From Mugil cephalus (Eukaryota > Chordata > Actinopteri > Mugiliformes > Mugilidae): DNA of 64,000 nucleotides. The notes under the pieces were generated by a model that saw only the letters and a program-made list of their open reading frames with translations, searched no databases and was not told the DNA's origin. The DNA lies in the NCBI RefSeq assembly GCF_022458985.1, contig NC_061789.1, positions 10,102,857 to 10,166,856 on the forward strand. Reading direction: 5' to 3'. Below, one piece after another: positions 1-64,000 of this stretch. Within the stretch, counting starts at the first letter, position 1, and each line of letters starts with the position of its first letter. The translations under genes and the position numbers were made by a program.

Positions 1-1751
1 GGGAGTTTTGGTGGTCGGCCGCTATGGCATGTTTTGGGTAATACGCAGAGTCACGATGCTAATATGATGAGAGCTGGAAAGCTCAGCTTCAAAACAGATT
101 TTCTTGGAAGTTGTGTGTGACGTCTCAGGGGCTTCGTCCATCTTTTTTACATCCATGGGTAAGCACCTACATTTGCTGAATGCACTTTGTCACAGAGATC
201 TGATAATATTCATGGATCACCGCCCTTAAGAAGTGTTCAACGCATGCTAAAAATTAAGATTATTTAAGGTGGCGTCGGTCATTGGTGCAGCTTACAGTTG
301 GGTGACATACATCCCACTGGGAACCCATTCATGCAAGTGGAAAGTGGCAACAAATGCTACACAGGTGACATGTGGCTGAATGATTCCCAGAGAAACCTAA
401 GTAAGTTTTATTACTATTATTGTTGCATGATGTGCTTATTCTGTGGACTTCAAAACAGACAGAGAGGAAATGGTCTGATACTCAACAAGAATACACAGAT
501 ACAGAGGAGATGACAAAGACCATGAAAACAGCAACAGTACATTGCTTATGTTCCTCCTCTTCTCTACGACTGGATGCTATTTTATTATACAAACTCTGAA
601 CATTTTTTATTTTGGATATCATTTTTTTGTCTTAATTTTTTTATGGACATATTTGCATAATTATTTTTGCCATTTTTTTTCAATAGTTTTCTTGATTTTT
701 CCTTAAATCTATGTTCCACATATTCGCTGTAAATTAATCTTGAAAGGGGATTTTTTTTTTTTTTTAAAAAAGGACACAACTTACGTATGTAACTGAAATA
801 CAAAAGGTTCAGGTCTTCAGCAAAAAAAAAAAAAAAAAAATACACACAAGAAAAAATTATGCTACAGCTATTTGCAAAATATCTGTAAAATATCTACTAA
901 AAGTACATCAAGGTTGTACTTTGTCACTTTTTTCTCATGGTCTGTACTGAAATAATTTGGATTTCAAATTTACTCGTCTTTAAAAATAAAAAACTTTGGT
1001 TTTCGTGGTTTTCAAAAATTATATTCAAAAATGTCATAAAGTTGATAATTGTTTCTAAATAGTTGGCTGAACCCTGTCAGCGATTTTACATCTGTGCCCT
1101 ATTCCTCAATCTTTTGCCAGATAATCATGTGTATTTAAATTAAACTAAATAGAAAGAGACAAAGCTTTGGTTGTCGAATATTTTTTTGTTTGTTTGTTTT
1201 ATGCACAAGTATAATTGAGTTGATGAAATGTCACTTTGGCAAATGAACTCATGTTGAACTGCCTTGTTTTAAAGTTGGTCAGATAAAATGAACGGACAAA
1301 TAACACAAAACAAACATAAACAGGAAAAATTTAAAAATTGTAACAAAACTTGAGACAAGGACATTATTTTTTAAATTTATTTTATGACAAGAATTAAAGA
1401 AAAAGCACAGTGCTAGTTATTTGCTGTAGGACTTTCTTTGCAGCATAATTTGTGCATTTGCAAATCTTGTGCATGTATAGATTTATTTTATTTGTGTATT
1501 TTTATTCATGTATTTTACTGTCTGTATTTTTCTTTTGTGTTCTTCAAGAGTTTTTATTCATTTATTTATTTATTAGCAACTGTGCCACTGTGCTACTTTT
1601 GACCAAGCACTTTCCCTTGTGGATCAGTCAAGTCTGTCTAAATCTTAGTCTGTATGTCTGTTTCTAACAATGTCTTTTGAATGTTTGTTGATAAATTCCC
1701 AACGGTCAATCTCTGCAGATAATCTCTTCTGATAAAAACAGAAAACGAGTT
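1..1751. other. Intergenic, no gene seen
   Basis: AT-rich sequence with long A and T runs (for example near 750-765 and 822-840). Open frames here are short and low in complexity, with no recognisable domain. I see no RNA gene or clear transposon boundary. Confidence 0.6.
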
Positions 1752-1848
1752 GCCTCTCGCCTCTCGCCTGATGACAGCTGGGATGGGCTCCGGGAACCCC
1801 CAAGACCCTCGTGAGGATGAGCGGTAGTAGAAAATGAGATGAGATGAG
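1752..1848 (+). mobile_element. LINE (L2/Maui-type) 3' tail or derived SINE tail
   Basis: The stretch contains the pattern CAGCTGGGATGGGCTCC, then a C-rich run, then GAGGATGAGCGGTAG, and ends in GAGAT/GATGAG repeats. This order is the familiar 3' end of fish L2-type LINEs and SINEs that borrow their tail. Only the tail is present, a typical 5'-truncated insertion. The family assignment is from memory of the consensus. No target-site duplication was resolved. Confidence 0.7.
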
Positions 1849-4800
1849 TGGTCAGTAGCTCTGTCTGAAATCCACCTGTTCCGCAAAACCTAATTTAAAT
1901 TTTCATGCTTTTTTTAAGGACTTTAAGGGACATTTTGATTCTCTCCCCTTTTCTGGTGTAAAAGAAAAATAAAGAAGCATCTGACTGGCAGCTAGACAGA
2001 GCTGGAAGTCCTCCTGTCCAAAGTCTCTTCTTTTCTGTTGTCTTCCGCAGACTCACAGAATAGTATTCTACTCTATTTTATTCTATTAGATCCGCAACGT
2101 TTTACGGGACAGCAGGAGCTGAGGAGAGAACCCACCCCTTGACACACACGAACACACAACTCCCCAGTGTATACTTTATGCTTTCGACCAGGAATGCAGG
2201 ACAGAGGCTCGTTTTTCTGTCTCAAGTTCATGTCCAACAGACCCCCACCACCTTAGCCCCCTCCCACCCTCCCCACACACACACACAGTCTTACCATTTT
2301 ACCACCTTCTCTCCTCCTCCTCCTTCTCCTCCTTCCCTTCTTCTGTCTGCATTGCGGACTGTCTTTTTGTTCCCCAGGTTAGACTTTGCAGTTGAACTTG
2401 AGACAGACAGACAGCTTGTAAACAGTTAGTAGTCTGGTCCTGTCTGGTCTGGAATGGCCTGTGGTGGGGGGTGGGGGCAAAAGGGCTGAGAAATGGACAC
2501 CGGACTGAACAATCTGTTAACACAAACACTGTCACGTAAATGCAGAGACGCACGCATCTTCAAAAAATACGTCCGCTTGCTGTGATAAAGCGGCGTCACA
2601 GCTTTGGAGTTTATGCAGGATAAAGTTAAGAGAAAAAATAGTGAGAAAATATAAGATTAGTATATGGGTGTTCACCACTGGATAAAAAAAAAATGACATT
2701 TTACAGAAATTAATCCAGTCTTTAAATAAATACTAAAACAAAAACACAAAAGTGATTCGACCATCACACATACGACATGAATGTGGATTGAACTATTTTG
2801 AGAATTTGTGAAATAAAATCGGAGCAGTAGTCTGTGTGGAAAAAGTGTGCAGGAAAAAAAAGAAAAAAAAAGAAAAGAAAAAGGAAGTAACTGTGAACAC
2901 ACCGCACAGCTGGACAGGCCTCCAACAAAGCCTGCGGGGCGGTGAATGGCTTTTTGCCTTTGAAAGAAGATACTTGCAAGGGATGCAATGAAGAGAGAAT
3001 CAAGAAATATATCAAAGCAGCAAATAAACCGCATATAAAAAGCATGACACTGAAGCATGTTGATGCTTCGCCATCGTATATTCACCTTTTTTTTCCACAG
3101 ATTTTTTTAATTTGGATTTTTCCTTTCTTTTTTTTCTATGTAAAAAACAAGGTTTGTTCATGAAATATCCACAAAGCAGGTTCTCACTTTGGCCGATCAT
3201 TAGTTCAAAAAATTTGATTGTGTGGCTCCCTTGTTGCTTTACATTTTGACAAATCTCAGGATACATACAAGTACAGATTCCTTTACATGGACCAAAAATA
3301 AAAATAAAAATAAAAAATGAACATGCACATTCAGATACATGTGCAGTTTCCCATTCTGAAATTTGCCACAGTTATGACTCCATATTCTCCCTGGCACTTT
3401 TATATTATGATGTCTGGAATTTCTCAGCACAGAATTTACTGCATATTAATGACTTGGATACGGTTACACACACGTGTATTAAGTATTGCATACACAACAA
3501 CCTCTGGAGCATGCTAACTGGCACAAACACACACTCTCCTGTCGATAATGAGCAGCAGTGAGAACCCGCCTTGGCCAACAGAAAATAAATTTGTCCCCAT
3601 CTAACAAAGCCAGTGTAAGCACTGTACTGCGTGCAGCTGTTAAACAACCAAATGCTGGCTACTGCCAGCTAAATCCCTGCTCATCTGTGAAATTTTACAA
3701 CCATCTACATTATGCTGACCTTATAAATGTGGCTGTGCGGCGTGGTTTGTTTTGTAGTGATGTGGAGGCACGCTGCCGTGCGAGGTGTCGCACTCTGAGC
3801 GCCATCCGCGCTAATTTCCCCCCCTCCTCGTTTACACTGATTCACGCAGGATGCCATTCCTTTAATCACGAAGCGAGTGAGTCAGCCATTAGCACTAATA
3901 AAAGCCCTGATGTTGTTTGGTTAGTTCAATTGCACAGAAAAATGCGACATAAAAAACAATGTTACAAAACAGCTGCGGGCTCGGTTTAAGTGGCCTCACA
4001 GTAAATGCTGAAAGTCGAGTCAATAATTTGCGAAGCAAGCAAAAAAAAAAAACAAAAACAAAAAAAACTAACAACAGTAAAAGAAAGAAAACAAGAAAGT
4101 GAAGTAAATTAAGGTGTAACAAGCCTGTGGGCTACAATATGTGTCGATCTGTGGAAATTAGAAACGCGGAAAGTGAGGGACAAACCACCACCATAGAAGA
4201 GGAGATACTGGGTTATTATATCAAAAAGAGTAAGATACAGTTCAGTGCTTCACATGGTCCTGATCATATTATGGAGCGAGAACACTTCCAAGCAGTTGGC
4301 AACAGGGAGGAGGGAAAAACTCCCGTCTGGTGTGTCCAACTTTGTTTTTACTTCCTGTTTTTTATTTTCCCATCACTTGTGTCCCATCATTCATTCAGTC
4401 CCTTGAAGGACTTGCCAGATTCCCATTGCAAGATTTAATAGAGTATTTCCTTTCATTTACATCTATTTTAGTGTACTATTTGAATGCAGATGAGTGGTGA
4501 GGGCTCACGGAGTTACAGCCTATTTTATACTACAACTACACTATTTTATACCCTACTACAATATTTCTGTTAGATGCATAATGCCAGTTGTTAGATGTTA
4601 CAAAGTCTATATACCTATTGGAATTTACACAAACCTTGTGTAAAAGTTGCTATGTGCACCATAAAAGCACTTCGGCTCTCATTGTGGGGCCTAATATTTT
4701 TGGACGAATTGATTTGGCCTACGGCTTTCTGTTGGCCTGGTTTATGCGCTTGTATGAAATGTGAGACACATTTCTCCATGAAGTGTTGGTTGCAGTTAGT

Positions 4801-7279
4801 TCCTTTGTGTGCACAGTATGTTTTGAAGCTTTCATCGATTATTTCTTGTCTCGTAACTTTACCATAAGTACGGTAGAAAGGGTACTTTGTAATGAACCAC
4901 CGCAACGTAGACCCCAAAAATTACTAATACCAAAGAGGATTAAATTAGGATCATTAGAAAATTATGCATTATATTAGAAAATAAACTTCATTTTTTTTAA
5001 AAAGGTCCCCAGAACCCAGCCTTGTGGGACTCCTGTTTTTGCGTAGATGACAAATGAATCAATATGACTAAGATAATTTATCACAGACTCTCCCAGTTAT
5101 ATATAACATCTTTAAATGTCCAAGTGTAAATATTGACCAATGGTTGGTCATATTCTGAGAGTTATAACATTATTGCATAACCATTGTTTCACTCAAACTT
5201 TATGGAAGTAATTTTCCAGCAGCTTATTGCTGTGCCAAAGTTCGAATATTTTTATTTATTTATTTATTTTTTAAACACTTTTTCAGCTATTAAGCACTGG
5301 GGTGTATCGATTACGCTACGAGCGTACACCTCATGCTAAACGGACCACATTGCCAATGCCCCCCACAGTCCTTCAACGTAAACGACATCAAAACTTCCCG
5401 AAAACAGCTTCTGAATAGTGCAGAACAACAGTGCTAGGGGTATTTGCAAGTAAGAATGGGTGAAAGTCCCCCAAACAAGAAAGGAAGAAGTAACTGGGCA
5501 AAACAGAAAAAAAGAAAGACGTGAAAAAAACTTTGTTTACTACATTTTTATTTTTTGTTCCTTTGAAGTCATAAAAGACAGAAAAGGGAACTGCTCTTGC
5601 TGTAAATATTTAACTAAATATTAAATCTTTAACTTTATGTTTCTTTAAAAAATCAGGTTGTTTTACTTTTCGTATCATTTCCTACACATTGTATGTACAT
5701 ACATTTGTAGGAAGATTCGTAGGAGTGTGTCAGATGTTGTAAATGCTCACCGGCAGTGGACACATTCTAACTACCCGTACTCAAGTTTGTGTGAGAGACG
5801 CATTATGAGAGGCAATAACTTTGCACAGTTTAGACATTTCCTTTCCAAATTTGAACTGAGTGAAAAACAGCATCTGATTTATTATAGATATGTCATACAA
5901 TTAAAAAAAACCCAACATGAATCTGGATATAATGTTTTAAATTATTCTCTTCAGACCATTTATTACAGAATTCTACTCATTTAATACTTATCGTTTAAAG
6001 ACTGTGAAAGAAATACTGCACCCACTGTGGCATCAAAGAACAGTTACAATCTAAGAGATAAATACCAACAGTAGTCTATTATTCTGTTTTTTCTTTCAAG
6101 TATTCTAAGTATTTTAAGTTAAATCCCTAATGTGTAAAATGTTCATTCAGACGGAGATGATTTCTCATCCCCCTGCACATGATTTTCCTTTATCTATGTT
6201 CTTTTTAATTACAGATTTGTGCAAATAAATGAACTCAAACTGTGTGGGTGGTTACAGGGATTGTTTTTGCATCCCTGAACCCACTCCACGGCCCTAAAGT
6301 TAAAACTACATGTTTGATAGATGTTTCATGGGATCTTCTGTCACAACAGAATACAGATAATAGATTACAGACCGTCATATCAATCACATAATTAAAGGCA
6401 GCCGTCAGGAATTATTGTATAATGATAACAACCATGTGTTTCCATTCCATCACATGTGAATCCAAATGCGTGTCATTTGACGAGCCTTTCTGTCACACAC
6501 CCCCACACACACAAAACAGTGTTGGCATGGTGATAAGAAGCAGATGTTTGCGGGATCACCTGACCTCTGAGTCACTTCCTGCTCCGACCGCCATGTCCTT
6601 GCTCCTGTAAAACTGTGTTAAAGGAAGAGGAAATTTCCACCTGGGTGGTTTCAGCGACACCTGAACAGACATGTGTTTGTCAAAGAGCGTTTTTTTTTTT
6701 TTTTTTTTTTTACAGCTTCCGTGTGTGTCTCTCTCTCTGTCTCCTTCTCTCTTTTTCCCCCTCGGCGTCTGTCTCTAGATGTAGAAAATTCAAAAAAATT
6801 CAAACGAATTGGAGAAGGAAGTGACACTTTCTGATTGTCAACATACAGGTTAAGATTTGTAAGGGAGAGACTATTTAATCAGAACCCTTGCAAACGCCTG
6901 CAACCATTTGCATAAAGAATTGCACACCACATGGATAAAACCACAATAGTGTTATAAAATCAAACTAAGCCGAGCCCTTACTAAACCTGCTTGACTTGTG
7001 TTACCCTGGCGTTAGGTCTAGCTTAATAAGTTCACAACAGCTTGGTTCCCAGCTTGTGGCTGTTTGTCACATGTGCACATCAAGGCTACACTAATTATAA
7101 TAATACATTTTAATGAAGAAGCGCCTTTCAGGTCACCCAAGGACACTGGTGAGGATCAGTGTTCAGCTACAACGATTTGCACGAGGAAATCGTTTCACGT
7201 TGTCCAAAATGCATGTTCGTATCACGTAATTTCAGAAAGTCATGTCACATCAATACATATTATCAAAGATACCTTACAG
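1849..7279. other. Intergenic; one weak repeat fragment
   Basis: No recognisable gene. The open frames are low-complexity or shadows. Around 5005-5035 the text CCCCAGAACCCAGCCTTGTG followed by GGACTCC resembles the body of a dispersed fish repeat, but I cannot place its ends. A (CA) stretch lies near 2274-2287 and a T run near 6691-6710. Nothing else is supported. Confidence 0.5.
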
Positions 7280-7600
7280 CTTAGGTTTTCAGCAGGGGTT
7301 CCGCGACCCCTATGGGTACCGCAGAGGTACTGCAGGGGTGTCGCAAAATTTTTGGTTGATTGGACATTTTTTATATATTTTTTAATTTTCCCCCACAAAT
7401 TCAAATTTCTTCAAATACACATTAACATGAATCTAACATATTTTGGTAAAGTGAAAAGGGATAGCTTTATATAGAATGCAAAAATTATCATAATAATATA
7501 TATTTATAAACAGCACTAGGCTGAGTTTAATATAGAACAAATATAGTAGGTAGGGCGTCCCTACTTAATCTCTCCATCAGTTTGGGGTCATGAAAGACAG
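7280..7600 (+). mobile_element. hAT-like MITE, old copy (family A)
   Basis: This stretch shares its internal order with the copies at 8008, 24072 and 41106: a GGGGTTCC/CGACCCC block, a GAGGTACTGCAGGGGTG block, TCGCAAAATTTTTGGTTGATTGG, an A/T-rich centre, then ACTTAATCTCTCCATCAGTTTGGGGTC. The terminal repeats are badly decayed (AGGTTTTCAGC on the left, a partial ATGAAAGAC on the right), so this is the oldest of the four copies and its limits are approximate. Confidence 0.7.
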
Positions 7601-8007
7601 TGTATTTATTTGATATTTTATTGTTTAGGTGTACAGGTCAGGGTGGATGTCTGGTTTGGATTCATTTGACTGCAAACTATTAAAATTGGTTTCCTGTAAA
7701 TATGAAGTATTTTTCTATACTTGACAGGAGTTAAGTATCCTCACTGGCCACATTGCAAACTGGCACCGAATGCACAAGGCTAAGGATTTATACCTCCTTC
7801 ACTTAACACCCGACTGGAGTCAAGGACCCTGGCGATAAAACAGACAAAGCATAGTCACCTCGGACAAAACCGTCTCTCCCTCCGGATGAAGACACAGAAC
7901 CAGTGACTTGAGGCCATGAGGCTGCTCAGCTCCACCTCATACACAGCGTCTCGCTCTCGAAATGTCCATGAATCATGAACGCATATGTATACCTGTATGT
8001 TCTACAC

Positions 8008-8261
8008 CATAGGTCTTCAATAGGGGGTCCACGGAGGTACTGTAGGGGGTCGCAAAAAGTTTAGTTGATTAGACATTTTTATACATTTTAATTTTCCTGT
8101 ACAGTTTTCCAACATGGCCACTCAACTGTTGCACATGAAATAAAAAAATGAGTATTTGGACTTTTGTATTATTTACATTTGTCTATTTAGGTAGGGGGGT
8201 CTCTACTTAATCACTCTCTCAGTTTGAGGGTCCTTGGCCTGAAAATCATTGAAGACCCCTG
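8008..8261 (+). mobile_element. hAT-like MITE, intact copy with target duplication (family A)
   Basis: A 254-bp element begins CATAGGTCTTCAAT and ends ATTGAAGACCCCTG, giving terminal inverted repeats of about 13 bp. It is flanked by a perfect 8-bp duplication TTCTACAC (8000-8007 and 8262-8269). An 8-bp target duplication and a CA...TG terminus of this type are hallmarks of the hAT superfamily. It has no coding capacity, so it is non-autonomous. It is the best preserved copy of the family in the window. Confidence 0.88.
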
Positions 8262-11200
8262 TTCTACACATTACATCTTTAATGATTTCCTAAAATCAAC
8301 ATTATAAAACAGTTAATATCGTATATCTTTGTGTACAACTCAAAACCCAGGCGCAAAAAATAGATGAAACACTGTGTATGTGTAAGCTGTGTTATTCTTT
8401 TATCTTGTCACAAGTCCATTTTTTCCCCATACATTATTCACACATGCCCGTACCCCAAATGTGAACATACCAATAACTGATAAACATGCTTATTTGAGTT
8501 CAATTAAACAAATCTGCATTAATCAATAAGAAATATGCTTCTATGTTTTCTATGTTTGTTCTTAAGGGACTGTTTGCAGTGCTTAAGGTTGGCCTCTCTT
8601 GCTAAACATGTTGTCAGGGTCTATGATTGACAAGCGTCTTTTGTTTACTTGAAAAAATCAACTTTTAACCCCGTCATCGTGAAAGTGCTCTCATCCCTTC
8701 TACGTACACTGGAACAATCTGGTCCTTTTCTGATGCCGAAAACCAATACGATAATCTGGAAGATGATGACAAATATAACAAATAGGCTGTTTTGTAAGTT
8801 CTGACAAATGAGCCCGGGAACTCATTTGCAGCATCTCTTTGTTCCACGCTGCAGGAGGAGACCTGGCGCTTCCACTTAGTTTCTGTTGCTCATTAACTAT
8901 ATTACAGCTGCATCGAGTACTTTTCCACATTTATTAAATATGCTTTTGTGACTCGATCCACATTAAACATAAACGAATGTGATGTAATGGATATAGAAAC
9001 GCTGTGTACACAGAAGTTGAAAAACAAAACAAAAGGTCTTTATTAAAGTGGCGCATCAATAAGTAATTCATTAATATAATGCTTACAGTAAATAACACTA
9101 ATCACAGGATCTGTGCGTGCTAGACTGATTGGTCTGCTGGGAGGCAGCAACTCAACAGCAAATGACAAGTGATAACAGCATGAACTACAAGACGCCTTTT
9201 CTAAAACGCTGGCAGCTGCAGCATGCCAGCATTCATTTGTTAAAAATCAATCACTGCGTCTATCAGTCGACTCGTGCTATAATTGAATTACATACCAGAT
9301 ATACTACAGCGCCATAAATTTCACAGAAACTGCGGGCTGCACTGTAAAACAAGACCAGACACAGTGTGTTAAAATCTACTGATATGGATTCATATCTGGC
9401 AGAGAACTGGAGGGAGTTTAAAGTTCAGCTCTCTTGCTCCATCTAGTGTTCGATGAGTTGAACTGCAGCCAAGGGAGAGACCAGCAGGGTTAGAAACTCC
9501 AACAAGTTCAGATGCATTTGTTTTGGCACTTGAACTGGATGACTGAGAATCCTCCCAGATTAGCAGGGTTCCTAGCTGGGTCTAAGGTGGCAAATGAGCA
9601 TGCCAGTTAGTCCATCGCTTGGCTTGACTAAAAATATTTCAAATATCTTTCAGATAATTGGTGTCAAATTTGGTTCGGACATGACATGCATCTTCATGAC
9701 ACTGATGTTCCCTCTCCGGTGTTAACCAGTCTTTCATCATTCACCTCGTCTAATACCTGCAGATCAAAAAACGTCACAAACTGCACATGACCTGCACCTT
9801 ATGTTTAATGCTTATTAGCACATTAGCATGTCTACATGCTAAATCTGTTGCTGTTATCTGAAGGAGTCTGTTCCAGGTCCTATTGCTGTTCTCTATCCAA
9901 CCATGCTGTATGAAATAAGAAATATTAATTAGTGTACTTTCACTAAAACAGGCACATGGATACCAGCGTTTTTTTTTTTTTTTTTTTTTGCAAAATATGT
10001 TAAAATGTGAGCAGTTCCATTTCCTCCCAGGCCCAAGTCCGCAGTTTTTTTGATTAAGACACAAAATTTCTGGTGCATTTTCAGCAGTATGATATCGATT
10101 CCATCAATTGACATCATTGACATCAGACACAGACTCACTTTTGTCTTATTTATTTATTTATTCATTCATTTGGACAATAATAGAGGCACAACATAGCTAC
10201 CTTCCACATACCACATGGGCTCAATCCAACAGTCCTGTCCATCCTGTCCCTCCTCGTCACTTCATGTGCTGTTTAACATGCATAGAAACAATGTATTTAT
10301 TCCAGTCACAGAGGAACAATCAAGTGTTCGCATGCCACTGATGTTTTCCTATTAAAAATTCCTGTGGTCTGGAAGACCAGGTCAGTCTGTTTCAGCTGAG
10401 GAGGCTGTAGGAGGCAGTTTTATTCTGACTGGGATATTATTTCAGTTATTGAAGGAACAGTATCCAGGGAAAGGTTGTCAGATCTTGTTTAACAGTTCCT
10501 CTAGATTGCGTAACAGTCCTGTCACAATAAATTAATTTGGCAATGTTCCTCGGGTGACATTGTTTCAGAACAGTAGATGCTTTGGCACTTTTGCACCGGC
10601 TGTAATTTACTCTGTGCTCAGGTGTGACGGAGAAGAAAACCACAAAGGAAAGGCACTGCACTTTGGCTCAGGCTCAAGGTCAAATGAGACCCGTTTGGGG
10701 CGGGGTGCTGCGGGGTCCCCGGTTTTATAGAGCTCAGAATAAAACGCTGATCGTCGTGGCTTTTTTTTTTCTTTCTATCTGCTCTCCCTTTCCCCGTGAC
10801 GGCCCGGCCGTTCATTTTTCACAGAAAGATGCCTTTTATGGAGCAGCAGGCTGCTGACGGGCAGCGAGCGTGTGTTCTGCCGACTTTAATTGTCTGTCTC
10901 TGGCAATAAAAGAACCGGTGAAATACGCAACCGTAAAAGAGCCGCAGGCCGGAGCGCGGCGCGTCCTGGGAGACCGAAATGAAGAAAACACCGGGTTAGA
11001 GGTTGACGGTGAAGAGACCAGACAATAGAGGCTTCCACCTTAAAAAATAAATTAGACTTCTGGAAATTCATCTACGCGGAATCCATCACTCGGGTTTTTC
11101 CATAAAATGCGTTTTTTATATGAAGATAATGAAGTCATAACTTCTGCATAACTTATATAAAGCCATCAAAAGTGTGCCACCTCCATAAATATGTTAAATC

Positions 11201-13554
11201 AAAGGCCAATTACAACTTTTATGCACACGGGGCATAATTTTAAGTTGTCATGTGCAACTTAAATAGCGAAGAATGCAACAGTCGCATTCATTAGTAAGAC
11301 TACGTTGATTACGAGTCTTTCCTTTTCTTTCGTTGTACTAGATCACCATCTGCTGGTCACACGTGTGTACTGCAGGATGGTTTCTTTTTTTTGGTGAGCA
11401 CATTGCTAACCCTCCTCTTCTTACAGTACAAGACAGACGTTTCTGGGGTAATTTGTAGTAATCTTAGCGTAATTGGAGCAATTGAGCACAGCCACTCAGT
11501 TACTGTGAGACGTCCTACACAAAGATCTACAGATGAGCTGGTACGGCCTTAAATGCGCGCCTCAGATCAGTTAATGCGCCAATGTGTTGTGCACAGCCGC
11601 ACACGGAACAGAAACCAGAGGACCATGTGGGCGCTGAGGTGCTGAAAACTAACGCCCCACGAATGAACTCACTCACTGTGCGGTGAATGCCTCCGCAAAT
11701 TTGTTGATCCATTTATTTTTTACTTTAGGCAGAAAAAAAAAAGTTTCAACAATTTAAGAGGAGCCAGATCTGTAAGGATGGAAACAATCTCTGGTACTGT
11801 GAGACTGCTGGGGGGAAAATAAATAAAAATACCACATGTCCAGTTGAGAATAAGACATCTGGGTCTGGCAGAGATGAGCATGGGGCATTTTTACAGCATG
11901 AGTTGGAAAAATAAACACCTTGCTTATTGAAAAGGTTTATCTCTAGTATTTCCATATATCAACAGATCAACACTTAAGTAGTGGTGGAGGTTTACATTTA
12001 CTTTAGAATGTAGAAATACTCTAAGATCTAAAGACTTCACTGTGGCATGCGATCTGGATTACAGGCTGTAAGCATGTTGTACTTCCGCCTTAAAAAAAGG
12101 GGGTGAGCTCGGGCAACTGTGACTTAGATTGGTTGATGACAACAACTCTGCAAGTGCTTAGTGGGATCTCGATCTGGCCTACATGTTGTCCTGCTGTACG
12201 AACTTTAAATCACTGCGTATTTAAATTCAACTTCAACCAAACATATTGATGGGATTTTATCATAGCTGCTGCCAGAGCGGGGGTAATTGCAACACTGTGT
12301 TCCGGGGCAACTACAACAATAAATCTCCGTGATTTCATTACGACTTCACGTTGTCATCGAGGTTTAAATCGAAGACTGCTCTTGGCCCATTGGTTCATCC
12401 GTGTATTTGAGTAATTTTAACCCAAATTAAATATGTAAAATACAGCCCCGCTGGAATAGTTGTTTTGTCTGATAAGTGTCGCAATTGCTTCCCCCAGGAG
12501 CGACACGGGCTTGTCCTTATTTGCGAAAATATATCAGTTGTTTTTGAGTCATGGAGGGAAATGTAAAGTATTTTGGTGCACGTCAGTTCGTCGCTGAATT
12601 TATCTGAGAGCTAATTGGCAGATTAAGTTTTTTTTTTTCTTTTTTTCTGAAATGTGGGTTAATTCTACTATCTTATGTGCGCGGTTAAAATCAACTACAA
12701 CATGTAAGTTGTGCTGACATGTTGTAAGCCCGACACATGTGACAATGCAGTCACGACATGTGTGTGGCAGATGGATGGATGCATACACTGTGTGTGTACC
12801 TGTAAGTGATTAAGCAGCTCCTTTGAATTATGGGTACTATAGTTTTTAACACATGAAATTCAAAATTTGCTCCTAGAACTTATACGTGTCTTTAATGCAT
12901 TTTTTTTACTTTGCATTAATTATAAAATGAATAAAGTCTGATTTATGACAAGTGAGACAAAATATGACCACTCAAATATTAACAACACATTTGATTATAA
13001 GCAGTCAAACGCACCCAGAGAACATGGTTCACAATTAGTGAAAAACAAAATAAATAAATAAATAAAATAGTGAAAACCTCGACCTTCAGACTCGCAAGGT
13101 CAGCGTTTCGCCGCGTGCATGTGTGCGTGTAACAGATGCAAATCCTGCTCCATAAATATGTTTTAATTCCCCTAATGCGCTCACTGGCCCGGTTTAGCGA
13201 AAAATGCCTCAATTCCCCCGCGACTCGTTTTATGGAAAACAACTTGTGAAGGCATGGCGGGGAGAAAGAGACATTACAATCTGTTTTGACATTGATTCCG
13301 TTTCTTCTTTGCCGTTCCCCGCAGTGACACACACAGAGACACACACACACGCATGCACACGCAAAGAGAGAGGGAGAAAAATGCGCAGAGTGTGAGTTTC
13401 AGGCCTCTTTCTGTGTTGTAAAAGTTTATAGCAATCTGGGGCCCGGTTGTCATGGTTACTGGTTATACGAGCTTGACCGGGGGGGGGGGGGGGGGGGGTC
13501 CCGGCTACCATTTGTAGTGTGCGCAGTCTTCCTCTGTTTATAATTATGGGGGGA

Positions 13555-13562
<8 letters not shown>

Positions 13563-13616
<54 letters not shown>
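13563..13616. repeat. (CA)n microsatellite
   Basis: About 27 uninterrupted CA/AC units follow a GCGC step. A poly(G) run lies about 65 bases upstream. Confidence 0.95.
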
Positions 13617-13617
<1 letters not shown>

Positions 13618-15810
13618 AGAGGTTTTACTGCAGGGCCCGAGGAACCAGGCCCCTCACGGCGGGACGTTATAGGACTGAGACCGTCAATGAGGACCAACTC
13701 AAGACCTGGAATATTGGAGGGGACTGCACAGGGACTGCACCTGGGTGACTGAGAGAAAGGCAGTCGGCTCAAACGTACCCTGAGAGAGCCAGAACGAATA
13801 ATAATAAAAAAAAAAAAAAAAAAAAAAAAATGGTGAAATTCAATCCTCTTTGTCGGCGCCGTGCGTCCTGCGTCATCCCGCCATACAAAACGCGGCGAGT
13901 TCTCGCTGAACGCAGGGCGCCCAGTGGATCTTCCGTTTAACCTTGTGACGATAGTCAGCGGGGCAGTGAAAAGAGGCCGTTTACAGACAGATTACACTCA
14001 TCGTGGTATTAAAGAAGGATCTGGACGCCATATGTGTCCTCGTCCACAGATTTTACTGAGAATATTTTTACCCAACATCCATTTGGATTTCATTTGAAGC
14101 CAAAGTGAGATTCAATTTATAGTTGAGTGCCATCCAGCGTGGATTTCTATTATTCACTATTAGATCTTGAAATAAACCTACTTACGATTTGTGAGTTGTT
14201 GTACTGTGACTGTGGATACAAACCACTCTGATTTAATGCCGTTAAGCAGCTGTGCTTCTCAAATTGGTATAAATCAAGTTTATCGAACACCTGAGATGTA
14301 TTTTTTAAGCTCTTAAATGCTCTAAAACACAACACTAGTATTGTGTCGCACCATCGTGTAAACTACTCCAATGAGCCTTGATTCAAACAGCCTGTTTCCT
14401 CCTATGAATTATAGCTATACTTTAAGCAGTCGAATGACTTCAATCATCGGGGAAGTCTCTCCCTCTCTCTGTGAAATGACTTTTGCTTGTTTATTTACAC
14501 GCGTAAAAATCTGGTTTTACGCACGAGGGCTACAACTCCCATGTTTAATAAATCCATGAAGTAAGAGCACATGTGATGAGAGTATTGTTTTGCAATGACT
14601 GTTATTATAAAACACATTCATAACAACTTAATAAAAAAAAAGCTTAAAAAAAACATGGAAACAAAACGGGTTGAGTACAATGTTCTGGAAATAAGAGAAC
14701 GCACCGTTTTGAAATCAGTTTCAGCGATTTATTATTTGTAAAGAAGCACTACAGTGGATATGGACGCTGGCATTTTTAATTCTTGAAAACACGCCATATG
14801 AAGGAAACAGACCTTTCTTTAGTCACAGTCAAATCTATGAAATTTATAATCTAGGTCTTATTCAGTTTCACTTAAGTTCGGACTGAACAATGAAAATCAA
14901 ACCAAAAAATTTTAATGAGAAATAGCACGTGTTTGCACCAGTACCACTTCATTAAAAATCAGGTTTATTCATTGGCAAAGAACGACGCTTCTTCGGTGTC
15001 TATGATGGCGTGTTAGAGACAACAGTGACACCTGCACGCAAAGACGGCGCACTGCACGCGGCCGCATCCACACCGCAATAACCGAGCAGCAACATTAGTC
15101 GATCTCTGAACATATGCGTCATGCATGGCCACCTTACTCTGCCTCTTTTACCTTTTGAGTCTCTTACCAAGACCTTTCAATGCACCCAAGCAGCCATTTC
15201 CACTCCAAGTCTGCACACCACCTGCAGGGACCCCGCACCGTTAAACCCAAATGGTGCTGGTTTGTTATCTTAACTATTTTTTTTTTCCGGTTCAATACAA
15301 CACAGGTTTGCGCAAAATATCAACTACCGACGTTTGTTTCAGTTAACTCGTCGTCTTTGTTTCTTGACATACAATTTCAAAGTAGCATGGATAAGTCGGA
15401 TATTTAAATTGAAACAACAAGTTGGGGTTTGCGGTGTTTGCCTTTGTTTATGTGTCTATCCCAGACATTCATCGGCTCTCACACTGTTTTGGAACTGTTG
15501 CCACATGTTAATATCCGTCACTTAGAGGAAAACCTTAACACGGTGGAATTCTGAAAAATGGAAAAACTAAATGTGTAGTATATTCTGACAGTTGCGCAAA
15601 TTGGATTCATATTTTTTACTTATTAGTTCTATTTTGCGCGTATATCAGTGCGAAACTCGGCATTAACGACATCTTAAAATGTGCGCTAAAGAGGATATTT
15701 TCACATATATGTGAACGTTCACGTCATTTCACGACAGTTGCTCAGCATGAAATGTGCCTTAAACGTGGCATTAAACTATACAGACTCCTGTTGATACCAG
15801 GCGCTGCTCG

Positions 15811-15848
<38 letters not shown>
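15811..15848. repeat. Poly(C) run of 38
   Basis: Thirty-eight consecutive C residues, i.e. poly(G) on the minus strand. Such a run can form i-motif or G-quadruplex structures, and its length is also error-prone in sequencing, so the exact count should be treated with caution. Confidence 0.95.
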
Positions 15849-16265
15849 TTTTTCACCAGGCATTCCTCAGGACCACAAGAATACTTCGCGAAGCATCCGC
15901 TATCTTTGAGAAGATGTGCGGGATTAATCGGAGGGGGAAATTCCACAGCGGGCCGCCGCATTAAAACTGGAATGTAATTGGATGCAGCTTGACCGTCAGG
16001 CCGCCCCTGTCTGCCTGTGCCTCATAATCCATCCCGCTTTCGTGCGCAAAAGAGCCTTCTCATTTGAAGCAGATGAGGAGAATGGACGGAGAGGCTTTAA
16101 CTGCGAGCTCTGTCGACTACGCATCAAAGATACACGGGGAAGAAAGCAGCAGTCAGAGCTCCGTGGGCGTGGTCTGTCCGTGAACCCCAGACTGCCATTT
16201 GCAGTCAAACAGGAAGCGTTTCCAGCCAAAACCACGTCCCCGCTCCTGCTAAACCCAAAATATGC

Positions 16266-16303
16266 CCTCCCTCCTCCTCCTCCTCCTCCTCCTCCTCCTC
16301 CTC
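16266..16303. repeat. (CCT)n trinucleotide repeat
   Basis: About 12 CCT/CTC units, slightly interrupted at the left end. The reading frame across it gives a proline run, which should not be taken as a protein. Confidence 0.9.
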
Positions 16304-16560
16304 GCGAGTGCTTCCCTGTGAATGATAGAACGCACTAAAGGTGTGTGCACATTAACTCTTTAATAGGCGACCAACTCTCAGCCCAAAGACTCGAGGGAAG
16401 CCAAATTACAGGCGCGCAATAACATCTAACATCCCCAGTGTGTGTGTGTATGTGTGCGCGCAACAGGACGACGCAGTAGGAGCAGGAACCGACCACACAA
16501 ACACGATGTCACCTCAGTGTCAGCTGCCACCATGTGCGTACGTGATCCAGTCGAGCAGAT

Positions 16561-17040
16561 CCCCCCCACCCACCACCACCACCAATGCATCGGAACCGAA
16601 CGGACCCAATACGCACCAAAACACGCTCCCATTTTTAGAAGATTGGTGGATTCAGTGTTTATCATCCCAACAAAATGGGCCCCCTCTCCGCCCCCTTTTA
16701 ACAGCGTCACTCCGGAACCGAACCAGCAGTTCAGGTGGGTCACATACCAGCCGCCAGCAACCGGATGAACGCCCGGTCTCAGCAGCCTGAGCACCGAGTC
16801 ATCACGGGTGCTTTCCACGAGTCCGCCGCAGGCCCGTCACAGCTGCGTCGAAAGTTCTCATTTTAAAGTCCACGAGGGGCGGCTTAACTCTCCATCACGA
16901 CCGCCAAGGATACAACGGCAGTCCGCGCACACCTTCTCTCCCGAGGACGTCCAGTGCCATCTGCAGACCTCACACGGGAGCGAGAGGGAGAGGCTGCCGC
17001 TGGAGCCCGAGGACGGTTTACCGACGCCGTAGAGAAGGAG
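16561..17040 (+). pseudogene. Candidate first-exon remnant of the hoxb10a fossil
   Basis: A GC-rich, non-repetitive block ends with a strong splice donor, GAGAAGGAG|GTGAGT, at 17041. It lies 2.4 kb upstream of the homeobox fossil exon, a normal Hox intron distance. Near 16619-16654 one frame reads NT-LP-FLEDWWIQ, which could be a mutated NTFLVDSLIS, the conserved Hox10 amino-terminal motif, with a 6-base insertion. That match is short and may be chance. No other Hox10 exon-1 motif is visible and the frames contain stops. It could equally be a noncoding exon or a CpG-rich regulatory block. Confidence 0.3.
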
Positions 17041-17411
17041 GTGAGTGGAGGAGCGATGCGGATTCCGCGAGGATAGGAGGGAATGTGAAGGGAAGGTGAA
17101 GAAAGGAAAGGGAAAGGTTAAATGAGCGCCTGTGTGTGTGTGCGCGCCCGTGAGTGTGTGCGCGCGAGTGCGCGCATGAGGCTCAGGGGGTGGGGGTTAG
17201 AGGGAGAGGTGGAAGACGAGAAAAACTGGGGATGAAGGATGATATACGTGAAGGAAAAAGCGTGAGCACTGGGAGGGTAGCAGATGTTACTCGTTGCTAT
17301 TTTCGCCCTTTTTGTTTCTGATCCTGAAGTGAAAGCTGTTCTCGTTTGTTGTGGTTATTTTCTTGAAAATTAGGAGCTCAGCACGGGTTTTCAAACCTAA
17401 CTAGTGAACTG

Positions 17412-17454
<43 letters not shown>

Positions 17455-19444
17455 TTTTATATTTTCATTAAACCAGATTTTCCCCTCAGGCTGTGGGCTT
17501 TAACACATTTTTACAAAGAATCGCCTAAAATGTTCATACTCCAATGAATATTTTTGCTTTTACTTTTACTTGATTTCCTTTTTTTCTTGATTTCTTACTT
17601 TACACAAACTCAAAAGTTCGTTCTTTCATTTTTTGGTTCTTGGTCAAAACTCTAAATGACGCGCATCCAGCTCTGTTTAAACGGAGCTTTGTTTTTAAAT
17701 ACAAATATAAGATGGATAGATGTTTTTATTTACACATTACAATACATCCATTATTACTAAACTATCTTTTGGAGACTACTAATACTGAAACTGAGGTGAC
17801 TAATTATTTGTGCTACCTGCGTGTTGTTTGACCGTGTTGTGTGCTCTCTCCTAGTTTAATCTCCGGCCTTTTGCAGCACTGTGATCTTATCCAAATATTG
17901 AATGTGGGACAGAACAAATAATCCATGCACGGAATTTATGACTTTATCCATCCGCGCTCAAGGAGGCGCAATAAATTGACATTTGCAGAAAAATAAATAA
18001 CCTGCATCTGATGGTTCATGTCCCACTCATTTATGAATTCTTTAACATGACCTCCGCGCGTCTCACAGGGAAACCGGAGATGGCACACAGAAATGCTAGC
18101 GATGGTTGGGATGCCATCGTAAATTCTATCCCGATTATTAATCTGAGGCCTAAAACGGCCAGAGTCTTCCACCGCACAAAGAAACGTAAATTCGAGTTAT
18201 TCTCACTGTAGCCTACTGCCTGCTGGTCCTCTCGGCTGTGAGCTTGACGGTCGCCTGGGTCGAAGGAGCATTTTTGTTGGGGAGTGTGGGGGGGGGGGGG
18301 AGGGCCGATCCATTTCCCCTGGCTGGAGAAAGGCGAGGTGTTGATGTATGAAACGGATCTTAACACTAAAGCTGAGCAGACAGCTGAGCAAATATTCCTT
18401 AACGGAGGACGTCACAAAAAGTGAATATGGGAGGGGTTCCTGCTTTAAGATGAAAATATCGTGGTGTGTAGAAGAAGCTGCTTTTAGCTGACTCCAAAGA
18501 CCCAAAATGAAAAACAAACAAAACAAAACTGTATAATATTCGGATTATGAAAATTTGGGCGTCATTATTAGGCGATTTCTTTTATTTTTAGTTACATTTG
18601 TTCTCATGTGTGGTTATGATTTATTTTTTAATGCTGTCTCATTTTCTTTTAAACTCTTTATTTCAGTTTTGCCGTTCACCCCTGTGATCCACACACATGT
18701 TTGAAATATGTCCCTACCCGAATTTGGAGAACAGTGTTGGCGTGTTAAAATGTTAGCATCCAATACTTAATCCACTACTAATCCTAAAATCACAGCCCGC
18801 GATGCAATCCATCGGTGTGACGTTAAGCTATATATTAACGTTTCTCCGTGCGCCATTTGTATTTTGACGACGTACAGAAAACAAGCCTTCGACAAACCAT
18901 CAAAGGAGCCGTCTGCTCTGTGCGGTTTCAGTCTCGTCTGGCACGTCAAGGGCGAAAATGAACTCAAACAACCTCTTCAAGTTTCCTCTGCCCTCGTCGT
19001 TAAAATAATGCGTAAGAATAGGCCGGTGCTGTGTGTGAGTAATAACAAAAAATAAAATAAACAATGCGCAGGCCTTCCTAATGCGTAAAATAAAAGACAA
19101 CCTATATTGAACTTCAAATAGTAAGACCCTTAGACCCAATAATAATTATATTAAACCTTTTATTTTTTTCGAACTTTCCTTTTGTGTTTTTGTGCAACAT
19201 AAACAACATTTTTTGTCCCTTTTCTAAAGCTTTTTGTCGTTGTTTAAATTCAAAGTCATTTTCACCTGCAAAAACAGCAAAACAAAAACAACTTTTTCTC
19301 CAGTAGCCTTTTGCTTCCCCTGCAATCAATACTTTTTTATAGCGCTTCTATTTTTCCAGTTCACTTATTGAACATCAAAATCAAATTATTTCCGTGGTCT
19401 GTCTGTCTGTCTGTCTGTCTCCCGCTTTTCTGTTTGTTTTCCAG
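17041..19444 (+). other. Interval between fossil splice signals (possible old hoxb10a intron)
   Basis: Contains a (CA)n array at 17414-17452, a G run at 18290-18300 and otherwise unique AT-rich sequence. It starts at a consensus donor (17041) and ends at a consensus acceptor (19444). If both belong to one transcript this is a 2.4 kb intron. No gene is seen inside. Confidence 0.35.
17414..17452. repeat. (CA)n microsatellite
   Basis: About 19 AC units, uninterrupted. Confidence 0.95.
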
Positions 19445-19705
19445 ATGAGCCGAGTGATGTCCCTGTCCTGTCCCGGCATCGAACTGCCCGGCCCTCGGCG
19501 CCTGTCTGACGGCCCGAGCCGACGAGAGGGCTCGCCAGTCTGACACCGCGCCAGCTTGGATAAGGAGTTCAACCTATACCTGACACTACAGCGCCGCCTG
19601 GAGATCGTCGGTAGAGTCTACCTGACCGCCGGGCAGGTGACAATCCGGTTCCAAAAGCCGAGGATAAAGACGAAGAAAACAGCTGCGCAACCGGAGAGAG
19701 AGAGA
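19445..19705 (+). pseudogene. hoxb10a (pseudogene): hoxb10a pseudogene, homeobox exon remnant
   Basis: Read in one frame from 19445, this stretch aligns through a Hox10 homeodomain. From 19568 it reads KEF, NLYLTLQRRLEI and later QVTIRFQKPRIK, against Hox10 [17 protein letters not shown] and [12 protein letters not shown]. By my alignment about 24 of 41 positions from KEF to the final KK are identical. The LEI after RR is specific to group 10, not group 9. After the homeodomain the DNA still resembles the Hox10 SRENRIRE tail with a 1-base shift near 19687. It cannot make a working protein: a stop TGA at 19541-19543 lies in the amino-terminal arm, codons are missing before and after KEF, the invariant W48 is R and the DNA-contacting N51 is K. 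The exon starts at a good acceptor (TTTTCCAG at 19437-19444). Its position upstream of mir-196 and hoxb9a is where hoxb10a sits in zebrafish. Comparison sequences are from memory. Confidence 0.85.
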
Positions 19706-19802
19706 AAAAAAAACACGGGGAAGCACCTGATGGAGGCTGACTCAGACGGAGGATAATCCGGCTCGCGTTCGAGGCCCAGAGACACCGAGCGGATGAAGAA
19801 GG

Positions 19803-19808
19803 GTGTGA
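19803..19808 (+). other. Splice donor after the fossil homeobox exon
   Basis: GAAGAAGG|GTGAGT is a strong match to the donor consensus. With the acceptor at 19444 it would define an exon of 358 nt (19445-19802). A normal Hox10 homeobox exon is terminal and has no donor, so if used, this would be a noncoding splice form rather than the ancestral gene structure. Confidence 0.35.
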
Positions 19809-20345
19809 GTTGTAATTAGCTAACGTCTTGCTTTATGGCTGCAGTTTTACAAACCGTTTACGCGCTGGACACACGCAAAGAGCTTATGCGCAAAACCTGA
19901 GAGGCAGCGCTGCGTGGCTTTCATGCGACCAGTCCGCTGATCGAATACGAGGCTAAAACCAAACTTGATTTAACCTACCAAGTGAAAAATATGATATTAT
20001 AGTGGAGCGAGGACAGTTTAACGGGACGCAACCGTGATAAATCATCGTGGAAATCAGAATCTAAGCGCTTGAAGTGTTCCAAATGGAAAGATGCGCATGC
20101 TTAAACCTGTAGGTATGTTTATAATAATAACAATTATAATAATAGATATTAAAAAACATATCATTTGAACTACTGCATGGATCAGAAGCTTTAAGAAGAA
20201 TGTAAATAAGCTGTTGGTGGGGTATTAGATTACTGTTTTCTTTTGTCTCCGCTTCCCTGCCCACTCTTTAACCATGTAAATATGATAGCATAAATAATAT
20301 ATGTTTGGATTATTTATTTATTTATATATTTCATTTCCAATCCAG

Positions 20346-20381
20346 GAAACACGAGATCAGCCCGCTTGTCTTCATCTAACG
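20346..20381 (+). other. Candidate 36-nt noncoding microexon
   Basis: A T-rich tract leads to TTTCCAATCCAG at 20345, followed by 36 bases and a consensus donor ACG|GTGAGT at 20382. Both signals are good and closely spaced, as in a microexon. It lies 543 nt after the donor at 19803. No coding potential is claimed. It could be chance, and only transcript data would decide. Confidence 0.3.
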
Positions 20382-22430
20382 GTGAGTGCGCGCCTCTTTG
20401 TTTCTGTTTGCTCATTGGCAGGAGGTCGTTAAGTAAAAGGCCGCATAGTGTTTACAGCCAGATGGCTGCTGACTTGAAATCATCTCTTTATTAATTATTC
20501 ATTCACGTCTGACGGAAGTGGAGCAGCCGGGACCACAATGCACCCCGGCTCTGGACATGTTTCATTGCTTGGATATGATGTGGTTACCAGTTCAGTTCCT
20601 TTAACCTGAATTTGATTTTAACCACAGCCGCAGCAAATATTTATTTCTTTTATTTATTAATTGTAGGATTTTATTTTATGTTTTGCTGAAAATTTGCTTA
20701 GAATTTGTAGACATTAAATCCATATTTTAGACAATCCACTATGTTCTCTAACTCCTAAATAATTTGAATCTAAAACTAATAAAAAAAAATTGATGTATGT
20801 TCTAAAAAAGTGTCATTTTGAACATTTTAGTCCTTAAGGAAATTGCATATGACTTTAAAACACATTTAAATGTAAAACTATTTAGATAATGGCCTTTTAG
20901 ACTAAAAGTTAAGATTTTTTTTCTAGTTAATGCAAAAAAACAATTTAGCTTTCCAGAGTCCACCCTATTCAATTATAGTTTTGCAGCTTTAAATGATAGA
21001 ATATTACAGTATTCAAGCTATGCAGCCACGAATGAAGCCACAACCTAACACTGCCTTCAACAAATGTCTTTGAAGTATTTAAGATATTTTCAATAATCCT
21101 CCCAGTCACACGACTAAAACCTTTACCTACATATTCAAATTTTTAATGAAGTGCAGTCATTCCTGCTGCTGCAGAAACTGAAGATGCTAGTTGCAATTTA
21201 AAGAAAGTCTTATCGGTTCAAATAATTCAAATTTGTCAGGTTGCACTCTTGCAAACGTAATATTGCGAGGCTTTTAAAAAAAAGTGCCACTGGTGCTAGA
21301 CGTCCCCCCTTCTAAACGCCCCCGAAAGCCATAATTATGACATCTTATAATTACGCACTGAGCCGCCGCGTTTGTCATCTCCTCTGCTTCCTCGGCAAAA
21401 ATTAGAAGCTGCAATTTGGCTTAAAATAAACCCGTTTGCATGTCAGGGAGGCTCTGCCTGCAGTGGACAAACAGTCGGGATGGATGCATATTTCAGTTCG
21501 TCTTACAGAGGAGGGCAACTCGTTATTCCGGTTGCATTTGCAGATGAGGTAAAGCAAGAGCAGAGTCATTAAGTGAAAAGACAACAAGTGACAAGAAGAA
21601 GTGGTCACGTTGCTGCTGCTGCTGTTGTTGTTGTGGGGACAGAGAAGCAGTATTAATAGTCACGGCAGCACCAGATGAAGATGAACATCCAAAAACCATG
21701 CCCACCATAGTCGTGTTAACGGGAATCACGGCTCTAACCGTTCTCCTTTTCTTTTTTTTTCCTAAAGTGGACTTTCTGTCTCCGTTGTCTGTGGGAAACA
21801 TGTTACCACTTCTATTGATGTATTGTTTCCTGCAGAGTTTTCTAATTTCTGACCAGTTTCGCCTCTTTTGTTTTGTTCTTTTCTTCGTCTTAAGTTGAAG
21901 ATGCAGCTTGTGGAGGACATTTAATTTAGATACGGTTGAACTCTGTTCCACTGCATTGTGCAACAGACACATCCAGTCAATATGTTGTACCTTTTTAACC
22001 CACTAATTCATTCTCATTTCTGATTCTCGAGACCTCATTGCAGAATGAGCGCTGGTAGCAGGAGCATTGGTAGCAATGTCAAAAACATCAGATGTCTCTC
22101 TGCAGAACAAATGATGTCAGGCTATATGATCTGTATCGCTAATACAGCTGCTGCGAAGGACTCATGTGGTCTCCGTGTCGCTCCTTACAAACACGCTAAA
22201 TGCCTATTCTCTTGTTTCTCGACTGATTTTGGCTTAACGGTTCAAGAACGGACAGCTGGGGAGCGGTGTCGGCTCTACACCACTATCCGATAGTACGTAT
22301 CTAATTTCCTCACGAGCTGCTGGGAACGCGGCACAAAATGGAGCGTGGATATGAAAGGTTGCTTCAGCTTGATGTTCAAAAGCTGCAAATCAAAACGTGG
22401 GTCTCCACGAGACCGTCACCCCGTTTCATC
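20382..22430. other. Intergenic, no gene seen
   Basis: Mostly AT-rich unique sequence, with a CTG/TTG trinucleotide stretch at about 21611-21635. No coding region, RNA gene or transposon boundary recognised. Confidence 0.5.
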
Positions 22431-23460
22431 GCAGGCTAAATATGACACTTGGAGTCATTATGTTGCATGAGAAGCGACCCACGGGGCTTCGCTGTGGAGC
22501 TTTGATCAGGACCACATGGCCGAACTTCCTCTTCTGCTGCCGCTGCCACAGCCAGCTGCCGTCCGTTTGTTAGGAGAGGAGAGGAGGCGAAGAGGAGAGA
22601 GGAAAGCAATGCCGACTGCAATTTCGGCGGAGGGAGAATAAAGGGAGATAGGGCGCACGCGGAGTGGGGCAGACAGGAAAGCAGGAGGAAACAAACAAGG
22701 GCAGGAAATGGAAGGAGAAAAGAGAGCCGGAGAGGTAATAAAGGAGGGAGGGAGGGAGGACGGCTGTATAGTTCTCGTGCTGCAGGTCTGCAGGCGCCAT
22801 GTTGAGACGGCAACATTTCTGCAGCGCCACGCTGTCTCCGGCTCCATCTCTATCATGTCTGCCTCTCCGTACATCTGCCACTTTCCTCTGTCTCCCTCTC
22901 TCCAACCTTTACTTTTTACCACGGGGTAATTGACAAACTAGTTTATTGGCGGTAGGAGGAAGTGGAGGAGGCAGTTATAGTGGTGTATATTACTGCATAG
23001 TGTGGTTTTATGGCGGCCGAATTGCCCCTTATAGCCTATTGATGGTCAACAAAAGACACTCCAAAGGAAGGCTTGCACCTCCTGGAAAGTCTGCCTTCTT
23101 TGTTTAACTTCCTGTCTTCTTCAATGCATATAGACTGAGGCTATACCACTTTAATTTTTTTGTCTACCCCCCTCCCACATTCATCCTCGTCCACCGAAGC
23201 ATCCCCAATTCATCCGTCCAGTGACAACACATGGCGGCCGACCTCGCGTCTCGGTTCCCTCGCGGAGTTCATGCCCACACGGCCTCAGACGATCGCGAAG
23301 GTTTCGGAACCTATTCTCGCACCGGGGTCACGCAGTTGGATATTCATTAAGCCGAACAGGAACCCGGTGCTGAAGGGATTTTACTCGTTAGATGTGATTT
23401 ACAGCGGCAGCCTGACCTCCTGCTGCTGGATTCAGTCGCATGCGGTCTAATCGCTTGATT
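22431..23460. promoter_or_regulatory. CpG-rich unique block upstream of mir-196 (candidate regulatory region)
   Basis: GC- and CpG-rich non-repetitive sequence stands out from AT-rich flanks. It contains a GA-rich stretch (about 22570-22770) and the motifs GTTTATTGG (22941) and TTTTATGGC (23006), of the kind bound by posterior HOX or CDX proteins. It lies 3-4 kb upstream of the mir-196 hairpin on the same strand. It could be a promoter or enhancer for the microRNA precursor. There is no direct evidence of function, and the open frames crossing it are compositional. Confidence 0.35.
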
Positions 23461-24071
23461 ATAACCAGAGGAAAGCAACACTGCCAGTCTTGCAAATGTC
23501 ATATAAAGACCTTAGAGGAGTTACTGTACTTGCGTGAAAGCGAAACTTTATTGTAAATAACGTGGATTTGTGTTTGTCTCTCAGATGAGGGTGTTTGACT
23601 TGGAATAAGTCTCATCCAATGTGAGTTTAGACTTGACTTGGCGTAAGTTAAATATAGGCCTGTTTCTTTAGGGCCATCAGTTCTGAGTTACAGTGGTGAC
23701 TGATTGTATCCTGTGCAAAGCAGAATGGGGAAAAACTGACTATGGGAAAATACAAGTGAAACTGGGGAAAGGATCTAACACTGAAACTAAAAGAAACTAA
23801 GGAGGTTGTCCTGTAAAGTCAGAAGGAGTATTTTTAGCTTCGTCTGTTGGCTCCACGTCCCCCTTGAGTTCAGAGTATTAGCAATGGGAAGATAAAAACT
23901 AATGCAAAGTAGCCCAGGGCTGTGCACATTGATGCAAAGATGCCGTCTTTCAACCTGAGCAAAAACAAATAAATAAATAAATACTGCACATATCTGTGAA
24001 CTTTTTTAATAGGAGAATGTTGAGGGAATTATTATAAAGAGCTGTTTAGTTCAATTAAAGGATAACTAATG
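23461..24071. other. Intergenic, no gene seen
   Basis: Unique AT-rich DNA with a short AAAT repeat at about 23963-23982. Nothing else is supported. Confidence 0.5.
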
Positions 24072-24403
24072 AATAGGTCTCTAAAAGGGGGTCCACGACC
24101 CCTAGGGGGTTCGCGGAGGTACAGCAGGGGGGGTCGCAAAATCCTTGGTTGATTAGACATTTTATATATATATATTTTTTAATTTCTCCCCACAAATTTT
24201 CTTTTAATACACATGAATCTAACATATTTTAGTAAATGGATAAAGTTTAGGTTAATATTGAATTCAAAATGATAATAATAATAAATATTTATAAATAGCA
24301 CTGGGATGAGTTTAATATAGAACACACATAGTAAGTAGGGGATCCCTACTTAATCTCGCCATCAGTTTTGGGTCCTTGGCCTGAAAAACCTTGAAGACTC
24401 TAA
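24072..24403 (+). mobile_element. hAT-like MITE, degraded copy (family A)
   Basis: Same internal order as the 8008 copy: AATAGGTCTCTAAAAGGGGG, GAGGTACAGCAGG, TCGCAAAATCCTTGGTTGATTAG, an A/T-rich core, ACTTAATCTCGCCATCAGTTTTGGG, GGCCTGAAAAACC and TTGAAGACTC. The terminal repeats are mutated. A possible duplication around CTAATG on both sides is imperfect, so the ends are uncertain by a few bases. Confidence 0.78.
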
Positions 24404-24990
24404 TGCACAGCTAATACATTTCATGTTTGGGACAAATACATTCGGTAGAGAGGCTCAAACTGCGCAAATTTTATAGCTTTCTGCCATGAAATTTCTGCCT
24501 TTGCAAAAATTGACAACAACCTTTCCACTGATGTGATCACCAGTTATGTATCACCTGCTACAAAAGGGAGAAGGAGCAAGAAAGAGTAGAACGGTGTTGA
24601 CAATCAAATCAAGTTCTGTGCAGATAAAATACTAAATACAGTGCATCCGATGCCAGCGTAGTTAACACACAGATCGGTTTGAATTTTTGTGGCTGCAGTC
24701 ATACACCTTGGCTGAGGTACAAAATCAAAATGCTGAGCAGGTGCAATTAATGCAGATGTCGCCACTCAGCGCTGTGGACACGTGTGGAGTGAAGCATTAC
24801 ATGAAAATTACATGAAACGTGTGTCCAGATAATTATTAATGTTCTCGTTACACGTCTTCCTCTCCAGGTCTTTAAATAGCAGCCGAATGGTAAATTTGTG
24901 TCACGAGCTTTGTCTTCTCGATTTAAATCAAGCCAACTAATATTTATAGCATGATGCTGTTATGACGCTACAAAACCTCTTGGACTAGAC
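24404..24990. other. Intergenic between two transposon copies
   Basis: Unique AT-rich sequence; no gene, RNA or repeat recognised. Confidence 0.5.
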
Positions 24991-25583
24991 CAGCGGTGTC
25001 AAAGTCATTTTAGTTCAGGGGCCACATACAGTGCAATTTGATTTCAAGGAGGCTGGATCAGTAACACAACAGTGTATTAACCTATGAATAACAACAACTC
25101 CAAATCATTAGCCTAAAAGCATAACTGCTTAAGCCGTTTTTTTTTTTAATTACTGTTGCAATATCAATAAAACTATCAATGTGCTTAGGGTTAGGGCTAG
25201 GGCTAGGGTTAGGGCTAGGGCTAGGGCTAGGGCTAGGGTTAGGGCTAGGGTTAGGGCTAGGGCTAGGGTTTAAAAATACGTTTTTTCTCATTTTTCTCAA
25301 GCAACTATGCTGTTAGGGTAATGTTTTCTTTCGTTTCAGTGCAAAGAAGTATATCATGAAAGTGTTAACCTTTCATGAGCTGCAGTTTTACAAAAAATTC
25401 TTAAGAAAAATAAATGCAATTTCTGTGTAGTTCTAGGTCTCAGTATTGTGTGATGTCTACAACTGTCACCAAAATTTCGTGAACCTTAGGAATAGCAGAA
25501 CTGTACGATTGCAGCTAATGTCTTCAGTGTAACCTTTGCACTTTGCAAATTCATCCCGTGGGCCAGATTAGGCTCTCTGACAG
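24991..25583 (+). mobile_element. hAT-type MITE (family B) carrying a telomere-like array
   Basis: It begins CAGCGGTGTCAAAGTCATTT and continues TAGTTCAGGGGCCACATACA, the hallmark left end of an abundant fish hAT MITE. Near the right it has CTTTGCAAATTCATCC and GTGGGCCAGATTAGG, which belong to the same family's right part. The terminal right repeat is missing or decayed. It is non-coding. The hexamer array at 25185-25268 lies inside it, so the array probably arose within the element or inserted into it. Family recognition is from memory. Confidence 0.8.
25185..25268 (+). repeat. Interstitial telomere-like array, (TTAGGG/CTAGGG)14
   Basis: Exactly 84 bases forming 14 hexamers with no indels: 5 TTAGGG units and 9 CTAGGG units. 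TTAGGG is the vertebrate telomere repeat and CTAGGG a one-base variant. The array is nested in a hAT MITE. Interspersion of the variant argues for local tandem expansion from mixed units rather than a fresh telomere insertion. Confidence 0.93.
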
Positions 25584-26450
25584 GTCACTTTTTTTTGGAC
25601 GAGGCGATTGGATGCAAAAAACATGGAACTTTGTACGTGAGAAAACCACTGATTTAACTTTAACCAAGCAGTTAGTCGGGAAATGCTGATATCAAGGCCA
25701 TTTGTAATGGTTCCAACATTTTGTTAATTTGTATTCAATGTGCATCACATACAGGATACAAATTTATCTGAAATCAGCAGAGGGGCACTACTGCAGATAC
25801 ATGAATGTGATTGTTGACATTTTTGTCAGGATTAAACAGTTGTAAATATATGCAGTGCGTGACAAAAACTAAAATCGCAGTGATTTCAGTCACAGCAACT
25901 GTTCAACATTTATTAACTCCATTCTCCATTGTTCAACATGGCAGCAATGAAATCACCCCACTTCCTATCTTTTTTTCATGGTTCAGTTACAGAGTGACTC
26001 TGACACCACAGTGCATAGACTTAAGAAGCAGAGGAATAGACGGAGCTAAATACGGAGCAACTGCAGGAGAGCCAACACAAGAAAAGCGGTGAACAAAGAA
26101 AAAAGATCAGAATTACAAAAAGTAAGAGCACATCACATGTTGTTTGTCTCCTGTCTTTTATGTATCTGTAAGAAAACAATAGAAGTAACTATGTTTAAAA
26201 CTGGAAATAAAAAACATTCCTTTAATATTTACAAAAAATATGGTTTGGAGTAGGTTTGGCATGGATTACATAAAAAAGAGGACTGTAGTTATAGGAAGGT
26301 GGTTTTTTTTGTTTTTTGACGTTTTTTTTTTTTTTTTTCAGTTTTCTGTCATTGTTGGATTCGGTAAGTAACACAATCCGCATTCTGTTTCAGATGAGTT
26401 CCTGCTGTCTTCTGGTCGCTCCCACGTGGGGAGTCAGTGGGTTCACACGG
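25584..26450. other. Intergenic upstream of mir-196
   Basis: Unique AT-rich DNA with T runs at about 26307-26339. This would be part of the microRNA primary transcript if transcription begins upstream, but no exon or promoter signal is resolved. Confidence 0.4.
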
Positions 26451-26535
26451 GAGCAGTGTGATGTAGGTAGTTTCAAGTTGTTGGGCTGGATGCTTAAGAT
26501 CACAGGAACCTGAAACTGCCTGAGTCACACCAGCT
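26451..26535 (+). ncRNA. mir196: mir-196 microRNA precursor
   Basis: The mature 5p strand is at 26464-26485, beginning TAGGTAGTTTC and ending GTTGTTGGG. The seed (AGGTAGT) is that of miR-196, with A at position 13 where the mammalian miR-196a has T. The opposite arm at about 26504-26523 carries CCTGAAACTGCCTGA, which pairs with TAGGTAGTTTCAAG. Outer flanks AGCAGTGTGA and TCACACCAGCT extend the stem and about 18 bases form the loop. miR-196 genes lie 5' of Hox9 genes in vertebrate clusters, and this one lies 10.8 kb upstream of hoxb9a on the same strand. miR-196 represses Hox8-group and other Hox mRNAs. Fish copies carry different letter suffixes, so I give none. Confidence 0.95.
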
Positions 26536-28275
26536 GCATGCCGACGGACTGAGCAGAAGAGGAAACCGAGCACGGCCGGTGCTCTAGCATCACTTCTGCT
26601 CCGTGTTTAGCCTTCAAAACGCTTTATTCTTTGCTAATAAATGAGCAGTGTGATGAAAAATAGCAGTTGGCTGCCTTTTGCCAAAATCCAAGTTCAAAGC
26701 ACTGTATCATCCTTAAATAAATATCATCATTGTTTCCAGCAAACTGCTTCCAAATGAATTGATACAGTATTTGTGCTAACCACTGAGCAGTTAGCACAGC
26801 TTGAAGAACGCAGCAAACAAGGCTAAGGCCTCCACAAGCCCCATACCGATCGAGTCTCTGCAGGATGTGCAGCAACAAGCCCAATCCAGCTCCACCCTGC
26901 AACCCGGTGGACCCAAGCGACGCGGTAACACCACAGGGCACCTTTAAAGGTCCTTTTTCAATGCCTCAATGGGTTGTATGTCAACCCTCAATGTTATGGT
27001 AGTGGGAGGGAGACTTGCTATAACAGGAAGGTGTTTTCAGTGTTGTATCCTAAAATGTGAACCATTCATCTGTGCCCTTAAACCTCACAGATACACCAGC
27101 GGAAAAGCCGTACAAGCTGCGCAGTCGCACATTGTCCAAAACCACAGTATTTACCACAGAATTCAGTTTTAAAGGCCCGTCGTGTAGGATTTAGCAGTGG
27201 TGAGGTTACAGATTGCAGCCAGCGGGAATAGCCCTCCCGTTATCCCACAGCCAGCGTCTATCACACACGTCACACGTGGCATGCACATGGACCGTCATTT
27301 ACGTTCACACATGGATACTGACACAGCTAACCACGTCCTGCCTACCCGCTTTGTACGCTCCTTTGACTGGCTCAGCATGACAAATTCTTAAATGACTTCT
27401 AGCTACTATGAGATTAGAGATGTGAACAGGCCTCGTAATTTGATTTGATCCCAAGATTGGAGATAAGAATGTACGAACGTGAATCTCATGCAACTCGTTG
27501 AACTCATTTTAATTGAGGAAAAATAAATCTACCAGTATATCAACAATGTATGTTTTTGCCAGTTTGAACGTTATTAGTGAAATATCATGATCAGAAACCT
27601 AATCAAACCAAATAAGGAGGATATGAATCTAAAGTTTATCCCAATTTACAGGGTTCATTTTTTTTTAGCATCATCGAGGGCATACAACTCAGCTGACTGC
27701 CTGTAACAATATATGTGTTATATCTTCCTGTTGCCAGTTTAAGGTGCTGTGACTATGATTTAGTATTGTAGTGTAAATGTCTTCAGTGCAGGAAATGTGA
27801 TGATGAAGACGAGTTATCCCGGCCTCTGACTGAGGGAGTCATGAAGATCAAATGGATCTTGAGAGGTTTGAAAGAGGAATATTACAAATGTTGTGTCTCA
27901 CGGTTTTTCTCCCTAGTAAATGAACATTATCAAACAGGTTGGATACTAGTTGGAGTGGCCACAATGAGTTTGTAAGCAGTAAGGTGGGCTTATAACTTGC
28001 TGAGGATCCCATCTCCATATAACCTGGGCTGAACCTTCGTACCAAACAAAAGTGGAGGAACAAGAAAAAGATCCTAGAACAAGAAAGAGGCGCCGCACTG
28101 GATTTATCTTCTGACTTGGACCCCTTCAGTCTGAGCACACAGTTTGCTTTTTTATTACAATATCTCTCTACAACATCTTGAAGGTGTTAAGGTCTTTCTG
28201 GACAAATCCGAGGTAGCATGCTAGGGCAGAGACTGTACAATAAATTTACATTTCCATTTGCAAGTAAGTGGCACC
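26536..28275. other. Intergenic downstream of mir-196
   Basis: No gene recognised. A G/C-richer stretch at about 26800-26945 looks like an old repeat fragment, but I cannot name its family. The remainder is unique AT-rich sequence. Confidence 0.4.
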
Positions 28276-28906
28276 TAGTGATGTGCATAACGATACTGAA
28301 ATATCGATACCACGATACACGTCTTTTTGTTCTAAAATGGATTCTCAAATCAAAATATTGATACTTTCGATACTTCAGTCATTCGATTTAATCATTAACT
28401 GGAACACAGTGGACAGTAATTAAACGATTGAGATGTGGCAACACAACAAACCTTGTGAAACACCTCAGGTTAAACCACAACACAGAATATGAGGCATTTG
28501 TGATGAGGAGGACAGAAGAGGAGAACACAGCGTCAGAATTAAGATGCAAGTTTACATTTTATAGTAGTTCTTAATAGTTAAACAATAATTTATTTTATTT
28601 TACTTCTTTCTTTTTTTTTTTTTTTTTTTTAGTGTTTGAAAGTGGATTGTCACATATTTCATATGATCCTGTCCTCTGTTTGGTTTTTCTGTTAGCTTAG
28701 CTATATAGCAAATGAGGCCAGTACCTCAATATAGTTCCGAGTTTAAAATAAAGAAATAAGTTACTCTGGTGTCTTGTACTCTTTACAAAGCTATGATTTG
28801 TAAAACACTACTTTTTTAGTTTGACCAGACACATTAGGGTGTATTTACATAAAGTATTGGTATCGAATTGCTGATACCAGCCTGAAATCGGTATCAAACA
28901 TCACTA
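28276..28906 (+). mobile_element. hAT element remnant with BED zinc-finger relic
   Basis: Ends are TAGTGATGT on the left and ACATCACTA on the right, inverted repeats typical of hAT elements. They are flanked by imperfect 8-bp duplications (GTGGCACC and GTGACACT). Inside, about 28434-28535 reads in one frame as CGNTTNLVKHLRLNH followed by NTEYEAF. This is the second half of a BED-type zinc finger (H-x4-H), the usual amino-terminal DNA-binding domain of hAT transposases. The rest of the transposase is gone, so the copy is an internally deleted, inactive derivative of about 630 bp. Confidence 0.78.
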
Positions 28907-29925
28907 GTGACACTATAATTATGATTCAATATTTACACATAGATGGGTGGGGGCTCTAATAAAGCATGAGAGATAAGGGACAACTTGCACAATGTGCATT
29001 ATTTTTTTTTGACAAAAATGAAATGTTCTGCAGTGTTTTGCAATGGCAACAACATTTGAGGAAATCTCAGGACAAACTCAGTGGGATTGCAGCCCTTCTG
29101 GGTTTGAATTATTAATTATTAGAATTCTTTGTCTCTCTTTGTCCAGAAAGGGTCAAATGGAACTGGCCTCTCCTCGTCTCCCTCCCGCTCTCGCCCTATT
29201 GCCGCGATGATGAACACAGGCCGTGCTCGTTTTCAAACATTATATGTTTTATGAAGTTCAGCGTGCTGCCGCGAAGCTGTAAATCTGTTCCCCCTCTTAC
29301 TCTCCTGTGTCACCGGCCGAGTGTTCCTGTGTAATTTGCTGTGCGTTTAATAGCACATTAACATTTAGCAGCCACAGTTCACTGTCTGGCCGCGTTCCGT
29401 GCCAGAACAACATCCACTTACAAGCTCTCCATTCTCTCCCCGCGTTACATGAAATACAGAGTGCCGATTGTTGTTGACGCCCGCACTGTAAATGAGGCAG
29501 TTCACTGTAAAAACTCATGGGGCATTTTATTGAAATCCACTAATGTTTAATCATTACCTCAGCAAATGAAGATAACTTTATTTGTGTCATCATCAAAGCT
29601 CGTAGCCACGAGTTCCCGCTTTAGCTGGTGAGCAAATGATCTAATTCCGCTTTCATCAAAGTGATCACGAGTTTTACTTGTTTTTAATTTGGAAATATTG
29701 TCAGCTCGTGTCATGAAACCCTCGTAATCCAAGAAGGGTGATTGATATCTGGGTATCTAGGAGTAGATGGTGGAGAATTGCAAAACTCGTCGGCCAGTAA
29801 AATCAAATATTTGTTCATACAGTAGCGTGGACAAGGACAGGGAGGGAAGTAGCACCTCTAACCATTACTCAACAGCTCCCTGTTAAAAATGGCAGCCACG
29901 GCAAACAATTAGGTGATTGAGCTTT
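28907..29925. other. Intergenic, no gene seen
   Basis: Mostly unique sequence with a GC-richer, non-repetitive stretch at about 29150-29500 that could be regulatory. No element boundaries or genes recognised. Confidence 0.45.
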
Positions 29926-29998
29926 CAACCACGAAGGGACTCGAACCCTCAATCTTCTGATCCGAAGTCAGACGCCTTATCCATTAGGCCACGTGGTC
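29926..29998 (-). tRNA. tRNA-Arg (anticodon UCG)
   Basis: On the minus strand a 73-nt cloverleaf can be drawn with no intron. The acceptor arm is GACCACG with CGTGGTT, a G-T wobble at the first pair. The D arm is GCCT/AGGC, the anticodon stem TCTGA/TCAGA with loop CTTCGGA (anticodon TCG), the variable loop AGATT, and the T arm GAGGG/CCCTT with loop TTCGAGT. All stems close. The internal A and B boxes are intact (TGGCCTAATGG, GGTTCGAGTCC). A T run on the minus strand (plus-strand A run at 29885-29889) can end Pol III transcription about 37 nt downstream. It sits between mir-196 and hoxb9a, opposite in direction to the Hox genes. It looks functional; a recent tRNA pseudogene is the alternative. 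Confidence 0.93.
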
Positions 29999-30434
29999 CT
30001 ATAAGAAGTCTAAAATGTCTGGAGACTTTCAGGAGATGCTAAGATGGGAAATAAAGTGTGATTTTTTTCACTGAGGGGAATACTAGCAGGAAGATGTCAA
30101 AATGAGGCACACTGGGGGAAGTGCTAATTAAAAAGCTTGCTTAAAATAGCCCAACCATCAAAAGTACTCACTGTCTCGGACTGAACGAGAAGAAACGCAG
30201 AGCTAGCATAGATCTGGTTGTTTTCATTTAGTTATTGGACACATCAGAATAATATCTCAAAGGTGTTTTGCGCAACTCTCACAAAAGTAAAGTAAAGATG
30301 GGAAAACATTACAGCAACAGCTTCAACTATCTAATACAAGCTGGAACTGGACAGGAATAATAGCTAATAGTGTGCGGTTTCTGGTTGGGATGTCCATCGA
30401 GGGTTTCCGGAGGCTATGACAAATGTTAGCTGGA
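29999..30434. other. Intergenic between the tRNA and the Tc1-like relic
   Basis: Unique sequence; nothing recognised. Confidence 0.5.
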
Positions 30435-30949
30435 CAGCGACCAGGCATAACATTATGACCGCATTCCCAATATCGTGTAGGTCTCCCTTGTGCCTCCAAA
30501 ACAGTTGTGACTCATCAGAAAATGGACACTGACCTTCTGAGTGTCCCGTAGTGTCTGGTAACAGATACCACAGGCCTTTGGGTCCTGTGGATTGAGGGGA
30601 GGGGTCTCTGTGGACCAGGCTTGCACCGCTGCGTCCCACAGATACTTGATCTGTTTGGGATCTAGTGAATTTGGAGGCCAGGTCAACACCCTGTGCTGTT
30701 TTTGTTTTTTTTGTTCCTAAACTGCTTTTGTGTGTGTCTGTGTCAGGCTGCATCCTGCTGCCATCAAGGAGTGTCATTGCTATGGGGTGGGGGTACCTGA
30801 TCTGGGTCTGGGTCTAGGTCTAGGTCTAGGTCTAGGTGGGTGGAACATGTCTAACATCCACATAAATGCCTGGTTCAAAAGTTTCTCGGCAGAAATGTAC
30901 TTATTTACTTCTCCTGTCAGTGGTCATAATGTTATGCCTGATCGCCGTA
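30435..30949 (-). mobile_element. Tc1/mariner-like transposon, internally deleted
   Basis: Terminal inverted repeats CAGGCATAACATTATGACC (30443-30461) and GGTCATAATGTTATGCCTG (30922-30940) bound the element. On the minus strand, 30689-30620 reads MLTWPPNSLDPKQIKYLWD, which matches the Tc1 transposase signature LTWPPNSPDLNPIEHLWD around the third acidic catalytic residue. The adjoining frame contains further decayed transposase. To the right, short pieces such as ACATCCACATAAATGCCTGG match more of the transposase region after a large deletion. It is inactive. The family is one I recognise from many fish genomes. Confidence 0.85.
30801..30836. repeat. Hexamer tandem repeat (TCTGGG/TCTAGG)6
   Basis: Six hexamer units: two TCTGGG then four TCTAGG, inside the Tc1-like relic. 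The unit resembles the telomere-like hexamers at 25185 but differs from TTAGGG. Confidence 0.9.
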
Positions 30950-33900
30950 TCTCTACCCAGTTATAGGCTACTAATGAGCTGTTGCTTTTTGTTGTTGTTG
31001 TTGCCGTGACTGTAAAACAAATCACTGATACAGAGGGATCGTTGTCAGCTGTAAGTGTTGCTCACATCGGGTTGTAAACTGTCTGGAACGGCGGAGTTTC
31101 GACACATAACGAAGGCAGTGTCTGCCACACTGCAAAATCATTTGTGAAAGAGGGTGTTGGCACATGTCCTACTCAGGCCTAATAAGGGACATAGTCGACA
31201 ATGAGGGAAATGTGGCGTTTCAGTCGGAGCTTAGTTTATTTGAAGACATATTAAAAATAAAACTGCCCAGTTTTTCGAAATAGCTTGCCACAAAACTGAA
31301 TTTGACAATTCTCAAAACACAAAGGCTGACCAGATGCTGGGAAATAATTGAATGAAACTTGAAACCTATTTCAAGAAATGGTTCTCCTTAAAATGAAAAT
31401 TCGGTAAAAATCAAGTGAACGTAACATCAAAGTCGGTTTAACCTCATTGGATCTGTAGTGATTCGCTTCATTCCTCCCATTAATGTAAGTAATTAAATAT
31501 TCCAAAGGTCATATTTTATTGCCCCAGTATTTTAGGTAAAACAGACCGAGGGATATATCTGTTTTTTTGGCAAAGACATGACCCGCCCTACCCTGCTTGT
31601 GATTGGCTTAACTTAACAGTCTTACCCTTACACCACCCTAGCATCACCTAAATCTAAACCAACCCAGCAAAGAGAACTGGTACCAACCAATCAGAGCTTC
31701 CTCAAACTGGGGATTTTTTTTTCTTTCTTTTTTGAAGTATAGTACTGAATGACAAGCGTTAGGTTAGAGGTATATATATGTACACTACAACAGAAAGTAG
31801 GTTTATGTTGAATGCCTACATACACTTTGTACTTCACCACAGTCTATGGAAACCAGCTGGTGATGGAACTATTTGATCCCTCTGACTATATATAATAAGG
31901 ACAGGCTTAAATAAAATGTTAAAATATTTTCATTAATTACTTATCAAAATTAAAGAATCCACCGTTTTCCCATTTTTTACGCCATTTCATTTTTTTTTAA
32001 ATTTTATTTTATTTATTTAAAAAAAATAAAAAATAAATAAACGTTTTGGCCCCTCTCCCCGTCCTGACACTTTTCATACAGTCCCTAAAATGATAAAATT
32101 ACACTTACAAATTCTGAATAATCTCAAAAGCAAAATCAAAGTAGGACTTTTGTTTATACTATATCTAAACTATATGTGTACGTAAATATACTACACTGTG
32201 TAATGTGTGTTTTTATTTTAATTTTAAAATGACCTAAACAAACCATATACAGTCTAAAGCTCATGTTGGACCTCTGCGTGTTATAGTTTAATAGCAGATT
32301 AGACTGTGACTGAAGCAACTTGATAAGCATCAAACCCACACGTTACACTGTTTTTGGACGAGATGGACGTTATAAAACAAGCCGGTTTTCATCCTCAGTC
32401 AATCACGGTGATGCAAAATGTTTGTGAGACAGAAGGGAAGTGGAGGGGGGAGACGGCACAGGAGCTGGACTTCATACTAAGCGGCGTCCCAAGACGCTTC
32501 TTGTCGTTGAGAGCCCCGTCATACACCTCGACACGGTTCTGCCTTTCCTTGCTGTCGGAGGATGGCCAGTTAATAACTCTCCTCTGACTTCATTTACAAA
32601 GACAACTTTACCATCTGAGCTGTAAAGAGGCTCGGGGAGAATGCCTGGAGCCCAGCGCGCACTGCGGCCCAGAAATATGATACCGCGCGTGATCTACGAG
32701 TCCCAGGATTGGGTCGTTATTAAAATATATACGCAGCTTACAGCGATCCGGTTATCATATCCACTAGCCTTTATTGTGAGATAACTGCCGTTGCCTTTTC
32801 ATGTCAGCACAAACCCTAAATCAGTCATTACAAATCGTATCAGCGAGCTGTGTAACATGACATTTCTCCTTTTAAATATAGAGCAGCTGTTGGAAATATT
32901 GGGCCGCAATGTTAAATGTGTGAATACAGGAATAGCATCGTGGGAGGTGGATTATTTATACGAAGGCATTCAGCACAGACTTTACAAATTTATCTTGAAC
33001 AGATAATATTATTCTATACAGTGTCTACCGAGTCATATGTGGAATACATACATTTTAATACATCCAGTCTCGGACATGTGTTAATTTATATATTTAGTCT
33101 GAAAAACATTGAAATAACACTGATTTGAACTACGGTTAAGGCTAATTTATAATACGCACTTGTAGGAGGCTGTTTGTGCTATTGGTGTTATTATTTTACT
33201 ATTAAATAAAGGTAGCCCGTAAACCACCCGAACACTCAAACAAGAATCACACTCTGCAAGAAAAGAATTAGACGGGATAGAAGAGACAATTAATATCACC
33301 TGCCTAAATACGAGTTTAACAAACTGGAATTAAAGCAATTTTTATGCAGTTTGGTGACAAAAAAAATGAATGAAAATAAAAACGCGCGGGCAACACGAGC
33401 GAAGCCTTTACGCATCACAATAAAGGACCCTGTAGCCACTGGATCATTTCGATCGTAACCCTCAAATACAAAAAGTAATAGAAAAGTAATATGTATTTAC
33501 ATTTGTGTCTATTTGTGAAATCTTTCTTAAACAGAGCTTCTATGTTGAGAATTTTTACACGTTTTGGCACCTAAGCACTGCTCTGAATTTAAAGTGTAAT
33601 CAAAATACTTTATACATGGACGAGTATTCAGTATAAATCGTCGTCATACTTCTGATATATGAAAAAATAATAATAAAAATAGTGAACAAAATGTGGGAAT
33701 GTAAAATTTTGACAGTAACTTGTACCTGCTGAAATATTTAGGCATCTTTTAATTTTCACATTATATGAAGTCTTGATCGTCAGTTATAAACAGTCAAAGG
33801 ACATTTTTTACTCTGAATAAGTTCTCTAATTTGTCAGAATGTGAAAAGTCCAATCTGCTGGCTGTGTTGACCACAGGACCGCATTTCTCTTTTTGTTTTT

Positions 33901-34121
33901 AAATGAATGTGGAAGGAGTAATTGGAAACGCGGTCTAAATTTACACTTTCTAAATCCATCTCCGTTGGTATAAATGAAGGCTTTCACTCCAGGAAAAAGA
34001 AAATTAACGTCTGGAATTCACCTCGGTATTTCATATCAGCGGAGAAGATCGCGGCCTCTTTTGACAGAGTTGCCTCGGTAATTTAAAAATCTGTGGCGTA
34101 AAAAAAAAAGAAAAAAAAAGA

Positions 34122-34152
<31 letters not shown>

Positions 34153-36786
34153 AATGCAATCCTGGGGTGTAAGCACGTTTTACAGCGAGTTCACATGATT
34201 TCTGAAAGTCTTGTTTTTAACGACTCAGCGGATTTTATTGACTTCTTTTGAGGGATCTCTATAAAACCCAGTGCCAGAAAAAAAAAAAACAAAAAAAAAA
34301 ACTGTACAGTAAATGGAGTTTATTGTACTGTAAATACATTTATTGGTAGTAAACCTTAAATGCAATTCGTCGATTGGTTTAGTAGCATTTACATTTTCCT
34401 GAAAACAAACAATAATAAAACTACGAGAACTTTTTTCTGAGGGAATTTTCAAATTGTTTCAAAAAAACACAACAGTCTGAATAAATATAAAAAAACACTT
34501 GACCGGACAAGACAACGCCCCCGTAATAATTGTATATTTCTTTGCCACACATTAGGTGACTGATAAAAATGACTGCAGTTTAATGATAATGGAAGAAAGC
34601 GTTTGGATATGTGACTCGTATAAACCCCTAACCCTAATATGATGTAACCAGTTCTTTAGGAGCGCCCATCTGTGATTATGTGATTAGGGAGGTTATTTGT
34701 CCCCAAAATCTGTTATGTCATAACACCGAGGCAACGTGTAGAAAATGAAGGTGGTTTGCAGATAATGTCTTCAAGCTTTTTCAGCACCAGTGTCTTCAAT
34801 TAACACGCTGTCTGGTTGTCAGCCCAGGCTGAAGGGCGGAGGCCCTTTAGAAAATTAAAATTCCCACAGCCTGCGGTCTGAGGAGAGGCCATTTTGACTG
34901 CAAAATATCCCGAGCATCTATGACTGCAAAACAAAGTAGGGTTCTGTTCTAACCATGACAGAAACGCTGCGCAAACAGCACGTTTAGGAGCGAGAGATTA
35001 AAGAATAGGGTTGAACAATTTCATTTGGCATGCAGCGCGCAAGAAAAGCCGTCTAAGTGGAACCTCTTGTAGCTGTTTCACTAAACTGACGCTATACAAT
35101 AAATCACAACACGCAGGAATAGTGCGTGAAGCCAGCTTGGCCCGCGACTAACGTTTCCGATTGAAACTTTAAGCAAAACATTATGGTGTTAGCAACCTCC
35201 AACAAGCGTATAGTCTCCAGTCTGGTCCTTACTGGCTCGCTGTTATCCAAAGGAAGCTCTCTCCGGAGTAGCTTGAAATAGGTCCTTTCAGACGGAAGGA
35301 CAGTGGAATGCAGTGAATTCAAGCTCAAAGGCCAAAGCTGGGCGCCCGAGTCACGACTGATGTTTAATGGTCTCTCGGTTTGGGGTTTTTGTTGCTGTTC
35401 CTGAAACGAACGCACACTAGCCGCTCAGTCAGTCCTCGGTCCAAGTCATCATTTCTCTCCAGCAGATCTGTTGCGCTGCAGCCTACCTCCGTCCTCGTAA
35501 ATAACCCCCTTAACCCCCATAAGCAAAGCGTAGTTCATATTTAATCGTCGTAAATTACGATGTTAGCTGCATATGCGACGCACAGGTCGGATTTATAGCC
35601 TTTGACTAGCGGCTTGCCATCTCCGAGCGAGTCCAAGACCACGTCTGTGATAGTTATGAAGAAATGTAAAGACTTACAATCCCGGTGACTTTGATTAAGG
35701 GTCAGCTGGAAGTCAAATGTCTGGACTCCAGAGCAGTCCACTCTGCTGCTGCTCACCAGCCTCCTCAATAACGGACTGATTTTTCTTTTTCTTCTTCTTT
35801 TTTTTCTCTCTCTACCCCTCAAACATTTCTGAATAGTGGACACCTCCGGTTCCAGCAGAGAGCAGCAGCAGGGCCAGCTGCCCTCAGTATTCCGTCACGG
35901 GCTCAAAGCTGCCGCTGACATCCGGCCCCGGTCCCCGGTAACCTCCGCCAGCTCCGGTCCGAGTTGTGTTTACTCGTGGCAGCCTGACCGCTGAGTGAGA
36001 AGCGCACTTTACCCGATCGAGAGGAAGGCAGCAACAGCCTCAGCGGCGTTTACGGTCCGCACCACCACAGGCCATATATCAGCCCTATAAAACCAAAGCA
36101 GCCGCCCTGATGTAGGATTTTATTATGGTATTAAACGGACCCCCAAAAAAAGTAGTTGAAGCACTTTGCGCTGTAAAGACGGCATAACCACACAGGACCC
36201 GATTTAATGGAGCTCGTTAACAAAAATGACTGTTAATCTGCCAATAAACGCGGTGTCAAGCGGCCCTACAGCTCAGAGAAGCCCCTTCCGAGCAGATCCG
36301 GAGAACGGGTAAATAATTAAAGATATCTAGGTGTGAATTTTACCATCTATCTACTCTTAAACAGAAAACATCTCCGCCATAAGTGTAGGACTACTGGTGC
36401 TTATACTAATGGAGTTTTAAATACACGCGCCCTGATTGATTTAAGTGATTACTTGGGCACAATTCAACCAGAGTGGATGTTCTCCTGGTGATACATTACA
36501 TTACATTTTTTTTTTTTTTTTTTGCACGCTTTTATTTTCAAACTATTTTGATTGGAGGGGTGAAAAACGCACACGATGAAATAATGGCGCCACTTATTTG
36601 TCAGCTATTGTCTCTGTTTTGCATTTCCCACACTGTGCACCGGGAGCATAATTTAAATGTTTTTTTATACAAGTCTAACTTGACAAGGATCATAGATACA
36701 CAGGCTAGATATACGGACGAGGTGTTCATTTTGCATATTGCATATAAACAAGACAATTTATTTAGAAGGGGCCAATCTATTAGTTT
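30950..36786. other. Upstream flank of hoxb9a, no gene seen
   Basis: Nearly six kilobases without a recognisable gene or transposon. There are A/T runs (31990-32040, 34275-34302) and a TA dinucleotide stretch at 34122-34152. Unique stretches with balanced composition at about 32.34-33.1 kb, 33.84-34.08 kb and 34.6-36.4 kb look like candidate conserved noncoding DNA for hoxb9a. That is inference from texture and location, not a computed alignment. Confidence 0.45.
35548..35560. promoter_or_regulatory. Double AbdB-type HOX site (palindrome)
   Basis: TCGTAAATTACGA is an inverted repeat of TCGTAA around a central A. TTTACGA/TCGTAAA is the preferred core of posterior (group 9-13) HOX proteins. 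It lies 1.7 kb upstream of the hoxb9a start codon. A single short motif is weak evidence, though the palindrome is less likely by chance. Confidence 0.3.
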
Positions 36787-36863
36787 GGAGAGGAACAGAG
36801 GAGAGAGGGAAAGAGAGGGAGGGAAACGGAGGGAGAGAGGGAGAGGGAGAGAGAGAGAGAGAG
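36787..36863. repeat. GA-rich polypurine tract 1 upstream of hoxb9a
   Basis: Nearly pure purine on the plus strand, dominated by GAGAG, broken by a few C residues. Open frames through it give Arg/Glu strings and should not be read as protein. Confidence 0.85.
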
Positions 36864-37021
36864 GCCCGCGTTCAGGATTGATTTACGCTCCTGTGACGCT
36901 TTATCAGGCTCGAAGAAAAAAGTCCGGCCAATCTGTTTGCGCCTCTCGCACAGACCCGACAAACCCCCGCGCACCGGGCGAGGCTGTAGCACTTTGTTTC
37001 GCTATAGTGAGCAAGTTCTTT

Positions 37022-37180
37022 TGGAGGAAGGGGGCTAAAGGGGAGGAAGAGAGAGAGGGAGAGAGAGAGAGAAAGAGAGAGAGAGGGCGAGAGCGCGCGA
37101 GAGAGAGAGAGAGAGAGGGAGGGAGGGGGAGCAAAGGACAGAAGAGAAGAAGAAAAAGAGAGAGAGTGAAAGAGAGGAAA
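37022..37180. repeat. GA-rich polypurine tract 2 upstream of hoxb9a
   Basis: About 160 bases of almost unbroken purine with (GA)n, GAGAGGG and a short GCGCGCGA step. It ends 70 bases before the start codon, so it lies in the core promoter or 5' leader. (GA)n blocks between vertebrate Hox genes have been reported to have GAGA-factor-type enhancer-blocking activity. Whether this one does is inference. Confidence 0.85.
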
Positions 37181-37213
37181 ATCTCGTAATGTCTCTTCTC
37201 TTGTTCTCCGTTT

Positions 37214-37215
37214 AG
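37214..37215 (+). other. Candidate splice acceptor in the hoxb9a 5' leader
   Basis: A pyrimidine-rich stretch (TCTCTTCTCTTGTTCTCCG) leads to TTTAG ending at 37215, 34 bases before the hoxb9a start codon. If used, hoxb9a mRNA could receive a leader from an upstream noncoding exon. It may simply be a chance match. Confidence 0.3.
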
Positions 37216-37239
37216 TGAACTCGCGGCGCTTCGCAGATA

Positions 37240-37314
37240 ATGTCCGACAATGTCCATTTCTGGGACTTTGAGCAACTATTACGTGGACTCCATCATAAGT
37301 CACGAGAGCGATGA
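37240..37314 (+). CDS. Upstream ORF overlapping the hoxb9a start codon
   Basis: An ATG at 37240, ten bases before the hoxb9a ATG and in another frame, opens a 24-codon frame (MSDNVHFWDFEQLL and so on) ending in TGA at 37312-37314. Both ATGs have A at -3, so ribosomes could use either. A start-overlapping upstream frame normally lowers translation of the main frame. The peptide resembles no family I know, and its protein-level importance is doubtful. A transcription start downstream of 37240 would remove it. Confidence 0.4.
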   Translation: MSDNVHFWDFEQLLRGLHHKSRER

Positions 37315-37862
37315 ACTCTCAGCCCCGACCCGCTTTCCCAGCGTCCAGTACTCCGGCTCGACCTCTGCTGTGGCAGCGGGCGGACGGCAGCCCGGCGGCG
37401 CCGCGCACGCAGAGCATCCCCATCCAGACACGTATCCATCCTGCAGCTTCCAGCCGAAGCCCCCGGTCTTCTCGTCCTCCTGGAGCCCGTTCAGTCCGCA
37501 CCACGGGGCCACCGGCCTCCCCGCGGTCTACCACCCTTACATCCCAGCCCAGCACATGCCCGCCGCGGACACACGGTGCATACGCTCGTGGCTCGACTGC
37601 GCGCCGCGCGGCTCGGAGTCCCTCCCGGGGCAGGGCCAAGCGGGGCAGGTCAAGCTGGAGCCTCAGCTCGGCCATCTCGGCGCGGAGATCCCGGCCAAGC
37701 TCGGCGTGCAGCACCAGCACGAGACCACCACGTACATCTTGGAGCCGACGTCCACGGCGGCGCGAGAGCTGAGCCACCATCCGGCAGCCATCCCCGGAGC
37801 AGGGTTCGAAGAAAATAAGGATATTTGTGAAGGGAGTGAGGACAAAGACGGCCTGGATCAAA
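37250..37862 (+). CDS. hoxb9a: Homeobox protein Hox-B9a, exon 1
   Basis: Encodes residues 1-204 and the first base of codon 205. The protein opens MSISGTLSNYYVDSIISHES, the Hox9 activation-region signature in its B9 form (C9 starts MSATGPISN). PSCSFQPKPPVFSSSW and VYHPYI follow, as in other B9 proteins, then the acidic end ICEGSEDKDGLDQ. The donor is CAAA|GTAAGT at 37863, phase 1. Joined to exon 2 it gives 282 residues, longer than the mouse protein (250) because of Ala/Gly/His-rich insertions around residues 37-60. It is a nuclear transcription factor for posterior trunk patterning. The start is the conserved ATG at 37250; a nearby out-of-frame ATG is described separately. Upstream lie GA tracts and then mir-196; hoxb8a follows downstream on the same strand. 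Confidence 0.96.
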
Positions 37863-39218
37863 GTAAGTTATTAAAGCAGGAAATAGTGCGCGGGAGAGGG
37901 AGAGAGGGAGCGCAGAGAGGGAGATTGTAAATGCTTTTAATGCCGCCATAAAACAAGAACAAAGAGCCGGAGAGCGAAATTGCCCCCACCTTCAGCTCTC
38001 CACTGTGATATTTAGCTCATCTCATCCATGTGTTAGCAGCCGGCTCCTGTACTAACGGAAGACTTGCAGGAGGCATGCACAGTAAAAGATAAATATTTCC
38101 TTAAACCGAGACCAGTGAATATGATTTACATTTAAAATAACCTAGAAAGGGAGCCACAGAATAACACGACTAACTTATGGCCCAATTAAAACCAGTAATA
38201 AAAGATGTTTTATTAAAAATCACACATTGTGATCAATGCCTCACACAGTCTTGATCCAAACTAAGAAAGAAAATATATTTTATTTCTTTTTAAATGAGGC
38301 AGCACAGTTATTGTTTCCATGTAAGAGAATCTAAAAGCAAACAGTCTAGCTGTACTTAAAATGGTTAGTTTCAATTACCAGGGGGAAAAAAATCAGCTGT
38401 ATAGATTTAACGTGCATAATTTAAAAGCTCCTTCGTTCATTACATACGTGTGGAAACATAGCGGTTGGAGTGCTTCTGAAAAGTAACTCGGTATGAAGCT
38501 TTATTTAAATCACCGAAACAGTTCAAAGTCAAGAGACCGAAATAAACAGTCACATTTTCCACTTTTCTCGTTCACCATCAAATCCATCACCCCGAGAAGG
38601 TGCTTAGTTTGGGAAACCTCTAGGTCGTCAGGGCATGCGCACTTCGGTCCTGTTTGAAAAAGGACCGTGGTAGGTGCTTTGGCTGTTCTTTTTCTTTTTT
38701 TTCCCCTGCTGGTAGATTGTAGATCGTGTCTTTATATCCGTTACGCACAATTACGATTGTGCTCCGTGGAATATTAAGGCTCCTCGTGTCAAACACTTTA
38801 TAACAAAATGTGCAGTCTAAAGTGTCACAGCCTCTCTCGTCCGCACTACTATTTTTTTTTTCTTTTTTTGTGAAGGCCTTCTGCTCCTTATATTTTACTC
38901 ACTAAAACATTAGTGTGCGGGGAAGCGAGCTCGACGGACCGGTCGGTTTGGTTTGGGTTTTTACGGGCCAGGGAAACCCGTCCAGACGCTGGGTGGGCAG
39001 ACACACAGAGCGTCTCTGTTTTCTGCTATGCTTTCGAATCGGTCCTGCAGTTCTTCCCCTCATTTCACATTGTGTACACATGGAAACAAGTGCGCGTAAT
39101 TTTTTTTTCAAAAGGTCTCAAGGGGACGAGCCGTGGCCTTAATAAGAAGAATAAACAAGCGTATTGTTTTCTAAACCCTCTGAATAGATCTTCTGTTTGC
39201 CATCTTCTCTTAAAGTTA

Positions 39219-39219
39219 A

Positions 39220-39252
<33 letters not shown>
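39219..39252. repeat. (AAT)n microsatellite in the hoxb9a intron
   Basis: About 11 uninterrupted AAT units. Confidence 0.95.
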
Positions 39253-41105
39253 CCGCCGTGATCGGGGCAGCTTGGAGACGCAGGGCAGATTAGTTTAGAA
39301 CAGAGCCGAGGTCCCATTACTCAGGCTCTGAGCGTGGATTTACTTCGCTGTGCGGGACTCGAATCTAAGGGGGGCAGTCAGGACGAGGGGACTCTGGATC
39401 CTTAAGGCACATATAACTCTACATATGGGGCCGTGTACACCCCACCTCCCCCTGCTTGCCTCTGCAGCTGGAGAAGATAGGGGAGCACTGCATGGTCTTT
39501 TTTTTTTTCCTTTTTAACACACATAAATCATCTATTCTTTTGATTACATCTGGAACTCTGGATAACAAAGCTTTTAATCTGTGTTTTTTTCCATCTTCTT
39601 AGTGAAACCTTAAAATATCTGTTTTATTTGATTTAGCTGTTCCAAAACTAACAAACAAGGCTGTGTGGATATTATATTGATTGAAATTATTTCTTTTTTG
39701 CACCAGAATCCTTCGGCTCTAATGATGCCATTATACCCCGTAGTCAGCCAAGTCGCACGCGGATCGCTGTTTTATTCATCTTCTCACCCTGTAATAATAA
39801 TAATATTTTTACCTGTCACAAATCGCAATCATCTTGATGTAAAGCCGTCTGGGGTTTGGCCAGTACAACACGGGTTTGTTCTGTTTTTCTATCATCACTC
39901 GCATTAACAACAACATTTCATCTACCGTGGACTGGCGGACTTGGCTCTGCTCGACGTTCTTTTCCAAAGCTTCTTGACTTATTTTGGGTGGGACCGAAAA
40001 GCACTCCCCGGAGAGATATCCATTTGATTTTTTAAAAATGATTTATTGTGTTTTTTAACCGAGCCTGGATGTGAATGGGCTCTGTTTCCCTCCCCTAATC
40101 CCGCCTGATAAATCTAATATGTGCCAGAGCCGTCTGATCCATTCGTCTGATGTGTGGGCCTGTGCGCATGCGAGAATGCGAAGGGCTTCCACCTCCGAAC
40201 TGGCCTTTACAGAAGAAGAAATAAAATTACAAGCACACACTCCCTCGCAGGCGCGCGCACAAACGCTCAGCCACCTTATTACAGCATCTGAGTGTGCTAT
40301 CCATCAGAGCAGTGTGCTGGTTAAGGGCTGGATGGAGCCCTGCAGCCTCCAGCCTGAATTATTGGACTTTCTACCACTAACACTGTGTGTCCCAGTCTGA
40401 CTTGGTCTGAAGTCTCGTCTGTTCAAATGGGAAAACCTGAGAGTGGTCTCAAAATGACAAGGGTCAGCAGTTCTTTTCTCGCAGTTTGTTTTTTTCCCCC
40501 ACTGACATGTGTGTACAGCAGCAGTGGCAGGTAGCTGGAGACACCAACCAGCAAGTGAAGGCTGTTTCTATTGTTCACAAGGCGGCCATTTTGAACAGTG
40601 TAGGGCCACAGATCTACATGGATTTCTCTGTGCAGGTTAAAAACAACTATCATTACTTCAGTGCATGCAGGTCCAGTGTCAGTTTTGTAGCCGTCATTGG
40701 TTTCTTGGGGATTTGGTTGGAATTGCACATTGTACAATGGCGCTGGGAAAAGCCATGTTGCGGTGATGGAAAACATACAGCATTACTTGTAATGTTGTCT
40801 CTTAAAATAAAAGTGCTTAGATCAGCTTGCCCTCGCAGCCGCCCGGCCTTCTTTCCCGGCGTGAGGTTAACGAATAGCCGAACAGTTTAAGAAGTGCGTT
40901 TATTTGTTTTTTTTTTTTGACGAGAGTAAGGCGAGAAGGCTGGCATCGTTTTCAAGTGAAGTCGAGCAGCCGGCTAGCTCAGCTCAAAGCCGTGGAACAG
41001 GTGGCTGCTAGCCCGGCTGAGGCCAAAATAAACCTAAAGCTCGGTAGCGTAATGTGCTGTATCCCGTCTACATTTCTTTCTGCCTCTTTTGGGTGTGCTG
41101 TAGAC

Positions 41106-41318
41106 CAGGGGTCTTCAATGTTTTTCAGGCCAAGGACCCCAAAACTGATTGAGAGATTAAGTAGGGACCCCCTACCTACTATATGTGTTCTATATTAAAC
41201 TTGGCCTAATGCTATATATGATTTTTGTCTTTGTCTAAGCAACCAAAGATTTTGCGACCCCCCTGCAGTACCTCCGTGGACCCCCTAGGGGTTGTGGACC
41301 CCCTGTTGAAGACCTATG
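41106..41318 (-). mobile_element. hAT-like MITE in the hoxb9a intron (family A, reverse)
   Basis: Reverse-orientation relative of the copy at 8008. It begins CAGGGGTCTTCAATG and ends GTTGAAGACCTATG. Flanking 8-bp sequences CTGTAGAC (41098-41105) and CTCTAGAC (41319-41326) differ by one base and are a target duplication. At 213 bp it is shorter than the 8008 copy because of a central deletion. Confidence 0.88.
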
Positions 41319-44300
41319 CTCTAGACACGAACAAGATTTGACTTTGGCCGAACACAAAGAAGCTTTCTGTGTCTGTTACATTTCATAGAGTTTCTGCTCA
41401 GACTAAAAAGTGAAAAGTGGATGAGACTGATATCAGTAAATCTAATGCATGGCAATTTAAAAACCATCCGAGAACAAAACACGAGTCATTTGGTTCTCTA
41501 AATCTAAGCTGCATTATTGTCGCCATGCTCATATACAGGCACACTGGGTTTTAAGTTGTCTCAACTTAATATTCGCTTTTTCACTTCACACCAAGCTGGC
41601 CTCAGGCCCACAATGTAGTGTTCAACGGTGGCCGGATTCCTCTGAGAGGTTTGCTTTATTAGCAGATCGTGGGCTAAACATCACAGCAATGTTTTGACGG
41701 TGCGGAAACTTTGGAAAGCAAATGATATCTCCCCCTTTCTAACAATTCCAGTTAAAAGTTGGTACCTCACATGCGCAGGCAGACAGGGTAATATTCCTGA
41801 GCAAAATCCGCAATGCTTTAGTGTCAAAGTGACCAAATGAGAGTACTGTAAAGGGTAAGGCTTGGGTCAAGTGTAGGCGCTTCAAGTGGAGGTTTAATTA
41901 CGGCAACCATTAAAAGCCTGGGTGCTTCATTAACAGGCGGTCTCTCTCAATCAAGCAAGATTGATCAGGTCAAATATGGAAGTGTTAATTGGGGGCAGAG
42001 CATCCTTGAGTGGCGGGGACTTGGTCCAAAAGACATGGTGATGGCTAAAAGAAGAAATGGCTGAAGACATCTGAGAGTGGTCTACAGAAGAGGAGTATAG
42101 TGTATAAATGAGGGGGGGTTCGAGTCATTTATAAAGCTCAGAAGTTGTGAGATATAAGACGAAAGCAAAAGGAATCCGAGCAGCGACAGAGCAACAGCTC
42201 TAAAAAGAAACCGAGGGCAGTCTTTGTTTTCTCCCATCAATGTTGAATAATTTGCGGTTCTGGCATTCCAGTAGGCGGTCTGCATGACGTAGGACAGAAC
42301 CAGACGGAGTATTCCTCCCCGTGTTTTCAAAATGGTCGCCTTGTGAATAACGTCCCAGGGAATCCCACCTTTCTAAACATCGCGTGCAGTTAAGGCCGGC
42401 ATCCAGCTACAGATTTCTCTTTGTGTCACTGGTGCTGGGCAGCCATCCAGAATAAACTACAAGATTACACTTCAGTCTTTGTGCTGCTGCTGCCGGGCAG
42501 AGCATGAAAAGTTATTACCCCTGAAGTTTGTTAAGTTATAACGCCGGGTGAACAACCCCATTAATTGGCGTGTTGCTCGTGGTGGTTGGGGCGAGATGGG
42601 GGAGATTGTAAAGGCTGGGGCGGACGGGGGAAGGGGTCGGGGTGGTGGTGGCGGCGGTGGTGGGGTATTGGGATGAAGGCAGCAGATAAAATATGACTTC
42701 GGGAACTGTAATAACGTGCCTCTGGGATATATGAGAGGTCAATTTCTGGAACTATTAGGGTGAAATTGCAAAGGGAGGGGGAGAGAGACGGGACGCTATA
42801 TTAGTCTTGTAGCCATTTCAGTCACTCTTTCCATGCATTTATCAACATGGACACACACATGCACCTAAAGAAAGTATCCTGCAGGGCTAAGGGCACTTCC
42901 ATCCACGTGCAAGCTACACGTTGCTCCTCCAGATAGAGGAACTATAGGCTAAAACTCTCTCCCGCTCATATTCTTTACATTTCTCTATCATTATCCTATC
43001 AGTCCTCTTACTTGCAAAAGAGTCCCACCAACAGCATCACCGCAACACCCCCACCCCGCCTCGCCCCGCCCCAACCCCTCGACCGGTTTGTCATCCCGGG
43101 TGACAGCCACGGGCTCGGCATGGCTCAGAGGATAATGGATGGCCCTGGAGGTGATTATACACAGGGAATGCAAAGCACCCACTTTACCGCGTGACAAAAG
43201 CGCTGCGCCCCTCCACCTCCACCCCGCCCGCTCCTCTCCTCTTTGCCAAGCATTATTTTGCTCTGAGATGAAATCGATCCCCTACACGCTGACCATGTTG
43301 GAGGAAATTGATTCCAGAGGGTATTAAGGACGTATTTACTGATGATGGCCGCTAACTATAAGGCGGCTGGTGAGAAGAACACGGGAAGAGGGACGGGGAG
43401 GGGTCTGTCAGATTCACAGGCACGGGGGCCATGTGATACAGCGCTCATCATCAGTGGCAGCCATCTTGGCCTCGCAATCTTATCCCGAAGCCAAAGTCTC
43501 ATGGGTGTAATCGACTGGTGTTACGTCAGCAAGCTGTGTGGAACTGCTTGTGAAAGAATTCCAGTCAACCGGCCTCATCAAGTTTTCACATTAAAATAAA
43601 AGAAAGAAACAAAATGCTGAAAGCCGTGGCCCTCTGCGTAGGCCCGTTACTACAAATTTGTACAAATGTTGGCCACATGTGAGTGGGTGAGGCTTTGATC
43701 ATGAGCTTAGTCACATTCATGTGACCGAATCCACAGAGTCCACAGAGTCTTCTTGTTTTTTTGTGCATTTCAAGCAGCAAACTCATAAGATTTTGAAGCC
43801 GAAATTGGCTTATGTCCTTATTTATTGTATTTCATTATTTCAAATGGGGCTTCTGTGCTCTGTGCGGAGCTCTCTGATGCTGAAAAATGAAAGCATGTCT
43901 GGTAATTACTGCACGTGGAATCCGGGAGAGGGTTTGGTGGCGGTTCAAGAAGGAGGAACAAACAAGTCATTGATCAGCCGATTATAATGTAGTGACAAAT
44001 CAGATATGGGCCACGGTCCGTTAGACAGCTTCCTTTGTAGTCGACCCTCGGCTTCGGACTCACGTGTAACTTCTAATAAGTGAATCTAACCCTAAGGACG
44101 GAAGATTGACATTAGGGAATCCGACCCTTTGATGAGGAATAGGTCAAGTTCAAGTTTGACGTCAAAAAGATTCTCAGAAACAGGTTTTTCATTCTTTGCT
44201 GAAGCATCTCAACAAATACCAGTAAAACTAATAATAATATTAATTACATAATAAACTTTGATTTGGTCTGCTTTATCCAAGGGAGGGAAGTAGCTGCATT

Positions 44301-44605
44301 CTTCATTCAACCGCTGCCTCATTGTTAAACTTTTTGAAGAATGATATGAACTGAACTACTTTTTTGTGCATGTGCAAGTCTTGTACATTTCTGAGCTTTC
44401 CTAGTCCCTCAAAAAATAAAACATTAAGACAAAAAACGGCATTCAATGGCTTATAGGCACCATGTCACCACAGCAACAGTGTCAAGAGAAAATAAAGCAA
44501 CACGACGCAGCATCCTCAAGATGTTACGAGTTTCGTGGCAAAATTAGAGGTGTATCTGGTTAACATGCTAGCCAGAGATCGTTACAATAACGCGCCTTCC
44601 TGTTG

Positions 44606-44621
44606 CCACTAGGTGGCACTA
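44606..44621 (+). promoter_or_regulatory. CTCF-type core motif in the hoxb9a intron
   Basis: CCACTAGGTGGCACTA fits the degenerate CTCF core CCASYAGRKGGCRSYV at all 16 positions. CTCF sites within Hox clusters help separate active and silent chromatin domains. The centre (GCCACTAGGTGGC) is palindromic, so it could also be part of a dispersed repeat. Occupancy is unknown. Confidence 0.5.
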
Positions 44622-46944
44622 CGACAATGATAATAATGACAATTCCCTCAAGTATAACTTCACCAACAAAGTGTCTTTTTTAGTCCAAAATAAGTCACGC
44701 AAGCTGAAATATATGGTATATTTCAAACTTTTGACAAACCCAAAGGCAATTTTTTGCTCCACATAAATATGGAACTTACTTAAACACAGCTATGTCGACC
44801 GAACTGAAGCTGCTAGTTTCACGCAAAACCGGTTTTGTTTGCCAGTGTGGGGGAAAAAAAAGAGAAGAAAACATTGCTATGGATGTCATCTGCATTTGTT
44901 GCAAGTTTGATTGTCACGTAGTAAAATATTACCAGCGAAATTGAAAACAGATGAAGCCTCCACCCAACATCAGTCGGAAAAAAAAAAAAAAAGACTGACT
45001 CCTCACACACACGCACACAGATTCTAATTCACCCTGCTTGGCGTCATAAGAAGGTGAAGTGCTGCCTTTAGCCCCCATGACTTGTGAGTGATAAGATCAT
45101 CCCTTCTGACGTTTCAGACTGAGGCCGCATTTTACATATGAACAGAAAATCCCCTTCCTAACCCATTTGCCCAGCAGACCAAGGATAAATCTCTCATTCT
45201 GCAGGGTCACTACAGCAATGTGATGCTTTTTGGCCCTAATGGTGCCCGGCCTGATTTAGACGAAGGTTATGTTCCAAAACTCCATCTGATGGTTAGGCAT
45301 GTGTGCTGTGTTTAATTTAGTCTGACTTCCAGCTCCTTCAGATGGCTTTAGAATTTTTTTTTCTTTTTCTTTAACCGATAAATCCACATTGCAATCCCCT
45401 CTTGGAGTCACATTTGGGTTGTGCACCAGACTTGGAATTGTAGTGCTGGCTGTGATGGTGTCACTGATGAATTGCAACGGTGAAATATAGATTATTCCCT
45501 TAAAAGATGCTTCCTTTAAATAGGAATGATCTGAGAATCCTCTCATTCGCTGCTTTTGCATGCTATTCATGATTGTAGATGGCTCTTAATAGGTTTTAAA
45601 CCGCACTGTTTTTTTTTTGTCTTTGTCTCTTAATACTAGACATGTCAATTCAGCTTCCAGTGGGTGCTTGCTCTTAGTTAATTTTATTTATTTTTCCTTT
45701 TTAATGTATTGTGTTTGAGAGCTGGTAAATTGCAAATACCTGCAAGTATCAGTACTAGAGTCAAAATCGACAAAGAGTCTCCTGCTTCATTTTCTTTTGG
45801 GAAATTCTCATGTAAAAAGCCTCGTTTCCGTGAGAATCTCAGCAAGCAGTCTCATAGCTGAGATGCCTCAGTTCTCTGCAGAGGGGAAGAGCAGCTTTCA
45901 GCTCTAAACCAAACCCATGCGTCCCAAACAAGGAAGATTCTGCTAATTGCATCGGTCTGAAAGCTATAAAGAGGGGCGGGGTGGTGGGAATTGGGGGGGT
46001 GTAGGAGTCAGGGTGGCCTTGCAAACAAGGGAGACAACAAGGCAAGGGAAAAGAGAGAGTGAGGAGGAGAAGAAGAAGAAGAAGAAGAAGAAAAATAAGT
46101 CAGGACAGTAATTCAAATGTTTGTCTCCATTGAAAACAGGAATCTCAAATTCCAGGGCTCTTATATTTGTGCATTCCAACGTTGTTATTTTCTATTTCAG
46201 ACACGGGTTTCCACAATGAAAAAAAAAAAAGAAAAGAAAAAAAAAGATTTGTGTGACATTTTTCTTTCCATGCTTCTGTGGCTGTTCAGTTGGTGAACAT
46301 AAATATCTAAAGTCCTGCGACACATTGATTTCCACCGATATTAACTTGCGCAAAGTTGAGGGGAAAAAAACAGCTCTTTATTCCGTCTTCTCCGTCTAAT
46401 TTAGTTATAAGATAATTGTTCTGCTGCTGTATTCAGACGGGTCCAGTGCAATATATTAAATGAAACGCACGGAGATCATACTGCAGCGCTCGATTGTACG
46501 CTCGATGAAAGGCGAAGGATGAACACAAGAAATATTCCTTCCTCTAATCCCACCAGGGCCGTAAATTTTCCCCCGCTTATTAATTTAGGAGCAGTCTTTA
46601 CATCAGACGTGACGCAGTGACGGCCGCAATGTGATCATCATCCTCGCACAAACAAAACTGGCGGTATTAGGCCTGTAAAACATTTTCCCGTTGAGCGTGT
46701 GTTATGTTGTGCATTTGCGTGTGTGTGCGTTCGCTGTCATCGGGCGAATGATCTGCCCCTGGTTTTTGGTTACAAAATGTGATTAAGATGGACGTAGCCA
46801 CACCATGCCGCCTCTCATGGTTTATTTGTGTTATTTGTGTTACATTATTATTATAGTTATATAGTTATTTGTATTTGTGTTTAATTTTCCTAAAAAACGG
46901 TTTTCTTAATTAGAGCATCGATATTCAGCTTTTGCCACCGAGGC

Positions 46945-46959
46945 TGAAGGTCACCTTCA
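46945..46959. promoter_or_regulatory. Nuclear-receptor-like palindrome
   Basis: TGAAGGTCACCTTCA is a perfect inverted repeat (arms TGAAGGT and ACCTTCA) around one base. It contains the AAGGTCA half-site used by ERR/SF1-type and other nuclear receptors. It lies in the hoxb9a intron, 580 nt before exon 2. Single-site evidence only. Confidence 0.3.
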
Positions 46960-47113
46960 CACAGAAACCTGCTAACAATATAAATTAATGAACTACCGAC
47001 CGTAAATCTCAAAATCTTTACATTTTGCATTTTGTTGGACTATTTAGGCATTAACGATTTAGTTGATGTGTTTTAAGGGTTGAACAACGAGTTGGTTTAC
47101 AAAGATAAAGGTA

Positions 47114-47120
<7 letters not shown>

Positions 47121-47150
<30 letters not shown>
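47121..47150. repeat. Poly(A) run of 30 in the hoxb9a intron
   Basis: Thirty consecutive A residues, about 390 bases before the exon 2 acceptor. It could be the tail of a decayed retroposon, but no body is recognised to its left. Confidence 0.9.
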
Positions 47151-47152
<2 letters not shown>

Positions 47153-47537
47153 GACGCGCCTCAGAATAGTTTTCTTGATTTTGTCCTGTCATATTTTGCC
47201 TCACGCAGGCTGCGGGCTTCACGCCGTCTGTCTTCCACGTGATGTCAAATAAAACGACCACGGATCAATTTGTGTCCGAATTGCGCCCCTGTTGACACCA
47301 TAAACCCAGTTTACGCACTGAAGTGTCAATTGCAGAGTCAGGTGTTCCCGAGCAAAGATTTTACGCGCACGGTTCTACAACTTTACGCGCGGCGAGATGT
47401 CGCTCCGGGTTGTCTCTAGGCGTCCTAAACACACACAAAAAAATATAGTCAGAGAGAGTGTGTGCACTAGTGTTTATTATATTTTTAATTGCCTCTCTTT
47501 CTTTTGTTGTCCCTTCCCCTCCCTTGTCTTCCTCTAG

Positions 47538-47773
47538 ATGACCCCTCGGCCAACTGGCTGCACGCACGCTCCTCCAGGAAGAAGAGGTGCCCGTACACTA
47601 AATACCAGACGCTGGAGCTGGAGAAGGAGTTCCTGTTCAACATGTACCTTACGCGGGACCGGCGGCACGAGGTGGCGCGCGCGCTTAACCTGACGGAGCG
47701 GCAGGTGAAGATCTGGTTCCAGAACCGGAGGATGAAAATGAAGAAACAGAGCAAGGACCAACCCAAGGACTAG
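47538..47773 (+). CDS. hoxb9a: Homeobox protein Hox-B9a, exon 2 (homeodomain)
   Basis: Completes codon 205 (A+AT, Asn) and encodes residues 206-282, with stop TAG at 47771-47773. The PBX-interacting tryptophan lies in ANWLHARSS (W211). The homeodomain spans about residues 217-276 ([19 protein letters not shown], then [17 protein letters not shown], then [13 protein letters not shown]). F236, W264 and N267 correspond to the core F20 and W48 and the DNA-contacting N51, all present. RRHEVAR marks the B9 group. The tail QSKDQPKD differs from the mammalian MNKEQGKE. The acceptor is CTTCCTCTAG at 47537. The gene appears fully functional. Confidence 0.97.
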
Positions 47774-49859
47774 AGGGGACTCTCTCGCGCGAGCGCAAAC
47801 AAAGAAACACACACACACAAACGCGCGCGCGCGCACCCAGACACACGCTCGCATCACCTATCCAACACGAAGCCCCGTTCTCTCTTAGAAATAGAACACA
47901 AAATTGCCTTCCCAAGAACGGGGAAATAATATATATATACAGCTCGCGCCCGCGGTTTCCAATTAGTTTTAGCCTTGAGGCACTGACACGTGAGCTTCGG
48001 TCAAATCACGCCGATCTATACAACTGATCGATCGCTTTACTGATCCCTAACAGGCGCTGAGGACATCGTTAAAGCGCAAGTCTCACGAACGTCTGATATC
48101 GAGACAAATGGAAGGAAACTGGAACTTTTGAGTTTGCGTTAATGGAGAACGAGCATCTGCAAATCCTCCCGGGCTCCTTGTCTTTTCACTGAGTCGGACT
48201 GCATATAAAACTGCGGACTGGACGGCTACTTTTATGTCCTCGTGGTTTTATATTAGACTATTGATTAGGCTTTGATATTTGGCTACATTATGAAAGGGAA
48301 TGAAGCAAACAGCACGCCGATGCTGTGAAGGAGGAGGGGTGTGGGCAGACACGCACTGTTCTTCCTTTTATTAGTTCTTTTAGTTTCGTCTCTGACACCG
48401 GAGGCGCGCGGAGGTGCTGAAACCGGGATTTCACATGGCCATTAATAAGGACGAGCTGAACAGATGGGGTGCACATACACACATCCTATCCGTCCTTATT
48501 TTGCTTCTTCTCCTCTTTTTTTCGCCCCTTCTTCTTGTTTCTCTCTGCTGGCAGAATTTGATTAGAAAGCGCCTGATGGTCGACGTTGATACAAGCAGCC
48601 AGCCGCCGTTTGTTTCCTGGTTGTCGGCCTAAGTAATGAACAGATACCGGAGAGGGAGGAGGAAGGGCGGGGGGAGAGAAGTTGAAAGTGATGCGGAGGC
48701 AGGGGTGTTAACCCGACTCAGCAGCCGGCGATCCGATTAGACTGCTGTCGATAGCGGTGGATCTCGAGCCTTCAGCTTGATGTTTGGATGCTTTACGCGC
48801 CGCAGTCCGCATCGGCTATGGATGGTCAACCCCGCGCCCACATAAAACCCGACATAGCAGGGTTTCATCTGAAAGAAAGGCATCTGATTTTTTTTCTTCT
48901 TCTCATAAATCAGTCCACCAGTTAGATTAAGTTTGAAGCACCCATATTTCAAGATTTATACAACATTAGCCGCTACTCTTCGCAACAATTCTGCTCACTT
49001 CTTCTCAAATCTGTCTTTGCATGCTTTCGCGCCCCCACTCTTTAAAAATTATTCGAGGCCACATATCCACTTTTAATTAGACCGTCCAATAAACAAAATA
49101 AAATAAAATAAAATAAAAAAAACGTTCACGGCTGCTAATTTCTTCTTCTTTCTTTTTACTTAAATAGTAGTTTCAGTGTGTAGTGCGCGCACATAGTGAG
49201 TGCATGTATTAGAGAATTGCTTCCTGCAAACTATAGTTTCTCCTTGGTCACAGTGGTTCTTGTCGTCGCATTAAAAAAAAAACAAATCAGCTCTATTTTT
49301 ATACATACATTAGCATATATTGTGTATTATCTGCTATGCAAAACGGCTCTCTCTCATTTCAGGAACTATAGCCTACAGAAAGCGTGCGCAACGGCGGTTT
49401 CCAAACGCAACCTGGGCTGAAGGAGCGAACGACCCTTGATGCGATCAGATGTTTACTGACAGTTTTTACATTTCTAGAATTTTCTTTTAAATATACAAAT
49501 CCTAGAGGTTCAACAGAGGCGGCGTAACAGTATTTATTCCAGCGGTTATAGCAATATCGTGCAGATTTAATAGCTCGGATCATTATTATCTGGTTAGACT
49601 TCAGCTCATGCAGATTTTTTTTTTTTTTTTTTTATCGATCTGTGTGTTAAAACATGAAGGGGTTGCGAGGCCGGCCTGTCGCCGCGGCGTTATTTGAAGT
49701 GTCGGGGTACTTAAATGGCGTCCGGTGGCAGTTTTATGGACGGATCGTAAACAACACACTGGCTATTGTGTGTCCATGTGTGCTACCGGACAAGCGCTGA
49801 CAAATATTTAAAATAAACAAAACTGGAAAATAAATTAAAAAAAAAGAAAGAAAGAAAAA

Positions 49860-49932
<73 letters not shown>

Positions 49933-50116
49933 CACAGATTCCAGTTTTGCAGCAGTAACGACCGGGTTTACGACCTGTCTCTTTCGCAAAGTCTTACACA
50001 GAGAAGCCCCGCCACAATTTCACAATAAAGCAGCAGCATCGTCAACTCCTCTAATTACGAGTACAAATGTTTACATGGTTTGCGCATGCCTCAAGTCAGT
50101 CGTCATTTTTAATAAA
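47774..50116 (+). other. hoxb9a: hoxb9a 3' UTR region (end uncertain)
   Basis: Follows the stop codon. Candidate AATAAA signals are at 49088-49093, 50024-50029 and 50111-50116; I cannot tell which is used. It contains CA/GC-rich sequence just after the stop (47806-47836) and an (AAAG)n array. I saw no perfect miR-196 seed match (ACTACCT) in this stretch when reading it. Confidence 0.4.
49842..49931. repeat. (AAAG)n microsatellite
   Basis: About 22 AAAG units with one interruption (AAAAAGGAAG) near the left end. It gives a long poly-Phe/Leu frame on the minus strand that is not a gene. Confidence 0.93.
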
Positions 50117-51097
50117 GGCGTTATTTCGTCGTTTATCTCTTTGTGTGTTAAATCTGTCGAAGGGGAATGCTTATTGAAAAAAACAATAATAATTAAAAAA
50201 AAAAAAAAGTAGAAGTTTCTTGATATGAAATATTTCTAATTTATTGTATATAAAGTGAGTAACCTAGTCTTTCTTATTGGAATGAGTTGAATATGCTAAA
50301 TATTGTTTTGTCCTCCGTGGACATGGTATCTTTACTGTAAAATATAGACGATTTTTTTCCTCTTTTTTATTTGTTTTTTTTTTTTTTTTTTTATTTGCCA
50401 TGTTCTTTAGATTCTGATTTATTTTTTTTCCATGTTGTTGTGCCGACTGTCTGAATTATGTGTTTTATGTCAGTCCGATGAGCTCTGTGTGTCTTTGTTT
50501 AATGGTGAACAGTAACGAGTTAGACTTCGCTGATGTATTGGGACGGGCTGTAGGGGGGAAAGATTTGATTAAACTGACACACAACACTTCTGCATTTAAA
50601 TTATAATTTCTATTTTTAACTATTATTGAGTGTGCCCTCCCGCCCCGACTATGACTTCCTCCCTTCTTGTGCCATTCACTCCTGGCTGGGTAAACAAAGC
50701 TTCTGGAGGTATTTTGCTGCTGAAAAATATGGCCTCAATTGTTCCTTTGCTTTTTTTTTTTTTTTTTTTTTTTTAACGAGACAAATCTAAGCCATGTGGC
50801 CACAGCGAGGCTCTATTAACGAGTAGGCAACCTCTAGTCACTGTGTTCCTCTCCTCCATGTGAAATGTTCCAGTCCCTCCTTGTATGTTTTCTTCTTTCA
50901 TCTGTGTTGTTGTCTCTTGTTTCTTTGTGCGATGGCACTGCTGATGCTGGATTCCTATTAAAGAAGAGACTTTACAGTACCACCACGCTTCACTCCGTTG
51001 CATTGCTCCTGCTGATTGCTAATTAAACCGTAGACTAGATGGGGGTGTACATTATGGATATTTACGATCGACCACTTTTATTCCTGCGTTGGGAAAG

Positions 51098-51100
<3 letters not shown>

Positions 51101-51168
<68 letters not shown>
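51101..51168. repeat. (AG)n microsatellite, 34 units
   Basis: Thirty-four uninterrupted AG units midway between hoxb9a and hoxb8a, the longest pure (GA) tract in the window. Confidence 0.95.
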
Positions 51169-51169
<1 letters not shown>

Positions 51170-53704
51170 AGCGCTGCCTTCTGCTCCTTCTTCTCGTTTT
51201 CTCTCGACTGGATTCCCACTTTGTGGGAAACGAGAGCGGAGACAGAGGCTGAACCGGGGGAGACGCCGAGAGTTAAAGAAGCGGATGAGCCAGCATGTGT
51301 TTAAAATATGTGTCTCTTCAGTTGTACACCCGGGCTTAAAGGAGAGGGGCGTCTGTTTGGCTGCAACACTAAAAGACTGTCATAAACCCATAAACACCCC
51401 CCACCACACACACGCAGATGATGAGTGCATTCATTAGAAGCGTAGTCATCCGTCCATTAGGAGCTTGTGAAGGGGCTGCGGTTCCTGTGTTTGTCTCCTC
51501 ACCAAATGACTCTGATAGACACAAAGTCTGATTAGAGCTGCAGGGTCTCTCTTTTTTCCCCCCTATCTTATTTCTCACAGTTATAATAGCTCAGAGCGGA
51601 ACTTGGAAGTAGTGGCCTTGTTTTGCTGTTAATGCAAAGCGTCGATAAAATAGTAACTGAACAGTAGTGTCTATAAATAAATGCAAGCCATTGAATGTCA
51701 CTGTAAGTACAGTGACTGCGCACATTCTTTCATGTTCAACAATTGTGGTTGTTGGTACTGGTGGTTTGCAGAGGGGGAACAGCCAGGACTTTAGAAAAAC
51801 ATGTTCATGTCAGTTCAGGAAGCAATCCATCCCACCTAAACACAGTGACGTGCATCAGGGATGGGACTGAGGGATCCAGAATTAATTTTGCCATGGGACA
51901 ACAATCCCAAAGCAAGAGTTATAAAGTGCCAGCCGCAAGAGCAACAACAGACGGAGCAGATGGTCTGACTCCCGCAGTGTGCGGATCTCACTGAGTCAGT
52001 CTGGGAGTACAGGAGGAGACAGGAGACACCAAAGGACTGGTATAAACCCTCAGAAGGACTGTAGCGAGTTCTCTGGCACGCTGAGCAGTCCGCCATACAA
52101 GTACACGTGGAGGTTAACCAAATGGGTCGGTGATACATGAATAAGAACAGCTCCCAAGGACTGAAAGTCTCACACCTAAAACTCCAGACAACCTACTGAG
52201 GACATGACCTCTGTGCCCTCAGCAGTGGCTCCAGTCCTGACTGAAGAACTCTAGTGATACCAGTAGTAGTCCATGTGACACGCGCCCACAGTTTTAGTAG
52301 AACGGTATTACTGTGGCAGCTATTTAACTGCTTAGCAAAAGATGGAGCACACAATATATTGTAGCGGTAAGGAGGCAAATGAGTGTAATTGTCAATAATA
52401 ATACCTCCTGAGGCATTTAGGACGATAAATCACTGCGGGTATGAAGCACAACTCTGTGAAATGGGTTTCTATTATGTTAGTTATTCATTGTAGTTCTTGT
52501 TTATTGTGATTATAAGAGTTAAAGTTGTGCTATTTACAAAAACTATTGGCTGACACCTATATAAAACTGATAAAAGTTCTATATTAAGTGTGATAGGTGG
52601 GGTTATTGTGACGTTCCAGCTGTATGTGTATTAGTAGTAGTCGTAATAGTAGTAGAGGTATCAGAGAAAGCATGCAGACAGCTAAAGCAGTGGAAACAGT
52701 CTTGGTGGAAAGAGGTACAACTGCAACAGTGAAAAAAAGTCATGAGTACAGCCTCTCTGCTTCGCTAACATGCCCCAGCCAATGAGGCCTCCGGATTTCA
52801 GCAGATTTAAGCCCGGGCCCCAACAAAGACATCCTATAAACCATCTGCGGACTTGACGGCGGATGATTGTGATACTTCTCTGAGGTCTAGCGGGGTCGGA
52901 GCTTCATTAAATCCAGAAGGCCCCGGTCTCCTGCTGCATGCAGGCTTCTCCCTCCAGCCTGAGCCGATTCACCCGGCTATGAGTGCACGGTGAGGTGGTG
53001 GGGGTAGGATGGGGAGGGAGGGGAGGGGGTGTTCGCTGTGACACTTGGCACAGTAAATCTAAGAGAATGCCGTGAGCAGGAGCCTCACACAACAACACAC
53101 ATCAGGCTAATACAAGAATGGATTTTAGTTTTGGAGGCGCACAATCACGGGGGAGACATCACGGTCGCATCTAAAAGAGAGAGGGGGGAAACTGGAGCAG
53201 GGTCGCGCGTGAGGTAAGGTGTAGCTGCAAGAGGAGGCTTTCCAGAGAATTACCTCTAGCTATAGTGGGAATGTGTTTCTGTTCTAGGCACTTGTGCACG
53301 AAGATCATTTAGATTAACAACAAGCTGTAAGTACGAACAAATCACTGGTCAGACAATTCTATGCATACAAATAAGCCAAACTAGTACAACATCAGCAAAA
53401 GGCCTGATTGGTTCCACATAATGCTAATCTATAGATGGAAAGTCAGAACACATTGTCTGTTTGTAATGTGATCAAGATTTGGGCACCAGCATCAAGCTGA
53501 TCTGGATGAGAAGTAATTCATTTTCCATTTAGCCTGTTTTTAATAAAATTCCAACTGTGTGCAAGTCATTGGTGTGGAGTCAGTTTTTGCAGCTCACGGG
53601 TCTGGAGCCACTTGTGGTTATGTTGTTGAAATTGTCACCCAGACGTCATCCCCTGCAAGCAAACCACCCACCTCCACCTCCTCTCCGTTTCTTTCCTCAC
53701 TGTA

Positions 53705-53733
53705 GAAAAAAAAAAAAAAAAAAAAAAAAAAAA
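53705..53733. repeat. Poly(A) run
   Basis: Twenty-nine A residues after a pyrimidine-rich stretch. No retroposon body recognised upstream. Confidence 0.9.
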
Positions 53734-56652
53734 GATTGGCTCATTATGTAGTGATTTAACTGAGCGCAAAAGCAGGAGCAGGCCTTATCATTTCAGTGAT
53801 ATTTTCAGAAACTAAATGGCCTGCACAAGGCGATTCCTGCGCTGCTGCTGGCGAAAGAAAAAAAAAATCATATTTCAACCACGGCGAACGCGGCCAATCC
53901 AATATGTCTTCACTTTATCCTCTCATATTAAAACAGAGTCTACAGATAATAACCGGGCTTCTCTGACGCACTACGAGAGGATGTTAGAGCGCAGCGGGCC
54001 CGGAGCACAGCTCCCTCCTCTCCCCTCTCCCCACACCACCGCCGAACGAGCTGTTTTACACAGCACAGCTTCTATAATTCATCAAGCAGCGGAGAATATC
54101 GTTCATATTCATAAATTTCCTCAAAGAGAGTTATGGTCCCGCTGATGCGGACGGCTGTATGGATCAGATCGCATCAGCCATTCTGGACTCATTAACAGTT
54201 GGACGGTAAGCCAAATGCTGCTGGCTGCTCCGCACATGTTACAGCTGCCTCCGACTGGGCAGGGGGAAATAATAATAACATCAAATGCAGAAATGATAGC
54301 AGTGTGTGCAGCTGTTTGTGACAAATAAATAAATAAATAACAAAGTAACATCCCGCGCAGAAGTAATAAAAGTGCATGTTAGCAGGGTAGAAAACTGGAT
54401 GCGATACAGCTGCATCTGAAGGGGAAGGAACAATTACAAGTGGAATATTAATGTAATAGCAATAATAATAGTACACCTAAATATGAGAACGCGAATGTTA
54501 CAAAAAATACAAATATCTATTTTTGCTCCCCACAGTCATTCTCCTCTGCAATTATATTTTCAAAAAAAGATTTAATAAATAAATAAATTCATTAATTAAA
54601 AAAAAAACACCTACAAACCTTCCAACATGCCACAAAAAACAAAAAAACAAAACAAAACAAAACATAAACGTGTGCTTGCTTCGTAATTCATTAAATTCCA
54701 ATACATAAAAAATAAGAATATTAGGATGCAATGTACTAATATTTCATTATTTATTGCTGGCATACTATGCATAACCATGTTAATATCGTTAACTCTAACC
54801 AGAAGAATATTATTAATATTTGTTTAAAAAAATAATATTTTTAATAATTCGAGAATAATGCTGACAACGTTTTAAACCAGGATTTTACAACTTTTAATTA
54901 ATATAAAATAAAATAAAGGATTGAAAACACCCATGTTTCTGAGTCAAGCAGAAGTAGGCGAAGAAGAGGAAAAGAAAGGAACAAGAAAAAGAAAAAGAAA
55001 CTTCTATATATTGTACATTTTGCTTCGTAATGTCTCGTAATTATCTGTTTGGCCCAAATATCGACACTGCGAGCCATACAGCCTTCTCGATTCACATCCA
55101 TCTACTGCAGTAAAAATATAAAAATAATAATAAAAAACATTATTGGAGCTTCGCGGGAAGGATGAGGTTTCCTGCATTTGTTTTCTTCTGTAACTGTAAA
55201 AACCGCAAGTGGACTCTGAGGTCAGGACAAGCCGTCACGGTTCGTGTCATTTGTTTCATTTTTATTTTGCTTTAGGAAGAAAAAAAAATTGTCTGATAGT
55301 ATCTCTCCCCTCGGGCCAATAAAGCTCCGGCTGCTTTCTCCCCTCCTCTTCCTCCTCTTCTTCTTCGTCGTTCTCACGTCAGTTGTTGTGCTCACTTCCT
55401 ATTTTCAAACGCGGAAACAAACAGCACGAGAGGAGCAGGATGTGCTGCACGCACCGGGGGTCTCCAAAAAAAAAAAAAAAAAAGTGGGGGTGGTGGTGGT
55501 GGAGGGGAGTTGGGCTGATGAGGGATGCGGATGCGTTGGAAGAAGCCGCCGCCGACTGTCGTAAAAACAGCGAAGAGGAAGACGGAAAAGACGAGAGAGA
55601 GAGAGAGAGAGAGAAAGAGGATTCGATGCGGTGCGGCGCAATAAAAGAATATGACGGCTATAAAAGTTTATAGCGTATAAATTTCTGAAGGTTAAGAACT
55701 AAACGGCTGTAAAGCAAACACGCCGAGAGAAAGAGGACTGGGGAGCGAGGGAAGGCACACACACGCAGAGATTGAGAGAAAATATTGGAGGAAAAAAGTT
55801 TCAAATCCCCTCCGCTTGATAATTTATTTGGAGGTTATAAATGTACTGATAGGAGGTGGAGGCGGGGGGAGAGGGCAAGCATGAGTGCGAGAGCCTCAAG
55901 TAGGTATTAGACACGGGCTTAGGAGAGGCACTTGAGCGATGGAAGGGCCCGGGTTCTCAGGGAAATCCGCGTTTGGAGATGAAAACGGAGCAGTGCTGCT
56001 CTCGTGTTGTAGCAGCTTGGAAAAGAGGACGCGTCTCCTTCCTCCTCCTCCTCCTCCACCACCTCCTCCTCCTCCCTTGCTTTTCAGCGTTGGGAGTTTT
56101 ATGGTTTTGCAGCCGTTTGGCTCTATTGAGGTATTTTTGCAGCGTGTGTGTGTGTATGTGTGTGTAGTGTGTGTGTTTTGTCTCCTGACCGACCTCCCTT
56201 TGTCTCTCTCAGATGCATCCTTACAACCAGGGCCATAAACCCCCCCACCTCCAAAAAAACACACGCAGACAGCAGACCCCAGCAGACAGGGTGTGCTGTG
56301 ACCGGGTCTCAGGCTTCTTTTCCGGCCTAAAGGGCACGGCGGGGCCCGGGCTTGGGCTGCACAGCAGGGGGGTGGCGGGGGGGGGGGGGTCAGAGGAATG
56401 TCTTCCAGCATGATGTTGAACCTTCTGTGGAAACATACAAGAATCTGTAGGAAGGTTTATTTCCTACAGGGAGAAAACACGCCTATGCTGCTGATGTGTG
56501 TTGTTATTTAAACACTACTATTAGCCATTATTTGAAATCTCGCGGTACTTCCCTTCTACGTGTTTCTCGCAGCCTTAATGGAGGGGTTCATATTTCCACA
56601 GTGGTGAAAGTGAGGATCTAGGCCGCAGTCTCTTCGGATAATGGTAACAACC

Positions 56653-56656
<4 letters not shown>

Positions 56657-56684
<28 letters not shown>
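56657..56684. repeat. Poly(T) run
   Basis: Twenty-eight T residues ending in ACAG, which mimics a splice acceptor. I give it no function. Confidence 0.9.
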
Positions 56685-56687
<3 letters not shown>

Positions 56688-59600
56688 GTCTGTTTACAGC
56701 CTGTAATTTAGCACGCGCGCACACACGCGCGCACACACGCGCGCGCACGCACACAAACCAGGTCCCTCCGACATAAAAGCAACGATCATCTGAGGCAGTA
56801 AAACGGGTCTGCCTGCGCTCAACTGGACTTCCCTGACAGAAGAAGAGCGATAGCACTTCCTCACATTCATCAATATTACTTATCTTAAATGTAATTTGTA
56901 TTTATTAATTTATCGCAACAGTAAAGGTAATAAAACAAAAATAAAAAGCCTCGCGTTTGTTTTATCCCAGAAGTTCGCCTTCAATAATTATGCTGGAGAA
57001 ACCGTTACCTATTTTTAAAATTGCATTTACCTATTAATTAATGGCAAATAATAGTTTCATTTTTTTTTCAATTCTCATAATTATTTAATAATAAAATTAG
57101 CAATGTATAATATAAGGGAAAATGTAACATAGTCTTATATGTTCGACAGCTACAGAATAATGCACAGGCTCTAGAGAGTCAATGGGCCCAAGAGTTAATG
57201 GTGTTACATAAGATGTGAAATTACAAAGTTAAAATAAAATTAGTACAGTCAAGGAATCTCGCGAGAATGTTTACTGTCGTTTATACAGAAGAGCAACATA
57301 ACAAAAGCCTTTTATAAGCAATGTAATTCACACGCAATGACCTGCAATTAACAATATTTAAAAATAATAATTTTATTTTGCTGTTATTTAAACCTTTACG
57401 TTTGTTTGTGATCACAATAGAGAATATTGGGTTTACCTTTATCTGAGTACCTTGTGCGTTTGCTTCGAAATCTACAGTGGCCATTCCTTAGTTTAAAGCA
57501 CAGTTAGTGTATCAATAGCTTTACATTACTGCCCAGATGTTTGCACATTAAATGCATCATCAACACAAGTCTTTCGCTTGATTATCCCAACTTTCCATTC
57601 GCACTCAGACATCCCCGTAGACGGGGGCCTCTTTTTCTCTTTCTTTATAACACAATTCCCAAATCGCCCCTGAAACTGGTCTTGCGATTACAACGCGCAG
57701 TTGTATTTTAAAGCAGCTTATTTAGCTTTATGTGCGGACTTAAATAGAACCATAAAGCCGCATTATATAGTCGGTTGTAATCCCCCTCCCTTCCGTCCGT
57801 ACTGCAACTGGCCGCTTGATGGCGCTCTTGCTCCACCGATAAACCAGGGCTCGCCTGCAACTTGGCTCGCTTTCATGTGCTTTCCGTACGTGCAGGGGCT
57901 CCTTTAAGGGGGGGAACTCGGCCTCTTCCCTGTTCTCGTATTTTAAAGGGGCTATTTTTTTCTTCTTCTTTTTTTCTTTTATAAGAACTGAGGCGATTAT
58001 GTCACTTTCTAACTCTGCTTTAGAACATCCTGACGTCTGAAGCAGCTGTAGGTCGCGTTCACACCGTGGCTGTAGAGGAAGGGTTGAGGCCTTGGAAAAA
58101 AAAACAAGCCAAAGGCATGCAGGATACTATAGGCTGCCAGGAAGCCTTTACTTTTCCCGGTGAGAAAATCACATTGAGGACGCACGCACCTTGACACCTT
58201 TCATGACTGCTTAATATGCGGGGTTGTATAGGTGCAAGGAGCGCATAAGCGGACGTGTGTGCTTGTGTACTGGGTGCCAGAAAATATTCCATCTCAGGTA
58301 AAAAATAGATAAATAAACAAATAAATAAAGGGCTGCAGGCCTTTATTTGAACGTGCAAAGCCATCCTCTGACGCAAAGGATGAACAGGGTGCAAATGCTG
58401 AAATCAGTTCCATGGGTTTATTTTTGCTTAAATACATTGTGGTGAGGGTGAACGCAGAGGTTTACGCCTCCAGTGAGCGTGAGGCCGCAGGTGTGTGTGT
58501 GTATTCTCGGCGAATCGCAAGAAAACGGTCTTCTCATTCCGGCTTCGACAGCAGGGGACTGCGATTACACTTGAATCTGTGACATTCTTTTCGCGCCCCG
58601 CGCAGACGGCGTCTCCTAAGCAAAGTCTTTATTGGAAATGTAAAACAAGGCGGCGGAGTGGCGTCTCAATAAGATCATACTCTGGGTAATAAATGGGGAA
58701 AAATACTGCCGCAATTACCTCTCAGAAAGTCGAGCGTACAATCAACTGATTCAACGCAACCGAGTCCGTAATTCAAGCCGGCGCTGGCAACGTTTGGGCC
58801 TCTGGTGTCAGTGCTGGAAAATCTAAATAAATTAAATTCTCATAATGGCATTTTTTTTTTATTATTATTTGACTGATGTGGGCGCGCACCAGACGGGAAA
58901 ATATCAAAACAAATGAAGTGATGGTTTGAGATTATATTGCAGAATCAGAAGATGAAGTCTCCCTTCCGACGCCTGCTTCTTGGAGTCTCCATCACATCTC
59001 CTCCCATCAGATTGATTATAGGAAATTAGATGAAAGTAGAAATAACTCCACTGCCTGTCTGTTTCTTTTTTCTTCTCTTTTTTTTGGCACTTTAGGCAGT
59101 CCCGCTTTTTACGAGCTTCGGCTGTTCTATGCGGACGAGCTTAACCTTTCCACAACTTATTGCTCGTTAGAATAACACTCCCTTTACCTAACATCACACT
59201 GGGATAAGAAGGACTAAGGTCTTTGGAAAACAAGACGACACTGATAATTAAACACAAAGATGGGGCTTTTTTCTGTTGTTGTCTCTCTGCTCCAAGGACG
59301 TAAACAAGAAAACGCTGCCCCTCCGCTTTATGGGGCTTTACAGTTTGTTAAAGCGTTTACAGCCACTTTTCTCGGAGCCTATTACCCTCCCCGGTCCTCC
59401 TTACATGTTTATGGAGATCATATTTATAAGAGCGGCCCATAGGATGGCCAGAAAGCAGCTCTCGGAGCTTGTTTATTCACTGACCAAGTCGCAGTAGCAG
59501 CCAGGAATGGGAGCGGGAGGCAGGGAAGGCTCCGACAACTGGTTTTAAAACCTCAATTACATTTATAGGCGACGACTTGTTAAAACCGATACCAATTAGG

Positions 59601-60322
59601 GAGCGCTGCCCCTCCACTCTCCCCCTCTCTCCTCCAGCTTGAGTTAGCCTCTCTCGCCCGCGCTCCCTGACATTTTCGAGCCTCATTCACTTCGTCCCCC
59701 TTTTGCAGCCACCCTGCTTTAAGGATTCAGAAATGGGAGAGGGCAATTAATGAGACGGATGTTCTAAACTGTGGATTGTAATACGCGCACACACACACAC
59801 ACGCGGGGAAATACACGCCATCGCCACCATCTCAGCCTTAAAAGACCAAAAAAAAAAAAAAAAAAAAATCTTTTGGATGCTTTCTTAGAAAAAGGTGGAA
59901 GTGCGTGTGATCAGATGCAAAACAGCGAAATTCTCATTAACACCCCCACGCAGCTCTCCCTTCCTCATCCTCACCTCTTCTTCCTTGATGCTACCACCCA
60001 GACTCTCTCCTCTCTCATCCCCCCCCCCATTCTTTTTTTTTTTCCTTCTTCTCTTTCTTCCTCCTCCTCTCACTCCATTCGCACTGTCACAGCCACACGG
60101 AGCTCCTCGTGTCGACGCCAGGACACCATCATCTACTTACAGGGGCGCAAGAAAGAAAAAAAAGTGCAAAAGACCCCACGGGTGTGTATGAGTGTGCGCG
60201 CGCGGGCGCGCATAAATGTGCGCGTGCTCGCGCGCGCCCTCCGTTTTGCACGCGCGTCTCTGTAGCCTACGTAGAAAAGCCAATGGGATGAAGAGCTGAT
60301 AATAGATGCAAATTATCCCTGG

Positions 60323-60323
<1 letters not shown>

Positions 60324-60383
<60 letters not shown>
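60324..60383. repeat. (CA)n microsatellite upstream of hoxb8a
   Basis: About 30 uninterrupted units, directly followed by a GA-rich tract. Confidence 0.95.
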
Positions 60384-60385
<2 letters not shown>

Positions 60386-60390
60386 AGGCC

Positions 60391-60498
60391 GGGAGGCGAG
60401 AAAGGGAGAGAGAGAGAGAGAGAGAGAGGGAGAGGGGGTGCGCGCAAGAGAGAGCAAGAGAGGGGCGAGGGAGAGATAGAGAGAGAGGGAGAAAAAAT
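60391..60498. repeat. GA-rich polypurine tract upstream of hoxb8a
   Basis: About 100 bases of mostly GAGAG with a GCGCGCAA interruption. A second short (GA)n run lies at about 60826-60850. Together they mirror the arrangement just upstream of hoxb9a. Confidence 0.85.
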
Positions 60499-61110
60499 GA
60501 AACAACTCATTTGCAGAGGAGTAAATCACGGAAAACTCGTTTGAGATCGCGACAGGGCTCCCGCTTATACAGCTCTAACACCGGAATTGTGATGCGCACG
60601 AGCACTTCCTCCTTCTCCGCTTCTCCCTCTTCTTCTTTTTCTTCTTCTTCTCCCTCCTATTCTTTTTCCTCCACTACTTATTCTGCTTCTTCACTGGAGA
60701 TTTCATGGAACCGGTGTGAGTGTTTTTATTGTCGTCGCTGCTGCCGCGGCTGTTCCTGCTCTGGCTGGCTGCCGTCACCCTTCTTCCTCACACCGCAACC
60801 GGCTCGTCTGTTGTGGCCGTGAGGGGGAGAGAGAGAGAGAGAGAGAGAGTGGGGGGAAAAAAAGAAAGAGAGAAAAGAAAGAGCCACAACAACGGTCACC
60901 GACACCGGCGGCGGACCTGCCTCACTCTCCCTCCCCTCCGTATCTGCCTTGTGTCGGTGTTCCTCTGCCTCAGACAGAAGAAGCAGGAAAAAGAAAAAAT
61001 AGTAAAGTGAGAAAACACAGCTGAAAGCCGCCGGTCGCTTCCTCCAGCCTCACTCTGACTCTGCCGAGCCGAATACAAACTGAAAACAGCATCAAACAGT
61101 AACACAAAAG
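60499..61110 (+). promoter_or_regulatory. hoxb8a: hoxb8a promoter and 5' leader region
   Basis: Directly precedes the start codon. It contains pyrimidine-rich TTC/CTC stretches (60607-60680), a (GA)n run and a GC-richer stretch. There is no ATG in the last 100 bases before the start, so the leader nearest the gene is clean. No TATA box or transcription start can be assigned with confidence. Confidence 0.4.
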
Positions 61111-61543
61111 ATGAGTTCATATTTCGTCAACTCGCTCTTCTCTAAATATAAAAGCGGAGACTCGTTACGTCCGAACTACTATGAGTGCGGTTTCGCGCAG
61201 GACCTGGCCGGCAGCCGGCCCACTGTGGTGTACGGCCCGGGCTCCGGCGCCACCTTTCAGCACGCTCCGCAGATCCAGGATTTCTACCACCACAGCGCCT
61301 CCACGCTGCCCAGCAACCCCTACCAGCAGAGCCCCTGCGCTGTCACATGCCACGGCGAGCCGGGGAACTTCTACGGATACGACGCCCTGCAGCGGCAGAC
61401 GCTTTTTGGGACCCAGGACGCGGATCTGGTCCAGTACAGCGACTGTAAGCTGGGAGGCGCGCCGGGACTCAGCGGCGAGGACGCAGAAGGGACCCAGCAG
61501 AGCCCCTCGCCGACGCAGCTGTTCCCGTGGATGAGGCCGCAAG
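61111..61543 (+). CDS. hoxb8a: Homeobox protein Hox-B8a, exon 1 (gene continues past the window)
   Basis: Encodes residues 1-144 and the first base of codon 145. It opens [20 protein letters not shown], the Hox8 amino terminus. [31 protein letters not shown] and [10 protein letters not shown] follow in the B8 order. The PBX-binding hexapeptide is at QLFPWMRPQ (FPWM at 138-141), just before the donor CAAG|GTGAGG at 61544, phase 1. The start ATG has a good context (AAAGATGA, A at -3). The homeodomain lies in exon 2, which I do not find before 64000. It is a transcription factor of trunk patterning and a classical miR-196 target through its 3' UTR, also outside the window. Confidence 0.95.
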
Positions 61544-64000
61544 GTGAGGGAGCGGAAAAGCCTGCCGCGCGGGTGCCCTTTCTGTGCTATGTTTTCGTGT
61601 TGTTCAAAGCGTATAGCGAGGAATCGTCTTCCCCGCACGGCGGTGAGTGCCCACTGCAGGAGCGACGGTGCTGCCCGCTCGGAAGGAGAGAGCAGACGAA
61701 ATGTTGACAGGAAACGGCGCGAGAAAGTTGGAAAAAAGTGGGGTTTTAAAGCAGCAATTTAGGGAGGGCAATTAGAACTTCCTGCGTTCAAAAGCGGGAG
61801 ACAAAAGCGTGTTTATGGTTTTATTGGGAGCGCCACAACTTGTGAATGACTTTAGGGTTGAATTGGCCCGGTCATATACTGAGAGAATGGACGCGGGGAG
61901 AGTGAAAGCACAAGAGGGAGAAGGAGAGGCCGAGGAAAACAGACGAAAATAGGCAAGCGATGGTGGTGTGTGTGTGTGTGTGTGTGTGTGAGGGGGGGTA
62001 GGCGGGAGGGAACTGAACCTCAGAGACCTCTTCTTGAGAACCCCCCCTCCCTCCCTCCCCATCCCCCCCGCACAGAAAAAAAAAGGAAAAAGGAGAGAAA
62101 CCCCTACTTGGAGCAGATGAGAAAGAGTTGGAGGTGGCTGTTTCCAGTCAAACAGACTCATTTTAGACATGCAGCTCTGACTCGATTCAACTTTTACAGT
62201 TTTTTTATGACTTGCCTGGGGTCTGAGGGACTATTAGGCTGCACGGTTCCATAAAGAGTTGAGGCAGACGGCAGTGTGTGTGTGTCAATGTGTGTGAGGA
62301 AAGGGAGAATAAAGGGACTGCTTTTCACAGCGTGGATCTGAACATACAGACCTGTCTTAGCCGCTGACTGAAACATCAAAATCCTCCACCAGGTGATGAC
62401 CGTGTGGCTCAGACTGTGTCTGTGTGTGTTGTGTGTGACCACCTACTTATCTCTGTAGGTGTGTTTGGTGGCACAAGCTTTCCTGAGAGTATAGATCAGG
62501 CCCCGATCGGTTCATTTCAATCAGATTATAAACCACACAGAATGAAACATGTGATTTAAAAGGGGAAAAAAATGTTGTGGAGGGAAGCAGGCTGTGTAAT
62601 TGATGGCTTCAAGTGAAACGCCACGGTGAGACTGGTGATGCAAGAAGCCATGTTTTTGTGTTTTTGTGGGACACAGAGGGGAAGAGAAAGAGAAGAGCAG
62701 TGAATGGATTGGCATGTATAGTAGCCTATTTTGCTTGAGCCCATATTTCTTCGGCTGGGCTGCTGCTGTCGCGTGTGTGTGTGCGCGCATGCGTGTGTGT
62801 GTGTGTGTGAGAGAGAGAGATTTTATTTTATTGCTCATGCTCTCAATTGTGTTTTTAAAGTGGAGCTCCAGACGGGTTGTGCACTTCAAGATTATTATCA
62901 TAAAATATAAAAAATAATAAATTTTAAAAGACAACCCAGCTGCATAGAGCAGCAGCAACAACAACAACCGCTGCTCCCTCCATCCACCCTTTTGGCCCTT
63001 GCGTTTTACGCACCACTAAAAATAGTAGCAATAATCACATTTACGCACGATTTGTAAACGGCGTCTTTATTTTTTCATAGGTCATTTCAATCTTTAAAGC
63101 TGTGTGATGACTACTCTGCCCGTTAGTCAAACAACAACAACAGCAGCAGCAGCAACGTCCCCTGCTTTAAATAAAGCAGGACACCCTCGTGCGCTCCGCT
63201 CAGGCCGATCTCCTCATCGTTTAGACCTCGGCCAGCGCTGACAACGATTAGCAGCGGGATTAATAGTTTTAAAACACGATACACTTGTCCGCCGTGACGG
63301 CCCCAACTCCTCTGATCGCGCTGGGGGTTTGGAGAAAAAAAAATGAGAATGAAAACAGGAAACCGGGCTTGCCAGGCCGTGCTGCTCCGCGCCGCTAAGT
63401 GCCAACGACCGCTCTGTGCGCGCGCGGAGTTACAGCCGGTACACGGTTTTGATTGCGTATGATCATTTTTCGGTGCGAGGATTTATTGGTGAGGCTACAG
63501 CTGAATAAAAAGCGGACGAGTCCCTCTTTTTTTGTGGGTGAATTTGGAGCACGGACCGCAGCGGCGGTTACCTTCCAGTTTACCTCGGAAATTTCCCGTT
63601 TAACGAGGGGGCATGATTTGTAATTTGTATTATGGAGAGAGATATCGCCTCCTCCGCACCTTTTTATGTCACAGTCTCCTTACCGAAGGGGGGTGTTACT
63701 CGCCGAATTCGCCTGAAAATACTTCTAAGCTCCCAAACAGGCGGTTTAATATCCTAGCTTGACTCCGAGCTCGTGAATATCACTTTTACGACTTCACCCT
63801 TGTGGTTGGAAGTCTTGATAAATCATTTTCTCTGTACGGCCTCAAGCATGAAAAAAAAAAAAAAAAAAAGAGAGAGAGAATAGAAATGTGATTAGGCCGG
63901 CGAATGAATGTGGGCTACTCTGTATGTCTAATGGTATTAGTTCCTTTTGGCTCTCACTGGCATCCGCTGTCCAATGGAAACCTCTTTTCTCCTTCCTCCA
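61544..64000 (+). other. hoxb8a: hoxb8a intron, 5' part
   Basis: Starts at the donor after exon 1 and runs off the window. It contains GT repeats (about 61966-61990 and 62775-62809) and unique sequence with HOX/CDX-like stretches. No homeobox (WFQNRR-type) frame is present, so the intron is at least 2,457 nt. Confidence 0.8.

What the first reader, a model, noticed from the sequence alone, without database searches (positions are those of the whole stretch)
19445..19705. Fossil hoxb10a homeobox exon in its ancestral position
A frame carrying KEF..NLYLTLQRRLEI and QVTIRFQKPRIK aligns along a Hox10 homeodomain, with a stop in the amino-terminal arm, small deletions, W48 to R and N51 to K. It lies upstream of mir-196 and hoxb9a, where zebrafish keeps hoxb10a. 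Many other teleosts are described as lacking hoxb10a, so a readable remnant would date and document the loss. The DNA alignment seems to extend past the homeodomain into the Hox10 SRENR tail with a 1-base shift.
Basis: partly seen in the sequence, partly recalled or inferred. Interest (0 to 1): 0.85.

Follow-up and report, generated by a model that had tools for sequence, protein, structure and literature searches.

The report
Dead hoxb10a exon in fish cluster
This fish carries the decayed, no longer working homeobox exon of a lost body-plan gene, hoxb10a, still at the gene's old place; Hox gene loss in fishes is well known, but a readable remnant of this one could help date when it was lost.

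Summary
Confirmed in substance. Window 19553-19678 is a broken posterior-Hox homeobox: frameshift-aware score 117 against the fish's own hoxa10a, at most 38 in 60 shuffles. Hox10 fits best as ancestor (lnL 11 better than hoxb9a, 7.5 better than the nearest Hox9, hoxd9b), though hoxd9b ties it on the core protein score. It lies in cluster orientation, about 28 kb after hoxb13a and 7 kb before mir-196, in the hoxb10a slot. W48R, N51K, a 6-base loss in helix 1 and a frameshift or stop in the arm rule out a working homeodomain. The claimed SRENR tail is not above chance, the WLTAKS leader is marginal and no exon 1 was found. Four intact Hox10 genes remain elsewhere. The Hox set is percomorph-like; PMC5168715 infers hoxb10a loss before that radiation. 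Simulated decay gives roughly 0.13-0.40 substitutions per site since loss, about 30-95 My at a cyprinid silent rate: younger than an ancestral percomorph loss unless decay was slower here. No other fish could be compared, so one loss or several stays open.

The parts
19506..19552 (+). Possible remnant of the pre-homeodomain leader and arm (LTAKSGRKKR.. region), in a frame other than that of the helices; 12-base loss and 2-base shift before helix 1
   Evidence: Frameshift-aware alignment; on its own marginal, 15 of 200 shuffles as good
19553..19678 (+). Decayed Hox10-type homeobox, helices 1-3, with 6-base loss in helix 1, W48R, N51K, R52P
19541..19543 (+). TGA stop in the frame of the helices
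19679..19706 (+). Proposed Hox10 tail after a 1-base shift; not above chance
   Evidence: draws it; shuffles do not support it
19443..19444 (+). AG after a pyrimidine tract, candidate old splice acceptor; spacing unlike the intact Hox10 paralogues
26455..26531 (+). mir-196 precursor (positional anchor)
   Evidence: 69.1 bits
37250..37870 (+). hoxb9a exon 1 (end approximate, judged by eye; positional anchor)
   Evidence: Hox9_act E 9e-52
47573..47773 (+). hoxb9a exon 2 homeobox (positional anchor and class control)

Best explanation
It is the unitary pseudogene remnant of exon 2 of hoxb10a, decaying in place. Shown: a Hox10-like homeobox with disabling changes in the hoxb10a slot, and four intact Hox10 homeoboxes elsewhere in the genome. 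Inferred: once the role of hoxb10a was covered by the other Hox10 genes, purifying selection lapsed, substitutions and small indels accumulated, exon 1 decayed beyond recognition, and the homeobox stays readable only because it began as the most conserved part. No product and no present function is expected.
For: Score 117 against the fish's hoxa10a; 60 shuffles reach 38 at most. lnL -112.8 with hoxa10b as ancestor against -120.3 for hoxd9b and -123.9 for hoxb9a. In decay simulated at d = 0.25 (300 copies per gene, counted if the best group mean is 30 bits or more) the observed Hox10 margin was reached by 0 of 208 hoxb9a relics and by 0-0.5% of relics of the other five Hox9 genes (198-230 counted each), but by 21-37% of relics of the four Hox10 genes (225-259 counted each). 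Synteny: hoxb13a homeobox at about C20:10094105, relic at about C20:10122362, then mir-196 and hoxb9a, all plus strand. The Hox10 query lists the relic once among 99 genome matches. In zebrafish hoxb10a follows hoxb9a (PMC2654907, passage).
Against: hoxd9b, a Hox9 with RRLEVAG, ties hoxa10a and hoxa10b in the core score (102 each), outscores hoxd10a and hoxc10a over the whole stretch (111 against 108 and 107) and comes within 0.4 bits of hoxa10a in tblastn. Simulated Hox9 relics are often taken for Hox10 if the margin is ignored: 27 of 208 for hoxb9a, 60 of 202 for hoxd9b. In plain DNA alignment hoxb8a outranks hoxa10b. Of 8 core positions that separate Hox10 from Hox9 as I set them, 3 carry the Hox10 state, 0 the Hox9 state, 5 neither. 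No exon 1; leader marginal and tail not significant. No hoxb10a of another fish could be aligned.
Confidence: 0.9

Rival explanations
1. It is a decayed tandem copy of hoxb9a rather than the old hoxb10a.
For: Nearest intact neighbour; alignable to hoxb9a (tblastn 38.1 bits).
Against: 11 lnL units worse than Hox10; 0 of 208 counted simulated hoxb9a relics show the observed Hox10 margin; L, I and V in RRLEI..V are Hox10 states.
Confidence: 0.04
2. The coding gene is dead but the exon is kept as a regulatory element, which would slow its decay.
For: It looks better kept than a loss before the percomorph radiation predicts at 4.13e-9 per site per year: at d = 0.5 only 0.3% of 600 simulated copies score as well (rate from PMC3091775, a carp-zebrafish estimate, passages).
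Against: The rate of this lineage is unknown and may be lower; the relic was found because it is readable, which selects slow decay; conservation could not be measured without other fish.
Confidence: 0.1
3. It is a retrocopy or transposed piece of another Hox10 gene.
For: No exon 1 beside it; acceptor spacing differs.
Against: It sits in the hoxb10a slot and orientation; a retrocopy would carry exon 1 joined on, and no exon 1 similarity is found.
Confidence: 0.02
4. Chance resemblance in GC-rich DNA.
For: GC 0.59 against 0.43 for the window.
Against: 117 against 38 at most in 60 shuffles of the same letters.
Confidence: 0.001

Closest known systems
hoxb10a of zebrafish (intact gene)
   Same: Hox10 by name, next after hoxb9a in the cluster (PMC2654907, passage); intact in zebrafish (PMC6173838, passages)
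   Different: Here only a broken exon 2 is found; sequences could not be compared
hoxa7a remnant of Gulf pipefish (PMC5168715, section 9 read)
   Same: Broken Hox gene remnant in its old cluster place in a percomorph
   Different: There exon 1 remains and the homeobox is gone; here the reverse
hoxb7a pseudogene of Astatotilapia burtoni (PMC2080641, passages and section 6 read)
   Same: Hox loss in the HoxBa cluster by a disabled frame
   Different: Recent, described by a stop codon near the start; here old and heavily decayed
hoxd9b of this fish (L012)
   Same: RRLE and G residues in helix 2 give a tied core score
   Different: Hox9 in HoxDb with an open frame; 7.5 lnL units worse as ancestor

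Membership tests
Hox10 homeobox genes | Homeodomain closer to group 10 than to the other Hox groups compared (5-9, 11, 13) | tested here: met
   Searches (13 ancestors, groups 8-11 and 13; 21 homeoboxes of this genome), with the hoxd9b near tie told above; group 12 only by a recalled HOXC12 (76 against 101-112 for recalled Hox10)
Hox10 homeobox genes | WLTAKS leader before the homeodomain | tested here: inconclusive
   15 of 200 shuffles as good
Hox10 homeobox genes | (S/N)RENRIREL tail | tested here: not met
   25-90 of 200 shuffles as good for the four Hox10 tails; a decayed gene may have lost it
Functional homeodomain proteins | Open frame with W48 and N51 | tested here: not met
   W48R, N51K, frameshift or stop; that both residues are near invariant is recalled
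hoxb10a orthologue | Place between hoxb13a and mir-196/hoxb9a, same strand | tested here: met
hoxb10a orthologue | Alignment to hoxb10a of another fish | not testable with these tools
Unitary pseudogene | No intact copy of the same gene elsewhere in the genome | tested here: met
   Four full-length Hox10 homeoboxes found, on C11, C14, C12, C1, none on C20; the next matches are Hox9
Two-exon Hox gene | Exon 1 upstream | tested here: not met
   Best E 0.063 in window 1-26000, while 9 of 9 cross-paralogue exon 1 pairs tested match at 7e-8 or better

The most novel reading that the evidence does not exclude
hoxb10a stayed functional in this lineage well after the percomorph radiation began, so its absence from percomorphs is the sum of several separate losses rather than one ancestral loss.
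Probability: 0.25. Interest if true: 0.5.

Novelty: new member of a known kind. Interest (0 to 1): 0.35.

Why it matters
Presence or absence tables cannot tell one shared loss from several. A readable relic with defined lesions can: shared lesions across species would fix a single event, differing lesions would show separate ones. Searches for hoxb10a with pseudogene, hoxb10 with hox cluster and pseudogene, hoxb10a alone (5 papers), and B10a with hox cluster gave papers whose passages on this gene speak of its presence, absence, order or expression and of no hoxb10a remnant. Subscription journals, figures and supplements were not searched.

Tried and rejected
Exon 1: a frame MSPQCQLP.. starting near 16506 and a SPAINTFL match at 19307-19339 were looked at and left as chance (the second E 0.76, 1.4; the first gave no exon 1 match worth keeping). 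The 10 kb fetched upstream of the window (L031) was not searched for exon 1, and 857 bases between it and the window were not fetched.

Cod-type origin: held unlikely, as MHC II beta is present (5 matches, 5 over the cut-off); loss in cods is recalled. Tandem repeats in the window showed no extreme either, judged by eye.

dN/dS: not run, since ancestral third positions are unknown and the paralogues are distant; a decay distance was estimated instead.

Plain DNA alignment (300 shuffles, 97 at most) ranked hoxa10a 169.5, hoxd10a 166, hoxc10a 163, but hoxb8a (162.5) came above hoxa10b (158.5), and hoxb7a (146) and hoxb6a (142.5) above all six Hox9 genes. hoxb8a has a long repetitive tail in that comparison, which may be the cause; this was not tested. 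I relied on the protein and codon scores. A DNA search of the own genome with the relic itself did not complete, so DNA copies elsewhere were not looked for; the Hox10 protein search is the only genome-wide check.

Full report
What is there. tblastn of recalled human homeodomains finds it with HOXA10 at 58% identity over 43 residues, E 3.9e-9, HOXD10 1.0e-8, HOXC10 1.9e-8, HOXA9 1.7e-7, HOXB13 2.9e-5, HOXA13 9.3e-5. Pfam's Homeodomain model matches at E 0.0039, below its cut-off, and phmmer against PDB finds Antennapedia-type homeodomains first, at 2e-5; PDB offers no Hox10 chain among the 32 sequences that a Hox10 query matches at 1e-15. A frameshift-aware alignment of 19445-19760 scores 117 against the fish's own hoxa10a, against a mean of 28 and a maximum of 38 in 60 shuffles.

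Which class. Against 21 homeoboxes of the same genome the order is hoxa10a 117, hoxa10b 115, hoxd9b 111, hoxd10a 108, hoxc10a 107, then 96 or less. hoxd9b is the one gene outside group 10 that competes; in the core alone it ties at 102. Under a neutral-decay likelihood on 42 codons and 13 possible ancestors, the Hox10 genes give lnL -112.8 (a10b), -113.5 (d10a), -115.3 (a10a), -118.0 (c10a); then hoxd9b -120.3, hoxb9a -123.9, others lower. Of 8 core positions that separate Hox10 from Hox9 as I set them, 3 carry the Hox10 state, none the Hox9 state, 5 neither. In simulations at d = 0.25, 300 copies per gene, the observed Hox10 margin was met in none of 208 counted hoxb9a relics, at most 0.5% for the other five Hox9 genes, 3.4% of 59 counted hoxb13a relics, and 21-37% for the four Hox10 genes; without the margin, 27 of 208 hoxb9a and 60 of 202 hoxd9b relics would be called Hox10. 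Plain DNA alignment is less clean: hoxb8a outranks hoxa10b there.

Where. The window is C20:10102857-10166856 of a 634.8 Mb, 24-contig genome. The hoxb13a homeobox lies at about C20:10094105, upstream of the window. Then come the relic, mir-196 at 26455-26531, hoxb9a and hoxb8a (exon 1; L013, exon 2), all on the plus strand. In zebrafish hoxb10a follows hoxb9a (PMC2654907, passage); that mir-196 sits between the group 9 and group 10 genes is recalled. Intact Hox10 homeoboxes lie on C11, C14, C12 and C1; the names a10b, a10a, d10a, c10a are my assignment from their neighbours.

How it is broken. W48R, N51K and R52P in helix 3, a 6-base loss in helix 1, and in the arm a 12-base loss with a 2-base shift, or, read in the helix frame, TGA at 19541-19543. 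That W48 and N51 are near invariant in homeodomains is recalled. The leader is marginal (15 of 200 shuffles) and the SRENR tail is not supported (41, 82, 90 and 25 of 200 shuffles for the four Hox10 tails). Exon 1 was not found in window 1-26000 (best E 0.063), though 9 of 9 cross-paralogue exon 1 pairs match at 7e-8 or better. The AG at 19443-19444 is about 55 bases from the leader, against 26-29 in the four intact genes.

What fish. The Hox set is percomorph-like: HoxDb present (d11b with an extra intron inside the homeobox, d9b, d4b), no eighth cluster seen, and no match in the place of hoxd13a or hoxb8b. Of the 99 matches, the 30 loci it returned and 8 further homeoboxes were read; two single homeoboxes (C15:1521260, C6:10123359) and the most 5' genes of several clusters were not, so these absences rest partly on order. 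PMC5168715 (section 9 read) infers that hoxb10a, hoxb8b, hoxd13a and the hoxcb cluster were absent in the percomorph ancestor; PMC7057633 (passages) says HoxB10a and HoxD13a are absent from Tetraodon, fugu and medaka; PMC2080641 (passages) mentions the extra hoxd11b intron in Tetraodon. Loss is not confined to percomorphs: striped catfish (PMC6173838, passages) and the butterfly fish (PMC4166920, passages) lack it, while lungfish keep hoxb10 and tetrapods lost it (PMC7875771, passages). MHC II beta is present, so it is unlikely to be a cod. The species is not known to me.

When. The ML decay distance is 0.215 (0.125-0.350) on 33 conserved core codons and 0.295 (0.200-0.430) on 48 with the arm, both against recalled human Hox10 residues, and 0.25-0.28 with the fish's own Hox10 genes on 42 codons. 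Simulated decay with the same search (600 copies per distance) puts the observed score near the middle at d = 0.25; it is reached by 2.7% at d = 0.4 and 0.3% at d = 0.5, while 7.5% fall as low at d = 0.15 and 0.8% at d = 0.1. Interpolated, that is roughly 0.13-0.40. At 4.13e-9 per silent site per year (carp-zebrafish; PMC3091775, passages) this is about 30-95 My. The percomorph crown is about 120 My old (recalled), which would give about 0.5. This hints at a later loss, slow local decay or some constraint, but the rate is borrowed, the simulation assumes one indel rate, and a relic noticed by eye is likely to be a well-kept one. I do not treat it as shown.

Verdict. A unitary pseudogene remnant of hoxb10a exon 2. 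It is a known kind of event, not found described for this gene in the papers searched, of modest interest; it becomes useful once the same interval is compared across fishes.

Noticed in passing
L004 (G000:C1:15979955-15980134, minus): The fish's hoxc10a has a divergent Hox10 signature: WLKAKS instead of WLTAKS and a tail NRESREREQG instead of NRENRIREL.
   Followed up: no
L034 (G000:C13:22114000-22117500): The hoxd11b homeobox is split by an extra intron; a passage of PMC2080641 mentions an additional intron in this gene of Tetraodon.
   Followed up: partly
29926-29998: A tRNA-Arg (TCG) gene on the minus strand inside the Hox cluster, between mir-196 and hoxb9a.
   Followed up: no
25186-25268: About 14 copies of a telomere-like hexamer TAGGGC upstream of mir-196.
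   Followed up: no
G000:C13:4016466, C19:18450293, C5:24731115, C8:207617, C6:13073214: Five other homeobox-like matches with one stop inside, possibly relics or intron-split genes elsewhere in the genome.
   Followed up: no
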